A DNA stretch of 64,000 bases from Nocardioidaceae bacterium (GTDB taxonomy: Bacteria > Actinomycetota > Actinomycetes > Propionibacteriales > Nocardioidaceae). Both the position numbers and the translations under genes were made by a program. The notes below the pieces were generated by a model. The model was given only the letters and a program-made list of their open reading frames with translations. It ran no database searches and had not been told where the DNA came from. Location of the stretch: positions 3,025,827 through 3,089,826 of the forward strand of contig CP076053.1 in assembly GCA_018672315.1 (NCBI GenBank), given 5' to 3'. Position 1 is the first letter of the stretch, and each line of letters begins with the position of its first letter. Below, in pieces: positions 1 to 64,000 of this stretch.

Positions 1-748
1 CCGCAGCCTTGATCGAGGGGACCAGGAGCTGCCTGGTGCCGTCGTCCTTGGGCAGGTCGATCGCGAGGCCGAGGTTGACGTGCGCGGGCTGCACGAGGTG
101 GGGCTTGCCGTCGATCTCCTCGTAGGAGTTGTTCATCGCCGGGACGGCCCCCAGCGCCTTGACCAGCGCGAAGCCGATGAGGTGGGTGAAGCTCACCTTG
201 CCGCCGCGGGCGCGGGCGAGGTGGTTGTTGATGACGATGCGGTTGTCCCACAGCAGCTTGACCGGCACCGAGCGGACGCTGGTGGCCGTCGGGACCTGGA
301 GCGAGGTCTCCATGTTCTGCGCGGTGCGGGCCGGAGCGCCGCGCAGCGTGGTCTTGTCCGGGTCGTCCGACGCCTCGGGCTTCGGCTTCTTCTCCGGCTC
401 CTTCGTCGTCGGCTTGTCCGAGGCGGAGGTGGCCTTCGAGGTCGCGGCCTTCTCGTCCTTCTGCGCGGCCTGCTTGGGCTCGGTCTTCTTCGCAGCCTGC
501 TTGGGCTCGGTCTTCTTCTCCGCAGCCTGCTTCGGCTTCGACTCCTGCCCGGTCGCGCCGTTCGAGGGCGTCTTCGCCGAGGCGCCGTTGCCCGAGCCGT
601 TGCTCGAGCCGCCGTCGTCCTGGCCCTCGAAGAAGTCCCACCACGCCTTGTCGACGCTGTCCGGGTCCTTCTTGTACTGCTCGTACATCTCGTCGACGAG
701 CCACTCGTTGGCTCCGAAGGATGCGTTGTCTGTCGGCGACTCGGCCAC
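1..748 (-). CDS. kgd: Multifunctional 2-oxoglutarate metabolism enzyme Kgd/SucA, N-terminal part (truncated by window edge)
   Basis: This is the 5' end of a gene running off the left edge; about 249 codons are present. The start is taken as GTG at 748, with GGAAGAGG about 10 bases upstream. The N-terminus reads ASFGANEWLVDEMYEQYKKD and then SVDKAWWDFFEG, typical of actinobacterial Kgd/OdhA. A low-complexity linker with repeated KQAAKKTEP-like units spans roughly residues 55-120. It leads into the start of the dihydrolipoyl-succinyltransferase-like domain, with RIVINNHLARARGGKVSFTH and then AVPAMNNSYEE. The full family protein is about 1,200 residues and fuses an E2-type acyltransferase domain to the thiamine-dependent E1 domain of the TCA-cycle 2-oxoglutarate dehydrogenase complex. 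Only the linker and the first part of the acyltransferase domain can be checked here. Confidence 0.9.
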   Translation of the reverse strand, partial: MAESPTDNASFGANEWLVDEMYEQYKKDPDSVDKAWWDFFEGQDDGGSSNGSGNGASAKTPSNGATGQESKPKQAAEKKTEPKQAAKKTEPKQAAQKDEKAATSKATSASDKPTTKEPEKKPKPEASDDPDKTTLRGAPARTAQNMETSLQVPTATSVRSVPVKLLWDNRIVINNHLARARGGKVSFTHLIGFALVKALGAVPAMNNSYEEIDGKPHLVQPAHVNLGLAIDLPKDDGTRQLLVPSIKAA

Positions 749-913
749 GGGTTGCTTCGCCTCTTCCGATGCGGGCTTGCTGGTCTGCGTGAGGTGCGCA
801 CGGCGCGTGACGTGCACGCGCCAGGCTAGCCCCTCGCCCATGCGAAGTCGCCAGGTCCGGAGGCATCCGACACGCCGGTGTGCCGGGGATCTCCCCGACC
901 CTCGGCCGGACGC

Positions 914-950
914 GGTCGGACCCCCCGCCGGGAGGGCGAGGGGTCCGGCC
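914..950 (-). terminator. Hairpin downstream of the secreted-protein gene
   Basis: Arms 914-924 and 940-950 pair over 11 bp (eight central pairs perfect, one G-T) around a 15-base loop. It lies just past the stop of the minus-strand gene ending at 966 and before the kgd start. No U-tract follows, as is common in high-GC actinobacteria. Inferred terminator. Confidence 0.5.
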
Positions 951-965
951 GGGGGTGCGCCGGTC

Positions 966-2354
966 TCAGCGGCGCTTCGCGATGACGTTCGCGACGCCGA
1001 ACTTCAGCTGGGGCCCGTCGTTGGGCATGTCGAGGACTGCCGAGGCCACCGAGAGGCCGCGACCGTTCGGGATCTGGACGAGCGTCCGCAGGATGGCACC
1101 CCCGGGGAGCCGCATGCGCTTGCCGGGCTTGGGCAGGTCCAGTCGCTCGCCGCCGACGATCAGGCTACCGACGGTGCTGCCCTTGATGTTGGTCCGCAGG
1201 ATGCGCCCGGCGCGCTGCTTGACGAAGGCGCGTCCGACGATGTCCTGCAGGCGCAGGTCCAGGGCAGGCACCTCGATGAACTTCGTCTCGGACTTGGCCC
1301 AGGCGACGACGTCACCGTCTGCGGTCTGCTTGCCCATGTAGCTGTTGGTGCCGCCCCCGATGACCGCGAGGTCGCCGATCGAGAGGCCGCGCACCTTCTC
1401 GGTGCGGACCTTGCCGCCGGTGCCGACGCAGGGGATCTTGGCCGAGCCGTAGCGGTCGATGAGGCCGGTCGAGTCCATGGCGGCGGCGTACCCGTTGATG
1501 ACGCCGGACGGCGCGCGCCCGTCGGTGCGGGCGTAGGCGCGGCCCAGCTCGATCTTCGGACCGTTGGTGCGGCCGTTGTCGGCGACCTCGATGAGCAGCC
1601 CGTACGCACCGGCCATGGCGAAGTCCTTCTTCTCGACCTGGCGCTCGTAGCCGAGGTCGAAGCTCACCAGTCCCGGGATCTCGATCGGGACCGGCGTGTC
1701 CATCAGCAGCTGGACCACCTGCTTGATGACGGTGTCGTTGACCGTCTTGGTCAACAGGTCGACCAGCTGCTGCGCCGGCTTGGTCAGGGGCTCCAGCTGC
1801 GGACTGCTGGGCAGCTCGAGCTCCAGGTCGCCCCAGGAGATGTCGGTGTCGGCGTGGAAGCCGTCGGCGTCCTCGTAGGCGTCCGCGACCGTGGTGACGT
1901 TGGTGAGCACGATGCGTCCGGCGCTGCCCGCGATGCCGTCGGGGAGCGGCGGCGCGATCGAGATGTCGCCGATCACGTTGGTCGCGCGGGAGCCGTTGCG
2001 CCCGCCCTCGCTGTAGGTGACGTTGGTTCCGGAGAGGCCTGAGAGGTTGACGCCGTACTCCTCCAGGGAGCTCGCGATGTCACCGCCCAGCGTCTGGGCC
2101 AGGTCGTTGCGCGAGAGACGGCCCGTGGAGCGGGTGCAGTCGATGCGGCTGGAGTTCAGACGCACGGTGCGCAGGTCGTCGACAGCGGTGATGCGCGCCG
2201 CCCAGGAGTTGTTCTGGAAGGCGTAACCGGTCTGGCTCCATCCCGAGGTGTCGCGCTCGGCCGCCGCGGTCGGAGCGAGCGAGGCGCTGGTGAGGGCCGC
2301 TGCGGCGACGGTGGTGACGGCGGCGAGTCGCCGTGCGGTGTGCTTGCCTGACAT
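966..2354 (-). CDS. Secreted protein of unknown function, possibly choice-of-anchor P family
   Basis: It encodes 462 residues. The ATG at 2354 has AGGGAG five bases upstream; an open extension to 2411 lacks a ribosome site. A clear Sec signal peptide begins MSGKHTARRLAAV, followed by an alanine-rich hydrophobic core and a cleavage site near PTAAA (about residue 33). The mature part starts SGWSQTGYAFQNN and is rich in beta-strand-forming sequence, with short aromatic and serine-rich segments. The SGxxxxxYA opening resembles the choice-of-anchor P group of actinobacterial secreted proteins, but I am not certain of that assignment. No LPXTG motif or C-terminal membrane anchor is visible, so it is probably released or held non-covalently in the envelope. 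The gene appears monocistronic and is divergent from the galactokinase gene. Confidence 0.75.
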   Translation of the reverse strand: MSGKHTARRLAAVTTVAAAALTSASLAPTAAAERDTSGWSQTGYAFQNNSWAARITAVDDLRTVRLNSSRIDCTRSTGRLSRNDLAQTLGGDIASSLEEYGVNLSGLSGTNVTYSEGGRNGSRATNVIGDISIAPPLPDGIAGSAGRIVLTNVTTVADAYEDADGFHADTDISWGDLELELPSSPQLEPLTKPAQQLVDLLTKTVNDTVIKQVVQLLMDTPVPIEIPGLVSFDLGYERQVEKKDFAMAGAYGLLIEVADNGRTNGPKIELGRAYARTDGRAPSGVINGYAAAMDSTGLIDRYGSAKIPCVGTGGKVRTEKVRGLSIGDLAVIGGGTNSYMGKQTADGDVVAWAKSETKFIEVPALDLRLQDIVGRAFVKQRAGRILRTNIKGSTVGSLIVGGERLDLPKPGKRMRLPGGAILRTLVQIPNGRGLSVASAVLDMPNDGPQLKFGVANVIAKRR

Positions 2355-2570
2355 GGGGGCTCCCTGGCGCTGGACGAAGGCGTGGACGATGGGTCGATCG
2401 TGGTGTCTCAACGCCCCCTGTGAAGCGCGGTTATGCAGATCGGTCCCGGTTCAGACAGGACGTCAGGACGATGTCGGACGCTTCGGTGCGAATCGACGCC
2501 ACAGAGGTCTAGACCGCTTGACCGCGGTGAGCGTGCGTGTCGCAGACCACCGCGGGGGAGGGTGTGACGC

Positions 2571-3713
2571 ATGGACCGAGCGGGGACCGTGGCGACTTCT
2601 GCGTGGTCGGCGCCGGGTCGGGTGACGTTGGTGGGCGACCACACCGACCACGACGGAGGCCTCTCACTGCCGTTCGCGCTCCCGCTGCGCACCGTGGTCC
2701 GCGCCCGGCCACGTGCCGACGCGACCGTGCGAGCCACGTCCGCTGTCGTGCCGGGTGAGCCCGTCGAGCTGTCCCGACCGGTGGCGCGCGGCGAGGTCGA
2801 GGGCTGGGGGGCGTACGTCGCGGGCGTCGTGCGGGTGCTGACCCACTCGGGGGTCGAGGTGCCCGGCGCCGACCTCCGGGTCGAGAGTGCGGTGCCGCCG
2901 GGCGCCGGGCTCTCGTCGTCGCACGCCCTGGTCCTGGCGGTGGCCGGCGCTCTCGCCGACCTCGCGGGCGCCACGCTGTCCCGCGAGGACCTGGTCGAGC
3001 TGGCTCGCCGCGTCGAGAACGACGAGGTCGGGGTGCCGTCCGGTGTGCTCGACCAGCTCGCCATCCTCTCGGCCCGACGTGACCGTCTCGTGCTGGTCGA
3101 CGCGGCCGAGGACGCTCCTGCCCGGACGTCGCTGGTGGCGTGCGACCCCGTCGGCGCAGACCTCGTGATCCTGGTCGTGGACACCGGTGCGCCGCACGAC
3201 CTGGGCGACGGGAGGTACGCGGAGATCCGGGCAGACCTCGACCGGGTGAGGGGCCGGCTCGGCGTCGGATCCCTGCGCCGGTTCGCCGACCGGCTGGGTC
3301 CCGAGCGAGCGCTCGAGGAGCTCGCCGACCTCGGGGTCGGCGCTCGAGAGGCAGGGAGGTCGCGCCATGTCATCACCGAGAACGCCCGCGTCGCGGAGGC
3401 CGTGCGACGGTGTCGTGCTGGGGACCTGGCCGGGGTCGGACCCGTGATGAGCGCCTCGCACGTCTCCATGCGCGACGACCTCGGCAACTCCCACCCCGTC
3501 GTCGACCTCACCGTGGACACGCTCGTCTCCGCCGGGGCGCTCGGCGCACGCATGTCCGGCGGGGGGTTCGGGGGCGCGGTCGTGGCACTCCTCGCCCGGG
3601 AACGCGTCGGAGAGGCGGAGTCCCGTCTGACCGAGGCGTACGCGGCGGCGGGCCTGGCGCCGCCGGGCTGTCATCGGGTGACGCCGGCAGACGGTGCGGG
3701 ACCGGTGGACTGA
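2571..3713 (+). CDS. galK: Galactokinase-family GHMP sugar kinase
   Basis: It encodes 380 residues, the usual galactokinase length. Visible GHMP motifs are APGRVTLVGDHTDHDGG at residues 14-30, the phosphate-binding PPGAGLSSSHALVLA near 110, the catalytic aspartate D161 in SGVLDQL, and the C-terminal MSGGGFGGAV. Galactokinase normally has GEHTDYN in the first motif; here the Glu that contacts the sugar is Asp (D23) and the Tyr/Asn are His/Asp, so substrate preference could differ. It would phosphorylate galactose or a related sugar at C1 using ATP. No galT, galE or sugar transporter is adjacent. The ATG at 2571 is the first start that preserves the full motif. The symbol follows family resemblance only. 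Confidence 0.75.
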   Translation: MDRAGTVATSAWSAPGRVTLVGDHTDHDGGLSLPFALPLRTVVRARPRADATVRATSAVVPGEPVELSRPVARGEVEGWGAYVAGVVRVLTHSGVEVPGADLRVESAVPPGAGLSSSHALVLAVAGALADLAGATLSREDLVELARRVENDEVGVPSGVLDQLAILSARRDRLVLVDAAEDAPARTSLVACDPVGADLVILVVDTGAPHDLGDGRYAEIRADLDRVRGRLGVGSLRRFADRLGPERALEELADLGVGAREAGRSRHVITENARVAEAVRRCRAGDLAGVGPVMSASHVSMRDDLGNSHPVVDLTVDTLVSAGALGARMSGGGFGGAVVALLARERVGEAESRLTEAYAAAGLAPPGCHRVTPADGAGPVD

Positions 3714-3727
3714 CCGGTCCTCATGGG

Positions 3728-3800
3728 CGCCCCCGGCAGGATTCGAACCTGCGACTCCTGGTACCGGAAACCAGTGCTCTATCCCCTGAGCTACGGAGGC
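3728..3800 (-). tRNA. tRNA-Arg(CCG)
   Basis: A 73-nt cloverleaf lies on the minus strand with 5' end at 3800. The acceptor arm GCCTCCG pairs with CGGGGGC. The anticodon stem CTGGT/ACCAG closes the loop TTCCGGT, giving anticodon CCG (reads CGG, Arg). The T-arm contains GGTTCGAATCC. The 3' CCA is not encoded (the next bases are CCC). It sits 117 bp upstream of, and divergent from, the arginyl-tRNA synthetase gene. Confidence 0.95.
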
Positions 3801-3905
3801 ACGGCCGCGTGACGCCCGAGGACGCCTGAGACCGGTCGTCACTGTATCCCCCCGGTGTGGCGCAACCGACCTCGGGAGGCGAGGGGGTCGGGGCGTGGAC
3901 GCGGA

Positions 3906-3911
3906 TAGGCT
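3906..3911 (+). promoter_or_regulatory. -10-like element placing argS transcription at its start codon
   Basis: TAGGCT (TANNNT) is followed by six bases and then the GTG start of argS at 3918. This predicts a leaderless mRNA. No clear -35 is seen. Confidence 0.5.
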
Positions 3912-3917
3912 GGATCG

Positions 3918-5591
3918 GTGACTCCCGAGCAGCTCTCCGCCACCGTCGTCGACGTCCTCTCCGGGCTCGTGGCAGACGGTTCCCTCACGCTGCCCGACGG
4001 GGTCCCGGCCCAGGTCACCGTCGAAAGACCCCGGCAGAAGGGTCACGGCGACTACGCCACGAACGTCGCGCTGCAGCTGTCCAAGAAGGCGGGGGTGCCC
4101 CCGCGTGAGCTCGCCGGCCACATCGCCGAGCGGCTCGAGCGCGTCGAGGCCGTCGACGGCGTCGAGATCGCGGGTCCCGGCTTCCTCAACGTCACCGTCG
4201 CCGCAGCCGCGCAGGGGCAGGTCGCGTCCGACGTCGTCGCCGCCGGGGCGGCGTACGGATCCAACACCTCGATGGCCGGGGAGAAGGTCAACCTGGAGTT
4301 CGTCTCGGCGAACCCCACCGGCCCGATCCACATCGGCGGCGTGCGGTGGGCGGCGGTCGGCGACGCGCTCGGCCGCGTCATGAGCGCGTCCGGGGCCGAG
4401 GTCACCCGCGAGTACTACTTCAACGACCACGGGTCGCAGATCGACCGGTTCGCGCGCTCGCTGATGGCCAGTGCCCGCGGTGAGGAGGCGCCCGAGGACG
4501 GTTACGGCGGCCAGTACATCGCCGACATCGCCGCAGCGGTGCTCGCGCGCCGGCCCGACGCGCTCGACGCCGACGACGTGACGGCGCAGGAGACGTTCCG
4601 CGCCGAGGGCGTCGACCTCATGTTCGGCGAGATCAAGCAGAGCCTCGCCGACTTCGGGGTCGTCTTCGACGTCTTCTTCCACGAGGACCGGCTGCACGCC
4701 TCGGGCGCGGTACAACGTGCCGTCGAGCGGCTCGACGAGCGCGGCAACATCTATCGCTCCGAGGGCGCCACCTGGCTGCGTACGGAGCAGTACGGCGACG
4801 ACAAGGACCGGGTCGTCATCAAGTCCGACGGCGAGGGGGCCTACCTCTCCGGCGACCTCGCGTACTACCTCGACAAGCGCCAGCGCGGGTTCGACCGCTG
4901 CGTGATCATGCTCGGCGCCGACCACCACGGCTACGTCGGGCGCATGATGGCCATGTGTGCTGCCTTCGGCGACACCCCGGGGCAGAACCTCGAGATCCTC
5001 ATCGGTCAGATGGTCAACCTGGTCAAGGACGGCGAACCGGTCCGGATGTCCAAGCGGGCGGGCACCGTCGTGACGCTGGAGGACCTCGTCTCGGCGATCG
5101 GCAACGACGCGGCGCGCTACGCGCTGGCGCGCTACTCCGCGGACTCCAACATCGACCTGGACCTCGACCTGTGGGCCTCGGCCAGCAACGACAACCCGGT
5201 CTTCTACGTCCAGTACGCCCACGCCCGCGTCGCGTCGTTGATGCGCAACGCGGCCGACCTGGGCGTCGTCCCCGGCGGCACCGGCGGCACGGACTTCGAC
5301 GGGTCCCTGCTCGACCACGAGAAGGAGGGCGAGCTCCTGCGCGCCCTGGCCGAGTTCCCCCGTGTGGTCGCCGCGGCCGCCGAGCTGCGCGAGCCGCACC
5401 GCGTCGCGCGCTACCTCGAGCAGCTCGCCGGCACCTACCACCGCTTCTACGACGTGTGCCGGGTGCTGCCCATGGGCGACGAGGAGACGACCGACCTCCA
5501 CCGGGCCCGCCTGCTGCTGGTCGCCGCCACGCGCACCGTGCTCGCCAACGGGCTGGGACTCCTGGGCGTCACCGCCCCGGAGCGGATGTGA
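3918..5591 (+). CDS. argS: Arginyl-tRNA synthetase
   Basis: It encodes 557 residues and charges tRNA-Arg with arginine using ATP. The class I signature is present: [10 protein letters not shown] carries the HIGH element near residue 137, and VRMSKRAG carries the KMSKS equivalent near residue 378. The N-terminal Add1-type region includes the conserved [16 protein letters not shown], and the C-terminal DALR anticodon-binding region contains [13 protein letters not shown]. The GTG start at 3918 has no Shine-Dalgarno but lies six bases after a TAGGCT element, consistent with leaderless expression. lysA follows 13 bp downstream in the same direction. A tRNA-Arg gene is divergent just upstream. Confidence 0.97.
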
Positions 5592-5604
5592 GGCGGGTGG
5601 CGGC

Positions 5605-7089
5605 ATGAGGGCGCACGAGGCCGGCTGGGCCCACGCGGACGGAGCGTTCTCGGGGCCCCCGTGGCTGCGTGCGCCCGAGGACGTGGGCGCGCTGGTGCCA
5701 CGGCTGTGGTCGCGCACGGCGCGCAAGCGCGAGGACGGGGTGCTCGAGGTCGGGGGAGTGGCACTCACCGACCTGGCGGCGGAGCACGGCACCGCCGCGT
5801 ACGTGCTCGACGAGGAGGACTTCCGGCACCGGGCGCGCGCCTTCCGCGACGCCTTCGCCGGGTGGGACGTCTGCTACGCCGGCAAGGCGTTCCTGTGCGG
5901 TGAGGTGGTGCGCTGGCTGGCCGAGGACGGTCTGCACCTCGACGTCTGCTCCGCCGGCGAGCTGGAGCTGGCCCTGCGCGGAGGGTTCGACCCCGCACGC
6001 CTCACGCTGCACGGCAACAACAAGTCCGCAGGTCTCCTGGCGCACGCCGTGGCGCGCGGGGTGGGACGCGTCGTGGTCGACAGCTTCGACGAGATCGAGC
6101 GCATCGCCGCCCTCGCTCGCACCGGAGCGCCACCGGTGCGCGTGATGGTGCGCGTCACGGCCGGCGTCGAGGCACACACCCACGAGTACATCGCCACCAG
6201 CCACGAGGACCAGAAGTTCGGCTTCTCCCTCGCTGCGGGCGACGCCTTCGAGGGCGTACGCCGACTCCTCGCCGTGGCGACGGACACCGACGGCGGGGTC
6301 GAGGTCCTCGGCCTGCACTCCCACATCGGATCGCAGATCTTCGACACGGCCGGCTTCGAGGTGGCCGCCCGCCGCGTGCTCGGCCTCGCGGCGCGGGTGC
6401 GCGCCGAGCTCGGGGTGGAGCTGCCCGAGCTGGACCTCGGCGGCGGGTTCGGCATCGCGTACACGACCCAGGACGACCCGGCCGACCCGGTCCGCCTCGC
6501 GGGGTCCATGGATCGCATCGTGGCCGAGGAGTGCGAACGCTCGGGGCTCGCGGTGCCGCGGCTGTCCATCGAGCCGGGTCGCGCGATCGCCGGGCCTGCG
6601 ACGTGCACCGTGTACTCCGTCGGCACGGTCAAGCGGGTCGCCCTCGACGGTGGTGCCGCACGCACGTACGTCTCCGTCGACGGCGGGATGAGCGACAACG
6701 TCCGCACCGCGCTCTACGACGCCGACTACTCCTGCACCCTGGCCTCCCGCGCGTCCGAGGCCGCCCCGGTGCTGAGCCGCGTGGTCGGGTCCCACTGCGA
6801 GGCCGGCGACATCGTGGTCAAGGACGAGTTCCTGCCGGGCGACCTGGCCCCCGGCGACCTGGTCGCGGTGCCCGCGACGGGGGCGTACTGCCGCTCGTTG
6901 TCCAGCAACTACAACCACGCCCTGCGTCCGCCGGTGATCGCCGTCGCGGACGGTCGCAGCCGCGTCCTGCTGCGCCGTGAGACCTACGCCGACCTCTTCG
7001 CCACCGATGTGTCGCTGGGCGACGGCGGTGCGGCGGCGGGCACGGCGGGCCGCGACGGTGCGAGGATGGGTGGCGATGAGCACGTCTGA
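5605..7089 (+). CDS. lysA: Diaminopimelate decarboxylase
   Basis: It encodes 494 residues and converts meso-diaminopimelate to L-lysine with PLP, the last step of lysine synthesis. The fold III decarboxylase motifs are visible: PLP lysine in VCYAGKAFLC near residue 95, GLHSHIGSQ, the glycine-rich ELDLGGGFGIAY, EPGRAI, and the C-terminal ATGAYCRSLSSNYN that supplies residues across the dimer. The ATG at 5605 is preceded by AGGCGGGTGG. The reading frame is open further upstream inside argS, but that part has no family similarity. The 3' end overlaps hom by 14 bp, consistent with an argS-lysA-hom-thrC-thrB transcription unit for aspartate-family amino acids. Confidence 0.95.
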   Translation: MRAHEAGWAHADGAFSGPPWLRAPEDVGALVPRLWSRTARKREDGVLEVGGVALTDLAAEHGTAAYVLDEEDFRHRARAFRDAFAGWDVCYAGKAFLCGEVVRWLAEDGLHLDVCSAGELELALRGGFDPARLTLHGNNKSAGLLAHAVARGVGRVVVDSFDEIERIAALARTGAPPVRVMVRVTAGVEAHTHEYIATSHEDQKFGFSLAAGDAFEGVRRLLAVATDTDGGVEVLGLHSHIGSQIFDTAGFEVAARRVLGLAARVRAELGVELPELDLGGGFGIAYTTQDDPADPVRLAGSMDRIVAEECERSGLAVPRLSIEPGRAIAGPATCTVYSVGTVKRVALDGGAARTYVSVDGGMSDNVRTALYDADYSCTLASRASEAAPVLSRVVGSHCEAGDIVVKDEFLPGDLAPGDLVAVPATGAYCRSLSSNYNHALRPPVIAVADGRSRVLLRRETYADLFATDVSLGDGGAAAGTAGRDGARMGGDEHV

Positions 7090-8404
7090 GGAGTCCTCCG
7101 CCCCGTCCACCGCCCGACCGCTGGGGGTGGCGGTGCTGGGCTGCGGTGTCGTGGGCAGCCAGGTGGTGCGGCTGCTCAGGGAGCAGGCGTCGGACCTGGC
7201 CGCCCGCGTGGGGGCGCCCGTGGAGCTTCGTGGCGTCGCCGTCCGGCGCCTGGACCACGAGCGCGACGTGGACGTGCCGGGGGAGCTGCTGACCACAGAC
7301 GCCGAGGCGCTGGTCGCGCGTGACGACGTCGACCTCGTCGTCGAGGTGATCGGCGGGATCGAGCCGGCTCGCGCCCTGATCCTCGGTGCTCTCGCGCACG
7401 GGGCCAGCGTGGTGAGCGCCAACAAGGCGCTGGTCGCCGAGGACGGGCCGACCCTCTTCGACGCGGCGGCGACCGCCGGCCGGGACCTGTTCTACGAGGC
7501 GGCGGTCGCGGGCGCGATCCCGATCCTGCGCCCCCTGGTGGAGTCCCTGGCCGGTGACCGCGTCACCCGCGTGCTCGGCATCGTCAACGGCACCACCAAC
7601 TTCATCCTCGACAGGATGGACACCTCCGGGGCGGGTTTCCACGACGCCTTGGAGGAGGCGCAGGCGCTCGGCTACGCCGAGGCGGACCCGACGGCCGACG
7701 TCGAGGGCTTCGACGCCGCGGCGAAGGCCGCGATCCTCGCCAGCCTCGCCTTCCACACCCGCGTGAACGCGGCCGACGTCCACCGCGAGGGCATCACCGA
7801 GGTCACCGCCCGGGACGTGGCGGCCGCCCGCGAGATGGGGTGCGTCGTCAAGCTGCTGGCGATCTGCGAGCGGCACGTCACCCCGACCGGCACCACGGTC
7901 TCCGCGCGGGTGCACCCGGCGATGATCCCCGAGACGCACCCGCTGGCGAGCGTGCGCGAGGCGTACAACGCGGTCTTCGTCGAGTCCGACGCCGCGGGCG
8001 AGCTGATGTTCTACGGCCCGGGCGCCGGGGGGGCGCCGACGGCCAGCGCCGTCATGGGCGACCTCGTCACCGCCGCCCGCAACCGCGTGGCCCGGGTCAG
8101 CCACGGCGGCGACACGGCGTACGAGTCGCACCCGGTGCGTGCCATGGGCGAGGTCGAGACGCGCTACTTCGTGGCCATCGACGTCGACGACAAGGCCGGC
8201 GTCCTCGCGAGCGTGGCGCAGGCCTTCGCCGAGCACGGCGTCTCGATCCAGACGGTGAAGCAGCAGGGTCGAGGTGACGACGCAGAGCTGAGCGTCGTCT
8301 CCCACCGCGCGACCGACGAGTCGCTGGCGGCGACCGTGAGGTCGCTCGAGGGCATGGCGTTCGTGCGTGAGGTGACCTCGGTGATGCGAGTGGAGGGCGA
8401 ATGA
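7076..8404 (+). CDS. hom: Homoserine dehydrogenase
   Basis: It encodes 442 residues and reduces aspartate semialdehyde to homoserine, the branch point to threonine and methionine. The N-terminal Rossmann motif is GVAVLGCGVVGSQV. The catalytic domain contains SANKALVA, NGTTNFIL and the Y-x-E-A-D-P-T-x-D-V-x-G signature (GYAEADPTADVEG). A C-terminal ACT domain starts at YFVAIDVDDKAGVLASV, as expected for threonine-feedback-regulated actinobacterial enzymes. The ATG at 7076 lies inside the end of lysA; a GTG six bases upstream is an alternative. GAGGATGGG just upstream serves as ribosome site. It overlaps thrC by four bases (ATGA). Confidence 0.96.
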   Translation: MSTSEESSAPSTARPLGVAVLGCGVVGSQVVRLLREQASDLAARVGAPVELRGVAVRRLDHERDVDVPGELLTTDAEALVARDDVDLVVEVIGGIEPARALILGALAHGASVVSANKALVAEDGPTLFDAAATAGRDLFYEAAVAGAIPILRPLVESLAGDRVTRVLGIVNGTTNFILDRMDTSGAGFHDALEEAQALGYAEADPTADVEGFDAAAKAAILASLAFHTRVNAADVHREGITEVTARDVAAAREMGCVVKLLAICERHVTPTGTTVSARVHPAMIPETHPLASVREAYNAVFVESDAAGELMFYGPGAGGAPTASAVMGDLVTAARNRVARVSHGGDTAYESHPVRAMGEVETRYFVAIDVDDKAGVLASVAQAFAEHGVSIQTVKQQGRGDDAELSVVSHRATDESLAATVRSLEGMAFVREVTSVMRVEGE

Positions 8405-9498
8405 CGGCGACACGGGTCGAGGGACGGAGCACCGGCGTGCACCAGTGGCGCGGAGTGATCGAGGAGTACCGCGCGTGGCTCGACGTGCCCGAGGGTCTGC
8501 CGGCGATGACACTCGGCGAGGGCGGCACCCCCCTGGTCGCCTCCGACTGGCTCTCCGACCTCACCGGCGGTGAGGTCTGGCTGAAGGTCGAGGGCGACAA
8601 CCCGACGGGGTCGTTCAAGGACCGTGGCATGACCACGGCGATGTCGGTCGCCAAGGCCGAGGGGGCGCAGGCGTGCGTGTGCGCCTCGACCGGCAACACC
8701 TCGGCGTCGATGGCTGCGTACGCCGCCAAGTCCCGCATGAAGCCCCTGGTGCTGGTGCCGCAGGGCAAGATCTCCGCCGGCAAGATGGCTCAGGCGATCG
8801 TGCACGGCGCCCAGGTGATCATGGTGCGCGGCAACTTCGACGACTGCCTGCGGATCTCGCGGTCCATGGCCGAGCACTACCCGGTCGCTCTCGTGAACTC
8901 GGTCAACCCGGCCCGTCTCCAGGGCCAGAAGACAGCCTCGTTCGAGGTCGTCGACCGCCTCGGTGATGCGCCGGACTTCCACCTGTTGCCGGTCGGCAAC
9001 GCCGGCAACATCTCGGCGTACTGGATGGGATACAAGGAGTACGCCGAGGCCGGCCGCACGACGAAGCGTCCGGTGATGCGGGCCTTCCAGGCCGAGGGGG
9101 CCGCCCCCTTGGTCACCGGCGAGCCGTTCCCGGAGCCGGAGACCGTCGCCACGGCCATCCGCATCGGCAACCCGGCCTCGTGGAAGCTCGCCGACGCGGC
9201 GGCGGCGGAGTCCGGAGGACGCTTCGCGGCGGTCAGCGACGATCAGATCCTGCACGCGCAGCGACAGCTGGCGTGCAACGACGGCGTGTTCGTCGAGCCC
9301 GCCTCGGCCTCGGGCATCGCCGGCATGCTGACCGAGGTGGAGCGTGGGGAGTCCTACCGCGGCAAGACCGTCGTGGTCACGGTCACCGGTCACGGGCTGA
9401 AGGACGTCGACACGGCCCTGTCCTCCTTCACCGACCTCGTCGACACCGTCATCGACGCCGACGTGGACGCGGCGGCCCGGGCCGCCGGACTGGTCTGA
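8401..9498 (+). CDS. thrC: Threonine synthase
   Basis: It encodes 365 residues of a PLP-dependent beta-family enzyme converting O-phosphohomoserine to threonine. The PLP lysine is in NPTGSFKDRG near residue 70, the substrate-binding segment is CASTGNTSASMAAY, and the phosphate cup of PLP is PVGNAGNISAY. The gene starts with the ATGA overlap of the hom stop, indicating coupled translation. Length and motif order match the short actinobacterial type. It is followed two bases later by thrB. Confidence 0.96.
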   Translation: MTATRVEGRSTGVHQWRGVIEEYRAWLDVPEGLPAMTLGEGGTPLVASDWLSDLTGGEVWLKVEGDNPTGSFKDRGMTTAMSVAKAEGAQACVCASTGNTSASMAAYAAKSRMKPLVLVPQGKISAGKMAQAIVHGAQVIMVRGNFDDCLRISRSMAEHYPVALVNSVNPARLQGQKTASFEVVDRLGDAPDFHLLPVGNAGNISAYWMGYKEYAEAGRTTKRPVMRAFQAEGAAPLVTGEPFPEPETVATAIRIGNPASWKLADAAAAESGGRFAAVSDDQILHAQRQLACNDGVFVEPASASGIAGMLTEVERGESYRGKTVVVTVTGHGLKDVDTALSSFTDLVDTVIDADVDAAARAAGLV

Positions 9499-9500
9499 CC

Positions 9501-10433
9501 GTGGCGCAGGGGTCGGTGTGGTCCCCGCGCCGCGTCCGGGTGAGCGTGCCCGCGACGAGCGCGAACCTCGGGCCCGGCTTCGACTCGCTCGGGATGGCGC
9601 TGTCGCTGTACGACGAGGTCACCGCCGAGGTGCCCGCCGACGCGCCCGCGGGGCTGGTGGAGGTGCACGTCGAGGGTGAAGGGGCCGGCACCGTCCCCAC
9701 GGACGCCTCGCACCTGGTCGTACGCGCGATGCTCGCCTGCTTCGGCGCGATGCAGCTGCCCCCGCCGCCCCTGCGCCTGGCGTGCCGCAACGTGGTGCCG
9801 CACAGCCGCGGGCTCGGCTCGTCCGCGGCGGCGATCGTGGCCGGGGTCGTGCTCGCCCGCGCCCTGGTGGTCGACGGCGTCGAGCGGCTCGACGACGCCG
9901 GCGTGCTGGGTCTCGCCGCCGACCTCGAGGGTCACCCGGACAACGTCGCCCCGGCGCTGCTCGGCGGGTTCACCATCAGTGGGCGCGACGAGGCGGGGCG
10001 CTGGTACGCGGTCCCCTCGCCCCTCTCCCCGCACCTGCGGGCCGTGGCCATGGTGCCGCCGGACCCGGTGTCGACCGAGGTCGCGCGTGGTCTGCTGCCT
10101 GCGACCGTGCCGCACGCCGAGGCCGCCGCGAACTCGGGGCGTACGGCCCTGCTCGTCGCGGCCCTCGCCCAGCGCGTCGAGCTGCTGCACGAGGCGACCC
10201 GCGACTGGCTGCACCAGCAGCAGCGTGAGCCCGCGATGCCCGCGACTCTGGCCCAGGTGCGCGATCTGAGGGCCCGCGGCGTGGCGGCGACCGTCAGCGG
10301 TGCCGGGCCCACCGTGCTGGCGCTCGGCGGCGAGGACCTCGACGACCTCGTCGGACCAGCACCGCAGGGATGGGCCCGCCACGTGCTCCGCCCCGACACC
10401 GCGGGCGCGCGCCTGCAGGTGCTCGACGATTGA
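9501..10433 (+). CDS. thrB: Homoserine kinase
   Basis: It encodes 310 residues of a GHMP-fold kinase phosphorylating homoserine with ATP. Motif 1 is VRVSVPATSANLGPGFDSLG near residue 12, motif 2 is VVPHSRGLGSSAAAIVAG near 95, EGHPDNVAPALLGG follows, and motif 3 is GVAATVSGAGPTVLA near the C-terminus. The GTG at 9501 is two bases past the thrC stop. A second in-frame GTG at 9516 would also keep motif 1. It is the last gene of the threonine operon; a 169-base gap with a probable separate promoter precedes rho. Confidence 0.95.
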   Translation: MAQGSVWSPRRVRVSVPATSANLGPGFDSLGMALSLYDEVTAEVPADAPAGLVEVHVEGEGAGTVPTDASHLVVRAMLACFGAMQLPPPPLRLACRNVVPHSRGLGSSAAAIVAGVVLARALVVDGVERLDDAGVLGLAADLEGHPDNVAPALLGGFTISGRDEAGRWYAVPSPLSPHLRAVAMVPPDPVSTEVARGLLPATVPHAEAAANSGRTALLVAALAQRVELLHEATRDWLHQQQREPAMPATLAQVRDLRARGVAATVSGAGPTVLALGGEDLDDLVGPAPQGWARHVLRPDTAGARLQVLDD

Positions 10434-10449
10434 GGCTGCGGCGCACTGT

Positions 10450-10602
10450 TAGGGTGCGGGCGTCGGGGCCGCCACGGCCCCCGGGGACCCTCGTCCCCCC
10501 GGGTCGACTCTCTGGTCCACCCACGGCGGCCGACCGCGTCGGCCGGCCCTCCGTCTCTCGCCCGACCATCTGCTCGTACGAGCCTCCCCGTGAAGGAACC
10601 AC
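10450..10602 (+). promoter_or_regulatory. rho promoter and structured leader
   Basis: A TAGGGT -10-like hexamer at 10450-10455 predicts a transcript with a leader of about 140 nt. The leader can form a GGGGCC/GGCCCC hairpin (10465-10481) and then a GGGGA/TCCCC hairpin. GAAGGAA at 10593-10599 is the ribosome site for the GTG at 10603. Long leaders are known sites of Rho autoregulation; that role here is inference. Confidence 0.4.
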
Positions 10603-12441
10603 GTGACCGACAACGGTGCACCTGCCCGCCCCGACCCGCGAGCGGGTCTGGAGTCCATGAAGATGCCGGAGCTCAAGACCCTGGCGGCCGGGCTCGGCGT
10701 CAAGGGCGCCGGGTCCCTGCGCAAGGGACCGCTGGTCGAGGCGATCCTCGCGACGCAGGGCCTGGGTTCCGGCCGCGCCGGTTCAGCCCCTGCCGGCGAA
10801 GGCCCGCCGGCGAAGGACACGGCAGCGAAGGACACGGCAGCGAAGGACACGGTCGCGAAGGACAAGACAGCAGCGGCTTCCGCCGCGACCGACCGGTCGT
10901 CGGACCAGAAGGCGGACCAGAAGGCGGACCAGAAGTCCGAGCAGAAGTCCGAGCAGAAGCCTCAGCAGAAGACGGACAAGAAGTCGGGTGGGCCCGGGGG
11001 AGAGGCTGACCAGCCCGCGCGGCAGAAGGGCCAGGGCGGTGACTCGCCCGCGCGTGGGAAGAAGCAGGGCGGCGAGGCGTCGGCGGACCAGAAGAACCAG
11101 TCGAACCAGTCGAACCAGTCGAACCAGTCGAACCAGTCGAACCAGGGCGGCCAGCCCCACCGCGGCAACCAGGGCAACCAGGGCAACCAGGGCAACCAGT
11201 CGAACCAGGATGATGACGACGACGAGAACGGCAGCCGCCGCAACCGTCGTCGGCGGGGCCGGGACCGCAACGAGCGCGGCCGCCGGGGCGAGCCGGACCT
11301 CGCCGTGTACGAGGACGACGTGCTCGTTCCTGCGGCCGGCATCCTCGATGTCCTCGACAACTACGCCTTCGTGCGTACGAGCGGCTACCTGCCAGGTCCC
11401 GACGACGTGTACGTCTCCCTGTCGATGGTGCGCAAGTTCGGCCTGCGCCGCGGTGACGCGGTCGTCGGGCAGGTCCGCCAGCCCCGCGAGGGTGAGCGCA
11501 AGGAGAAGTTCAACCCGCTGGTGAAGATCGAGCTCGTCAACGGCGCCGAGCCGGGCCAGACGGGTACCCGCCCGGTCTACGAGGAGCTCACCCCGGTCTT
11601 CCCCGACGAGCGGCTGCGGCTCGAGACCGATCCCGAGGAGATGACCGGTCGGGTGATCGACCTCGTCGCCCCGCTCGGGAAGGGCCAGCGCACCCTGGTG
11701 CTCTCACCCACCTCGGGAGGTCGCTCCACGCTGCTCCGGCGCGTCGCCGCCGCGCTGCCGCAGAACCACCCGGAGTGCCACGTCATGGTCGTGCTCGTCG
11801 ACGAGCGCCCCGAGGAGGTCACCGAGCTGCAGCGTACGGTCCGCGGCGAGGTCATCGCCTCGACCTGCGACCGTCCGGCGACCGACCACACCACCCTGGC
11901 CGAGCTCGCGGTCGAGCGAGCCAAGCGGCTCGTCGAGCTCGGGCACGACGTGGTCGTGCTCTTCGACGGTCTCTCGCGGTTGGCCCGTGCCTACAACCTG
12001 GCGGCGCCTGCGGGCGGGCGGGTCCTCCCCGGTGGTCTCGACACCACGGCCGTGCTGCCCGTGAAGCAGTTGTTCGGCGCCGCGCGCAACGTCGAGGACG
12101 GGGGGTCCCTGACGATGGTGGCGACGGCGGCGGTCGACAACGGGTCCGAGGCCGACGAGATGATCCTGGAGGAGGTCCGGGGGGCTGCGACCGGTCAGGT
12201 GCGCCTGCGTCGGGACCTCGTCGAGAGCGGTCTGGTGCCCGCGGTGGACATCCGGCAGTGCTGGACGCTGCGGGAGGAGCTCCTCGGCGACGCCGCCGGG
12301 TTGGAGCAGGTGCGCGCACTGCGCCAGGAGGCGGTCACGGCCGAGCCGGCCACGGCGGCGGGGGCTCTGTCGGTGCTCCTGGGCCGTCTGGGGTCGCGTC
12401 GGAGCAACGTCGAGGTGCTGAGGAGTCAGGACCGGGCCTGA
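10603..12441 (+). CDS. rho: Transcription termination factor Rho, divergent form with altered P-loop
   Basis: It encodes 612 residues. The N-terminal Rho/SAP-like domain spans about 13-50, followed by a hydrophilic low-complexity insert (about 60-230) with KDTAA, DQKA, NQS and GNQ repeats and a basic RRNRRRRGRDRNERGRRGE tail. The RNA-binding domain is recognisable (DVLDNYAFVRTSGYLPGPDDVYVS is the known region, shown here in part). The ATPase domain keeps VLVDERPEEVTELQR, RLARAYN and GAARNVEDGGSL. However, the usual SPPKAGKT is SPTSGGRS, so the Walker A Lys-Thr is Arg374-Ser375. EEFKGTGN is EEVRGAAT (527-530), and the segment before it reads GSEADE. The gene sits at the expected place between thrB and rpmE. 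ATP hydrolysis is doubtful; a second rho elsewhere is possible. Confidence 0.85.
   Translation: MTDNGAPARPDPRAGLESMKMPELKTLAAGLGVKGAGSLRKGPLVEAILATQGLGSGRAGSAPAGEGPPAKDTAAKDTAAKDTVAKDKTAAASAATDRSSDQKADQKADQKSEQKSEQKPQQKTDKKSGGPGGEADQPARQKGQGGDSPARGKKQGGEASADQKNQSNQSNQSNQSNQSNQGGQPHRGNQGNQGNQGNQSNQDDDDDENGSRRNRRRRGRDRNERGRRGEPDLAVYEDDVLVPAAGILDVLDNYAFVRTSGYLPGPDDVYVSLSMVRKFGLRRGDAVVGQVRQPREGERKEKFNPLVKIELVNGAEPGQTGTRPVYEELTPVFPDERLRLETDPEEMTGRVIDLVAPLGKGQRTLVLSPTSGGRSTLLRRVAAALPQNHPECHVMVVLVDERPEEVTELQRTVRGEVIASTCDRPATDHTTLAELAVERAKRLVELGHDVVVLFDGLSRLARAYNLAAPAGGRVLPGGLDTTAVLPVKQLFGAARNVEDGGSLTMVATAAVDNGSEADEMILEEVRGAATGQVRLRRDLVESGLVPAVDIRQCWTLREELLGDAAGLEQVRALRQEAVTAEPATAAGALSVLLGRLGSRRSNVEVLRSQDRA
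10810..10863 (+). repeat. 15-bp tandem repeat inside rho (KDTAA units)
   Basis: Units of GCGAAGGACACGGCA repeat about three and a half times in frame, encoding AKDTAAKDTAAKDTVAKD. They lie in the low-complexity insert of Rho; a 12-bp GCGGACCAGAAG repeat follows near 10910. Confidence 0.75.
11095..11208 (+). repeat. 9-bp tandem repeats inside rho (NQS and NQG units)
   Basis: AACCAG is followed by five exact copies of TCGAACCAG (11101-11145). After a short gap come four copies of GGCAACCAG (11164-11199) and one more TCGAACCAG. The repeats keep frame and encode NQS and GNQ arrays. Exact codon identity suggests recent slippage or unequal exchange. Confidence 0.85.
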
Positions 12442-12515
12442 CCCGGTGCGGGCTCCTCGACGCCGGACGCCGGACGCGCTGGCCGAAATCGGCCCGCGGG
12501 GACACATCCGGTCGT

Positions 12516-12521
12516 TATGCT
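12516..12521 (+). promoter_or_regulatory. -10-like element upstream of the REC-HEAT-GT2 operon
   Basis: TATGCT lies about 50 bases before the response-regulator ATG, in the 130-base gap after rho. No convincing -35 is seen, so this is a weak prediction. Confidence 0.3.
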
Positions 12522-12571
12522 CCCTCAGACGGGTTGCGTACGCCGCTCGACCAGACCGAAGGGCACCGAAC

Positions 12572-12946
12572 ATGGCCAAGATCGTCGTTGCCGACGATGA
12601 CACGGACATCCGTGAGCTCGTCGTCTTCAAGCTCCGGCAGTCCGGTCACGAGGTCGTCCCCGTCGGCGACGGTGCGGCCGCCGTCGAGGCCTGCCAGGCG
12701 GAGGATCCCGACCTCGTGGTCCTGGACGTGATGATGCCCGGCATGAGCGGCCTCGACGCAGCGCGTGCACTGCGCTCCGACGCACGCTTCCTGGCACTCC
12801 CGATCATCATGCTGACCGCTCGGGCGCAGGAGTCCGACATCGAGCAGGGCTTCGAGGCCGGCGCCGACGACTACGTCGTCAAGCCGTTCAGTCCTCGCGA
12901 GCTCGCATCCCGGGTGGCCGCCGTGCTCGCCCGGAGCCGGGCGTGA
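12572..12946 (+). CDS. Receiver-domain-only response regulator
   Basis: It encodes 124 residues comprising one REC domain with no output domain. Acidic pocket residues D8/D9 (VVADDD), phosphoacceptor D52 (VVLDVMMPGMSG), T82 (IIMLTARAQ) and K104 (DYVVKPFSP) are all present, so phosphorylation-dependent switching should be intact. The start is ATG at 12572. The 3' end overlaps the next gene by four bases (GTGA), and that gene overlaps the glycosyltransferase in the same way. These three genes form a coupled operon inserted between rho and rpmE. No histidine kinase is adjacent; the nearest in this window is the PAS kinase at 31.5 kb. Its output is presumably by protein contact, perhaps with the HEAT protein. 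Confidence 0.9.
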   Translation: MAKIVVADDDTDIRELVVFKLRQSGHEVVPVGDGAAAVEACQAEDPDLVVLDVMMPGMSGLDAARALRSDARFLALPIIMLTARAQESDIEQGFEAGADDYVVKPFSPRELASRVAAVLARSRA

Positions 12947-14016
12947 CCTCCGGGTCCCTCACCTCCCCCTTCCTCCTCGCTGTCCCCACCGCCCTCGCGG
13001 CGTGCTCTGCCGTCGCCCTGGTGGCGACCCTGGTCGTGATGCGTCTGCGTGCGCCCCGGCAGTCGGCGGCGCGTGCCGCCCGGCAGGCGGCGGTGCGTGA
13101 CCTGCTCTTCGCCGCCCTCATGGGTGAGCCCGACGAGGCCGTCGCAGCGCGCGCGGACCTGGGGAGACGTCACGGCGCGGCCTGGTCCGTCGCCGAGCAG
13201 CAGGCGTTCGGCATGCTCCCCAAGATCAAGGGTCATTCGCGCACCGCGCTCGTGCAGGTCCTCGACGACAAGGGAGCCGCCGAGCGCGCCGTCGCGAAGA
13301 CCGCCGCGTGGTCGTGGGTGCGACGCTGCCAGGGGGCGTACGAGCTGGGTGCTCTCGGCGCACGCACGGGCGTACCGATCCTGCTGCCGATGCTCGACGA
13401 CTCGAACTTCGTGGTCAGACGCGTCGCCGTGCGCGCCCTCGGCGCGATCGGGGAGCCCGCGTCGGTGACGCCGCTGCTCCAGGTGGCGGGCGAGGAGCCG
13501 CGGTTGACCAACGACCTCGTCTTCGCTCTCGACCACCTCGCGCTGGACGCCGCCCCTGCCCTGCGGACGGAGCTTCACCGTGCGCTCGAGCAGCGGGGCG
13601 GCGGTGGCCGCCAGGCCGCCCTCGCGGCGACCGGGCTCGGGCTGATCGGCGATGTCGGCAGCGCTGCGCTGTTGGTGCGCGCGCTGGCGTCAGGTCGTCC
13701 GGAGGTGCAGGTGGCGGCGGCGGAGGCACTGGGTCGTCTCGGCGTGCCCGACGCGCTGCCGGCCCTCGTCTCCGCCCTCGAGGTCGATGACGAGGCGGTC
13801 AGGCTCGCTGCGGTGACGGCGCTCGGTGAGCTGGCTGCGGACCAGGCCGCGTCCGCCCTCTCGCGCTGGCTGGACTCCGATCACCACGAGATCGGTCGGC
13901 AGGCCGCAGCCTCGCTGGTGCGTCTGCCGTCGGGTCCGCAGGTCCTGGCGGCGTCGGCGTCGCCCTTCGCCAGGGAGGCCCTCGCGATGGCGCCGTCGCC
14001 TGTCCCGGGGCCGTGA
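12943..14016 (+). CDS. Membrane-anchored HEAT-repeat protein
   Basis: It encodes 357 residues from a GTG overlapping the response-regulator stop. One N-terminal transmembrane segment (about 10-33, SPFLLAVPTALAACSAVALV region) is followed by a basic stretch RAPRQSAARAARQ. The rest is cytoplasmic alpha-helical repeats: HEAT/PBS-lyase-type units recur between about 125 and 335, for example VPILLPMLDDSNFVVRRVAV, then AALLVRALASGRPEVQVAAA, and ALPALVSALEVDDEAVRLAA. Such solenoids are protein-docking surfaces with no catalytic role. Position between a receiver and a membrane glycosyltransferase suggests a scaffold that transmits a signal to it; this is inference from operon structure. Confidence 0.8.
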   Translation: MTSGSLTSPFLLAVPTALAACSAVALVATLVVMRLRAPRQSAARAARQAAVRDLLFAALMGEPDEAVAARADLGRRHGAAWSVAEQQAFGMLPKIKGHSRTALVQVLDDKGAAERAVAKTAAWSWVRRCQGAYELGALGARTGVPILLPMLDDSNFVVRRVAVRALGAIGEPASVTPLLQVAGEEPRLTNDLVFALDHLALDAAPALRTELHRALEQRGGGGRQAALAATGLGLIGDVGSAALLVRALASGRPEVQVAAAEALGRLGVPDALPALVSALEVDDEAVRLAAVTALGELAADQAASALSRWLDSDHHEIGRQAAASLVRLPSGPQVLAASASPFAREALAMAPSPVPGP

Positions 14017-15518
14017 TGTCGATGACCCCGATCGCGGTCTCCGGTGTCGTCGTGACGTGGCTCGTCCTCGTGACGGCTGCGTACGGGGCGCTGCGCCACC
14101 TCGGGCTCCTGGCCCTCACGGGCTCCGCCTTCGCCGAGGCGCGGGTGTATCGGCGGCGTCGGGCCTTCGCGGCGTACGACGAGAGCTTCGGCGACCCGCT
14201 GGCGCGCGGGGTCAGCCTCGTGGTCGCCGTCCGTGACCGTGCCGACGACGTCGTCGACCTGGTGCGCTCGATGACCTCGTTGCGCTACCCGGAGTTCGAC
14301 CTGGTGGTGGTCGACGACGGCTCCGAGGACGGCACGGCGACGGTCCTCGTGGAGGCCCTCGGGCTCCGCGAGGTACCCGTGACCGGTTCCGGTGCTCTGA
14401 TGGTCCGAGCGCCCGTGACCGCCTGCTGGCACGGCCGGCGCGGCGGGGTCGGCGTCACGCTTCTGCGCAAGGAGGCCGCAGGGCTCGCGGACGCGTGGAA
14501 CGCCGGGGCGGACGTCGCTCGTCACCCGCTGTGCGTGGTGGTGGACGCGCAGGTGACCCTCGACCCCGACGCCCTCCTGCACGTCGCCCGCCCGTTCGCG
14601 GACGACCCGCAGCGCATGGTCGCCACCACCGGCGTGGTCCGTGTCCTCAACGGCTGCACGGTGCGCGGCGGACGTGTGACCGAGGTGGCGATGCCGCGAC
14701 GGTGGATCGAGCGGGTGCAGGTGGTGGACTACCTGCAGGGCTTCCTGGTCGACCGGGCCGGGTGGTCCTCGCTCGGGGCGCTGCCCCGTCTGGCTCCTGA
14801 GATCGCTGCATTCCGGCGGGACCGGCTGCGCGAGGTGGGCGGATGGCGCAGCGACCTGGCCCAGCCTCACGTCGAGCTGGTCGCCCGCCTGCACCGGTGG
14901 GCCGGCGACAACGGCCGGGCGGCCCGCCTCGTGTTCGTCACCGAGCCCGTGGCATGGGTCCCGGTGGCCGCTGACCGGGCGGGGGCGATCGCTGCGTCCG
15001 CCCGCGAGCAGGCCGGGGTGGCGACGGCCTTGCGCCACCATGCCCGGCTGCTGGGCAGGTCCCGGTACGGCGCCGCGGGTCTCCTGTCCTACCCGTGGCT
15101 GCTCGTCTTCTCCCTGCTGAGTCCGGTCGTCGAGCTGGTCGCGATGACGCTGAGCGCAGTGGTGCTGGGCGTGACCGCGCTGCGGGTGGCCGGTGTCGAG
15201 GTGGACGCCGCGCTGCCCGGATGGGGTGCGCTCGTGCTCCTTGCGCTGAGCTGGCCGGTGGCCGGGGTGCTCCTGGGGTGGGCGACGCTGCTGGTCGACG
15301 AGCTGTCCCTGAGTCGCTACACCGGCGTACGCGACCTGCTCGCCGCCCTGTGGGGCGTGGTGCTGCTGCACACCGTGTGGCGCTGGTTGACCACCCTGCC
15401 GCGCCTCCGGACGACCTGGTCGATCCTCGCGGGAGGGGCGCAGGCCGGCCGGCTGGGAGATCCTCGTCGCGACTGTCATACTGGTGAGTCGGCCCCGGTT
15501 CACGCTCACCGCCGGTGA
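14013..15518 (+). CDS. Membrane glycosyltransferase family 2 protein with degenerate catalytic motifs
   Basis: It encodes 501 residues from GTG 14013 (or ATG 14016), overlapping the HEAT gene by four bases. An N-terminal membrane segment (about 7-35) is followed by a GT2/cellulose-synthase-like domain with nucleotide-binding VVVDDGSEDG (D101-D102). The family's usual VVDAD is VVDAQ (178-180), so the second DXD aspartate is Gln. The usual GEDMELVVRLHR is QPHVELVARLHR (from 284), so the ED catalytic base is missing. The usual QRNRWxRG position reads REQAGVATA. Several membrane helices follow from about residue 360. It looks like a pseudo-glycosyltransferase derived from an exopolysaccharide-type synthase. 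It may act as a regulator or partner, or use unusual chemistry. Confidence 0.75.
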   Translation: MMSMTPIAVSGVVVTWLVLVTAAYGALRHLGLLALTGSAFAEARVYRRRRAFAAYDESFGDPLARGVSLVVAVRDRADDVVDLVRSMTSLRYPEFDLVVVDDGSEDGTATVLVEALGLREVPVTGSGALMVRAPVTACWHGRRGGVGVTLLRKEAAGLADAWNAGADVARHPLCVVVDAQVTLDPDALLHVARPFADDPQRMVATTGVVRVLNGCTVRGGRVTEVAMPRRWIERVQVVDYLQGFLVDRAGWSSLGALPRLAPEIAAFRRDRLREVGGWRSDLAQPHVELVARLHRWAGDNGRAARLVFVTEPVAWVPVAADRAGAIAASAREQAGVATALRHHARLLGRSRYGAAGLLSYPWLLVFSLLSPVVELVAMTLSAVVLGVTALRVAGVEVDAALPGWGALVLLALSWPVAGVLLGWATLLVDELSLSRYTGVRDLLAALWGVVLLHTVWRWLTTLPRLRTTWSILAGGAQAGRLGDPRRDCHTGESAPVHAHRR

Positions 15519-15547
15519 GCGACCCGGCGACCAGTCAGGAGAAGAGC

Positions 15548-15772
15548 ATGCAGAACGACATCCACCCGGACTACACGGTCACCCAGGTCACCTGCACCTG
15601 CGGTGCTCAGTTCACGACACGCAGCACGTCGTCGAGCGGCACGATGCACGCCGACGTCTGCTCGCAGTGCCACCCGTTCTACACGGGCAAGCAGAAGATC
15701 CTCGACACCGGCGGCCGTGTGGCCCGCTGGGAGGCGCGCTACGGCAAGAAGAAGGCTGACGCCTCCAGCTGA
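15548..15772 (+). CDS. rpmE: 50S ribosomal protein L31, zinc-binding type
   Basis: It encodes 74 residues. The ATG at 15548 has AGGAGAAG immediately upstream. The zinc-ribbon cysteines are kept: CTCG near residue 16 and [13 protein letters not shown] near residue 38, so this is the C+ form of L31. It binds near the central protuberance and bridges ribosomal subunits. It follows the glycosyltransferase gene by 29 bases and precedes prfA, its normal actinobacterial context. Confidence 0.96.
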
Positions 15773-15885
15773 TCGCCGACTCGACGCCGGTCCCACCACA
15801 GCCCGTGGGGCCGGCGTCGCGTGCGTCCGGACCCGACCGGACCCGCCCCGTCCCCAGCAGCCACCCGAGATCACGGAGGCCTCTC

Positions 15886-17013
15886 GTGCCTGATGCGCGT
15901 GATCCGAACGATCACCACGCCACCGAGACGGTGTTGGCCTCGCTCGCCGAGGAGCACGCGGACCTCGAGCAGCGTCTCGCCGACCCGGACCTCCACGCCG
16001 ATCCCGTCGCCGCCCGACGGGTCGGGCAGCGCTACGCCGAGGTCGGCGCGGTCGTCCGCACCCACGACGAGCTCACCCGGGTCGAGGACGACCTGGGCGC
16101 GGCGCGGGAGCTGGCCGAGATGGGTGACAGCGACAGCGAGACCGAGCTCTCGGACGAGATCGAGAGTCTGGGCCGACGCCGTGACGAGCTCGCGGAGCGC
16201 CTCCGCAGACTCCTGGTGCCGCGCGATCCGGCCGACGGGCGTGACGTGCTGGTGGAGGTGAAGTCGGGGGAGGGCGGTGAGGAGTCCGCGCTCTTCGCTG
16301 GCGACCTGGTCCGCATGTACGTGCGCTACGCGGAGCGCCGGGGCTGGAGCACCGAGGTCGTGGAGACGACGCCCTCCGACCTCGGTGGGGTCAAGTCGTG
16401 CACGCTCGCGGTCAAGGCCAAGGGCACACCCCAGCCGGGGGAGGCGCCGCATGCCCTCTTGAAGTTCGAGGGCGGTGTGCACCGGGTGCAGCGGGTCCCG
16501 GTCACCGAGAGCCAGGGTCGGGTCCACACCTCGGCCGCCGGGGTGCTGGTGCTGCCGGAGGCGGAACCCGTGGACGTGGACATCGCGGAGAAGGACCTGC
16601 GCATCGACGTCTTCCGGTCCTCGGGCCCCGGAGGGCAGAGCGTGAACACCACCGACTCCGCCGTCCGCATCACCCACCTCCCGACGGGCACCGTCGCCAG
16701 CTGCCAGAACGAGAAGTCGCAGCTGCAGAACAGGGAGCAGGCCATGCGCATCCTGCGCGCGCGGCTGCTGGCCGCGGCCACGGCCGAGGCCGAGGCGGCG
16801 GCCTCGGACGCGAGGCGGTCCCAGGTGCGCACGGTGGACCGGTCCGAGCGCATCCGCACCTACAACTTCCCCGAGAACCGCATCTCCGACCACCGCACCG
16901 GCTTCAAGGCCTACAACCTCGACCAGGTGCTCGACGGCGCTCTCGAGGCGGTCGTCGCGAGCTGCGTGGACGCCGAGCTGAGCGAGCGCATGGCGGCTCT
17001 GGAGCAGCGGTGA
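15886..17013 (+). CDS. prfA: Peptide chain release factor 1
   Basis: It encodes 375 residues. GTG at 15886 is chosen because GGAGG lies seven bases upstream; the frame is open further but unconserved. It recognises UAA and UAG stop codons and triggers peptide release. The catalytic GGQ is in [19 protein letters not shown] near residue 245. The ribosome-contact region [17 protein letters not shown] near 125 is also present. The position normally holding PxT for stop-codon reading lies in the [18 protein letters not shown] segment. The stop overlaps the start of prmC, which methylates the GGQ glutamine. Confidence 0.96.
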
Positions 17014-17879
17014 GGCCGCCCGACCTCCTCGCGGCCGCCGCGGCGCGGCTCGAGGCCGCCGGCGTGCCGTCCCCCCGGCCGGACGCCGAGATCATGCTCG
17101 CCCACGTGACCGGTCGGTCCCGCGGGTCACTGCTGTTCTCCGGGCCGGTCGCCACGCCGCAGGTCGAGGCGTACGAGGCCCTCGTGACGCGGCGCCAGGC
17201 ACGTGAGCCGCTGTACTACCTCACCGGACTGGCGCCGTTCCGCCACCTCGAGCTGGCGGTGGGCCCGGGTGTCTTCGTGCCCCGTCCCGAGACCGAGCTG
17301 CTGGCCGGCGCGGCGATCGACGCGACGATCGAGGCTGCGGGCGGCGCCCCGGGCACGCACGGACACAGCACCCCGGTCGTGGTCGACCTCTGCACCGGCA
17401 GCGGCGCGATCGCCGCGTCGGTGGCGCAGGAGGTGCCGTACGCCCGGGTGCACGCCGTGGAGCTGGAGCCGTCTGCCCTGGTGTGGGCCGAGCGCAACCT
17501 GGCGGCCACCTCGGTCGACCTGCGCGCCGGCGACCTGCGCGACGCCTGCCCCGACCTCGACGGTCAGGTCGACGTCGTGGTGTGCAACCCGCCGTACGTG
17601 CCCCTGACGGCCTTCGAGGGCGTCGACCTCGAGGCGCGTACGCACGAGCCCGACCGCGCCCTGTTCTCCGGGGAGGACGGCCTCGATGCCGTGCGCGCGC
17701 TCGAGGTGACGGCGGCGCGTCTGCTGCGCCCAGGGGGCTGGCTGGGCTTCGAGCACGCGAGCGAACAGGCACGGACGGCACCAGGGGTGCTGGTCTCGGC
17801 CGGGCGGTGGACCCGGGTGCGCGACCACGCCGACCTGCTCGACCGACCCCGCTTCACCACGGCACGCCTGCGAGGATGA
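17010..17879 (+). CDS. prmC: Release factor glutamine N5-methyltransferase
   Basis: It encodes 289 residues from a GTG that overlaps the prfA stop (GTGA). It transfers a methyl group from SAM to the glutamine of the GGQ motif in RF1 and RF2. The SAM-binding motif is [16 protein letters not shown] near residue 125 and the catalytic NPPY is in [11 protein letters not shown] near 190. An N-terminal helical domain ([10 protein letters not shown], then EPLYYLTG) contacts the release factor. It is coupled to prfA and followed six bases later by tsaC. Confidence 0.95.
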
Positions 17880-17885
17880 CTGCTT

Positions 17886-18635
17886 GTGACCGCATCGCAG
17901 AGGTTCGACGTCAGCCAGGAGGACCAGCGCGCCGAGGGTGTCGCGGCCGCCTCGTTGGCGTTGCAGCGCGGCGAGCTGGTCGTGCTGCCGACCGACACGG
18001 TGTACGGCGTCGCGGCTGACGCCTTCGATCCCGAGGCCGTCGCGGCCCTTCTCGAGGCGAAGGGACGCGGCCGGGAGAAACCGCCACCGGTGCTGGTCTC
18101 GACCGCTGCGACCCTGGACGCCCTGGCCGTCGGGGTGCCCCGGTGGGCCCGCGCCCTCGTCGAGCAGCTCTGGCCCGGTGGTCTGACGCTGGTGTGCCGG
18201 CAGCAGACGTCGCTGCAGTGGGACCTCGGCGACAGCCGGCAGACCGTCGCGGTGCGGATGCCCGACCACGACGTCGCAACCGAGCTCCTGGCGCGGACGG
18301 GCCCCTTGGCCGTCTCCAGCGCCAACCGCACCGGCGAGCCGGCCGCGCTCGATGCCGACGCCGCTGAGGCAGCCCTGGGCGAGGACGCGGCCGTCGTGCT
18401 CGACGCCGGCCCGAGCCCTGGCGCCGTGGCGTCGACGATCCTTGACGCGACGACCGAGCAGCCACGGCTGCTCCGCGCGGGCGCGGCGGACGACCGGGTG
18501 CGCGCCATCCTCCGCGAGATGGGCCTCTCCCTGGAGGGCGGGGACGGCCCCGCGGCCCCGGAGACGGACACTCCCTCGGCGAACGGCACGACCGGCACGA
18601 CCGAGGCGGCCGAGACGACCGAGACCGAGGACTGA
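17886..18635 (+). CDS. tsaC: L-threonylcarbamoyladenylate synthase (TsaC/Sua5/YwlC)
   Basis: It encodes 249 residues from GTG 17886. It makes threonylcarbamoyl-AMP from threonine, bicarbonate and ATP for the t6A modification of ANN-decoding tRNAs. The YrdC fold is recognised from VVLPTDTVYGVAADAF, LLEAKGRGREKPPPVLV, LWPGGLTLVC and LAVSSANRTGEPA. The C-terminus has a short threonine-rich tail (TGTTEAAETTETED) without known function. Location between prmC and wecA is standard in this order. Confidence 0.93.
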   Translation: MTASQRFDVSQEDQRAEGVAAASLALQRGELVVLPTDTVYGVAADAFDPEAVAALLEAKGRGREKPPPVLVSTAATLDALAVGVPRWARALVEQLWPGGLTLVCRQQTSLQWDLGDSRQTVAVRMPDHDVATELLARTGPLAVSSANRTGEPAALDADAAEAALGEDAAVVLDAGPSPGAVASTILDATTEQPRLLRAGAADDRVRAILREMGLSLEGGDGPAAPETDTPSANGTTGTTEAAETTETED

Positions 18636-18642
18636 GCGGACC

Positions 18643-19830
18643 GTGCGCGAGTACGTCGTCGTCTTCCTGGTGGCCGCCGTGGTCACCTGGCTGCTCGGCG
18701 TCCTGGCCCGCGAGCTGGCGATGCGGGTGGGAGCCGTCGCGCGGGTGCGCGACCGTGACGTGCACGCCGTCCCGACGCCGTACTTCGGCGGGGTCGCGAT
18801 GCTCGGGGGGCTCCTCGCCGCGTACTTCGTGGCGCGTCAGCTGCCCTTCCTCTCACGCGCCGCGGACACGGTCTTCCGCGACGCCGCGGTGGTGCTGCTC
18901 GCCGGCGCGCTCGTGTGCCTCTTCGGGGTCCTCGACGACGTCCTCGAGCTCGACGCGCTGACGAAGCTGGGGGGCCAGGTGCTCGCTGCAGGGCTGCTCG
19001 TGCTCTTCGGCGTGCAGTACTACGTGCTGCCCCTCCCCGGGGGTGCGCAGCTGTCGTTGGACGAGGGACAGGCGGCGATCCTGACGATCGTCCTGGTGGT
19101 CGCCTCGGTGAACGCGGTCAACTTCGTCGACGGGCTGGACGGTCTCGCGGCGGGCGTGGTCGGCTTCGGCGCGGTCGGGTTCTTCGCGTTCTCGTACGTG
19201 CTGGCCGCGCTCAACGGCGAGTCGCGCGCCATCACCGCGGCGGTGCTGTGCGCCGCCCTGGCCGGGGCGTGTGCGGGCTTCCTGCCGCACAACTTCTTCC
19301 CGGCCCGCATGTTCATGGGCGACTCGGGCTCGATGCTCCTGGGGCTCGTCCTGTCGGCCTCGACGTTGACGCTGACCGGTCAGTTCGTGCTCTTCGACCT
19401 GTCCCAGGGGGCGCTGGGCGAGGCGAGCTTCCTGCCTCTGGTCATCCCGGTCCTGCTTCCCCTGGCGGTGATGCTGCTGCCGTTCGTCGACCTCGTCCTC
19501 GCCGTCGTGCGCCGGCTGCGCGCCGGGGTCTCGCCGTTCGCCCCCGACAAGCAGCACCTGCACCACCGGATGCTGATGCTCGGCCACTCCCACCGGCGTG
19601 CCGTCCTCATCCTGTACCTCTGGGCCGGCCTCATCGCCGAGATCCTGGTCGTCGCCTCGCTGTTCACCGGACGCGTGGTCGTGCTCACGATCGCGATCAG
19701 TTCGCTGCTGGTGCTGGCGGCGACCTTCATCCTCCCGCGGGTCAACCAGCCCGGGGCGGTCACGAGCTGGGACGAGCTGGACCGGACGGACCGGCACGAG
19801 GCGTCACCCGAGGCGGGGGCGACGCCGTGA
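18643..19830 (+). CDS. wecA: Undecaprenyl-phosphate GlcNAc-1-phosphate transferase, WecA/TagO type
   Basis: It encodes 395 residues with about eleven membrane helices. It is a polyprenyl-phosphate sugar-1-phosphate transferase starting cell-wall polymer synthesis on the lipid carrier. Conserved sites are PTPYFGGVAM, the Mg-binding FGVLDDVLELDALTK, VNFVDGLDGLAAG, MFMGDSGSMLLG and the cytoplasmic HLHHRML. The GTG at 18643 follows GAGCGGACC. It overlaps the next gene by four bases, linking it to the small membrane gene before the atp operon, as in many actinobacteria. Confidence 0.92.
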   Translation: MREYVVVFLVAAVVTWLLGVLARELAMRVGAVARVRDRDVHAVPTPYFGGVAMLGGLLAAYFVARQLPFLSRAADTVFRDAAVVLLAGALVCLFGVLDDVLELDALTKLGGQVLAAGLLVLFGVQYYVLPLPGGAQLSLDEGQAAILTIVLVVASVNAVNFVDGLDGLAAGVVGFGAVGFFAFSYVLAALNGESRAITAAVLCAALAGACAGFLPHNFFPARMFMGDSGSMLLGLVLSASTLTLTGQFVLFDLSQGALGEASFLPLVIPVLLPLAVMLLPFVDLVLAVVRRLRAGVSPFAPDKQHLHHRMLMLGHSHRRAVLILYLWAGLIAEILVVASLFTGRVVVLTIAISSLLVLAATFILPRVNQPGAVTSWDELDRTDRHEASPEAGATP

Positions 19831-20213
19831 GACGACTCGTCCCGTGGGCCACGACCGTCCTGGGCTCGTCCGTGGCGGCAACCGTGCTGGTGGCGCTCGC
19901 GGCCACCGTCGGTGATGCGGAGGCGGTGGTCGCGGTCTGCGTCGCGATGGCGATGCTGCTGGTCGTGGCGGCCTTCAGCCTTCCCGTGCTCGCGGCCATG
20001 GGCCTCGCGCCGCACCTCGCCTTCCTGGTGGCACTGAGCACCTACGTCCTGCAGGTGCTGCTCGGCGCGTTGCTGCTCCGCGAAGGAGGGCCGGGTGGCG
20101 CGCTCGACGGGGTCCTCGACGCCCGCTGGCTCGGCGTCGCGCTGGTGGTCCTCGCGGTCGTCGCCACGGTCGGGGTCGTGACCGACCAGCTGCGCGCCGC
20201 ACGCGCCGGCTGA
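19827..20213 (+). CDS. Small integral membrane protein, ATP-synthase-I-like
   Basis: It encodes 128 residues with four predicted membrane helices (about 7-28, 33-53, 63-83 and 98-118). The GTG start overlaps the wecA stop. Sequence motifs are weak; position before the atpZ-like gene and atpB matches the AtpI-type gene at this locus in related genomes. AtpI has been implicated in c-ring assembly in other bacteria; applying that here is inference from location and topology. Confidence 0.6.
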   Translation: MRRLVPWATTVLGSSVAATVLVALAATVGDAEAVVAVCVAMAMLLVVAAFSLPVLAAMGLAPHLAFLVALSTYVLQVLLGALLLREGGPGGALDGVLDARWLGVALVVLAVVATVGVVTDQLRAARAG

Positions 20214-20267
20214 GGGCCCGAGCCGCCGTCACGACCGGCGCCGTCTGCTGCTAGTGTCCTGCACGCG

Positions 20268-20561
20268 ATGGACACCTCGGACGGCACGCCCGCGCAGCAT
20301 GCGCAGGCGCCCGACCCGTGGCAGGCAGTGAGCTACATGCTGTCGGGTCTCATCGTCTACGGTCTGGCTGGTTACGGACTCGATGTGTGGCTGGGGACGT
20401 CGTTCCTGGTCGGGGTCGGGATCGTCATCGGCACCGGGCTCGGCGTGCTGATGGTCTGGATGCGCTGGGGCAGACCCCCGGCAGACTTCGACCCCCGGAC
20501 CGGGCGCCGCCGCCACGCAGACGACACCGCAGAGACGACGACGGAGCAGGAGACGCAGTGA
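20268..20561 (+). CDS. AtpZ/AtpI-family accessory protein of ATP synthase
   Basis: It encodes 97 residues with two transmembrane helices (about 20-40 and 45-65: SYMLSGLIVYGLAGYGLDVW, then LVGVGIVIGTGLGVLM). The glycine-rich helix pair followed by WMRWGRPP matches AtpZ-type proteins, implicated in Fo assembly and cation handling. The C-terminus is hydrophilic ([13 protein letters not shown]). TAGTGT at 20252-20257 is a possible -10, leaving a leader of only a few bases. The stop overlaps the probable GTG of atpB. Confidence 0.7.
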   Translation: MDTSDGTPAQHAQAPDPWQAVSYMLSGLIVYGLAGYGLDVWLGTSFLVGVGIVIGTGLGVLMVWMRWGRPPADFDPRTGRRRHADDTAETTTEQETQ

Positions 20562-21373
20562 GCGCCATGTCACTGGTTCTGGCCAGCGAGGGTGAGGGCT
20601 TCACGTCCCCCGGGCCGATCGACTTCGAGTTCCCGCCGATCCCCGGCCTGGAGTTCGCGTGGCTGGGTGCCGAGGGCATCACCAAGCCCATGGCGCTGCT
20701 GGTCCTCGGTGGCATCCTCACCTTCGGCCTCCTCTACTGGGCGGCCGCCAAGGGCCAGATGGTGCCCGGCCGCGTGCAGTACGTCGGCGAGGTGAGCTAC
20801 TCCTTCGTGCGGAACACCCTCGGCCGCGACGTCATCGGCAGTGAGCACTTCCTGCGCTACGTGCCGTTCCTGGTCACGTTGTTCTTCTTCATCCTCATCA
20901 ACAACCTCTTCGCGGCCGTCCCGCTCATCCAGTTCCCGACGATGGCGCGCGCAGGCTTCCCGTACGCGTTGGCAGGCCTCGTCTGGTTCGTCTACATGGG
21001 TGTGGGCATCCGGCAGCACGGCTTCCTGAAGTTCTTGCGGCTGCAGACCATGCCGCCCGGTGTCCCGAAGCTCATGTACGTGCTGCTGATCCCGCTGGAG
21101 TTCCTCTCCAACATCTTGGTGCGGCCCATCACGCTCGGGCTGCGTCTGTTCGCCAACATGTTCGCGGGCCACCTGCTGGTCGTCCTCTTCGCGGTCGGCG
21201 GCGAGTACCTCCTGCTCGAGGCGAGTGCCGCGCTGAAGCCGGTCGGCATCCTGGCCTGGGTCATGTTCATCCTGATCGGCTTCCTGGAGCTGCTCGTGCA
21301 GTTCCTGCAGGCCTTCATCTTCACGATCCTGACGGCGCTCTACATCTCCAGCTCGCTGGAGGAGGAGCACTGA
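20558..21373 (+). CDS. atpB: ATP synthase Fo subunit a
   Basis: It encodes 271 residues from GTG 20558, four-base overlap with the preceding gene, with AGGAGA just upstream; ATG 20567 is an alternative. It forms the proton half-channels beside the c-ring. The essential stator arginine is in [19 protein letters not shown] near residue 195. The family signature [18 protein letters not shown] and the last helix [21 protein letters not shown] are present. Five to six membrane helices are visible. Confidence 0.96.
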
Positions 21374-21380
21374 GACAGGC

Positions 21381-21402
21381 CGCGGCGCCTTGGTCGGCGC
21401 CG
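21381..21402 (+). other. Intercistronic hairpin between atpB and atpE
   Basis: GCGGCGCC (21381-21388) and GGCGCCGC (21395-21402) form a perfect 8-bp stem with a TTGGTC loop. It lies in the 112-base atpB-atpE gap, unusually long for this operon. It may protect or process mRNA so that the c subunit is made in excess; that is inference. Confidence 0.6.
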
Positions 21403-21485
21403 CTCACAGATCGCATCACCCGCTCAACCTGACGCACCATCACGAAGACCAGCACGGAGCTGGTCGCGACGAAAGGAACCCCACC

Positions 21486-21692
21486 ATGAGTGGAAGCCTG
21501 AACATGGTCGGATACGGTCTCGCCGCAGTCGGCCCCGGTATCGGCATCGGCCTCATCTTCGCCGCCTACATCAACGGTGTGGCCCGGCAGCCGGAGGCGC
21601 AGAGCCGCCTCCAGACCATCGCGTTCATCGGCTTCGCGCTGACCGAGGCGCTCGCCATCATCGGTATCGGTCTCGCCTTCGCCATTCAGTGA
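21486..21692 (+). CDS. atpE: ATP synthase Fo subunit c
   Basis: It encodes 68 residues in two membrane helices joined by the polar loop VARQPEAQ. The proton-carrying carboxylate is Glu54 in [11 protein letters not shown]. The first helix has the packing glycines [13 protein letters not shown]. The sequence lacks the extra sodium-binding residues of Na-type rings, as far as can be judged. A strong ribosome site (GAAAGGAAC) precedes the ATG, fitting the high copy number needed. Confidence 0.97.
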
Positions 21693-21726
21693 CCTGACCG
21701 ATCCCGTTCAATCGAAGGGCTGATCC

Positions 21727-22284
21727 ATGGAGTCTGTGATCCTCGCAGCGGGTGAACAACCCAACCCCCTGATCCCGGTTCTCGCCGAGATCCTGCTGCA
21801 GCTCGTGGTCATCGCGATCCTGTTCGAGCTGGTTCGCCGCTTCGTCGTGCCCGCGTTCGAGAAGACCTTCCACGAGCGCACCACGGCGATCGAGGGTGGT
21901 CTCAACGCGGCCGAGGCCAAGCAGGCCGAGGCCGACGCCAAGCTGGCCGAGCTCGAGCGCCAGCTCAGCGACGCCCGCCACGAGGCGGCGCGCATCCGCG
22001 AGGAGGCGCGCGAGCAGGGCACCGCGATCATCGCCGAGATGCGTGAGGAGGCCCAGGCCGAGGCCGACCGCATCAAGGAGCAGGGGCGCTCGCAGATCGA
22101 GGCCGAGCGCCAGCAGGCGGTCGCCTCGCTGCGTGCGGAGGTCGGCACGCTGGCCACCTCGCTCGCGAGCAAGATCGTCGGCGAGTCGCTGGAGGACGAG
22201 GCACGGCAGTCGCGCGTCGTCGAGCGCTTCCTGGGTGACCTCGAGGCGCAGGAGACGCTCGCCGGTCAGGGCGGGAACGCCTGA
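21727..22284 (+). CDS. atpF: ATP synthase Fo subunit b
   Basis: It encodes 185 residues: one N-terminal membrane helix (about 14-38, LIPVLAEILLQLVVIAILFE) followed by a long charged coiled coil (about 50-150) rich in Glu, Ala and Arg. It forms the peripheral stalk connecting Fo to delta. The stop codon shares one base with the atpH start (TGATG). Confidence 0.95.
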   Translation: MESVILAAGEQPNPLIPVLAEILLQLVVIAILFELVRRFVVPAFEKTFHERTTAIEGGLNAAEAKQAEADAKLAELERQLSDARHEAARIREEAREQGTAIIAEMREEAQAEADRIKEQGRSQIEAERQQAVASLRAEVGTLATSLASKIVGESLEDEARQSRVVERFLGDLEAQETLAGQGGNA

Positions 22285-23111
22285 TGGCCGTCGCTCCCGA
22301 TCTCCGCGGTTCCTCCGAGGAATCGCTGCAGAAGCTCCTCGACGACATGTCGGGGCGGCTGGGCAGCGGCCAGGACGCGGCGTCGACGGGCGATGAGCTC
22401 CTCTCCGTCACGAGGCTGATCCGCAGCGAGGTGGCCTTGCGTCGGGCGCTGACCGACCCGGGTCTCCCGGCCGAGGTGAAGCAGCGTCTGGTCCGTGAGG
22501 TCGTCGGAAAGGATCTCGGTGAGGTCTCCCGTGAGATCGTCGCCGAGGCCGTCGCCTCCCGCTGGACGGCGGGCTCGCACCTGGTGCGCGCCATCGAGGA
22601 GCTCGGCGTCCACGCGGTCGTCCGGTCGGCCGACGCCGACCACGACGACGAGCGTGTCGCCGAGGAGCTCTTCGCGGTCCGCCGGGCGCTGGACGCCGAG
22701 CCGGGGCTGCGCGACGCCTTCGCGGACCGCAGCCGCTCCGCGGAGAGCAAGCAGGAGCTGGTCCGTACGCTGCTGGCCGGCTCCGCGGCGGACGCCACCG
22801 TGCGCCTGGTCGAGCAGGCGGTCGTGAGCGACCACCGGTCGATGGAACTGGCGCTGGCGTACTACCAGAAGGTCGCGGCCGCGTCTCACGACCGCAGGGT
22901 CGCGACCGTCACGGTGGCCACGGAGCTCACCGCGGAGGAGTCACAGCGACTGGCCTCCGCCCTGTCCGACCTGTACGGCACCGGTGTGCAGGTCAACACC
23001 ATCGTCAACCCGGCCGTCCTCGGCGGGGTCAAGGTGGAGGTCGCCGACGACGTCATCGACGGCACCGTGGCGGCCCGCCTCCACGAGGCGCAGCGCCTGG
23101 TCTCCCGCTGA
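22284..23111 (+). CDS. atpH: ATP synthase F1 subunit delta
   Basis: It encodes 275 residues, about 95 longer than the E. coli protein because of an N-terminal extension typical of actinobacterial delta. The OSCP/delta core includes the C-terminal [30 protein letters not shown]. It joins the stalk to the top of the alpha3beta3 head. Start overlaps atpF by one base. A 71-base gap with a possible internal promoter follows. Confidence 0.94.
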
Positions 23112-23135
23112 CGCGGACGACCTCGGCCCCCGCAG

Positions 23136-23141
23136 TAGATT
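23136..23141 (+). promoter_or_regulatory. Possible internal promoter before atpA
   Basis: TAGATT lies in the only AT-richer part of the atpH-atpA gap, about 42 bases before the atpA ATG. AGAGAGCAGGAA near the ATG is the ribosome site. There is no clear -35; weak prediction. Confidence 0.3.
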
Positions 23142-23182
23142 CACAGTCATCGCATACGAGCCCGACAAAGAGAGCAGGAATC

Positions 23183-24826
23183 ATGACGGAGCTTTCGATC
23201 CGTCCGGACGACATCCGGGACGCGTTGCAGAAGTTCGTGTCGGAGTACGAGCCCGACGCCGCCAGCAAGGAGGAGGTCGGCACCGTCGCCGAGGCCGGTG
23301 ACGGCATCGCGACCGTGACCGGTCTGCCGTCCGCGATGGCGAACGAGCTGCTGGAGTTCGAGGACGGCACGCGCGGTCTCGCGCTGAACCTCGACACCCG
23401 TGAGATCGGTGTCGTCGTGCTCGGTGACTTCGACGGCATCGAGGAGGGTCAATCCGTGCGCCGCACGGGGGAGATCCTCTCGGTCCCCGTCGGTGACAAC
23501 TTCCTCGGTCGCGTCGTGGACCCGCTGGGTCGTGCGATCGACGGCCTGGGCGACATCGAGGCCGAGGGCCGTCGTGAGCTCGAGCTGCAGGCTCCAGGCG
23601 TCATGGTGCGCAAGTCGGTGCACGAGCCCCTGGCGACCGGCATCAAGGCGATCGACGCGATGACCCCGATCGGCCGCGGTCAGCGTCAGCTGATCATCGG
23701 CGACCGCTCGACGGGCAAGACGACGATCGCGATCGACACGATCATCAACCAGAAGGGCAACTGGGAGACCGGGGACCCCGAGAAGCAGGTGCGCTGCATC
23801 TACGTGGCGATCGGCCAGAAGGGCTCGACCATCGCCGCGGTGCGCGGTGCGCTGGAGGACGCGGGCGCGCTGGAGTACACGACGGTCGTGGCTGCACCGG
23901 CCTCGGAGTCGGCCGGCTTCAAGTACCTCGCCGCCTACACCGGCTCGGCCATCGGTCAGCACTGGATGTACGACGGCAAGCACGTCCTCATCGTGTTCGA
24001 CGACCTCTCCAAGCAGGCCGACGCCTACCGCGCCGTGTCCCTGCTGCTGCGCCGCCCGCCGGGCCGTGAGGCCTACCCGGGTGACGTGTTCTACCTGCAC
24101 AGCCGGCTCCTGGAGCGCTGCGCCAAGCTCTCCGACGACATGGGCAAGGGCTCGATGACGGGTCTGCCGATCGTCGAGACGCAGGCCAACGACGTCTCGG
24201 CGTTCATCCCGACCAACGTCATCTCGATCACCGACGGCCAGATCTTCCTCCAGTCCGACCTCTTCGCCTCCAACCAGCGGCCGGCCATCGATGTCGGTGT
24301 GTCCGTCTCCCGCGTGGGTGGCGCGGCCATGACCAAGGCGATGAAGAAGGTGACCGGTTCGCTGAAGGTGGACCTCGCGCAGTACCGCGACCTCGAGTCG
24401 TTCGCGATGTTCGCCTCCGACCTCGACGCCGCGTCGCGCCGTCAGCTCGACCGCGGCGAGCGGCTGATGCAGCTGCTGCGCCAGCCGGCGTACTCGCCGT
24501 ACCCGGTGGAGGAGATGACGCTGTCGCTGTGGCTCGGCACCACCGGCCGCCTGGACCGCGTCCCCACCGACGACGTGCTGCGGTTCGAGGAGGAGTTCAT
24601 CGAGTTCGTGAAGCGGACCGAGGGCGGTGTGCTCGACACCATCCGCGAGACGCACAAGTTCGAGGACGACACCGAGTCGACCGTCGAGTCGGCGTACGAG
24701 TCCTTCCTGGACCAGTTCGAGACGTCCGAGGGCGAGTCCATCAAGCCCTCCAAGCAGGAGAACATCGAGGCTGCGGACGCCGAGGACGAGGAGCAGGAGC
24801 AGATCACCAGGCAGAAGCGAGGCTGA
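23183..24826 (+). CDS. atpA: ATP synthase F1 subunit alpha
   Basis: It encodes 547 residues. The non-catalytic nucleotide site has Walker [14 protein letters not shown] near residue 172 and the segment [17 protein letters not shown] near 270. The alpha signature region [14 protein letters not shown] is present. The acidic C-terminal tail ([19 protein letters not shown]) is longer than in E. coli and typical of actinobacteria. It is followed by atpG after three bases. Confidence 0.97.
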
Positions 24827-24829
24827 CGC

Positions 24830-27228
<2,399 letters not shown>

Positions 27229-27240
27229 GCGAGAGCTCCA

Positions 27241-27276
27241 GCCCCCGTCGCGGGGGCCCGGCACGAGGCCGGGCCC
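27241..27276 (+). terminator. Tandem hairpins between atpD and atpC
   Basis: A 7-bp stem GCCCCCG/CGGGGGC (27241-27257) overlaps a 9-bp stem GGGCCCGGC/GCCGGGCCC (27254-27276); only one can form at a time. No U-tract. It may attenuate transcription or process the mRNA so that epsilon is made at a lower level. Confidence 0.45.
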
Positions 27277-27336
27277 ACCGCGTCACACCGCACCGGCAGC
27301 CGGTCCGGTCGACGAACGAAGTGAGAGGGTAGCGGC

Positions 27337-27732
27337 GTGAGCGACGACGTCATGCAGGTGGATCTCGTGGCGGCCGACCGGCTGGTGTGGTCGGGCGAGG
27401 CCACGATGGTCATCGCACGGACCAGCGACGGCGACGTCGGCGTGCTGCCGAACCACAGCCCGATGCTGTCGGTGCTGGTCGAGTCGGTCGTCGAGGTGCG
27501 CACCACCGACGGCGAGGAGTGGGTGGCCGCCGTGGACTCCGGCTTCCTCTCCGTGGCTCGCAACCGTGTGGCGATCCTGTCCGAGCAGGCCGAGATGTCG
27601 CACGAGATCGACCTCGAGCACGCTCGGTCCGAGGTCGAGCGACTGCACTCCGCCGGGGAGGACGAGGACGACGCCCGCCGCGAGCTGGCCCGTCAGGAGG
27701 CCCGGGTGCGGGCAGCGGAGCGGTCCGCCTGA
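27337..27732 (+). CDS. atpC: ATP synthase F1 subunit epsilon
   Basis: It encodes 131 residues from GTG 27337 with GAGAGGGT upstream. The N-terminal beta-sandwich contains GDVGVLPNHSPML near residue 33, the usual epsilon signature, and the C-terminal helical hairpin is charged (EVERLHSAGEDEDDARRELARQ region). It links the rotor to the c-ring and can inhibit ATP hydrolysis. The stop overlaps the apparent CTG start of the next gene. Confidence 0.94.
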   Translation: MSDDVMQVDLVAADRLVWSGEATMVIARTSDGDVGVLPNHSPMLSVLVESVVEVRTTDGEEWVAAVDSGFLSVARNRVAILSEQAEMSHEIDLEHARSEVERLHSAGEDEDDARRELARQEARVRAAERSA

Positions 27733-28196
27733 CCAGTCCCGGCTCCGTCGCCGTCTGGTTCCTGGACGGCGCACTCCTGGTGCTCGCCCTCGTGGTGCTC
27801 ACCGGTGTCTCGGTCGTGCTGCGCCGCCGGTTGCTGGCTCGTCAGGGCAGCACGTTCGAGCTCAGCGTCCGCGTACGCCACGGGCGACCCGGCCGCGGCT
27901 GGGTGCTGGGGATCGGCCGGTACGACGGCGAGTCGCTCCAGTGTTTCCGCATCTTCTCGCTCTCTCCCCGCCCGCTGCGCAGGTGGAAGCGTCACGCGTT
28001 GACCATCGAGGGCCGGCGCGACCCGGTGGGCGCGGAGTCGTACACGCTGTTCACGGGCCACGTGGTGGTCCGCTGCGCCGAGCGGGTGGGCGGTGAGCGC
28101 CGCGAGCTCGAGCTCGCGATGAGCGAGCCGAGCCTGCTCGGCCTGCAGTCGTGGTTGGAGTCCGGGCCGCCGCGCACCGCACCCCGGGCGGGCTGA
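27729..28196 (+). CDS. DUF2550 membrane-associated protein
   Basis: It encodes about 155 residues. One N-terminal membrane helix (about 12-30, GALLVLALVVLTGVSVVL) is followed by RRRLLARQGSTFELSVRVRH and a beta-rich domain, the DUF2550 pattern found directly after atpC in actinobacteria. Start choice is unusual: no ATG, GTG or TTG gives a full helix. CTG at 27729 overlaps the atpC stop as CTGA and has GGAG eight bases upstream; the first in-frame GTG (27780) would cut into the helix. Function unknown; the conserved position suggests a link to ATP synthase or the envelope. Confidence 0.75.
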   Translation: MTSPGSVAVWFLDGALLVLALVVLTGVSVVLRRRLLARQGSTFELSVRVRHGRPGRGWVLGIGRYDGESLQCFRIFSLSPRPLRRWKRHALTIEGRRDPVGAESYTLFTGHVVVRCAERVGGERRELELAMSEPSLLGLQSWLESGPPRTAPRAG

Positions 28197-28216
28197 GGAA
28201 GCGTCGAGGTGGGCCG

Positions 28217-28222
28217 TACGCT
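28217..28222 (+). promoter_or_regulatory. -10-like element for cobalamin adenosyltransferase gene
   Basis: TACGCT followed by six bases and then ATG 28229; predicts leaderless mRNA. No -35 recognised. Confidence 0.45.
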
Positions 28223-28228
28223 CGGGGC

Positions 28229-28801
28229 ATGGTCAACCTGACGCGGATCTACACCCGGACGGGTGACGGCGGCACGACCCGGCTGGGCGACATGTCGGAG
28301 ACTCGCAAGACCGACCCGCGCCTGGTGGCGTACGCGGACGTCGACGAGCTCAACAGCCAGCTCGGCGTCGTGCGGTCGTGCACCGATCTCGCACCGGAGG
28401 TCGACGACCTGCTGCAGCGTCTGCAGAACGAGCTGTTCGACCTCGGCGCCGACCTGTGCACCCCGGTCGTGGAGGACCCGGAGTTCCCTCCGCTGCGCAT
28501 CGAGCAGGTCTACGTGGACCGGCTCGAGGAGCACTGCGACACCTTCAACGCCGACCTGCAGCCGCTACGGTCCTTCATCCTGCCGGGCGGCACTCCTGCC
28601 GCGGCGCAGCTGCACGTGGCGCGCACGGTCTGCCGTCGCGCCGAGCGGGCGGCCTGGGCCGCCTGGGACGAGCACGCGGAGTCGATGAATCCGCTCGCGA
28701 CCCGCTATCTCAACCGTCTCTCCGACCTGCTGTTCATCCTCGCCAGGCACGCGAACCTCGCGCAGGGCGACGTGCTGTGGCAGCCCGGCGGGGAGCGCTG
28801 A
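28229..28801 (+). CDS. Cob(I)alamin adenosyltransferase, PduO type
   Basis: It encodes 190 residues. It transfers the adenosyl group of ATP to cob(I)alamin, giving coenzyme B12 for mutases. The N-terminal signature IYTRTGDGGTTRLGD binds ATP and KTDPRLVAYADVDELNSQLG follows. The later helices include FILPGGTPAAAQLHVARTVCRRAER, of which RTVCRRAER is the catalytic-site region. The substrate partners are encoded nearby (ethylmalonyl-CoA mutase at 29.3 kb and isobutyryl-CoA mutase large subunit at 55.8 kb). The ATG is probably leaderless. Confidence 0.93.
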   Translation: MVNLTRIYTRTGDGGTTRLGDMSETRKTDPRLVAYADVDELNSQLGVVRSCTDLAPEVDDLLQRLQNELFDLGADLCTPVVEDPEFPPLRIEQVYVDRLEEHCDTFNADLQPLRSFILPGGTPAAAQLHVARTVCRRAERAAWAAWDEHAESMNPLATRYLNRLSDLLFILARHANLAQGDVLWQPGGER

Positions 28802-28835
28802 CGCGTCCACCGCGACATCCACTGATCACAAAACG

Positions 28836-28853
28836 GACACGTCCTGACGTGTC
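28836..28853. promoter_or_regulatory. Perfect 8-bp dyad, candidate operator upstream of the STAS gene
   Basis: GACACGTC-CT-GACGTGTC, two 8-base arms separated by two bases, sits midway in the 113-base gap before the STAS gene. The spacing is too short for a stable hairpin, so a dimeric protein-binding site is more likely. The regulator is unknown. Confidence 0.45.
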
Positions 28854-28914
28854 GTGACCTCGATGTCCCTCGAGGGCCGCAGACTGAGTACCGGCGGTCG
28901 CGGAGGGGGCGCAC

Positions 28915-29235
28915 ATGGGGAACGCACAGGCAACGGCCGAGGACGTCGTGCGCCTCGAAGGGGTGCTCGACGGACGCCATGCGCCGGCGGTGCGCGCGGC
29001 GTTGTACGAGACGCTCGCCTCCGTACGCCACGGGGGCACCTGCACCGTGGACCTCTCCGCCGCCACGTTGGTCGACCTGACCGTGCTGCGAGCGGTCGCG
29101 GTGGCCTCGCGCCACGCCGAACGTGCCGGCGTGCATGTCGTGCTGCGCGGAGGACCTGCGGCCGTACGCCGGTGCGTCCAGCTGTCCGGGCTCGGTCGCT
29201 GGCTGCGCTGGGACCGGTCCGACTCCGCTGCCTGA
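28915..29235 (+). CDS. STAS-domain protein, anti-sigma-factor-antagonist-like
   Basis: It encodes 106 residues with GGAGGGGG upstream of the ATG. The fold resembles SpoIIAA/RsbV: VVRLEGVLDGRHAPAVRAAL, then TCTVDLSAATLVDLTVLRAV. The usual phosphorylatable D-S-S-G-L loop reads D-L-T-V-L, so a Thr replaces the key Ser and the glycine is lost. Partner-switch regulation by an anti-sigma kinase is possible but not shown; no kinase or sigma gene is adjacent. Confidence 0.65.
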   Translation: MGNAQATAEDVVRLEGVLDGRHAPAVRAALYETLASVRHGGTCTVDLSAATLVDLTVLRAVAVASRHAERAGVHVVLRGGPAAVRRCVQLSGLGRWLRWDRSDSAA

Positions 29236-29308
29236 ACCAGCCACGAGCCCCCCGGCGGGTGGGGTTCGTCTCACGTCATCGACCTGCCGCGGCGAGGTGA
29301 CCCGCCAG

Positions 29309-29314
29309 TAGGAT
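29309..29314 (+). promoter_or_regulatory. -10-like element for ethylmalonyl-CoA mutase gene
   Basis: TAGGAT, six bases, then ATG 29321; predicts leaderless transcription. Confidence 0.5.
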
Positions 29315-29320
29315 CCGGCC

Positions 29321-31360
29321 ATGAGCGAGAGCGAGCAGCACCCCGCCGGCGCCGGAGACGAGCCCAAGCCCAAGTCGCGTCCGTGGGTCATGCGCACCTA
29401 CGCCGGGCACAGCTCGGCCACGGAGTCGAACAAGCTGTACCGCACGAACCTCTCCAAGGGACAGACCGGCCTCTCGGTCGCCTTCGACCTCCCGACGCAG
29501 ACGGGCTACGACCCGGACTCCGCGCTGGCGCGGGGGGAGGTCGGCAAGGTCGGCGTCCCCGTGCCGCACCTGGGTGAGATGCGGCGGCTCTTCGAGGACA
29601 TCCCGCTCACCGACATGAACACGTCGATGACCATCAACGCGACCGCGATGTGGCTGCTCGCGCTCTACCAGGTCGCGGCCGAGGAGCAGAACCCCGACCT
29701 GTCCGCCGAGGAGGTGGCCGCGCAGCTGGCGGGCACCACCCAGAACGACATCATCAAGGAGTACCTCTCCCGGGGCACCTACGTCTTCCCGCCCGAGCAC
29801 TCCCTGCGGCTGATCAGCGACATGATCAGCTACACCGTCCACCAGATCCCGAAGTGGAACCCGATCAACATCTGCAGTTACCACCTGCAGGAGGCGGGCG
29901 CGACACCGACGCAGGAGCTGGCGTACGCGCTGTGCACGGCCATCGCGGTCCTCGACGAGGTCAAGGCCTCTGGTCAGGTCGCGGAGGAGGACTTCGCGAA
30001 GGTCGTCGGGCGCATCTCCTTCTTCGTCAACGCCGGGGTGCGCTTCGTCGAGGAGATGTGCAAGATGCGCGCCTTCGTCGAGCTCTGGGACGAGATCACG
30101 CGCGAGCGCTACGGCGTGACCGATGAGAAGATGCGCCGCTTCCGCTACGGCGTCCAGGTCAACAGCCTGGGGCTGACCGAGGCCCAGCCGGAGAACAACG
30201 TGCAGCGCATCGTCCTGGAGATGCTGGGCGTGACGCTGTCGAAGACCGCCCGTGCGCGCGCGGTGCAGCTGCCTGCCTGGAACGAGGCCCTCGGCCTGCC
30301 GCGCCCGTGGGACCAGCAGTGGTCGCTGCGGCTGCAGCAGGTGCTGGCCTTCGAGTCCGACCTGTTGGAGTACGAGGACCTCTTCGACGGCTCCCACGTG
30401 GTGGAGCGGAAGGTCGCCGAGCTCGTGGCGAGCGCGCGCGAGGAGATGGACCGCGTGCAGGCGATGGGCGGTGCGATCGCGGCGGTGGAGACGGGCTACA
30501 TGAAGCAGGCGCTCGTGTCCTCCCACGCACGGCGACGCGCACGCATCGAGGCGGGCGACGACAAGGTCGTGGGCGTCAACGCCTTCACCACCACCGAGCC
30601 CTCGCCGCTGACCGCCGACCTCGACGGCGCCATCCAGGTCGCCGACCCCGAGGCCGAGCGCGCGGCGCTCGCCGGTCTGGCGGAGTGGAAGGAGCAGCGG
30701 GACGAGCACGCTGTGACGACATCGCTGGAGCGGCTGGCCTCGGACGCGAAGTCCGACGCGAACCTCATGGCCGCCACGCTGGCGGCCGCCCGGGCCGGTG
30801 CCACGACGGGGGAGTGGGCCGGCACGTTGCGCGAGGTCTTCGGCGAGTTCCGTGCGCCGACCGGGGTCACCGGCGCCGTCGGCGTGGTCGAGGCCGGCAA
30901 CGAGCTGACCGCGGTGCGTACGCGCGTCTCCGACACCGGTGACGAGCTGGGTGGACGACTGCGCCTGCTGGTCGGGAAACCCGGTCTCGACGGACACTCC
31001 AACGGCGCCGAACAGGTCGCGGTGCGGGCGCGCGACGCGGGCTTCGAGGTCGTCTACCAGGGCATCCGGCTGACCCCGGAGCAGATCGTCGCCGCCGCGG
31101 TCGCCGAGGACGTGCACTGCGTCGGGCTCTCCATCCTGTCCGGTTCGCACATGGAGCTGGTGCCCGCCGTCCTCGAAGGCCTCCGCAAGGCCGGGCTGGG
31201 AGACCTGCCGGTGATCGTCGGCGGGATCATCCCCGGCTCGGACGCGGCACGGCTTCGCGAGCAGGGTGTGGCCGCGGTCTTCACGCCGAAGGATTTCGGG
31301 CTCACCGAGATCATGGGTGGCATCGTCGACGTGATCCGCGAAGCGAACGGCCTGGCCTGA
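29321..31360 (+). CDS. ecm: Ethylmalonyl-CoA mutase (MeaA type)
   Basis: It encodes 679 residues of a single-chain B12-dependent acyl-CoA mutase. It rearranges (2R)-ethylmalonyl-CoA to methylsuccinyl-CoA in the ethylmalonyl-CoA pathway. The N-terminus PWVMRTYAGHSSATESN is the Ecm/MeaA signature (methylmalonyl-CoA mutase has WTIRQYAGF). Tyr27, Arg151 and His188 (CSYHLQEAGA) match the substrate-site positions Tyr89, Arg207 and His244 of methylmalonyl-CoA mutase. The C-terminal B12 domain has GLDGHSNGAEQ with axial ligand His559, then GLSILSGSHMEL and VGGIIPGSD. Crotonyl-CoA carboxylase/reductase at 43.1 kb supports this assignment over a MeaA-like mutase of other substrate. Confidence 0.88.
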   Translation: MSESEQHPAGAGDEPKPKSRPWVMRTYAGHSSATESNKLYRTNLSKGQTGLSVAFDLPTQTGYDPDSALARGEVGKVGVPVPHLGEMRRLFEDIPLTDMNTSMTINATAMWLLALYQVAAEEQNPDLSAEEVAAQLAGTTQNDIIKEYLSRGTYVFPPEHSLRLISDMISYTVHQIPKWNPINICSYHLQEAGATPTQELAYALCTAIAVLDEVKASGQVAEEDFAKVVGRISFFVNAGVRFVEEMCKMRAFVELWDEITRERYGVTDEKMRRFRYGVQVNSLGLTEAQPENNVQRIVLEMLGVTLSKTARARAVQLPAWNEALGLPRPWDQQWSLRLQQVLAFESDLLEYEDLFDGSHVVERKVAELVASAREEMDRVQAMGGAIAAVETGYMKQALVSSHARRRARIEAGDDKVVGVNAFTTTEPSPLTADLDGAIQVADPEAERAALAGLAEWKEQRDEHAVTTSLERLASDAKSDANLMAATLAAARAGATTGEWAGTLREVFGEFRAPTGVTGAVGVVEAGNELTAVRTRVSDTGDELGGRLRLLVGKPGLDGHSNGAEQVAVRARDAGFEVVYQGIRLTPEQIVAAAVAEDVHCVGLSILSGSHMELVPAVLEGLRKAGLGDLPVIVGGIIPGSDAARLREQGVAAVFTPKDFGLTEIMGGIVDVIREANGLA

Positions 31361-31488
31361 CTCCTCACGCGTCTCCGGCCCCAGGGTGAAGAACGGGCGT
31401 TTCCGCCACGCCGGACCCGCGACAGACCTAGGCTCCACGACGGAGGCGTCGTCTGGCGCCGGGGGGCCGGCGAGGGGGAGTCTGCGCG

Positions 31489-33693
31489 ATGACGGTTCAC
31501 GAGGCGGGGCCGGAACGGCTTCCGCGGGCGCCGGTGTCCCCGGTCGCGCCCGTACGCGCCTCGTCGCCGGAGTTCGCGTGGGTCGAGTGGCTCCCTGACG
31601 CCATCCTGGTGCTGGACCCCGGGGGCCGCGTCCTCGCCGACAACGGCTGCGCGCGCGACCTCTTCGGGCAGGCCCCGCTGCTCGGCGCCGGCGTCGAGGA
31701 GCTGCTGCCGGGGTGGCGCCGCCGCACGACACCGGCCCGCGACGGAGCGCGGCCGTACGCCACGATGGCGCGCCGCGCGGGCGGTGAGCTGGCGCGTGTC
31801 GACGTGTCGGAGAAGTCGTTGGAGGGCGTGGACGCCGGGGTCGTGCTGCTCGTCGTGCGCCCCTCGACCTCCACCAGCGGGCTCGAGCTGTTCCGCAACC
31901 TCGTCGAGGTCGACCCGGACGCCAAGATCCTGGTCGACGAGACCGGTGCCATCGCGCTGGTGAACGCACGCACCGAGAAGATGTTCGGTTTCCTGCGTGA
32001 TGAGCTGCTCGGACTGCCGGTCGCCGCCATCCTGCCCGGCGAGGTCACCGGTGCCGAGGCGCTCGGCGACGATGCGGGCTCGGTGCGTGAGATCACCGCC
32101 CGTCGACGGGACGGCAGCGCGTTCCCCGCCGAGGTGTCCCTGGCCTCGGTGCGGACGGATTCCGGCCGCGCCGTGCTGGCCGCCATCCGCGACGTCAGCG
32201 ACAAGTGGTTCGCCCAGCACCGCTTCCAGCAGCTCGTCGAGCACGCGCCGGACGCGAAGGTCATCGTCGACGAGGACGGGACGATCGCCCTCGTCAACGC
32301 CCAGACCGAGCACGTGTTCGGCTACGACCGGACCCAGGTGGTCGGTCGACCGGTCGAGCTGCTCCTGCCCGACGCGGTCGGCAGCTACCTGCGCGAGCTC
32401 CGTGAGGACCCGGACCGCGCCGCCGGACGACACACGATCGTGTCCGGCGACGCGGACTGGGTGGGCCGTCGCGCCGACGGCACCGACTTCCCGGTCGAGG
32501 TGTCGTTGAGCCTGCTGCAGACCGAGGACGGCCTGCTGGTCTCGGCGGCGGTGCGGGACCTCACCGAGCGCAGGATGGCCGAACGACGGTTCCGTGACCT
32601 GCTGGAGTCGGCGCCTGACGGCAAGGTGATCGCCGACGAGGACGGCCTGATCGTGCTGGTGAACCAGCGCACCGAGGAGCTGTTCGGCTGGACGCGCGAG
32701 GAGATGATCGGCTCCCCGATCGAGATGCTCCTGCCCTTCGAGCTGCGCGAGCGTCACCGCGCGCACCGTGCCGGCTTCCGGCACGCGGAGCGCCCCCTGC
32801 AGATGGGGGCGGGCAACGACCTGCGAGCCCTGCGCAAGGACGGGTCGTACTTCCCGGTCGAGATCACGCTGGCCCCCCTGCAGACCGAGGACGGGGTGCT
32901 GGTCTCCGCGGCGGTGCGCGACATCTCCGAGCGGGTGGCCCTGCAGGCGGAGTCCGAGCGCATGAAGTCGGAGTTCTTCGCGACCTTGTCGCACGAGCTG
33001 CGTACGCCCCTGACCTCGATCATCGGCTACGGCGAGATGCTCGAGGACATGGACGACGACAGCATGAGTCCGGTCGCACGCCGTTTCCTCGAGGTGATCT
33101 CGCGCAGCGCGGCACGCGAGCTGCGCCTGGTCGACGACCTGCTGACGCTGGTGGCGATCGAGGACTCGAGCTTCGACGTCAACCCCACGCGTTCGTCGCT
33201 GGTGGCCGTCGTCCGGCAGGCCGTCGCCGAGGCCGCGCCGGCCGCGCACGAGGCCGGTCAGGAGATCCGGCTCATCGGCCTCGACGACGAGCTCGCGGAG
33301 GGTCTGTTCGTCGAGCTGGACGAGCAGCGCCTCACGATGGCTCTGGCACACCTCACGCAGAACGTGGTCAAGCACTGCCCGCGCGGCACGCGTCTCGACG
33401 TCAGCGTCCACGCCACCGAGGACTCGGTGGTGCTCGAGCTGAGCGACGACGGACCGGGCATCGGGGACGGAGAGCTGTCGCACGTCTTCGAGCGTCTGTT
33501 CCGCGGGGCGGACGCCGTCCGCGACGAGCGGCAGGGCGCCGGACTCGGTCTGCCGATCGCGAAGGCGATCGTCGAGGGTCACGGCGGGAGGCTGGTCGGA
33601 GAGTCCGCACCCGGTCGCGGCACCACCTTCCGGGTGATCCTCCCGAAGCAGCGCTCGACCTCGCCCCGGCAACTCTCAGGCGTCGACGCCTAG
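31489..33693 (+). CDS. Cytoplasmic sensor histidine kinase with tandem PAS domains
   Basis: It encodes 734 residues with no membrane segment. A degenerate PAS-like region (about 27-115) is followed by three similar PAS domains (about 134-250, 255-370 and 378-490), each with an (A/P)DxK(V/I)xxDExGxIxLVNxxTExxFG core. HisKA has the phosphoacceptor His502 in ATLSHELRTPLTS. The HATPase domain has the N-box near HLTQNVVKHC, G1 DDGPGIGDGE, F-box VFERLFRG and G2 GAGLGLPIAKAI. No response regulator is adjacent. Ribosome site GGGGAG precedes ATG 31489. Signal unknown; redox, light or small-molecule sensing is typical for PAS arrays. Confidence 0.9.
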   Translation: MTVHEAGPERLPRAPVSPVAPVRASSPEFAWVEWLPDAILVLDPGGRVLADNGCARDLFGQAPLLGAGVEELLPGWRRRTTPARDGARPYATMARRAGGELARVDVSEKSLEGVDAGVVLLVVRPSTSTSGLELFRNLVEVDPDAKILVDETGAIALVNARTEKMFGFLRDELLGLPVAAILPGEVTGAEALGDDAGSVREITARRRDGSAFPAEVSLASVRTDSGRAVLAAIRDVSDKWFAQHRFQQLVEHAPDAKVIVDEDGTIALVNAQTEHVFGYDRTQVVGRPVELLLPDAVGSYLRELREDPDRAAGRHTIVSGDADWVGRRADGTDFPVEVSLSLLQTEDGLLVSAAVRDLTERRMAERRFRDLLESAPDGKVIADEDGLIVLVNQRTEELFGWTREEMIGSPIEMLLPFELRERHRAHRAGFRHAERPLQMGAGNDLRALRKDGSYFPVEITLAPLQTEDGVLVSAAVRDISERVALQAESERMKSEFFATLSHELRTPLTSIIGYGEMLEDMDDDSMSPVARRFLEVISRSAARELRLVDDLLTLVAIEDSSFDVNPTRSSLVAVVRQAVAEAAPAAHEAGQEIRLIGLDDELAEGLFVELDEQRLTMALAHLTQNVVKHCPRGTRLDVSVHATEDSVVLELSDDGPGIGDGELSHVFERLFRGADAVRDERQGAGLGLPIAKAIVEGHGGRLVGESAPGRGTTFRVILPKQRSTSPRQLSGVDA

Positions 33694-33696
33694 CCT
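33691..33696 (+). promoter_or_regulatory. -10-like element for the membrane-protein gene at 33703
   Basis: TAGCCT, six bases, ATG 33703; leaderless configuration right after the kinase stop. Confidence 0.45.
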
Positions 33697-33702
33697 GACG
33701 GC

Positions 33703-34386
33703 ATGGACCGTCGTCTGCTCGTCGCGCTCTTCGCCCTGCCCGGTCTCGCCATGGCCGGTGGCGCCGTGCTGCACCCCAGCCCGCCGAACGCGTTCCGGCC
33801 GGAGACCGCCGAGCTGTGGTTCCAGCTGCACGTCGTCGGCATCCTGGGGTTCCCCCTGGTGGGTGTCGCGCTCATCGCGCTCTACCACCGGCACCTGCTC
33901 GGTCCGGCGGACCCGGAGGGCGGGTGGCTCGCCCGCTGGGCCGTGAGAGGCGTCGTCGGCGTGACCGGCTACGTCTACGCCACGTTCTACACCGCCCTGG
34001 ACGTGCTCGCAGGCGTGGGCAACGGCTACGTCCTGATGCGCAAGGAGGACACCGGCGACCGCGAGGAGATCGGGCTCATCTTCAGCATCGGCGACCAGCT
34101 GGGGTACGTCGGCTCGTGGGCGCTCATGATCTGCGTGCTCGTCGTGGCGGTGGACCACCTGGTGCGCCACCGCCTCCGCGCTGTCGGCGGCCTGCTGCTG
34201 CTGCCCGGCGCCTATCTCGTGCACACCGACCACATCTTCTCCCCGCTGGGACTGGTCGGAATGCTCCTGCTCGGCGCGGGCACGGCCTCGCTGGCTTGGG
34301 CGGCGCTGTTCGCCCCCGGCCGGCCGACGAAGGTAGGTCAGAAGAGCCTGGACGAGGGGTCGTCGACGCCGCGCAGCGCGTCGTAG
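33703..34386 (+). CDS. Integral membrane protein of unknown function
   Basis: It encodes 227 residues with about six hydrophobic helices. The first helix ([20 protein letters not shown]) may act as a signal anchor. Conserved-looking features are HPSPPNAF after helix 1, [20 protein letters not shown] and several membrane-proximal histidines ([17 protein letters not shown]), which could bind metal or haem, but no family is recognised. The last 49 bases overlap the 3' end of nucS on the other strand, so the C-terminal tail may be poorly constrained. Confidence 0.7.
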
Positions 34387-35024
34387 TCGACCACGGCACA
34401 GGTGATGCCGCGGTCCTCGGCCAGCACCCGGGCCTGGGGCCTGATCTCCTGGGCGGCGAAGATGCCGCGCACGGGCCCCTTCGCGGTGAGGAGCGGGTCG
34501 CGGTTGAGCAGCTCGAGGTAGCGCGTGAGCTGCTCGACGCCGTCGATGTCACCCCGACGCTTGATCTCGACCGCGACCGAGCCGCCCACCCCGTCACGGC
34601 ACATCAGGTCGACCGGTCCGATGGCGGTCGGGAACTCCCGGCGTACGAGCGTCAGGCCGGTCGACAGGGTGGCGGGGTGCTCGGCCAGCAGCTCCTGGAG
34701 GTGCTTCTCGACGCCGTCCTTCTGCAACCCCGGGTCGACGCCGAGGTCGTGGCTGGAGTCGTGCAGCACCTCCTCGATGGTGATGCGGAGGGTGTCGTCG
34801 CTCTTGGCCGCGGCGACCGTCCACACCGCGCGACCGTCGTCGTCAAGGGCCTCACGCAGGGTGCATGGAGGACTCATCCAGTTCAGCGGCTTGTAGGAGC
34901 CGCCGTCGGAGTGGACCAGCACGGAGCCGTCGCCCTTGACCATCACCACCCGCGTGGCCATGGGGAGGTGGGCGCTGAGCCGACCGGCGTAGTCGACCTG
35001 GCAGCGGGCGACGAGGAGTCTCAC
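34338..35024 (-). CDS. nucS: Endonuclease NucS, non-canonical mismatch repair
   Basis: It encodes 228 residues, matching the usual 223-229. GTG 35024 gives the family N-terminus [20 protein letters not shown]; the longer open frame is unconserved. NucS cuts both strands at mismatches and replaces MutS/MutL in actinobacteria. The C-terminal nuclease site is seen in GPVDLMCRD and [20 protein letters not shown] (the D, E and K of the PD-(D/E)XK fold). The protein ends SRLF, a form compatible with a sliding-clamp-binding tail. A TACGCT element lies eight bases before the GTG. Confidence 0.94.
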
Positions 35025-35147
35025 GGGGCGACAGCGTACGTCGTGGACCTGTTCCGGCGGTCCGGGCGGGGACGACTCGTGTGAACGGCGCGTACCGATC
35101 CGCGCGGGGTGCTTCACATCACGACCTCGGTGGTGTTCCCTGTCGGG

Positions 35148-36770
35148 ATGACTCCCGTGATCGCGCAATTGGTCGCCCCGCTCGAACGTGCCGTGACACT
35201 CGCGGCCGAGGGCGACGAGCCGACGGGGTTCATCCCTCGTCTCGAGGAGGCCATCAACTCGATCTTCGAACCGGTGGCCGAGGTCGCCACGAACGTCATC
35301 TTCTTCAGTTTCACCGTCGGGGGCGTCGCCATCACGCCCATCGTCTTCTGGCTCGTGATCGCCGCCGTGATCTTCACGATCTACTTCAAGGCGCCGCAGG
35401 TCACGGGCCTGCGCACGTCGTGGGACCTCGTGCGGGGCAAGTACTCACGCGCGAGTGATCCCGGCGAGGTGACCCACTTCCAAGCCCTGTCATCGGCGCT
35501 CTCGGGCACGGTCGGCCTCGGCAACATCGCGGGAGTCGCGGTGGCGATGACCGTGGGCGGCGCGGGCGCGCTGTTCTGGATGGTCGTGGCGGGTCTGCTC
35601 GGCATGTGCACGAAGTTCGTGGAGTGCACCCTCGGTGTCCGGTACCGCATCGTCCACGAGGACGGAACCGTCACGGGGGGCCCGTTCACCTACCTGCCGG
35701 TCGCGTACGACCGGCTCGGGCAGAAGCTCGTCAAGAACCCGTCGGACGGCATGAGGACGGTCGGGCGCATCCTGAACCGCGCGGCCGTCGCCGGCTTCGC
35801 CATCGCACTGCTCCTGTTCGGCGCCCTGGGTGGCAACGCATTCCAGTCCAACCAGACGTTCGCGCAGGCGCGCGAGATCACCGGTGGTGAGGGTGGACTG
35901 CTCGACTCGGCCCTCGCCTCGCTCATCTTCGGCCTGATCCTCGCGGGACTGGTCGGCGTCGTCATCATCGGCGGCGTCAAGTCGATCGGGGCGGTGACCA
36001 GCCGTCTGGTGCCGATCATGGGCCTGCTCTACGTCGGCGCCTGCCTGTTCGTCATCGGCTCCAACCTGGGCCAGGTGCCCTCGGCGGCAGGCGACATCAT
36101 CACCGGCGCGTTCGGCATCCCCGAGGTCTCCGGCGGTGTCATCGGCGTGCTCATCGTCGGCTTCCAGCGTGCGGCGTTCTCCAACGAGGCGGGCGTCGGC
36201 TCGGCACCGATCGTGCACTCGGCGGTGAAGACCAAGCACCCGGTCTCAGAGGGGTACGTCGCGCTGCTCGAGCCCTTCATCGACACCGTCGTGATCTGCT
36301 CGATGACGGCGCTGACCATCATCATCGCGGGCGTGCCGCAGTACACCGACAACATCGGCTCGAGCATCAGCAACGATGCGGGTGTCGTGCTCACCTCACG
36401 GTCCTTCGACACCTTCATCCCCGGCTTCGACGTCATGCTCACCATCGCGGTGGCCCTCTTCGCCTTCTCGACGCTGATCACCTGGAGCTACTACACGCTC
36501 AAGGCGTGGACCACGCTCGTCGGTCGCAGCCGGGCCAAGGAAAACGCGTTCAAGATCATCTTCCTGGTGTTCACGGTGCTCGGCGCGGTGGTCAACCTGG
36601 GCTCGGTGCTGGACTTCGCCGACGCGATGCTCTTCGTGTGCGCCCTGTTCAACCTGGCCGCCTGCTACGTGCTCCTGCCGATCGTGCGCGAGGAGGTGCG
36701 CAACTTCCGCCAGGGTCGTCAGTCGGGCGACATCGCGGTCGTGCCGGTGGAGGAGCGCGCCACGACCTGA
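35148..36770 (+). CDS. Alanine or glycine:cation symporter (AGCS family)
   Basis: It encodes 540 residues from ATG 35148; an in-frame GTG at 35109 adds 13 residues, and neither start has a strong ribosome site. It is a sodium-coupled neutral amino-acid carrier with about eleven helices. Family motifs are [51 protein letters not shown] and the AGCS hallmark [20 protein letters not shown]. The gene stands alone; a hairpin follows it. Confidence 0.9.
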
Positions 36771-36806
36771 GCGACACCGATCGGCACGTGATCGACAACT
36801 GAGACG

Positions 36807-36846
36807 CGCCGTCCGCCACGTGAGACTTCACACGAGGCGGACGGCG
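36807..36846 (+). terminator. Hairpin after the AGCS symporter gene
   Basis: CGCCGTCCGCC (36807-36817) pairs perfectly with 36836-36846 over 11 bp around an 18-base loop that itself holds GTGA/TCAC. No U-tract. Probable terminator between the symporter and the dehydrogenase gene, which starts 25 bases later. Confidence 0.55.
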
Positions 36847-36870
36847 TCGTCGTCCTGAGAGGATGCCGCC

Positions 36871-38652
36871 ATGGCTGAAGAGATCACCACCGCAGGAGTA
36901 GTCGGGCTCGGCACCATGGGTGCGGGCATCACCGAGGTCATCGCCCGCCACGGCGTCTCCGTCGTCGCCGTCGAGCGCGACCGGGCGGCGCTGGACCGTG
37001 GCCGTGAGGCCGTCGAGCGGTCGACGCAGCGCGCCGTCACGGCGGAGAAGCTCAGCGCCGAGGAGCGCGAGCAGCTGCTCGGCCGCCTGACCTTCACGAC
37101 CTCCCTCGCCGACCTCGCTGACGCCCAGCTGGTCATCGAGGCCGTCACCGAGGACGTCGCGACCAAGACCGAGGTACTCGCAGCCCTCGACGGCATCGTC
37201 GCCGAGGACGCCGTGCTCGCGACCAACACCTCCTCGCTCTCGGTGACCGAGATCGCCACCGTCACCAAGGACCCCGCGCGTGTGGTCGGGCTGCACTTCT
37301 TCAACCCCGCCCCCGTGCAGCCGCTCGTCGAGGTCGTCACCACCGTCGTCGCCTCGCCGACGACCGTTGCCACCGCGACCGCCTTCGCCGAGAAGCTGGG
37401 CAAGACCGTCGTCACCGTCGGCGACAAGGCGGGCTTCATCGCCAACGCGCTGCTCTTCTCCTACCTCAACCACGCCGTCCGCATGTTCGAGGAGCGGTAC
37501 GCCTCCCGCGAGGACATCGACGCGGCCATGCGCTTCGGCTGCGGCTACCCCATGGGACCGCTGGCGCTGCTGGACCTGGTCGGGCTCGACACGGCGTACG
37601 AGATCCTCGCCTCGATGTACGAGCAGTCCGGCGACCGGCTGCACGCCCCGGCGCCGATCCTCAAGCAGATGGTCACCGCAGGCTTGCTGGGTCGCAAGAC
37701 CGGTGCCGGCTTCTACACCTACGAGGGGGTCGGCTCGTCCTCGACCGTGCCCGACTCCCGGACGCCCTCGGCGGACGACAAGCCCGAGCTGAAGCACACG
37801 ATCAGCACCGTCGGCGTCGTCGGCACCGGCACGATGGCCGCCGGCATCGTCGAGGTCTTCGCGAAGGCGGGCTACGACGTGGTCTGCGTGGGCCGCAGCG
37901 ACGCGAAGGCCCAGGCCGTCGCCGACAGCCTGGCGACGAGCATCGACAAGGCGATCGCGAAGGGCCGCTTCGAGGAGTCGAAGAAGGACGAGACCGTTGC
38001 GCGCGTCAGGCCGTCGACCTCGATGGAGGACCTCGCCGACGTCGACATCGTCGTCGAGGCCATCGCCGAGGACCTCGCGATCAAGACCGCCCTCTTCGAG
38101 AACCTCGACCGCATCTGCAAGGACGGGGCCATCCTCGCCACCACGACGTCCTCGCTGCCGATCGCGCAGTGCGCTGCCGTCACGAAGCGGCCCGGCGACG
38201 TGATCGGCATGCACTTCTTCAACCCGGCGCCGATCATGAAGCTCGTCGAGGTCGTCTCCACCGTCTCCACCGACGCCGACGTCACGGAGTCGGTCACGGC
38301 GCTCTGCTCCGCGATCGGCAAGGTGCCGGTGAACTGCGGCGACCGCGCCGGCTTCATCGTGAACGCGCTGCTGTTCCCCTACCTCAACGACGCGGTCTCG
38401 ATGCTGGAGGCGCACTACGCCAGCGCCGACGACATCGACACGGCGATGAAGCAGGGCTGCCGCCTGCCGATGGGACCCTTCGCGCTGCTCGACGTGGTCG
38501 GCAACGACGTGTCGCTCGCGATCCAGAAGGAGCTGTACGCCGAGTTCCGCGAGCCCGGCTTCAAGCCTGCACCGCTGTTGCAGCACCTGGTCACCGCGGG
38601 CTACCTCGGCCGCAAGACCGGCAAGGGCTTCCGGGACTACAGCAGACGCTGA
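36871..38652 (+). CDS. Tandem-fused 3-hydroxyacyl-CoA dehydrogenase
   Basis: It encodes 593 residues: two complete 3HCDH copies in one chain (about 5-290 and 310-593). Each has an NAD-binding GxGxMG motif (VVGLGTMGAGI; VVGTGTMAAGI), the catalytic HFFNPAP segment (LHFFNPAPVQ; MHFFNPAPIM), a GDKAGFI or GDRAGFI helix and a C-terminal GRKTGxGF. The second copy has Ala for Gly in the nucleotide loop. It likely oxidises or reduces 3-hydroxybutyryl-CoA in fatty-acid turnover or the ethylmalonyl-CoA route. GAGAGG is eight bases upstream of the ATG. No crotonase domain is attached, unlike FadB. Confidence 0.88.
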   Translation: MAEEITTAGVVGLGTMGAGITEVIARHGVSVVAVERDRAALDRGREAVERSTQRAVTAEKLSAEEREQLLGRLTFTTSLADLADAQLVIEAVTEDVATKTEVLAALDGIVAEDAVLATNTSSLSVTEIATVTKDPARVVGLHFFNPAPVQPLVEVVTTVVASPTTVATATAFAEKLGKTVVTVGDKAGFIANALLFSYLNHAVRMFEERYASREDIDAAMRFGCGYPMGPLALLDLVGLDTAYEILASMYEQSGDRLHAPAPILKQMVTAGLLGRKTGAGFYTYEGVGSSSTVPDSRTPSADDKPELKHTISTVGVVGTGTMAAGIVEVFAKAGYDVVCVGRSDAKAQAVADSLATSIDKAIAKGRFEESKKDETVARVRPSTSMEDLADVDIVVEAIAEDLAIKTALFENLDRICKDGAILATTTSSLPIAQCAAVTKRPGDVIGMHFFNPAPIMKLVEVVSTVSTDADVTESVTALCSAIGKVPVNCGDRAGFIVNALLFPYLNDAVSMLEAHYASADDIDTAMKQGCRLPMGPFALLDVVGNDVSLAIQKELYAEFREPGFKPAPLLQHLVTAGYLGRKTGKGFRDYSRR

Positions 38653-38674
38653 GGCGTACGCCCCGTGGGTCGTC

Positions 38675-39157
38675 TCAGGTGAGGCAGAACTCGTTGCCCT
38701 CGGGGTCGGCCATCACGATGAAGCCCAGCTCGAACGCCGCCGGCTCGAAGCGGGCGGTGCGGGTGGCGCCGTGGGCGACCAGCCGCGCCGCCTCGGCCTC
38801 GAGCGCGTCCATGCGGGCCTGACCGCGCAGGTCGCCGCCACGCCGCAGGTCGAGGTGGACGCGGTTCTTGGCCGTCTTGGCCTCGGGGACCCGGAGGAAC
38901 AGCAGCCGGGGGCCGGTGCCCGTCGGGTCGACGATGGCGTACGCGGAGTCCCACTGCTCGCGGGGCACGTGCTGCTCGGCCAGGAACGCGTGCCAGCGGG
39001 CCAGGACCTCCTCGGGGTCACGCGACGCGTCCGCGGCCTCCTCGGAGTTCGGTGGAGGGTCGACGGCGTACCCCTCCGGGTCGAGCACGTGGAGCCAGAA
39101 GCGCCCCAGCAGCGCGGGCGAGGCCGCATCGAAGGTGACCTGGAGCGTCGGGGACAT
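38675..39157 (-). CDS. VOC-superfamily (glyoxalase-like) protein
   Basis: It encodes 160 residues with the paired beta-alpha-beta-beta-beta pattern of glyoxalase/bleomycin-resistance proteins: LQVTFDAASPALLGRFW at the start, RLLFLRVPEAKTAKNRVHLDL in the middle, and the C-terminal FIVMADPEGNEFCL metal-ligand strand. The ATG shares one base with the stop of the CGNR-regulator gene (TGATG), so the two are translated together. The substrate is unknown. Confidence 0.8.
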   Translation of the reverse strand: MSPTLQVTFDAASPALLGRFWLHVLDPEGYAVDPPPNSEEAADASRDPEEVLARWHAFLAEQHVPREQWDSAYAIVDPTGTGPRLLFLRVPEAKTAKNRVHLDLRRGGDLRGQARMDALEAEAARLVAHGATRTARFEPAAFELGFIVMADPEGNEFCLT

Positions 39158-39711
39158 CAGCCGGCCTCCTGCGCCTGGCGGGCGCGGTACGCCGCGACCG
39201 CGATGCGGTTGCCGCAGGAGGTGGAGCAGAATCGCCGGGAGCGGTTGCGGGAGAGGTCGATGACCACCCCGCTGCAGTCGGTGGCGTCGCAGGTGCTCAT
39301 GCGGCCGTACTCGTCCGCCCTGATCACGTCGAGCACGGCCATCGCCGACTCCACCATGATGCGACGGTCCAGGCGCGCGTCAGCCGGCACGGCGTGCACG
39401 TGCCAGTCGAAACCGCCGTGGCGGACGAGCTGGGGCATCGCGCGGCACTCGGTGAGCATCGTGTTGACGATCTCGGCGGCGTCGTCGCGGTCGGCGAGCA
39501 CGAGCTCGCGCAGGCGGGGTCGCATCGCGCGGACGGCAGCGAGCTCGTCGTCGTCGCCGGACACCCGACCCGAGTAGTAGCGCTCCTCCAGGAAATCGGC
39601 GAGGTCCTCGGGGGTCTCCAGCACCTCCACCGGGTCCTCACCGTGCGGCGCGGTGTTCACCAGGTCCTCGAGCGCCTTGAGTGCCACCAGCGTGTCATGT
39701 GCGAAAGCCAT
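39157..39711 (-). CDS. CGNR zinc-finger regulator with N-terminal ABATE domain
   Basis: It encodes 184 residues. The N-terminal helical domain (FAHDTLVALKALEDLVNT) matches ABATE, and the C-terminus carries the zinc knuckle with the cysteines of STCDATDCSGVVID and SRRFCSTSCGNRIAVAAYR, the family's CGNR motif being the CGNR within TSCGNR. These proteins are presumed transcription regulators. The gene is divergent from an EamA exporter gene across only 38 bases, and its own TAAGGT element is six bases before ATG. Likely targets are the exporter and itself. Confidence 0.88.
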   Translation of the reverse strand: MAFAHDTLVALKALEDLVNTAPHGEDPVEVLETPEDLADFLEERYYSGRVSGDDDELAAVRAMRPRLRELVLADRDDAAEIVNTMLTECRAMPQLVRHGGFDWHVHAVPADARLDRRIMVESAMAVLDVIRADEYGRMSTCDATDCSGVVIDLSRNRSRRFCSTSCGNRIAVAAYRARQAQEAG

Positions 39712-39712
39712 G

Positions 39713-39741
39713 TTGAGACCTTACCAATTCTGCACTAGTGT
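39713..39741 (+). promoter_or_regulatory. EamA exporter promoter overlapping the regulator start
   Basis: TTGAGA (39713-39718), a 17-base spacer and TAGTGT (39736-39741) form a good sigma-70-type promoter on the plus strand. On the minus strand, TAAGGT (39723-39718) is six bases before the regulator ATG. The two promoters face away from each other within 30 bases and cannot both be occupied. Confidence 0.6.
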
Positions 39742-39749
39742 CACGCGCC

Positions 39750-40841
39750 ATGACCGCTGTTGCCCATGACGCCGCCCATGACGCTGCCGGTGTCAACATC
39801 CCCGCCGGGTCCGGCGCCTGGGCCGGACTCGTCGTCGCCCTCGTGAGCGCGGCCGCCTTCGGCCTCTCCGGCGCGGTCGCCAAACCCTTGCTGGAGGCAG
39901 GGTGGAGCGCCGGCGCCGTGGTGGTCGCGCGGGTCGGGCTCGGAGCCCTTGTGCTGGCGCTGCCCGCACTCCGCGCTCTGCGCGGACGGTGGGGTCTGCT
40001 CGCCGCGCACGTGCCCCTGGTGCTCGGGTACGCCGTGCTGGCTGTCGCGGTCGTCCAGCTCGCCTTCTTCTCCGCCGTGCGCACCATCCCCGTCGGGGTG
40101 GCCCTGCTGTTGGAGTACCTCGGCCCGGTGCTCGTGGTGATCTGGGCCTGGATCGTCCACGGCAGGCGGCCGGACCGGCTGACCTGGACGGGAGGAGCGG
40201 TCGCGCTCGCAGGCCTCGCGCTCGTCCTCGACCTGGCCGGCGTGGGCCCCATGGACATGGGCGGCGTCGCCTGGGCGCTGCTCGCAGCGGTCGGCCTGGC
40301 CGGGTACTTCATCATGTCGGCCGACTCCTCGCCCCTGCTCCCGCCGGTCGTCCTCGCTGCCGCAGGGATGGCGGTGGGCGCGGTCCTCCTCCTGGTGGCG
40401 GGACTCGTGGGTGTGGTGCCGCTGGCGGCCTCCTCGGACACGGTCGCGTACGCGGGCGTCGTCGTACCCGTCTGGGTCCCGATCCTGGCGCTCGGCGCCG
40501 TCTGCGGTGCCACGGCGTACGCCACCGGGATCGTCGCGAGCCGGCGGCTCGGGTCACGGCTGGCGTCGTTCGTGGCGCTCAGCGAGGTGCTCTTCGCGAT
40601 GCTCTTCGCGTGGGCTCTGCTGGGGGAGCTCCCCCGGCCGGTGCAGGTGGTCGGGGGCGTCGTCGTGCTCGGCGGCGTGCTGGTCGTACGCCTCGGTCAG
40701 GCGCGCGAGCAGCTGCGGGAGCAGACGGTCACCGCCGGTCCTGGGACGGCACCAGCACCTCGCGGTGCAGCACCAGCAGCGACGCCGCCACCGGCACGGC
40801 GAGCAGTGCCCCGAGCACGCCGAGGAGCGTGGCCCCGGTGA
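39750..40841 (+). CDS. EamA/DMT-family exporter
   Basis: It encodes 363 residues. Ten hydrophobic helices form two EamA repeats: the first contains LVSAAAFGLSGAVAKPLLEAGWS, the second begins near GVAWALLAAVGLAGYFI and ends with LSEVLFAMLFAWALLGELP. Such carriers export amino acids or other small metabolites. The membrane part ends near VVRLGQAREQLREQ; the remaining 35 or so residues are a proline/alanine/arginine-rich tail encoded antisense to the end of the neighbouring permease gene (113-base overlap). Confidence 0.88.
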   Translation: MTAVAHDAAHDAAGVNIPAGSGAWAGLVVALVSAAAFGLSGAVAKPLLEAGWSAGAVVVARVGLGALVLALPALRALRGRWGLLAAHVPLVLGYAVLAVAVVQLAFFSAVRTIPVGVALLLEYLGPVLVVIWAWIVHGRRPDRLTWTGGAVALAGLALVLDLAGVGPMDMGGVAWALLAAVGLAGYFIMSADSSPLLPPVVLAAAGMAVGAVLLLVAGLVGVVPLAASSDTVAYAGVVVPVWVPILALGAVCGATAYATGIVASRRLGSRLASFVALSEVLFAMLFAWALLGELPRPVQVVGGVVVLGGVLVVRLGQAREQLREQTVTAGPGTAPAPRGAAPAATPPPARRAVPRARRGAWPR

Positions 40842-41805
40842 GGGCGGCGACGAGGATCACCGGGCCCGGGACATCGACGGTGCGCGCCATCACCCGCGGG
40901 TAGACCAGGTAGTTCTCCACCTGCTGGTAGACCACGGCGAACACCAGGCACGCGATGCCGGTCGGGATGTCGGTGGCGAAGCCGACGCCGACCACGAGCG
41001 CGCCGCCGATCGTCGCGCCGACCAGGGGGATCACGTCCAGGAGCGCCACGACGAGCGCCAGCGCCACGGCGTACTCGCCCAGCCCGACCACGACCAGGAA
41101 GACCAATGTGGTCACCCCGGCGACGGCTGCGACCACCACGGCGCCCGAGACGTAGCCGCCCACGGTGCGCAGCATCTCGTCGCCCAGCGCGCTCACGCGG
41201 TCGCGACGGCTCGCCGGCGCCAGCTGGTACGCGGCGGCCTTGATCTGGGGGAGACCCAGCAGGAAGTACAGCGTCAGCACCACGAGGAAGAAGGCGTTGA
41301 CCAGACCCGCCAGGAAGGCGAGCCCGAACCCCAGCGCCCCGCCGAAGGCGGTCCTCACCAGGCCGCCGTCGAGGAAGAAGCTCTGGATGCGCTCGACGAC
41401 CTGGTAGTTCTCGTCCAGGGTGCGGATGGCCTCGTTCCCGGCCAGCGCGTCCAGCCACATGGGCACCGAGTCGCGCAGCGCGACGACCTGGTCCACCAGC
41501 ACGGGCACCAGCAGCAGCACGAAGCCGACCAGCACGAGCAGGAGACCGACCGTTACGGCGGCCACCGCCCGGCCTCGGGTCAGCCCTCGCCGCTGCAGAC
41601 GTGAGGTGAGGGGCTCCAGCCCCACGGCGAGGAACGCCGCCACCACGACCAGGACGAGCACCTGGCGCAGGTCGGCGAGCAGGCTGAGCAGGAAGTACGC
41701 CGTGAGGGCACCGGTGGCCCCCAGGAAACCGATGGCCAGCGGAGACCGCCGGTCGAAAGGACGTCCCCGTGCGCCGAGGGCGCGCGGGGACGTCTCGTCG
41801 GACAT
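40729..41805 (-). CDS. AI-2E-family (TqsA/PerM-type) membrane permease
   Basis: It encodes 358 residues with seven or eight helices. PF01594-type features are the early LRQVLVLVVVAAFLAVGLEPL, a soluble segment after helix 3, and the C-terminal block LLDVIPLVGATIGG and QQVENYLVYPRVMARTVDV. Members are proposed to export signalling molecules or act in ion/proton antiport; the substrate here is unknown. Its ATG shares one base with the stop of the coiled-coil gene upstream, so both are co-translated. Confidence 0.88.
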   Translation of the reverse strand: MSDETSPRALGARGRPFDRRSPLAIGFLGATGALTAYFLLSLLADLRQVLVLVVVAAFLAVGLEPLTSRLQRRGLTRGRAVAAVTVGLLLVLVGFVLLLVPVLVDQVVALRDSVPMWLDALAGNEAIRTLDENYQVVERIQSFFLDGGLVRTAFGGALGFGLAFLAGLVNAFFLVVLTLYFLLGLPQIKAAAYQLAPASRRDRVSALGDEMLRTVGGYVSGAVVVAAVAGVTTLVFLVVVGLGEYAVALALVVALLDVIPLVGATIGGALVVGVGFATDIPTGIACLVFAVVYQQVENYLVYPRVMARTVDVPGPVILVAALTGATLLGVLGALLAVPVAASLLVLHREVLVPSQDRR

Positions 41806-42857
41806 CAGTCCTCGGTCTCGCCGCCGCCGAAGCCGGAGACGACGTCGCGGAGCGCGCCGAGCTGCCCGACGATGCCGTCGCGTCGCTTGGTGAGCCGCTC
41901 GACCTCCGAGCGCAGGTCGGCCAGCTCGCGCTCGACCTCGTCCTTGCGCTCGTCGATCAGGGTCTCGGCCTCACCCCGTGCGCGGGCGACGGTCTGCTCG
42001 GCCTCGCGACGCGCACGGGTGAGGAGCTGCTCCGCCTCCCGTGCGGCGGAGTCGCGCTGCTCGGTCGCGAGCTGGGTGACCTCGCGGGCGCGGTGGTCGG
42101 CCGCGGTGGCTCGCTCCTCGGCCTCGGCGACGATGCGGTCGGTCTCGGCGACGGCGGTGTCGTGGTGCTCGGCCGCCTCGCGGGTGAGGCGCTCCTTCTC
42201 CACGGCGAGCGTGCGTCGAGCCTCCTGGACCTCGCGCTCGGCGGCGGCCCGCATGGCCTCCGCGTCGCGCTTGGCCGACGTGCGCAGCGACGTCGACTCC
42301 TGGTTGGCCGCCAGGCGCACCTGCTCGGCCTCCCGCTGGGCGTCACCCAGGACCGACTCGGCCTCGGACTTGGCGAGCGCGCGCTCGCGGTCGAGACGCT
42401 CGGTCTGCTCGGCTCGCTGCTGGTCCAGCTCCTGCAGCTGCACCATCTTCATGTCCTCGGCGTCGCGGTGCGCCTCCTGCGTCATGCGTCGCGCCTCGCG
42501 CTCGGCCTGCTCGCGGATGTCGTCGGCCTGCCGGCGGGCGTTGTCGATGACCTCGGCAGCCTGCTCCTCGGCCAGGCGGAGCATCTCGCTCGCCTTGCCG
42601 CCGAGGCTCGCGTACGAGGGTGCCTGCGCCTCACCCTGGGCCGCGCCGCCCTCGGCGGACTCGAGCTCGGTGATGCGGGCCGACGCCTCCTCGAGACTCG
42701 CCTTCATCGCCGCGCGCTCGGTCGCCAGGGCGGCGAGGCGACGGTCGACCTCGGCACGCTCGTAGCCGCCACGTCGGGCGATCGTGAAGGGCGTCCCGGC
42801 CGACGGGCCAGCAGCCTGCGTGTAGTGCGAGGGAGTGGTGGAGGTGTCGTTGCTCAT
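41805..42857 (-). CDS. DivIVA-like coiled-coil protein
   Basis: It encodes 350 residues from ATG 42857; ATG 42869 is an alternative. The N-terminus FTIARRGGYERAEVDRRLAAL matches the membrane-curvature-binding start of DivIVA/Wag31 proteins. From about residue 35 to 340 it is an almost unbroken Glu/Ala/Arg coiled coil with AEQ and ARREAEQ heptads. It probably forms filaments near poles or septa, as do Scy and other actinobacterial cytoskeletal proteins. Translational coupling to the AI-2E-type permease suggests it positions that permease. AGGGTA on the plus strand at 42921 reads as a TACCCT -10 on its strand. Confidence 0.8.
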   Translation of the reverse strand: MSNDTSTTPSHYTQAAGPSAGTPFTIARRGGYERAEVDRRLAALATERAAMKASLEEASARITELESAEGGAAQGEAQAPSYASLGGKASEMLRLAEEQAAEVIDNARRQADDIREQAEREARRMTQEAHRDAEDMKMVQLQELDQQRAEQTERLDRERALAKSEAESVLGDAQREAEQVRLAANQESTSLRTSAKRDAEAMRAAAEREVQEARRTLAVEKERLTREAAEHHDTAVAETDRIVAEAEERATAADHRAREVTQLATEQRDSAAREAEQLLTRARREAEQTVARARGEAETLIDERKDEVERELADLRSEVERLTKRRDGIVGQLGALRDVVSGFGGGETED

Positions 42858-42953
42858 CTGGGCTCGCATACCTTCTCGTCGAGGGTGGTCGAGCGGCTGC
42901 TCGAGGGTCTCTGCGGCCAGAGGGTACCTCTCGGGAAGCCCGCCACGACGCAC

Positions 42954-43004
42954 GCAGGGCCGCGCCTCGCCGGGGGTTCGTGAACCGGCGGGACGCGGCC
43001 CTGC
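42954..43004 (-). terminator. Long hairpin downstream of ccr
   Basis: GCAGGGCCGCG (42954-42964) pairs perfectly with 42994-43004 over 11 bp; inside it GGTTC/GAACC forms a further small stem. It lies 47 bases past the ccr stop and before the promoter of the coiled-coil gene on the same strand. Probable ccr terminator. Confidence 0.65.
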
Positions 43005-43051
43005 GGAGCCGCTGTGGGGGTCGCTGGGAGCCCGTCGTGCGACGGCCCTGG

Positions 43052-44389
43052 TCAGACGCCGCGGAAGCGGTTGATGGCGTCGACGTGCTCGGCGCGCATC
43101 TCCTCGTCGCCTACGCCGAGACCCTCCTCCGGGGCCAGGCACAGCACGCCGACCTTGCCCTGGTGCTTGTTGTGGTGGACGTCGAGCGAGGCCTGGCCGA
43201 CCTCGTCGAGGGAGTAGACCCGCGAGACCGTCGGGTGGATCTTGCCCTGCGCCACGAGGCGGTTGGCCTCCCACGACTCGCGGTAGTTCGCGAAGTGGCT
43301 CGAGATGATCCGCTTCAGGTTCATCCACAGGTAGCGGTTGTCGTACTGGTGCATGTAGCCCGAGGTCGACGCGCAGGTGGTGATGGTGCCGCCCTTGCGG
43401 GTGACGTACACCGAGGCGCCGAAGGTCTCCCGGCCCGGGTGCTCGAAGACGATGTCGATGTCCTCGCCGCCGGTGAGCTCACGGATCTTGGCGCCGAAGC
43501 GCTTCCACTCCTTGGGGTCCTGGTTGTGCTCGTCCTTCCAGAAGCGGTAGTCCTCCTCCGAGCGGTTGATGACCATCTCGGCGCCCATGGACCGCGCGAT
43601 CTGCGCCTTCTCCTCGTTGGAGACCACGCAGACCGGGTTGGCTCCGCCGTTGAGGGCGTATTGCGTGGCGAAGCCGCCGAGACCACCCGAGGCGCCCCAG
43701 ATCAGGACGTTGTCGCCCTGCTTCATCGCGCCGCCGTTCCTGGAGACCAGCTGGCGGTACGCGGTGCAGTTCACGAGGCCGGGGGAGGCGGCCTCCTCCC
43801 AGGTGAGGTGGTCCGGCTTCGGCATCAGCTGGTTGGACTTCACCAGCGCCACGTGCGCCAGGCCGCCGAAGTTGGTCTCGAAGCCCCAGATCCGCTGCTG
43901 CGGGTCCATCATCGCGTCGTCGTGGCCCTCGGGGTCCTCGAGCTCGACGGAGAGACAGTGCGCGACGACCTCCTGGCCGGGCTTCCACTTGGTGACGCCC
44001 GGTCCGGTCTGCAGCACGACGCCGGACAGGTCGGAGCCCACGATGTGGTACGGCAGGTCGTGACGGGCCGTGAGCGGCGAGATGCGGCCGTAGCGCTCGA
44101 GGAAGCCGAAGGTGGAGACGGGCTCGAAGATCGAGGTCCACACGGTGTTGTAGTTGATGGCCGAGGCCATGACGGCGACCAGCGCCTCGCCCGGGCCCAG
44201 CTCGGGCATCGCGACGTCTTCGACGTGGAGGGACTTGCGCGGGTCCTTGTCGCGGGACTCGACACCCTCGAACATGTCGACCTCGTCCTTGTGGACGGTC
44301 GCGGCGCGGTAGGACTCGGGCAGGGCGAGGTTCGCGAACTCCTCGCCGGCTGTGTCGCCGGCGAGGATGGCGTCGAGGATCTGCTGCAC
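43052..44389 (-). CDS. ccr: Crotonyl-CoA carboxylase/reductase
   Basis: It encodes 445 residues, the normal length. GTG 44389 follows AAGGAG by seven bases. It converts crotonyl-CoA, CO2 and NADPH to ethylmalonyl-CoA, the committed step of the ethylmalonyl-CoA pathway, and also provides extender units for polyketides. Recognisable segments are MASAINYNTVWTSIFEPV, HIVGSDLSGVVLQTG, GLVNCTAYRQLVS, the NADPH loop LIWGASGGLGGFATQYAL and FEHPGRETFGASVYVTRKGG. The C-terminus HHNKHQGKVGVLCLAP is family-typical. It belongs to the MDR superfamily but lacks zinc ligands. Confidence 0.95.
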   Translation of the reverse strand: MQQILDAILAGDTAGEEFANLALPESYRAATVHKDEVDMFEGVESRDKDPRKSLHVEDVAMPELGPGEALVAVMASAINYNTVWTSIFEPVSTFGFLERYGRISPLTARHDLPYHIVGSDLSGVVLQTGPGVTKWKPGQEVVAHCLSVELEDPEGHDDAMMDPQQRIWGFETNFGGLAHVALVKSNQLMPKPDHLTWEEAASPGLVNCTAYRQLVSRNGGAMKQGDNVLIWGASGGLGGFATQYALNGGANPVCVVSNEEKAQIARSMGAEMVINRSEEDYRFWKDEHNQDPKEWKRFGAKIRELTGGEDIDIVFEHPGRETFGASVYVTRKGGTITTCASTSGYMHQYDNRYLWMNLKRIISSHFANYRESWEANRLVAQGKIHPTVSRVYSLDEVGQASLDVHHNKHQGKVGVLCLAPEEGLGVGDEEMRAEHVDAINRFRGV

Positions 44390-44469
44390 GGGGTGGCTCC
44401 TTCGGGGGGTGGAGTCAGGCGGGTGTCGGGCAGGACGGCGGCGCGACCGCACAGGACGCGCCCGCGAGC

Positions 44470-44498
44470 AAGGTATCGACGCGGGTGCCGCGCGTCAG
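44470..44498 (-). promoter_or_regulatory. ccr promoter
   Basis: On the minus strand CTGACG (44498-44493), a 17-base spacer and TACCTT (44475-44470) match sigma-70-type elements; a start near 44463 gives a 74-base leader before the ccr GTG. Confidence 0.5.
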
Positions 44499-44561
44499 CC
44501 AGGTGTGACGGACGCCGCGCACGGGGTGCGGGATCGTCGGCAGATGTGATGTCGTGGCCGT

Positions 44562-45806
44562 ATGACTCAGCCCACACCAGCCCCCTCCGGTGCCGAGGGC
44601 ACGGACGGGTCCGGGACCGGCGGGCCGGGCGTGGTCACGAGGTCGACCATCCTCGGCGCGATCTTCCTCATGGCCACCAGCGCCGTCGGCCCCGGGTTCC
44701 TGACGCAGACCGCGGAGTACACCGCCCAGCTCGGCGCGGCGTTCGCCTTCGCCATCCTCGTCTCGGTGCTCGTCGACATCGCCGTCCAGATGAACGTGTG
44801 GCGTGTCATCGGGGTCAGCGGGATGCGTGCCCAGGAGCTTGGTAACAAGGTGCTGCCCGGGGCCGGCTGGGCGCTCGCCGGACTCGTCGTGATCGGCGGG
44901 CTGGTCTTCAACATCGGCAACGTCGCCGGCTCCGGGCTGGGCACCCAGGCGCTGCTCGAGATCGACCCGCGGGTCGGCGGAGCCGTGTCCGCGGCGATCG
45001 CCATCGCGATCTTCCTCTCCAAGCGCGCCGGGGCGGCGCTGGACCGCATCGTGGTCGTGCTCGGCGTGGTCATGCTGGTCGCCGCGCTGGTCATGACCTT
45101 CACCAGCGACCCGCCGTACGCCCAGGCCCTGCGCGAGAGCGTCGCCCCCAGCACGGTGGACGCGGTCGCGATCGTCACCATCATCGGCGGCACCGTCGGT
45201 GGCTACATCACCTACGCGGGCGCCCACCGCCTGGTGGACTCCGGCGCCACCGGCATGGAGAACGTCGGCGCCATCACCCGGTCCTCGGTCATCAGCATCG
45301 TGACCACCGGGGTCATGCGGACGATCCTGTTCCTCGCGATCCTCGGTGTCGTCGCCGCCGGCGCGGAGCTCTCCGAGAGCGACCCCATGGGATCCGCGTT
45401 CCAGGCCGCCGCCGGGGAGTTCGGTCTGCGCATGTACGGCCTGATCCTCTGGGCGGCGGCCCTCACCTCGGTGATCGGCGCCGCGTACACCTCGGTGTCG
45501 TTCCTGACCACCAAGAACACGCCGCGTCGCGTCGTCACCGCGCTGACGTGCGGCTTCATCGTGCTCACGGCCGGCATCTTCGTCGCGGTCGAGCAGACGC
45601 CGACCACGCTGCTGATCTTCGCGGGCACCTTCAACGGTCTGATCCTGCCGCTGGGCCTCACCCTGTTGCTGTGGGTCGCCTGGCGGCGGCGCGACCTCAT
45701 GGGCGGGTACGCCTACCCGCGCTGGCTCGCGTCCGTCGGCCTGGTCGGCTGGGGCATCTCGCTGTGGATCGCGGTCCTGGCCGCCTCGGAACTGGGCAAG
45801 CTGTGA
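44562..45806 (+). CDS. Nramp-related membrane transporter of the 5-oxoprolinase operon (YcsG-like)
   Basis: It encodes 414 residues with about eleven helices. The start of helix 1, [23 protein letters not shown], resembles the Nramp fold, but the metal-binding DPGN is replaced by GPGF and the helix-6 MPH motif is absent, so manganese transport is unlikely. In Bacillus subtilis ycsG, of the same family, lies beside ycsF, ycsI, kipI and kipA. The same set follows here with four-base overlaps, so uptake of 5-oxoproline or a related compound is the best guess. Divergent from ccr. Confidence 0.8.
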
Positions 45807-46573
45807 GCCGGGTCGCGAGGACGGTCGACCTCAACAGCGACGTGGGGGAGTCCTTCGGGCGGTGGCGCCTGGGCGACGACGACGCGGTGCTCGCGACCGT
45901 CTCCAGCGCCAACGTCGCCGGGGGCTTCCACGCCGGTGACGCCTCGACGCTGCGCCGGTGCTGTGCCACCGCAGCCGAGCGCGGCGTGGTGATCGGTGCC
46001 CAGGTGGGCTACCGCGACCTGGCCGGGTTCGGTCGTCGGTTCATCGACTACGACGCCGGGGAGCTGACCGACGACCTGCTGTACCAGCTCGGCGCGCTCG
46101 AGGCGATGGCCCGCGTCGCGGGCGCCCGGGTGGCGTACGTCAAGCCCCACGGGGCGCTCTACAACACCTGCGTCACGCACGAGGAGCAGGCCGCGGCCGT
46201 GGTCGCCGCGGTCACGGCGTACGACCCCTCGCTCCCGCTGCTCGGGCTCCCCGGCTCGGCGCTGCTCGCGGCCGGGGACGCAGCCGGGCTGCGGACCGTG
46301 AGGGAGGCGTTCGCCGACCGCGGCTACACCGCCGAGGCCACCCTGGTGCCGCGGACTCAGTCCGGCGCCCTGCTGGAGGACCCCGACGAGGTCGCGGCCC
46401 GGGTCGTGCGCCTGGTCACCGAGGGGGTGGTGACCGCGGTCGACGGCACAGAGGTGGAGGTGGCGTGCGACTCGGTCTGCGTCCACGGCGACTCCCCGGG
46501 GGCGGTGGAGATGGCGACGGCCGTCCGCGACGCCCTGGTCGCGGCGGGCGTGCGCATCGAGGCGTTCGCATGA
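45803..46573 (+). CDS. pxpA: 5-oxoprolinase subunit A (LamB/YcsF family)
   Basis: It encodes 256 residues from GTG 45803 overlapping the transporter stop (GTGA). With PxpB and PxpC it hydrolyses 5-oxoproline to glutamate using ATP. Family motifs are [50 protein letters not shown] and [10 protein letters not shown], close to the strongest pattern of this family. Spontaneously formed pyroglutamate is the usual substrate. Confidence 0.94.
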
Positions 46574-47196
46574 GGGTGCTGCCGTACGGGGACCGGGCCC
46601 TGCTCGTCGAGCTCGACGACACCGCCGCCGCCGTCGCGTGGGCACGCGGCCTCGCCGAGCGGCCGCCGGAGAGCGCGGGAACGACTGTGGGAGAGGTCGT
46701 GCCCGCGGCCCGGACCGTGCTGGTCGCCGCCGCCGACGGCGCCTCGGTCGGAGACCTCCGCGCGGTGGTCGAGGACGTGACGCCCCTGGCTGCGGAGGAG
46801 GTCGCCGACGAGGAGGTCGTCGAGATCCCCGTCGTCTACGACGGGGACGACCTCGAGGAGGTCGCCCGGCTCACCGGCCTCGACCGCGACGGTGTGGTCG
46901 CGGCCCACACGGGCCAGGAGTGGCAGGTCGCCTTCGGCGGCTTCGCGCCGGGGTTCGGCTACCTCGTGGGCGAGGACGACCGGCTCCACGTGCCCCGGCG
47001 CGAGGAGTCGCGCACGGCCGTGCCCGAGGGGGCCGTCGGTCTGGCGGGGGAGTTCAGCGGGGTCTACCCGACCGAGTCCCCCGGCGGCTGGCAGCTGATC
47101 GGCAGGACGCGCGAGCGGATGTTCGACCTGGACCGGGAGCCCGCCGCGCTGCTGCGGCCCGGCGTCCGCGTGCGCTTCCGGGAGGTGCGGTCGTGA
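46570..47196 (+). CDS. pxpB: 5-oxoprolinase subunit B (KipI family)
   Basis: It encodes 208 residues; ATG 46570 overlaps the pxpA stop (ATGA). The carboxyltransferase-domain subdomain 1 motifs are [37 protein letters not shown] and the conserved [19 protein letters not shown], then [13 protein letters not shown]. In B. subtilis KipI also inhibits KinA, but the enzymatic role is the widely conserved one. Confidence 0.93.
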
Positions 47197-48068
47197 AGGG
47201 CATGAGGGTGGCAGCAGTCGGTCCGCAGGCGCTCGTGCAGGACACGGGACGGATCGGTCACGCGGGCATCGGGGTGGGCCGCAGCGGCGCCGCGGACCTG
47301 GGGTCGTACGCCGCCGGCAACCGCGCCCTGGGCAACGAACCGGGCGCCGCCGCCGTCGAGACGCTCCTCGGTGGCCTCGCCGTCGGGGTCGGGGGCGACC
47401 CGCTGTGGATGTGCGTCACGGGCGCGCCCTGCGACGTGCACGTCGACGAGCGGCCCGTCGGGTCGCACCGGGTGTTCTCCGCGGCACCGGGGAGCACGGT
47501 GCGGCTGGGGACGCCGTCGCGCGGTGCCAGGTCCTACCTGTGCGTCCGCGGCGGCATCGACGTGCCGGTCGTGCTGGGCTCGCGCAGCACCGACCTGCTC
47601 TCGGGGCTGGGACCGGGCCCGCTCCGAGCCGGCGACGTGCTCGCCGTGGGGCCGAGCACCGCCGACCTCCCGGCCGCCGACATGGTGCCGACCCCGGACC
47701 TGCGCACCGACGACCAGCCGGTCGAGCTCCGCGCCGTCCGCGGCCCCCGGGAGGACTGGCTCGCCGACCCCGAGGCGCTCACGACCACGACGTGGCGGGT
47801 GAGCGACCGCAGCAACCGCGTGGGCGCCCGCCTCGAGGTCGCCGACGGCCCAGGACTCGCTCACGCAGGTGCCGCGGAGCTGCCGAGCGAGGGCGTACGC
47901 CGGGGTGCGGTGCAGGTGCCGCCCAGTGGCGAGCCGGTGCTCTTCGGGTCCGACCACCCGGTGACGGGCGGCTACCCGGTCGTGGCGGTCGTGGTGGACG
48001 CCGACGTCGACCGGGCCGCACAGCTGCGGCCGGGACAGGCTCTGCGGTTCCGCTGGGTCAGGCCGTGA
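47193..48068 (+). CDS. pxpC: 5-oxoprolinase subunit C (KipA family)
   Basis: It encodes 291 residues from GTG 47193 (GTGA overlap). The biotin-dependent-carboxylase-like domain has [41 protein letters not shown], and at the C-terminus [16 protein letters not shown], all typical of AHS2/KipA proteins. It pairs with PxpB to form the ATP-using half of the complex. Confidence 0.93.
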
Positions 48069-48853
48069 CGCCCGAGCAGCGGGCGGCGGCGACCCCGCAG
48101 GAGGCGCGGGCGCTCTTCCGCGACGGGCTGGTCACGCCGACGGCGGGGTGGAGCGCCGGGTTCACCCAGGCCAACCTGGTGGTGCTGCCGCGCAGCGAGG
48201 CGTACGACTTCCTGCTCTTCGCCCAGCGCAACCCCAAGCCCTGCCCGCTGCTCGACGTGCTCGACGCCGGCGCCACCGCGGGCGCGCTCCTGGACGGCGA
48301 CATCCGCACCGACGTGCCTGCCTACCGCGTCTTCGTCGACGGGGATCTGGTCGAGGAGACGCCGGAGGTCACCGGGTGGTGGCGCGAGGACCTCGTGAGC
48401 TTCCTGGTGGGCTGCAGCTTCACCTTCGAGCGAGCCATGCTGGAGGCGGGGCTGCCGGTGCGGCACGTGGAGGAGGACCGCAACGTCCCGATGTACCGCA
48501 CCGACCGCCGCTGCCGGCCCGCCGGCGACCTGGCCGGACCCCTGGTGGTGTCGATGCGTCCGGTGCCGGCGCACCAGGTGGCCGACGCGGTTCGCGTGAC
48601 ATCGCGCTATCCCGGCGTCCACGGTGCACCGGTGCACGTCGGTGACCCGGCCGCGTTGGGCATCGCCGACCTCGCGCGACCCGACTACGGGCAGCCCGTC
48701 ACGGTCCGCGAGGGCGAGGTGCCGGTGTTCTGGGCGTGCGGGGTGACCCCTCAGGCGGTCGTCGCGGAGTCGCGCCCACCGCTGGCGATCACCCACGCGC
48801 CGGGGCACATGCTGATCACCGATGGCAGGGACGCGGACCTGCTGGTGCCGTGA
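48065..48853 (+). CDS. DUF1445/YcsI-family putative hydro-lyase
   Basis: It encodes 262 residues from GTG 48065 (GTGA overlap). The family pattern is clear: [81 protein letters not shown] and the C-terminal [11 protein letters not shown]. This family includes bacterial YcsI and eukaryotic D-glutamate cyclase, which makes 5-oxo-D-proline. It may therefore feed or recycle the substrate of the oxoprolinase encoded just upstream; that is inference. Confidence 0.88.
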
Positions 48854-48895
48854 GCCCGCCGGAGCAGCCCGTAGTGCTGGGTCCGGCAGACGCCC

Positions 48896-49354
48896 TCAGT
48901 GCGCGGAGTCGGCGGCCGGCTCGACCAGCTCGACGAGCACGCCACCCGCGTCCTTGGGGTGCACGAAGTTCACGCGGGAGTTCGACGTGCCGCGCTTGGG
49001 GGTGTCGTACAGGAGCCGCAGGCCCTTCGCGCGGAGCGCGTCGGCGACCTTCTCGACGTCGGTGACGCGGTAGGCGAGCTGCTGCAGGCCGGGACCGGAG
49101 CGGTCGATGAACTTCGCGATCGTCGCGGTCTCGTCGAGCGGCGCGAGCAGCTGGATGCACTGCTCGGTGTCGGCGACGCGCATCATCGCCTCGCGCACCT
49201 TCTGCTCCTCGTTGACCTCCTCGTGGGCGAGCTGCATGCCGAAGACGTCGCGGTAGAGCGCGATGGCCTCGTCGAGGTCGGGCACGGCGACACCGACGTG
49301 GTCGATGCAGACGAACAGCGGGTCGGGGATCTCGATGTCAGCGGCGATGCTCAT
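48896..49354 (-). CDS. mce: Methylmalonyl-CoA/ethylmalonyl-CoA epimerase
   Basis: It encodes 152 residues from ATG 49354 (ATG 49363 also possible). It is a VOC-fold epimerase interconverting the 2R and 2S forms of methylmalonyl- or ethylmalonyl-CoA. Metal-binding His is in CIDHVGVAVPDLDEAI and the other ligands are in CIQLLAP and GVLVELVEP; LQQLAYRV and SRVNFVHPKDAGG are typical. It supports the nearby ethylmalonyl-CoA mutase. Convergent with the DUF1445 gene. Confidence 0.92.
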   Translation of the reverse strand: MSIAADIEIPDPLFVCIDHVGVAVPDLDEAIALYRDVFGMQLAHEEVNEEQKVREAMMRVADTEQCIQLLAPLDETATIAKFIDRSGPGLQQLAYRVTDVEKVADALRAKGLRLLYDTPKRGTSNSRVNFVHPKDAGGVLVELVEPAADSAH

Positions 49355-49518
49355 GCAGCGCATCGTCGTACGCCCCGCACGCGAGGGCAACGCCCCGCGC
49401 CTGGTGTGTGAGCGGCGCCTCATCGGCGGGCGTGATCTGCCCCTCGTCGTGACCGGCCGCCGGCGGCTAGGGTCAGGGCGCCTGACCGACCGTCGTCTCC
49501 CGACCTCTGGAGTCCCTG

Positions 49519-50715
49519 ATGAGCCAGCAGTCCCCGTCCGTCATCGTCGCCGGAGCGCGTACGCCCGTCGGCCGCCTGCTCGGTGGCCTCTCCAGCCTCT
49601 CCGCGGCCGACCTCGGCGCCGTCGCCATCAAGGGCGCGCTCGAGAAGGCGGGCGTGAGCCCCGACCAGGTCGACTACGTCGTGATGGGCCAGGTCATCCA
49701 GGCCGGTGCCGGCCAGAATCCGTCGAAGAAGGCCGCCGAGCTCGCCGGTCTGCCGATGGGTGTCCCCACGATCACCATCAACAAGGTGTGCCTCTCGGGC
49801 ATCAACGCGATCCACCTGGCCGACGCCCTGGTGCGCTCGGGCCAGTTCGACGTCGTGGTCGCGGGTGGCATGGAGTCCATGAGCCAGGCGCCGCACCTGC
49901 TGCCGAACTCGCGCACGGGCTTCAAGTACGGCGACACCAAGCTGGTGGACTCGATGGCCTACGACGCGCTGTTCGACCAGAAGACCCAGCAGGCCATGGG
50001 TGCGCTGACCGAGCAGTGCAACGCCGCGGGCGAGAAGCTCTCCCGTGAGGAGCAGGACGCGTTCTCCGCGCAGAGCCACCAGCGGGCGGCCAACGCCTGG
50101 AAGAACGGTCTGTTCGAGGACGAGGTCGTGCCGGTCCCGATCCCGCAGCGCAAGGGCGACCCGGTCATGGTGACCGAGGACGAGGGCGTGCGCGGCGACA
50201 CGACGCCGGAGAGCCTCGGCAAGCTGCGCGCGGCCTTCGACCGCGAGGGCACCATCACCGCCGGCTCCGCCTCCCAGATCTCCGACGGCGCTGCCGCCGT
50301 CGTGGTCATGAGCAAGGCCAAGGCCGAGGAGCTCGGGCTGGACTACCTGTGCGAGATCGGAGCCTCCGGCCAGGTGGCCGGTCCCGACTCGACGCTGCAG
50401 CTGCAGCCCGCGCGCGCGGTGCGCGCCGCGGCGGAGAAGGAAGGCATCTCCGTCGACGACATCGACCTCTTCGAGCTCAACGAGGCGTTCGCCGCCGTGG
50501 GCATCGAGTCGGCCAAGCAGCTCGGCATCTCCCAGGAGAAGGTCAACGTCAACGGTGGCGCCATCGCCATCGGGCACCCCGTCGGCATGTCCGGTGCACG
50601 CATCACCCTGCACCTGGCACACGAGCTCAAGCGCCGCGGCGGTGGCGTCGGCGCCGCTGCGCTGTGCGGCGGCGGCGGACAGGGCGACGCGCTGATCATC
50701 CGTGTCCCCAGCTGA
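49519..50715 (+). CDS. Acetyl-CoA C-acetyltransferase (thiolase)
   Basis: It encodes 398 residues. It condenses two acetyl-CoA to acetoacetyl-CoA or runs the reverse. Catalytic residues are Cys91 (NKVCLSG), His353 (GHPVGMSG) and Cys383 (CGGGGQG); [14 protein letters not shown]-like and FELNEAFA segments are normal. TGGAG lies seven bases before the ATG and a TAGGGT -10-like element about 45 bases upstream. Placed just before meaB and after the epimerase, it fits the first step of the ethylmalonyl-CoA route. Confidence 0.93.
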
Positions 50716-50740
50716 TCCTGGCTCCGGCACGAGGCCTGAC

Positions 50741-51733
50741 GTGAGCACGGCCGACCGGTCCCCTCGACGGGGCCGGTCGGCCGTCTCCGTCCCCGATCTC
50801 GTCGAGGAGGCGCGGGCCGGCCGGCCGCGCGCGGTGGCGCGCCTCATCTCGCTCGTTGAGGACGAGTCGCCCTTGCTGCGCGAGGTGATGGCGGCCCTGG
50901 TGCCGCACACCGGCCATGCGCAGGTCGTCGGCATCACCGGCTCACCGGGGGTGGGCAAGTCCACCTCGACCTCGGCGCTGGTCTCCCAGCTCCGTGCGGC
51001 GGGCAAGCGGGTCGGGGTGCTCGCGATCGACCCGTCCTCGCCGTTCTCCGGCGGGGCTTTGCTGGGAGACCGCGTACGCATGCAGGACCACGCGCTCGAC
51101 CCGGACGTCTACATCCGGTCCATGGCCTCCCGCGGCCACCTCGGCGGACTCTCGTGGGCCACCCCGCAGGCGCTGCGCGTGCTCGACGCGGCCGGTTGCG
51201 ACGTCGTGCTCATCGAGACCGTCGGTGTGGGACAGAGCGAGGTCGAGATCGCCGGGCTGGCCGACTCCACCATCGTGCTGCTGGCCCCCGGCATGGGTGA
51301 CGGGGTGCAGGCGGCGAAGGCCGGCATCCTCGAGGTCGGCGACATCTACGTCGTCAACAAGGCCGACCGTGACGGGGCGGACACCGTCAGGCGCGAGCTC
51401 CGCGCGATGCTGGCGCTGGCCGAGCGACCGGCGGACGCCTGGCGACCCCCGATCCTCAAGACCGTCGCGGCGAGGGCCGAGGGTCTCGACGACGTCGTCG
51501 CCGCGCTCGCCGAGCACCACGACCACCTCGAGGCCTCGGGCGAGCTGCACCGCAGACGCGTACGCCGTGCCCGCGACGAGGTGGAGTCGATCGCGCTGAC
51601 GAAGCTGCGGTCGCGCTGGGCCGACGTGTCCCAGCGCACCGAGCTCGACGAGCTCGCCGCCCAGGTGGTGGCGGCGGAGACCGACCCGTACGCCGCGGCC
51701 GACGCGCTGCTCGAGGCGTACGGCCAGGGCTGA
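50741..51733 (+). CDS. meaB: Methylmalonyl-CoA mutase-associated GTPase MeaB
   Basis: It encodes 330 residues. GTG 50741 has GAGG seven bases upstream; the earlier in-frame GTG at 50702 lies inside the thiolase gene. It is a G3E-type GTPase chaperone that loads and protects adenosylcobalamin in acyl-CoA mutases. Walker A is GITGSPGVGKST (K73), switch and base regions are LAIDPSSPFSGGALLGDR, DVVLIETVGVGQSEVE and VVNKADRDGA. The C-terminal dimerisation arm is present. It probably serves the ethylmalonyl- and isobutyryl-CoA mutases in this window. Confidence 0.94.
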   Translation: MSTADRSPRRGRSAVSVPDLVEEARAGRPRAVARLISLVEDESPLLREVMAALVPHTGHAQVVGITGSPGVGKSTSTSALVSQLRAAGKRVGVLAIDPSSPFSGGALLGDRVRMQDHALDPDVYIRSMASRGHLGGLSWATPQALRVLDAAGCDVVLIETVGVGQSEVEIAGLADSTIVLLAPGMGDGVQAAKAGILEVGDIYVVNKADRDGADTVRRELRAMLALAERPADAWRPPILKTVAARAEGLDDVVAALAEHHDHLEASGELHRRRVRRARDEVESIALTKLRSRWADVSQRTELDELAAQVVAAETDPYAAADALLEAYGQG

Positions 51734-51913
51734 GCGCGGCCTCGGCCCGCGCGCGACTGCCTCACCGTGTGACCGGTGTGGCTCCTGTGGCGTGAGTGAG
51801 GAGTCTGCTAGACACGACTCGGCGCTGCGTGTCGGTGCCACCCCGCATTACCCCGCGTCAGCCCGCATCAGCCCGCATCAGCTCCGTGCCCCTTCCCCCG
51901 ACACGAGGCCACC

Positions 51914-52126
51914 ATGAAGAAGATCGTCATCGCGCTCCTGATCGTGTTCGTCCTGTGGGCGATGATCCAGCGCCCTGCGCAGGCTGCCGACTTCACCCAG
52001 ACCGCCGGTGCCTGGACCTGGGACATGACGCAGCAGGTCTTCGGCGGCCTCATCGACATGGGCGACCGGCTCTTCACCGGTTCCGGTTCGGAGAACGCGG
52101 GCAGCCTCGGGTCGACGAGCGGCTGA
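51914..52126 (+). CDS. Small membrane or secreted protein
   Basis: It encodes 70 residues. MKKIVIALLIVFVLWAMIQ is a signal anchor or a signal peptide (PAQAA could be cleaved). The rest, with TAGAWTWDMTQQVFGGLID, is amphipathic, ending in a Gly/Ser tail. No family recognised. It is four bases upstream of the PH-domain membrane gene and probably co-transcribed with it. Confidence 0.65.
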   Translation: MKKIVIALLIVFVLWAMIQRPAQAADFTQTAGAWTWDMTQQVFGGLIDMGDRLFTGSGSENAGSLGSTSG

Positions 52127-52130
52127 GCGA

Positions 52131-52667
52131 GTGCTCGACTGGTTGCGGCGGCACCTCGCCGACCCCCAGGTCGCGTCGCGGTTGCAGCGGCACCTCGACG
52201 AGACGCTCGTGGTCGAGGTGCGCAAGCACTGGGTGGTGTACCTCAAGCCGGTCGGCTGGCTCCTGCTCGGGCTCGGCGTCATGAGCCTCACGCTGTGGTG
52301 GTGGCAGGTGGGCTGGCTGCTGTTGATCCTGGGCGCCGGCCTGGTGCTGTGGGGTCTCTACCGCTTCCTCGAGCAGTACAACGACCGCTTCGTCGTCACG
52401 AACCTGCGGGTCTTCCGGGTCACGGGGGTCTTCGACCAGCAGTCGGCCTCCACGCCCCTGCGCCGCGTCCTGGACATCACGGTGCGCAAGCCGCTGATCG
52501 GGCGGATGCTCGGCTACGGCCACTTCATCTTCGAGTCGGCCGCCCAGGAGCAGGGGCTGCGCGAGATCACGTACGTGCCGGACCCCGACGGGTCGGAACA
52601 GACCATCCAGGACCAGGTGCTGCGCACGGTCGCCTCGCGGCGGCCGGACATCAACATCGACACCTGA
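52131..52667 (+). CDS. Bacterial PH-domain membrane protein (YdbS-like)
   Basis: It encodes 178 residues from GTG 52131. An N-terminal amphipathic region (RRHLADPQVASRLQRHLDE) is followed by two close membrane helices (about 42-58 and 63-80: VGWLLLGLGVMSLTLWWW, VGWLLLILGAGLVLWGL) and a cytoplasmic bPH2 domain with NDRFVVTNLRVFRVTGVF and PLRRVLDITVRKPLIGRMLGYG. Such domains may bind membranes or partners; function unknown. Confidence 0.8.
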   Translation: MLDWLRRHLADPQVASRLQRHLDETLVVEVRKHWVVYLKPVGWLLLGLGVMSLTLWWWQVGWLLLILGAGLVLWGLYRFLEQYNDRFVVTNLRVFRVTGVFDQQSASTPLRRVLDITVRKPLIGRMLGYGHFIFESAAQEQGLREITYVPDPDGSEQTIQDQVLRTVASRRPDINIDT

Positions 52668-52802
52668 GACCGGGTCTTGAGTCCGGCTCCTGAGACCGGC
52701 TCCTGGGACACACGGGCGGCCACCTGCGTGCCCAACGCTGTTCACCGACACGACACGCGCCGGACCGCCGGGATCCACACCTGCTCAGAAGGATCTCGCG
52801 CC

Positions 52803-54491
52803 ATGAGGACTTCTGAGCGCCGCGGGCGCCGTCTGGGTCTGGCTGCGGCCGCCATCGCCACCTCGTCCGCGCTGGCGTTGAGCGGTGCGACGACGTCCGC
52901 GAGCGCCGCCGACGGCGCCGATCTCGGCGACGTCCCTGCGGTGGAGCGGGGCGCGAGCTCCGCCGGGTCGGTGCTCGGCACGTACGCGTCGGGCTTCTTC
53001 GACGCCGGCGTTGCCGAGATCGTCGCGCACGCCCCGCGCCTGCAGCGGGTCTTCACGGTCAACTCCGGTGCCGGCACCCTCGACGTGCTCGACGTCGCCG
53101 ACCCGACCGCCCCGACCAAGGTCGGTGAGATCGCGACCCCGGGCGCCAACAGCGTGGCCGTCCGCCGGAACCTGCTCGTGGTCGCCCAGCAGGCGAAGAC
53201 GAAGACCGACCGTGGCACGTTGGCCTTCTTCAACGCGCGCACGCTGAAGCCCCTCGCTCGGGTGCGCGCCGGTGCCCTCCCGGACATGGTGACCTTCAGC
53301 GCCGACGGCCGCTACGTGATCGCGGCCAACGAGGGCGAGCCCGAGGGGTACTGCGCCGGCCAGGTCGACCCGGTCGGCTCGGTGACGATCGTGCGGTTGC
53401 CGGCGCAGCGCAAGAAGCTGCGGGTCACCCAGGTCGGCTTCGGCCAGTTCAACGGGGTGGCCGGCGCGCTCGAGCGGGCCGGGGTACGCCTCTTCGGCCC
53501 CGGCGCCTCGGTGGCACAGGACCTCGAGCCGGAGTACATCACCACCACCGGCGGCTTCGCGTTCGTGACCCTGCAGGAGAACAACGCGATCGCTGTCGTC
53601 GACCTGAAGCGGGGACGCGTGGTCACCCTGGTGCCGCTCGGTACCGAGAACCACGCCGTGCCCGGCCACGGCATCGACGCCTCCGACCGGGACGACGCCA
53701 TCGACATCGCCACCCGACCGGTCAAGGGTCTGCGCCTGCCGGACGCGATCGCCGCCTTCCGCGCGGCTGGGCAGTCCTACCTCATCACCGCCAACGAGGG
53801 CGACGCGCGGGAGTACGCGTGCCTCCTCGACGACTCCGGTGAGGAGCAGGCCGAGGACGCGCGCATCGGCGACCTGACACTCGCGCCCACCGTCTTCCCG
53901 ACCGCCGCGGACCTGCAGAACGACGAGAACCTCGGGCGACTGGGCGTGAGCCTGCTGACCTCCCCGAGCTACACCGACGCCGAGGGCGGGACCGTGTACA
54001 CCGGGCTCGAGTCCCTCGGCACCCGCTCCGCGACCATCTTCAGCGTCGCGGGGGAGAAGGTGTGGGATTCGGGCGACCTCTTCGAGCAGGTCACGGCCGC
54101 GGCCACCCCCGGCATCTTCAACGCCGACAACGCCGAGCAGGACTCATTCGACGGACGCAGCGACAACAAGGGTCCGGAGCCCGAGGGTGTGGTGACCGGC
54201 GTCGTGGGCGACCGGACGTACGCCTTCGTCGGTCTGGAGCGGCACTCCGGCATCGTGGTGCTCGACGTGAGCGACCCTCGCGAGCCCGCGTACGTCGACC
54301 TGCTGGTGAACCGCGACCTCACGGTCGGCGACACGGAGCCGGGGGAGGACGACCCGACCGCTGTGGGCGACCTCGGACCCGAGGGCCTCGCGTTCGTGGC
54401 CGCGGGGGACAGCCCGACCGGGCAGCCACTGCTCATCGTGGGCAACGAGGTCTCGGGCACGACGACCATCTGGGGCCTCGACCTGGGGTGA
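52803..54491 (+). CDS. Secreted choice-of-anchor I family beta-propeller protein
   Basis: It encodes 562 residues. ATG 52803 follows AGAAGGAT. A signal peptide (RRGRRLGLAAAAIATSSALALSG) is cleaved near SASAA. The mature protein has repeated LDVLDVADPTAPTKVGE, GRYVIAANEGEPEGY, YLITANEGDAREY, GPEPEGVVTG and GLERHSGIVVLDVSDP blades, the layout of choice-of-anchor I/LVIVD-type propellers often annotated as alkaline-phosphatase-like. Acidic residues in the NEGE and NEGD loops may bind calcium. No catalytic function is established. Confidence 0.82.
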   Translation: MRTSERRGRRLGLAAAAIATSSALALSGATTSASAADGADLGDVPAVERGASSAGSVLGTYASGFFDAGVAEIVAHAPRLQRVFTVNSGAGTLDVLDVADPTAPTKVGEIATPGANSVAVRRNLLVVAQQAKTKTDRGTLAFFNARTLKPLARVRAGALPDMVTFSADGRYVIAANEGEPEGYCAGQVDPVGSVTIVRLPAQRKKLRVTQVGFGQFNGVAGALERAGVRLFGPGASVAQDLEPEYITTTGGFAFVTLQENNAIAVVDLKRGRVVTLVPLGTENHAVPGHGIDASDRDDAIDIATRPVKGLRLPDAIAAFRAAGQSYLITANEGDAREYACLLDDSGEEQAEDARIGDLTLAPTVFPTAADLQNDENLGRLGVSLLTSPSYTDAEGGTVYTGLESLGTRSATIFSVAGEKVWDSGDLFEQVTAAATPGIFNADNAEQDSFDGRSDNKGPEPEGVVTGVVGDRTYAFVGLERHSGIVVLDVSDPREPAYVDLLVNRDLTVGDTEPGEDDPTAVGDLGPEGLAFVAAGDSPTGQPLLIVGNEVSGTTTIWGLDLG

Positions 54492-54520
54492 CCGCGCCGC
54501 CGCCGCTGTCGGCGGCGTCC

Positions 54521-54526
54521 TACGAT
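54521..54526 (+). promoter_or_regulatory. -10-like element for the marR-family gene
   Basis: TACGAT, six bases, ATG 54533; leaderless arrangement. Confidence 0.45.
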
Positions 54527-54532
54527 CCGAGC

Positions 54533-55045
54533 ATGCCCGAGCCCGCTGCACCTGAGCCAGCGCTGCCCTTCGATCCCATCGACGAGGCGGCGCGGCAGTG
54601 GGGGCTGCGCTGGGACGGTGTGCCGGCGATGCACGCCGTGACCTCCCTGATGCGGGCACAGCAGCTGGTGCTCGCGCGGCTGGACGCGGTGCTGAAGCCG
54701 TACGGGATCTCCTTCGCCGGGTACGAGGCCCTCGTGCTGCTGGTCTTCTCCTCGCGCGGCTCGCTTCCGCTGGGCAAGATGGGGGAGCGGCTGCAGGTGC
54801 ACCCCACGTCGGTCACCTCCATCGTGCGACGGCTGGAGGCATCGGGATGGGTGCAGCGTCGTCCTCACCCCGAGGACGGGCGCGCCGTCCTCGCCGAGGT
54901 GACCGCGGCGGGCCGCGACCTCGTGGAGCGGACGACCGCGGACCTGCTCGCGATCGACATGGGGCTCGACGCCCTGGACGACCCCCAGCGTCGCGAGCTC
55001 TCGGACGTGCTGCGCGGCCTGCGGCGCGAGGCGGGCGACTTCTGA
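54533..55045 (+). CDS. MarR-family transcription regulator
   Basis: It encodes 170 residues. The winged helix contains LPLGKMGERLQVHPTSVTSIVRRLEASGWVQRRPHPEDGRAVL (shown here only as LGKMGERLQVHPTSVTSIV and the wing RRPHPEDGRA), flanked by dimerisation helices. A conserved leading helix AMHAVTSLMRAQQLVLARLD is also typical. It may control the convergent FMN-reductase gene or nearby acyl-CoA genes; the palindrome at 55.8 kb is a candidate site, but this is untested. Confidence 0.85.
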   Translation: MPEPAAPEPALPFDPIDEAARQWGLRWDGVPAMHAVTSLMRAQQLVLARLDAVLKPYGISFAGYEALVLLVFSSRGSLPLGKMGERLQVHPTSVTSIVRRLEASGWVQRRPHPEDGRAVLAEVTAAGRDLVERTTADLLAIDMGLDALDDPQRRELSDVLRGLRREAGDF

Positions 55046-55061
55046 GGCCGGCGTCGACCGG

Positions 55062-55775
55062 CTAGCTGCGGTACTCGGGGTTCTCGTAGTCGAAGCGGGC
55101 GCCCGCCGCCCAGGCCTCGCGGTCGTTGCCCTCGCGGGGGATGCCGCCGGAGAGCATGCGGGCAAGGTGCAGGAGGTTCCACGTCATGATCGTGGTGTTG
55201 CGCTGGGTGAACTCGTTGTCGAAGCCGACCCGCGAGCCGTCGTCGCGCTCGTCGCCGTACGAGGGGCCGGGGCCGGCCTCGCCGATCCAGCCGGCATCGG
55301 CCTGCGGTGGCACGGTGTAGCCGAGGTGGGAGAGGGAGTAGAGCGTGGACATCGCCGCGTGCTTGATGCCGTCCTCGTTGCCGGTCACGATCGCGCCGCC
55401 GACCTTGCCGTAGAAGATCGACTGACCGTGCTCGTTGAGCTGGCCCGACTGGCCGTACAGGCGCTCGATCAACACGCGGCAGACCGAGCTGACCTCCCCG
55501 AGCCACAGGGGCGTGCCGATGACGAGGATGTGCGCGTCGAGCACCTTCTGCCACAGCTGGGGCCAGTCGTCGCGATCCCATCCGTGCTCGGTCATGTCGG
55601 GGTACACGCCCGGCGGGACCTCGTGGCTGAGCAGGTGGACCTGCTCCACGGCGACGCCCTGCTTGGCCATGATGGCGGCCGAGGCGCCGAGGAGCAGGCC
55701 GGTGTGGCTCTCGCCGGGATCCTTCTTCAGGGTCGTGTTGATGTACAGCGCGCGGAGCTGGTCGAGGTCGGTCAC
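55062..55775 (-). CDS. Flavodoxin-fold NAD(P)H-dependent FMN reductase-like protein
   Basis: It encodes 237 residues from GTG 55775. The flavodoxin-like fold is seen in ALYINTTLKKDPGESHTGLLL and the FMN-binding loops ILVIGTPLWLGEVSSVCRVLIERLYG and GKVGGAIVTGNEDGIKHAAM. It resembles NADPH-dependent FMN reductase/WrbA-like proteins. Divergent from the mutase gene, with a strong palindrome between them; convergent with marR. Confidence 0.8.
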   Translation of the reverse strand: MTDLDQLRALYINTTLKKDPGESHTGLLLGASAAIMAKQGVAVEQVHLLSHEVPPGVYPDMTEHGWDRDDWPQLWQKVLDAHILVIGTPLWLGEVSSVCRVLIERLYGQSGQLNEHGQSIFYGKVGGAIVTGNEDGIKHAAMSTLYSLSHLGYTVPPQADAGWIGEAGPGPSYGDERDDGSRVGFDNEFTQRNTTIMTWNLLHLARMLSGGIPREGNDREAWAAGARFDYENPEYRS

Positions 55776-55804
55776 GCCTCACCCGTGCCCAGTCCGGTGG
55801 TGGC

Positions 55805-55834
55805 GGAAAATAGTTGGACGTCCTAGTATTTTCC
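55805..55834. promoter_or_regulatory. 30-bp near-perfect palindrome at the icmA start, overlapping a leaderless promoter
   Basis: Outer arms GGAAAATA and TATTTTCC flank a central perfect palindrome GGACGTCC; 26 of 30 positions are symmetric. On the plus strand TAGTAT (55824-55829) is six bases before ATG 55836, so a leaderless start is predicted and the operator covers the -10. On the minus strand TATTTT could serve as -10 for the FMN-reductase gene. AT-rich arms stand out against the GC-rich surroundings. A dimeric or tetrameric repressor site is inferred. Confidence 0.7.
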
Positions 55835-55835
55835 C

Positions 55836-57560
55836 ATGGCCGACGACTCCACCTCCGCTGACCCCACCGACGCCCGCTCGCGCTGGCAGCAGCGCTACGA
55901 CGACGCGCTGAGCCGCGGGCGCGTCCGCGACGCCGACTTCACGACGCTGTCCGGTGAGCACGTGGCGCCCGCGTACGGCACGGAGACCTCGGAGTGGCCC
56001 GGGGAGTTCCCCTTCACCCGTGGTCTCCACGCCACGGGCTACCGCGGCAAGCCGTGGACCATCCGGCAGTTCGCGGGCTTCGGCAACGCCGCCCAGACCA
56101 ACGAGCGCTACAAGATGATCCTGAACCGCGGCGGCGGCGGCCTGTCGGTCGCCTTCGACATGCCGACGCTGATGGGTCGCGACTCCGACGACGCCATGAG
56201 CGAGGGCGAGGTCGGCCACTGCGGTGTCGCCGTCGACTCCGCCGCCGACATGGAGATCCTGTTCGACGAGATCGACCTGGCCCAGGTCACGACGTCGATG
56301 ACGGTGTCGGGGCCGGCGGTGCCCGTCTTCTGCATGATGCTCGTGGCCGCGGAGCGGGCCGGGGTGGACACCTCGAAGCTCAACGGCACGCTGCAGACCG
56401 ACATCTTCAAGGAGTACATCGCCCAGAAGGAGTGGCTCTTCGCCCCCGAGCCGCACCTGCGCCTGATCGGTGACCTGATGGAGCACTGCAACGCCGAGAT
56501 CCCGGCGTACAAGCCGATCTCGGTGTCCGGCTACCACATCCGCGAGGCCGGGGCGACGGCCGCGCAGGAGCTCGCGTTCACCCTCGCCGACGGGTTCGGG
56601 TACGTCGAGCTCGGCCTCTCACGCGGCCTCGACGTCGACCGGTTCGCGCCCGGCCTGTCGTTCTTCTTCGACGCGCACCTGGACTTCTTCGAGGAGATCG
56701 CGAAGTTCCGTGCCGCGCGCCGCATCTGGGCGCGCTGGTTGCGCGACGTCTACGGCGCTCAGACCGAGAAGGCGCAGCAGCTGCGCTTCCACACCCAGAC
56801 CGCCGGGGTGTCGCTGACGGCCCAGCAGCCGTACAACAACGTGACGCGCACGGCGATCGAGGCGCTGTCGGCGGTGCTGGGCGGCACCAACAGCCTGCAC
56901 ACCAACGCTCTCGACGAGACCCTCGCGCTCCCGAGCGAGCACGCCGCCGAGATCGCGCTGCGCACGCAGCAGGTGATCATGGAGGAGACGGGCGTGACCA
57001 ACGTGGCCGATCCGCTCGGTGGCAGCTGGTACGTCGAGGCGCTCACCGACAAGATCGAGGCCGACGCCTCCGCGATCTTCGACCGCATCCTCGCGCTCGG
57101 TGGCACCAGCGCGACGCACGCGGAGCCCGGGCGTCTGGCCGCCGCGGTGGCGGCGGGGGAGAACCCGATGACCCGCGGCATCCTGCGCGGGATCGAGGAC
57201 GGCTGGTTCACCGGGCACATCGCCGACGCGGCCTTCGACTACCAGCTGGCGGTCGAGAAGGGCGAGAAGAAGATCGTCGGCGTCAACTGCCACACCGAGT
57301 CCGTGACCAGCGAGCTGGAGATCCTGCGGGTCAGCCACGAGGTCGAGCGCGAGCAGGTGCGGGTGCTGGGCGAGCGTCGCTCGTCCCGCGACGACGCCGC
57401 GGCACGCGCGGCTGTCGTACGCCTGGCCGAGGTGGCGCGCACCGAGGACAACATGATCCCCGCGATGCTCGACGCGTGCCGCGCCGAGGCGACGCTCGGC
57501 GAGATCTGCGACGCGCTGCGTGGCGAGTGGGGCGTGTACGTCGAGCAGTCGACGTTCTGA
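55836..57560 (+). CDS. icmA: Isobutyryl-CoA mutase large subunit
   Basis: It encodes 574 residues: the TIM-barrel substrate domain of a B12 acyl-CoA mutase without the C-terminal cobalamin-binding domain. Substrate-site residues are diagnostic: Phe79 (WTIRQFAGF) and Gln197 (KEYIAQKEW) replace the Tyr89 and Arg207 of methylmalonyl-CoA mutase, matching the Phe/Gln pair of isobutyryl-CoA mutase IcmA. His234 ([10 protein letters not shown]) is kept. It would need a separate small B12-binding subunit (IcmB), not seen in this window. It interconverts isobutyryl-CoA and n-butyryl-CoA, linking valine degradation to butyryl/crotonyl-CoA. A related mutase with another branched substrate cannot be excluded. 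Confidence 0.85.
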
Positions 57561-57593
57561 GCCTCGGCCCGGGGCGCCGGCCGAGCAGATCTC

Positions 57594-58466
57594 TCAGCCG
57601 GCCGCCTCGGGCTTCGCGGCGGCCGACAGCGGGGCCAGCACGGACCGGAGCATGGCGGCCTCGTCGTCGGTGAGGCTCTCGTAGGCCGTCGAGGCGCGGC
57701 GGTCCGTGACGGCCTCGAGCTCCTCGATGAGCACCGCGCCCATCTGGGTCGCCTTGCCCGCCTCGTCGAGCACGCCCTGGTCGCGGAGCGAGTCCTGGCG
57801 CAGGGCCCACTCCTCGTCGGTGAAGTCGCGCAGGGCGGCGTACATGCCCGGCTCGGTGCGGCCGCGTCGTGCCGCGGCGAGCACGTGGCTCTCGCGCCCG
57901 CTGACGCCCAGGGTCAGCAGCGCCGCGACGTGACCGTCACCGCGGTGCTCACGCAGCGAGGTGACGGCCTGCCACAGCCGGCCCAGCAGGTCCGCCTCGG
58001 CGGGGGCCGGCGCCGAGCGCTGCGCGGCGAACAGCACGCGGCCCTCCGACGGCGCCGCGTCGGCGCAACGCTCCAGCACGGTCACGACCGGCTCGAGCAC
58101 CGCCGCGTCGTCGGCGCCCGGTGACCGGTCGGTGATCGCGCGCCGCAGCGCCGCGGTCGCGCCGGTGAGCCGGGCGGCCATCGCCTCCTCCGGCGTGGCG
58201 AAGGTCCACGCGTCGGGGAGGGCACGGCGTACGCGGTCGGGTGCGAAGTTGTAGAAGGTCGCCTCCACCACGGCGGGCCCGACGGCTCCCAACGGCGCGG
58301 CACGCGCGGCGAAGTAGCCCATCCAGTAGCCCTTGAAGCCGCAGGCGGCGATGGCGTCACGGGACTCGGGGGAGAAGTAGCTGACGGTGTGGATCGGCTC
58401 CATCAACCGGTGCAGGTCACGGGCGAGCGTCGAGAGCTCGTCGGGTTCGTCCATCGTCGCGGTCAT
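57594..58466 (-). CDS. SCO6745-family protein of unknown function
   Basis: It encodes 290 residues. MEPIHTVSYFSPESRDAIAACG and KGYWMGYFAARAAPLGAVGPAVVEATFYNF are the hallmarks of the actinobacterial SCO6745 family, which includes proteins annotated SalK. The C-terminal half resembles a MarR-like helical region (RDFTDEEWALRQDSLRDQGVLDE). No enzymatic activity is known. The ATG overlaps the stop of the alpha/beta hydrolase gene by four bases. Confidence 0.7.
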   Translation of the reverse strand: MTATMDEPDELSTLARDLHRLMEPIHTVSYFSPESRDAIAACGFKGYWMGYFAARAAPLGAVGPAVVEATFYNFAPDRVRRALPDAWTFATPEEAMAARLTGATAALRRAITDRSPGADDAAVLEPVVTVLERCADAAPSEGRVLFAAQRSAPAPAEADLLGRLWQAVTSLREHRGDGHVAALLTLGVSGRESHVLAAARRGRTEPGMYAALRDFTDEEWALRQDSLRDQGVLDEAGKATQMGAVLIEELEAVTDRRASTAYESLTDDEAAMLRSVLAPLSAAAKPEAAG

Positions 58467-59371
58467 CGGGCGAGCCTAGGCCCGGCACCGGTCAGCGCGG
58501 CGGCGACGGCGTCGGCCAGTCGCTGCATCTCGCGCTCGGCCTGCCGCTGGTCGCCCGGGTCGAGGAAGTAGTGGTCGGCGCGCGGCACCACGTGGTGGTC
58601 GACCGCGACGCCTGCGTCGACGAGCCGGGCGGCGTACGCGTCACCCTCCCTGCGCAGCAGGTCGCGCTCGGCGGTGACGACGACGGCCGGGGGCAGACCG
58701 GCCAGGTCGTCGGCGCGCAGCGGCGAGGCGTACGGCTCCGCGCGACGTGACGCGTCGCGGAAGTAGGTGCCGCGCACGAGGGCGAGGATCTCCGGGCCGA
58801 GCATCGGGCGCCCCACCGGCTGCTTGTCGACGTAGTCCTCGGCCACGTCCAGGGACGGGACGCCGAGCACCTGCAGGAGGGGGAGCGGTGTTCCGGCGTC
58901 CCGGGCCTGCAGGCACAGCGAGGCGGCGAGGTTGCCGCCGGCGCTGAAGCCGCCGACGGCGAGCCGGTCGGGAGCTAGCCCGAGCTCGGCTCCGTGGCCG
59001 GTGAGCCAGGCGTACACGTCGTGGCACTCCTCGTGCGCCTGCGGGTAGCGCGCCTGCGGCGCGGCCGTGTAGTCGACGTTGACGACGGCGACACCAGCCC
59101 GGACGGCGACGAAACGGCAGAAGAAGTCGTCCATGCCGGGGTGCCGCATGACGAACGCGCCGCCGTGGTGGTGCACGTACGCGGGCCTCGGGTGCTCGCG
59201 GGTGCCGGCTTCGTAGATCAGCACCGGGACCTTGCCGTGCCGGGTCGGCACCCGGTGACGCCGTGGCTTGGCGAGGTCGCCTCCGGCCAACTGCAGCTCG
59301 TCGCCGTACCGCACGGTCATCGGAGCGAGCTTGCCCATGACCCAGGCGTGGGCGTCGTGACGGAGGCTCAT
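58463..59371 (-). CDS. Alpha/beta hydrolase, hormone-sensitive-lipase type
   Basis: It encodes 302 residues from ATG 59371. The oxyanion motif is AYVHHHGGAFVMR, the nucleophile elbow is VGGFSAGGNLAAS (serine near 150), and the acid and histidine lie in TAERDLLRREGD and PRADHYFLDPGD. It hydrolyses esters of unknown structure. It is translationally coupled to the SCO6745-family gene downstream. Confidence 0.88.
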   Translation of the reverse strand: MSLRHDAHAWVMGKLAPMTVRYGDELQLAGGDLAKPRRHRVPTRHGKVPVLIYEAGTREHPRPAYVHHHGGAFVMRHPGMDDFFCRFVAVRAGVAVVNVDYTAAPQARYPQAHEECHDVYAWLTGHGAELGLAPDRLAVGGFSAGGNLAASLCLQARDAGTPLPLLQVLGVPSLDVAEDYVDKQPVGRPMLGPEILALVRGTYFRDASRRAEPYASPLRADDLAGLPPAVVVTAERDLLRREGDAYAARLVDAGVAVDHHVVPRADHYFLDPGDQRQAEREMQRLADAVAAALTGAGPRLAR

Positions 59372-59429
59372 GCGCCCAGGTTCGCAGCCGGGTGGAGGTC
59401 GGCTGGGGCTGTCGGCCAGGATGGGTGTC

Positions 59430-60377
59430 ATGTCGCAGCAGCCCTTCATGCGCCCCGGAGCCGTCGACCTGTCCGCCCTGAAGCGTCCCGCGACGCCGCC
59501 GCCCGGTAGCGGGGGCCGTGCCGGCGGGGGTGCGGGGCAGGGCGGTTCGTACGCCACGGAGGTCACGGAGCAGAACTTCCAGGCGCTGGTGGAGAGCTCG
59601 ATGACCGCGCCGGTCGTGCTGGCGTTCCACTCGCCGTCGCAGTCTCCGGCGAGCACGCAGCTCGCCGACGACGTGGCCGCGGTGGCCGAGGAGTTCGACG
59701 GCCGCCTGGTCGTCGGACGTGTCGACGTCGACGCGGTGCCGTCGATCGCGCAGGCGATGCAGATCCCGTCGGTGCCGCTCGTGGTGATGGTGCTCCAGGG
59801 GCGTCCGATGCCGCTGCTGCAGGACCCCGTGCCGATGGCCGAGCTGCGCACCGCCTTCAGCCAGGTGCTCGACCAGATCGCCTCGCAGGGCATGACGGGT
59901 CGCCACCAGCCCTTCGGGGACGCCGCTCCGGCCGCGGACGACAGTGACGAAGAGGGACCCACGACCGACCCGCGCTACCTGCCCGCGCAGGAGGCGCTCG
60001 AGCGCAACGACCTCGACACCGCGGTCGCGGAGTACGAGAAGCTCCTGGCCGACAGCCCTGCCGACGCCGAGGCCGTGGCCGGCCTGGCGATGGCGCGGGT
60101 GCTGCAGCGCACGGCCGACGCCGACCTCAACGCGGCGCGCGAGGCCGCTGCGGCGAACCCGGACGACATCGACGCCCAGACCCTGGTCGCCGACCTCGAC
60201 CTGCTCGGCGGCCACGTCGAGGACGCCTTCGCGCGCCTCATCGGTCTGGTCGCCCGCACGAGCGACAAGGAGCGCGACCAGGTGCGCGAGCACCTGGTCG
60301 GGCTGTTCAACGCGGTGGGCAACGACGACCCCCGCGTACGCAACGGGCGCATGAAGCTGGCCTCGACCCTCTTCTGA
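59430..60377 (+). CDS. Thioredoxin-fold co-chaperone (CnoX/YbbN-like) without active-site cysteines
   Basis: It encodes 315 residues from ATG 59430 (ATG 59421 also open). A proline/glycine-rich N-terminus precedes a thioredoxin-like domain (about 42-155), where the CXXC position reads SPSQSPAS, so it has no redox activity. The cis-proline IPSVPLVVM is present. TPR-like helices follow (about 175-300: YLPAQEALERNDLDTAVAEYEKLL). This is the usual actinobacterial tetratricopeptide/thioredoxin protein, presumed to act as a holdase or co-chaperone. Confidence 0.85.
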   Translation: MSQQPFMRPGAVDLSALKRPATPPPGSGGRAGGGAGQGGSYATEVTEQNFQALVESSMTAPVVLAFHSPSQSPASTQLADDVAAVAEEFDGRLVVGRVDVDAVPSIAQAMQIPSVPLVVMVLQGRPMPLLQDPVPMAELRTAFSQVLDQIASQGMTGRHQPFGDAAPAADDSDEEGPTTDPRYLPAQEALERNDLDTAVAEYEKLLADSPADAEAVAGLAMARVLQRTADADLNAAREAAAANPDDIDAQTLVADLDLLGGHVEDAFARLIGLVARTSDKERDQVREHLVGLFNAVGNDDPRVRNGRMKLASTLF

Positions 60378-60487
60378 CCCGCCAGGCTGACCCGACCGGC
60401 CACGGGACGGACGGGTGGCCGGATGTCGATGGTCGATGGCATCCGGGCCTCTGGTCGGCGGCGGCCGGCGTGCTCCAGGCTGTGCTC

Positions 60488-60877
60488 ATGACCGACTGGG
60501 AGCACCCCGCCGACGCGGCGACCGCCGCCGGGTACTTCTCCGCCCGCCTGGCGTGCGAGACCGACTGCGCCGACGTCGCCGTCGCGCGGGCCGACCCGGA
60601 CCTCGGGGGGCGGCTCGTGGTCATCGACGCGCGATCCGCCGACGCGTACGCGGCCGGGCACCTGCCCGGGGCTGTGCGTCTTCCCGAGCCCACGGTCGAG
60701 AGCCTTGCCGCGTTCGGCGACGACGCGTTGCTGGTCACCTACTGCTGGGGACCGCACTGCAACGGGGCGACCAAGCTGGCCTCTCGGATCGCCGCGCTCG
60801 GGTTCGGCGTCCGCGAGATGCTCGGCGGTGTCTGGGGCTGGCAGCAGGAGGGCTTCGAGCTGGAGACGCAGTCGTGA
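60488..60877 (+). CDS. Rhodanese-like domain protein
   Basis: It encodes 129 residues of a single rhodanese domain: LVVIDARSADAYAAGHLPGAVRLPE and the catalytic loop VTYCWGPHCNGATKLASRIAALG, with the nucleophile in YCWGPHC. A sulfur-transfer role is inferred. ATG 60488 has a CAGGCT element six bases before it. The stop overlaps the DJ-1-family gene (GTGA). Confidence 0.85.
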   Translation: MTDWEHPADAATAAGYFSARLACETDCADVAVARADPDLGGRLVVIDARSADAYAAGHLPGAVRLPEPTVESLAAFGDDALLVTYCWGPHCNGATKLASRIAALGFGVREMLGGVWGWQQEGFELETQS

Positions 60878-61443
60878 GGGTTGGTCTGCTCGTCTTCGAA
60901 GGGTGCGACGCGATGGACGTCGTCGGGCCGTACGAGGTGCTCATCACGGCGAACCGTCTGTGCGAGCGTGGGGGACTCGACCCGTTGGCCGAGGTGTTGG
61001 TCGTCGGGGAGCCGGTGCGGGCGTACGGAGGTCTCGGCCTCGTGCCGACCACCGATGTCGAGGACGCAGGACCGCTCGATGTGCTGATCGTTCCCGGAGC
61101 GATCGACATCGAGGCCGCCTCGCCCGACGAGGCGCTGCGACGACTGGCGGGGAGCGGCACGGTGCTCGCGTCGGTGTGCACGGGTGCGTTCTTCCTGCGG
61201 CGCACGGGGCTGGCCGGCGATGCCGTGCTGACGACGCACTGGGAGGACGTCGGCCTCCTCCGGGAGACCGGAGCGCAGGTGCGCGACGACGTGCGATGGA
61301 CCGATGACGGCGCGGTCGTGAGCTCCGGGGGGATCAGCTCGGGCATCGCCATGGCGCTCCACCTGGTCGAGCGCTTCGGTGACCGGCCGCTCGCTGAGGC
61401 CACGGCGCGGCAGATCGACTACGTGTGGACCGAGCAACGCTGA
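60874..61443 (+). CDS. DJ-1/PfpI-family protein
   Basis: It encodes 189 residues from GTG 60874. VGLLVFEGCDAMDVVGPYEVL and the nucleophile elbow ASVCTGAFFLRRTGLAGD with TTHWED match the isonitrile-hydratase/GATase1-like subgroup, also seen as the N-terminal half of AraC-type regulators; no DNA-binding domain is attached. Function could be glyoxalase III or isonitrile hydratase. Coupled to the rhodanese gene. Confidence 0.82.
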   Translation: MRVGLLVFEGCDAMDVVGPYEVLITANRLCERGGLDPLAEVLVVGEPVRAYGGLGLVPTTDVEDAGPLDVLIVPGAIDIEAASPDEALRRLAGSGTVLASVCTGAFFLRRTGLAGDAVLTTHWEDVGLLRETGAQVRDDVRWTDDGAVVSSGGISSGIAMALHLVERFGDRPLAEATARQIDYVWTEQR

Positions 61444-61455
61444 GGCTCGTGGGCC

Positions 61456-62226
61456 TCAGGAACCGCCACCCTCGACGTACGCGACTCCCTCGCCGCGAGC
61501 CGTCGCGAGCGCCGAGGCGACCCGCGCGGCCGTGATCGGGGAGCAGCGGGCCGCCACCTCGGCGGCGTCGAGGAACGCGACGCCGGCGATCTCGCGCCCG
61601 TCCTCCTCCACCCGGTCGAGCACGGAGACGTCGTGGACGCCGCCGTCGAAGACGAGGCAGAGCGCGTCGTCCCACCCGGACCAGGCGGGCAGCCAGTCCG
61701 TCAGGAGCAGCCGACCCGGCTCGATCGTGAGGGAGAGTTCCTCGCTGACCTCGCGACCCACCGCGACCTGTGGCGACTCCCCGACCTCGACGACGCCGCC
61801 GGGGAGGTCCCAGTCCTTCTTGTACGTCAGCTGGCACACCAGCACGCGGTTCTCGGTGTCGCGGATCAGCGTCTGCGCGATTGCCCGCTTGCGCGGCAGG
61901 AAGGAGTTGAGCAGCGCACGGAAGCCCTCGGGCTCACTGGCCGGCACGTCGTCGATCAGCCGGGCGAAGACGAGACGGTCGGCCGGGCCCTGCTCGGTCG
62001 TGGCGACGCCGCGCAGGAGGCCTTCCTTGCGCATGCCCGACCACGTGACGACCCGGTGGGCGTGGGCGTCGGCTGGATCGATGTGGACCTCGACGCGGTG
62101 GTGGTCGGTCAGCGCCCTCTCGATCTCGGCGTCGAGCGCGGTGACGGCGGGGGAGAAGCCGGAGGGGAGGTCGTCCCACGCGATCCTGGCGACGCCGGGG
62201 GAGACGGTGACGTGGCGTACGGGCAC
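61456..62226 (-). CDS. Nudix hydrolase fused to an acetyltransferase-like N-terminal region
   Basis: It encodes 256 residues from GTG 62226. Residues 1-110 resemble the end of a RimJ-type GNAT domain (HAHRVVTWSGMRKEGLLRG and DRLVFARLIDD) without the acetyl-CoA loop. A Nudix domain follows, with the box LPGGVVEVGESPQVAVGREV and then SEEL. It would hydrolyse a nucleotide diphosphate derivative. A TACCGT element is six bases before the GTG. Convergent with the DJ-1 gene. Confidence 0.82.
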   Translation of the reverse strand: MPVRHVTVSPGVARIAWDDLPSGFSPAVTALDAEIERALTDHHRVEVHIDPADAHAHRVVTWSGMRKEGLLRGVATTEQGPADRLVFARLIDDVPASEPEGFRALLNSFLPRKRAIAQTLIRDTENRVLVCQLTYKKDWDLPGGVVEVGESPQVAVGREVSEELSLTIEPGRLLLTDWLPAWSGWDDALCLVFDGGVHDVSVLDRVEEDGREIAGVAFLDAAEVAARCSPITAARVASALATARGEGVAYVEGGGS

Positions 62227-62232
62227 CTCGAC

Positions 62233-62238
62233 ACGGTA
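62233..62238 (-). promoter_or_regulatory. -10-like element for the Nudix gene
   Basis: On the minus strand TACCGT, six bases, GTG 62226; leaderless arrangement. Confidence 0.45.
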
Positions 62239-62412
62239 GCCGGGGACGGGTCAGGCCCCGGAGGTCGTGGGCGGGTGACCGTCCAGCCAGCCATGTGCGC
62301 GGTGTGCCGGGTCCTGGCGGAGTCGACGAAGCTCAACTCGGCGATCGGGTGTCACGTCCCACATCGTGAAATCTGGGGGCGTTGGCGGGGCGGAAGTGTC
62401 GGTGGTCGTCCC

Positions 62413-62418
62413 TAGCGT
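62413..62418 (+). promoter_or_regulatory. -10-like element for the DUF222/HNH gene
   Basis: TAGCGT, seven bases, GTG 62426. It helps decide between three in-frame starts (62366, 62420 and 62426). Confidence 0.4.
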
Positions 62419-62425
62419 TGTGCTC

Positions 62426-63943
62426 GTGATCGATTCCCTGCCCGTTCCTGAGACGCCGCGCCTGCTGGTCGCGGCGCTGCAGGCCGTGCAGGTCCAGCAG
62501 GCCGGTGTCGAGCTGCGCCGCGCGCAGCTGGTGCTGGCCTGGGCGGATGCGCACCCCGGGGACCACCTCGTGCCCGACGGCACCGCGCCGATCGCGTGGC
62601 ACGGTGAGCCCGACAACGAGGCCGGCGCGGGTGCGGGTCCGGTGCTGGGCGGTGAACGAGCGGTGCAGCCGGGCGGGGCAGGTACCCCTCTGGTCGCTGA
62701 GTTCGCGCTCGCTGAACTGGGCGCGACGTTGGGGCTGTCGGTCGCGAGCACCCGCCGGCTGGTCGGTGACCTCCTCGAGCTCCGTCACCGGCTCCGCGGC
62801 TGCTGGGCACGTGTCGAGGACCTCCAGGTCCCGCTGTGGCGGGTCCGCCGCGTCGCCCAAGCCACCCTGGACCTGCACCCCGAGGTCGCCGCCGCGGTCG
62901 ACGCCCAGATCGCCGACCGGGTCCACACCCTCGGGCCCGCAGCCCTCGACCAGGTCGTGACACGCACCCGCCACCGACTCCACCCCGAGCAGGCCCAGGC
63001 GCTGCTGGACCGTTCAGCCCAGACCCGCGGGGTGCGGGTCTTCCTCGGCGACGGCACCCACACCCTCACCGCAGACGTCGCAGCGACCCTGGACCACCTC
63101 GACGCCCTCGACCTCGAACGCGCCGTGGCCGCCGGCGCCGCCGCACTCGCCGCGGGCGGGTGCACCGAGTCCCTCGACGTCCGCCGCGCCCAAGCCCTCG
63201 GTGCACTGGCCCGCGGCGACCAGATGCGCCTGGACGAGTCCGCCGTCCAGGAGACCGACACTGCACGCGTGGTGGAGTTGCCGCGCGCGTCGCGTGAGGT
63301 CGTGCTCCACGTCCACCTCTCCCACGCAGCACTCAGCCCAGCCCGAGCAGCCAGGACCTCAGATGGCACGCGCGGGGAGTCGGCGTGGCTCGAGCAAGGC
63401 CCCCTGCGGCAGGCCCCGGTCGAGCTGGTGCGGCAGTGGTGCGGTGCTGCGTCCACCACACGCATCACCCTGCGGCCGGTGCTCGACCCGGATGCTGAGC
63501 TCACCAGCGACGGGTACGAGCCGTCGACCCGGTTGGCCGAGCAGATCATCATCCGTGACGCCGGGTGCGTGTTCCCCGACTGCACCCGCCCGGCCCGGTC
63601 CTGCGACCTGGACCACCTGCACCCCTATGCGGCCGGCGGGCAGACGAGCTCAGCGAACCTCGCGCCGCTGTGCCGGTTCCACCACCGCCTCAAGACCCAC
63701 GGCGGGTGGGCCTACGCCCGCACCGGGCCCGGTGCCTATGAGTGGACCTCACCGCACCGCCAACGATTCCTCGTCACCACCCGCCCCGGAGGACCACCGC
63801 AGACCAGACGCCTCGCCGGGCTCCCCGGCGGCCGCGACGGACCCGCCACCATCCGCATCGACCCACCACCCCCACCAGCCCTGCCAGCCGAGCACGTCCC
63901 CGTACATGCACCGGCACGAGAGCTGGAACCTGCATCCTTCTGA
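62426..63943 (+). CDS. DUF222 domain/HNH endonuclease-like protein
   Basis: It encodes 505 residues from GTG 62426. The N-terminal DUF222 region (about 1-330) is helical and Ala/Arg/Leu rich. The HNH motif near 400 reads AGCVFPDCTRPARSCDLDHLHP, shortened here as CVFPDC and CDLDHLHP, then NLAPLCRFHHRLKTHGGW. The C-terminus is proline-rich. These genes are multi-copy in Nocardioides-like genomes and were long suspected to be mobile or intein-like; function unknown. No terminal repeats flank this copy. Confidence 0.85.
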   Translation: MIDSLPVPETPRLLVAALQAVQVQQAGVELRRAQLVLAWADAHPGDHLVPDGTAPIAWHGEPDNEAGAGAGPVLGGERAVQPGGAGTPLVAEFALAELGATLGLSVASTRRLVGDLLELRHRLRGCWARVEDLQVPLWRVRRVAQATLDLHPEVAAAVDAQIADRVHTLGPAALDQVVTRTRHRLHPEQAQALLDRSAQTRGVRVFLGDGTHTLTADVAATLDHLDALDLERAVAAGAAALAAGGCTESLDVRRAQALGALARGDQMRLDESAVQETDTARVVELPRASREVVLHVHLSHAALSPARAARTSDGTRGESAWLEQGPLRQAPVELVRQWCGAASTTRITLRPVLDPDAELTSDGYEPSTRLAEQIIIRDAGCVFPDCTRPARSCDLDHLHPYAAGGQTSSANLAPLCRFHHRLKTHGGWAYARTGPGAYEWTSPHRQRFLVTTRPGGPPQTRRLAGLPGGRDGPATIRIDPPPPPALPAEHVPVHAPARELEPASF

Positions 63944-63947
63944 GGAC

Positions 63948-64000
63948 TCAACCGTCCTGCTCGGCGTCACGCCACGCCCGCACGAGCGGCTCGACACGAT
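63948..64000 (-). CDS. C-terminal fragment of an unidentified gene at the window edge
   Basis: The last 17 codons on the minus strand read RVEPLVRAWRDAEQDG and then TGA, with high-GC third positions typical of coding sequence here. The gene continues beyond the window. No identification is possible. Confidence 0.3.
   Translation of the reverse strand, partial: RVEPLVRAWRDAEQDG

Follow-up and report, generated by a model that had tools for sequence, protein, structure and literature searches.

Can a Rho protein be kept at its ancestral locus, with no second copy to cover for it, after losing residues of its ATP-driven motor? We asked this of a rho gene lying in 64,000 nucleotides of a Nocardioidaceae genome (contig CP076053.1, positions 3,025,827 to 3,089,826; this whole stretch is called the window below). 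The protein carries an arginine where the Walker A lysine is expected. An earlier note, made from the letters alone, had singled it out as one odd gene; a survey of its relatives shows repeated loss across a bacterial family.

A Rho orthologue at the canonical locus

Rho is usually encoded between thrB and rpmE-prfA, and the window gene occupies this position. The gene order is thrA-thrC-thrB-rho (the first three named from their ORFs), with an L31 leader and prfA (Pfam) farther downstream. Whereas rho, rpmE and prfA usually stand closer together, here three genes at 12446-15518, encoding a response regulator, a HEAT-repeat protein and a family 2 glycosyltransferase, separate rho from the leader and prfA. 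The leader itself (L31-Actinobacteria ribosomal protein leader, RF03158, 49.6 bits) lies at 15489-15532 and overlaps the end of the glycosyltransferase ORF. The gene and its domains are as follows.

10603..12441, + strand: rho gene, 612 amino acids, GTG start, read as an ORF; the sole Rho detected in the genome
10648..10758, + strand: Rho_N domain (PF07498), residues 16-52, Pfam match
10759..11313, + strand: long low-complexity N-terminal insert with SNQ repeats, residues ~53-237, read from the sequence
11335..11553, + strand: OB-fold primary RNA-binding domain (PF07497), residues 245-317, Pfam match
11650..12258, + strand: RecA/F1-like motor domain (PF00006 match), residues 350-552, Pfam match and AlphaFold2 model

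PF07498, PF07497 and PF00006 (ATP-synt_ab) all exceed their cut-offs and occur in the expected order. The AlphaFold2 monomer model (pLDDT 83.3) has a Rho fold, with a Z score of 44.1 against Mycobacterium tuberculosis Rho. Over E. coli columns 52-125, the OB domain shares 91% identity with the consensus sequence from intact relatives, and the columns of F64, R66, D78, Y80 and E108, which we take to be the primary RNA-site residues of E. coli Rho, are all identical in the window protein.

Two motor residues are replaced in the window protein

Numbering the window residues by alignment to the E. coli Rho chain placed the elements of the motor site as follows.

11704..11727, + strand: altered P-loop SPTSGGRS, residues 368-375 (alignment and reading)
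11722..11724, + strand: Walker A lysine column (E. coli K184), occupied by Arg374 (CGC) (alignment)
11800..11817, + strand: DERPEE, retained, with the catalytic Glu (E211) and the Arg valve (R212) (alignment)
11965..11967, + strand: Asp455, the Walker B Asp (E. coli D265), retained (alignment)
12004..12042, + strand: Q-loop APAGGRVLPGGLD, with its basic residue retained (E. coli K283; Arg in most Nocardioidaceae) (alignment)
12139..12192, + strand: R-loop region NGSEADEMILEEVRGAAT, in which Glu516 stands in the E. coli K326 column (alignment)
12268..12270, + strand: arginine-finger column (E. coli R366), occupied by Leu556 (alignment)

Much of what the earlier note had described was borne out: the P-loop with its CGC-encoded Arg374, the segments GSEADE and EEVRGAAT, and the retention of DERPEE and RLARAYN in a correct frame, which is open for 612 amino acids. 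Its reading of LRRD as a loss from LDRK is weak, as LDRK is the M. tuberculosis sequence and the intact relatives displayed have LRRE or LRRD. It overlooked a second motor loss, that of the arginine finger, where SGT-R-KE in E. coli corresponds to CWT-L-REE in the window protein. The available part of PMC8828861 gives R541 as the arginine finger of M. tuberculosis Rho; we assign this role to R366 because R541 shares its column once 20 extra residues of the PDB chain are allowed for, an offset that the position of the Arg valve also implies. Of the features expected of an active motor, the window protein therefore lacks the Walker A GK(T/S), reading GRS at residues 373-375, and the arginine finger, and it retains the catalytic Glu, the Arg valve and the Walker B Asp.

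Loss of the Walker A lysine across the family

We searched 341 genomes of the window's family with an intact Rho motor domain and obtained a match in 324, including 281 of the 285 good-quality ones. Match scores spread broadly within a large genus (g7) that we infer to be Nocardioides. Rho sequences were read from 225 genomes, 209 of them in the family; sampling was aimed at low scorers, so the shares given here are not frequencies, and fragmented low-scoring genomes left unread include G087, G094, G305, G309 and G312.

The lysine at column 184 was retained in 137 of the 209 family sequences and lost in 72, being replaced by Arg (30), Ala (27), Thr (9), Val (2), Asn (2), Gly (1) or Ile (1). 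Set against all 324 genomes with a match, these 72 give a lower bound of 22%. The catalytic Glu was lost in 40 sequences (Thr in 19, Ala in 19, Gln and Val in one each), and 39 of these 40 are also Lys-less, so both residues are missing from 39 of the 72 Lys-less proteins. Loss of the arginine finger was seen in 6 of 209. R212 and D265 were retained in every family sequence, and column 185 was always Thr or Ser, whereas K181 was kept in only 104. By the K184, E211, R366, R212 and D265 columns together, 136 of the 209 sequences are intact.

Contigs from a named collection (n=32) repeat the pattern: 25, all Nocardioides by title, are without both the Walker A Lys and the catalytic Glu (L034, L035, L040-L061 and L064). 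Of the others, L033 reads GRT, L036-L039 are intact, and L062 and L063 combine a GKS P-loop with DEQPEA. The last two are Microbacteriaceae metagenome-assembled genomes (BACL25 and Pontimonas) in which DEQPEA replaces DERPEE, the Arg valve thus being lost despite the GKS P-loop.

The N-terminal insert is of similar length in both classes (median 193 in 64 Lys-less against 184.5 in 126 Lys-keeping proteins, p 0.19, with 19 of the 209 sequences unparsed). Its glutamine share is higher in Lys-less proteins, at 0.224 against 0.150.

The Walker A Lys is likewise missing from some low scorers elsewhere in the phylum (G466, G515, G583, G591 and G641). In one phylum family, f36, Rho is heavily altered (loci L320, L321 and L324, from G583, G591 and G400), with Gly or Val at column 184; the catalytic Glu is Cys in G583 and Ala in G591, and the arginine-finger column holds Tyr in G583 and a gap in G400. 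In a phylum sample with a minimum completeness of 90, 50 of 396 genomes gave no Rho match at E<=1e-30, and among the 20 such genomes listed most belong to families f26, f39, f47 and f51. Five genomes searched again (G375, G414, G436, G458 and G469) gave weak hits only in four and none in one. Rho may be absent from whole families of this phylum.

The lysine was lost many times

To place the changes we used a FastTree tree of the thrA, thrC, thrB and prfA proteins. A family genome entered it if it had two or more of these genes, which gave 133 genomes; 76 of the 209 read genomes, mostly with short loci, fall outside it. The K184 state changed at least 18 times on this tree, a count that does not separate loss from regain, and the E211 state at least 4 times. 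There are 19 maximal clades in which K184 is lost throughout; several are single genomes next to Lys-keeping sisters, and one comprises 15 genomes (support 82). The window genome is alone in its genus among those found and is placed beside the whole of g7. The family has thus lost the lysine repeatedly. Chance is unlikely to account for this: Lys stands at the column in 137 of 209 sequences, and the changes cluster in clades. The earlier note had offered, as a way to overturn its view, that close relatives might share the change: many do share the loss of the lysine, but mostly through separate substitutions.

A rebuilt active site as an unlikely alternative

These losses could leave the motor working if the pocket had been rebuilt, with Arg184 or a basic residue at column 181 binding the phosphates and an altered arginine contact completing the site. 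Several patterns are consistent with this reading. The Thr or Ser at column 185, R212 and D265 are never lost; 30 of the 72 Lys-less proteins carry Arg184, a further 36 have Lys or Arg at column 181, and R366 is kept in 66. It is nevertheless unlikely on balance, as the catalytic Glu is also gone in 39 of the 72, and its replacement by Ala alone abolishes hydrolysis in two Rho proteins, according to the available part of PMC4499133. Moreover, six sequences have no basic residue at either 181 or 184, and the window protein has neither a basic residue at 181 nor R366.

Constraint on Lys-less Rho

We compared domain identities as means against the intact consensus, for 95 intact sequences that also keep K181 and for the 72 Lys-less ones. 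The OB domain is equally conserved in both (0.88 and 0.88; window, 0.91), whereas identity falls in the P-loop (0.89 intact, 0.45 Lys-less), the R-loop (0.90 and 0.55) and the last 37 columns at the C-terminal end (0.72 and 0.35). F64, R66, D78, Y80, E108, R283, R305 and D328 are identical in all 72 Lys-less proteins and K298 is retained in 71; position 62 is Cys in 32 of the 72.

For the motor domain, dN/dS was estimated over E. coli columns 160-375, with borders set by alignment columns, in 20 close pairs per group. The pairs were hand-picked, 8 of the 20 Lys-less pairs use genomes outside the tree, some share a clade and not all are strict sisters. With that composition, the Lys-less pairs gave a median of 0.049 (range 0.012-0.450, pooled 0.112) and the Lys-keeping pairs a median of 0.041 (maximum 0.185, pooled 0.067). 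In 17 of the 20 Lys-less pairs the value was at most 0.132, and in eight pairs with a double loss (K184A/T with E211T/A) it was 0.016-0.058. Three Lys-less pairs are faster (G145/G171, G074/G019 and G239/G268, with 0.27, 0.28 and 0.45 among the three). Greedy pairing, which includes non-sisters, gave medians of 0.155 for Lys-less and 0.145 for Lys-keeping Rho (p 0.36), the groups being alike. In similar pairs prfA and thrB had medians of 0.15-0.21, in an earlier run with domain borders set by text motifs. Of 209 reads, 207 have a residue at each of six checkpoint columns set from the OB domain to column 359.

Most close Lys-less pairs thus have a motor domain under purifying selection, and the view in the earlier note that the gene is not simply decayed gains support from the low values in these relatives. 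We read the pattern as a spell of rapid change close to a loss, after which constraint returned, that is, a changed job rather than decay. Constraint on the window gene itself is an extrapolation from relatives, its genus having one genome.

Relaxed selection would explain the losses differently: Rho would be dispensable in the family, its genes slowly dying and drifting before the gene itself is lost. Motor elements do vary even where Lys is present, as the K181 column attests, and the three fast pairs and raised pooled value point the same way. Two Rho matches are disrupted, that of G191 being split over two frames (C1:2557425-2558176) and that of G098 containing, by search, an in-frame TGA (C1:227589-228365). 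We consider this account improbable, given the low dN/dS in 17 of 20 close pairs, the filled checkpoint columns, the presence of Rho in nearly all good-quality genomes, an OB domain conserved as in intact relatives and an Arg valve in every family sequence read.

Slightly less probable still is escape from a Rho-directed antibiotic, whereby changes in the ATP pocket that binds bicyclomycin would have brought resistance and cost motor activity. The K181, K184, E211 and L320 columns are indeed altered in many Lys-less proteins, but the changes are scattered over the entire motor domain, and the available part of PMC8828861 attributes the resistance of M. tuberculosis to a milder Leu-to-Met change. 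Such an escape would also leave the remaining role of the protein unexplained.

No second Rho found in the window genome

The earlier note had suggested that a true Rho might be encoded elsewhere, and this fails. The window genome, a single contig of 3,600,424 bases with a completeness of 99.36%, has one Rho match; a search of the complete genome for a second gave none, the two other matches having only 31% and 27% identity. In the family, 324 genomes have a match at E<=1e-40 and all but six have only one such match; the six exceptions include no genome from the Lys-less set of 72. Nor does the window protein reach the cut-off of NF041509, the model for a short-form Rho paralogue (433.2 bits; cut-off, 628). 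Three genomes (G033, G107 and G122) each hold two full Rho motor-domain matches; in G033 these start at C4:191862 and 202677, ~10 kb apart, one in a 440-residue frame. Even with these three as precedent, the window gene being a spare paralogue beside a working Rho can be dismissed, barring sequence absent from the assembly, as its single-contig genome has one Rho match and no Lys-less genome read has a second match at that threshold.

A sequencing or assembly artefact has no point in its favour that we found and can likewise be set aside: all 137 family sequences that keep the lysine encode it as AAG, error is very unlikely because AAG to CGC takes two substitutions and accompanies many changes in the same domain, and both residues are lost in 25 of 32 collection contigs, many from named Nocardioides strains.

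A Rho probably without its engine

Taken together, the window protein is a Rho orthologue at its ancestral locus that has no backup and has probably lost its ATP-driven motor while keeping its RNA-binding body. The parts of this reading differ in strength. That the motor is lost or crippled is very probable for the double-loss Nocardioides clade and reasonably likely for the window protein. That a selected function is retained is highly likely for the Lys-less relatives, and for the window protein this rests on them. The more specific idea that this function is exercised at the elongation complex, and not on free RNA, is tentative. So, by a slightly wider margin of doubt, is the full proposal that Nocardioidaceae Rho was converted, on some 18 or more occasions, into a factor that lacks a motor, is under selection and acts on transcription without translocating, by binding nascent RNA and RNA polymerase.

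Published mutants bear on the motor. In the available part of PMC4499133, the E386A mutant of M. tuberculosis Rho (equivalent to E211A) keeps its oligomer state and still binds ATP and RNA, but it has lost ATPase and unwinding activity and no longer releases transcripts efficiently. Since this mutant lacks hydrolysis, a protein in which both E211 and K184 are replaced should, by analogy, be a dead motor. ATP hydrolysis and 5'-3' translocation are thus likely to be gone or nearly so, as the earlier note had expected from the altered ATPase site, an expectation that sequence comparison and the published mutants support. Motor death is less sure, though likely, in the window protein (K184R, T185S and R366L, with E211 kept), where the retained catalytic Glu and the mildness of Lys to Arg, the mildest change, count against motor loss. 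The strict retention of the Walker B Asp and Arg valve cuts two ways: it suggests that contacts between subunits, perhaps with nucleotide in place, remain important, and it hints that nucleotide binding may persist, which counts against a lost motor.

An RNA-binding role, proposed in the earlier note together with the true Rho elsewhere, remains a good guess, given a primary RNA-binding domain that is little changed. In the less sure part of our preferred reading, a ring or open ring would still form, C-rich nascent RNA would be bound through the primary site and the insert, and the protein would act without translocating, by holding or inactivating the elongation complex or by coating and protecting RNA. 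As the available part of PMC9908020 describes, E. coli pre-termination structures gave rise to the idea of an allosteric action of Rho on RNA polymerase ahead of translocation; the authors of that work nonetheless expected release to need translocation. Binding of RNA and the elongation complex by a Rho lacking its motor would fit this allosteric first step; a role on free RNA would also fit. Decay of the partner NusG was considered and rejected, as NusG scores above its family cut-off in all 15 Lys-less and all 15 Lys-keeping genomes checked.

We also looked for compensation elsewhere in the genome; none was seen, which counts against our preferred reading. In a small test, hairpins at 3' ends were no stronger in Lys-less genomes (mean z -1.04 against -0.93 in Lys-keeping ones, p 0.62); ends with z below -2 made up 0.20 and 0.28, and those with T-tracts 0.11 and 0.22, respectively. 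This test covered 80 convergent ends from 20 Lys-less genomes (18 with ends) and 60 from 20 Lys-keeping genomes (15 with ends), in one 20 kb stretch per genome with a home-made gene caller and statistics that ignore kinship. Purine content was tested because PMC13323073, in its available part, ties purine bias to Rho avoidance, except in lineages that have lost Rho. In comparisons that were small and ignore kinship, coding purine content did not clearly differ (0.4905 Lys-less, 0.4948 Lys-keeping, p 0.13), and the third-position G share gave p 0.06. Orthologue tests, also ignoring kinship, gave p values of 0.37 for thrA, 0.053 for thrC, 0.27 for thrB and 0.008 for prfA, the last with purine contents of 0.5145 (Lys-less) and 0.5181 (Lys-keeping).

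Significance and comparison with known systems

Repeated loss of the motor with Rho kept supplies natural separation-of-function variants, makes testable how much of Rho's job requires translocation and suggests that Rho need not run its engine to be of use. The first of these questions was raised by 2021 work on 'translocation-independent inactivation', cited in the available part of PMC9908020. If the full proposal is true, this would be a natural translocation-independent Rho. According to the available part of PMC8828861, divergent Rho factors share highly conserved catalytic residues, and Rho is essential in M. tuberculosis. A literature search by title and abstract for a natural Rho without the Walker A Lys, or for Nocardioides Rho, found none; a 2024 survey of Rho diversification was outside its scope. 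That survey, by Moreira et al., reportedly describes 'novel variations in the bicyclomycin binding pocket', and part of the variation found here may already be in print.

Genes annotated as Rho in these genomes may not terminate transcription. The window protein scores 465.6 bits against the TIGR00767 equivalog model, below its cut-off of 509.45, as do three Lys-less proteins (L046, L020 and L051), whereas the intact L013 passes with 644.5. All five exceed the cut-off of NF006886 (315 bits; window protein, 429.3), and naming as Rho is therefore expected to persist.

Of the known systems, M. tuberculosis Rho (PDB 7oqh) shares the layout of Rho_N, long insert, OB fold and RecA-like domain. It is the best PDB match both by sequence (E 1.1e-139) and by fold (Z 44.1, 51% identity and an rmsd of 2.4 over 352 residues). 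It differs from the window protein in having the Walker A Lys as well as the arginine finger R541 and in working as an ATP-dependent motor, as the available parts of PMC4499133 and PMC8828861 report. E. coli Rho (PDB 1pv4; fold Z 40.3) has the same F64, R66, D78, Y80 and E108, but differs at K181 (Ser in the window), K184 (Arg), T185 (Ser), K326 (Glu) and R366 (Leu). The laboratory mutants MtbRho E386A and EcRho E211A, in which oligomer state and ATP binding, and for the M. tuberculosis mutant RNA binding, are kept (PMC4499133, available part), have natural counterparts in the 40 of 209 family sequences with Thr, Ala, Gln or Val at column 211. They differ in that 39 of these 40 natural proteins also lose K184 and remain the sole Rho match of their genomes. 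F1-ATPase has a related fold (F1 chains, Z up to 27.9), and its non-catalytic alpha subunit, retained in the ring without hydrolysing, offers a parallel to a motor-less Rho. Those alpha subunits, however, adjoin catalytic beta subunits, whereas no catalytic partner was found for the window Rho.
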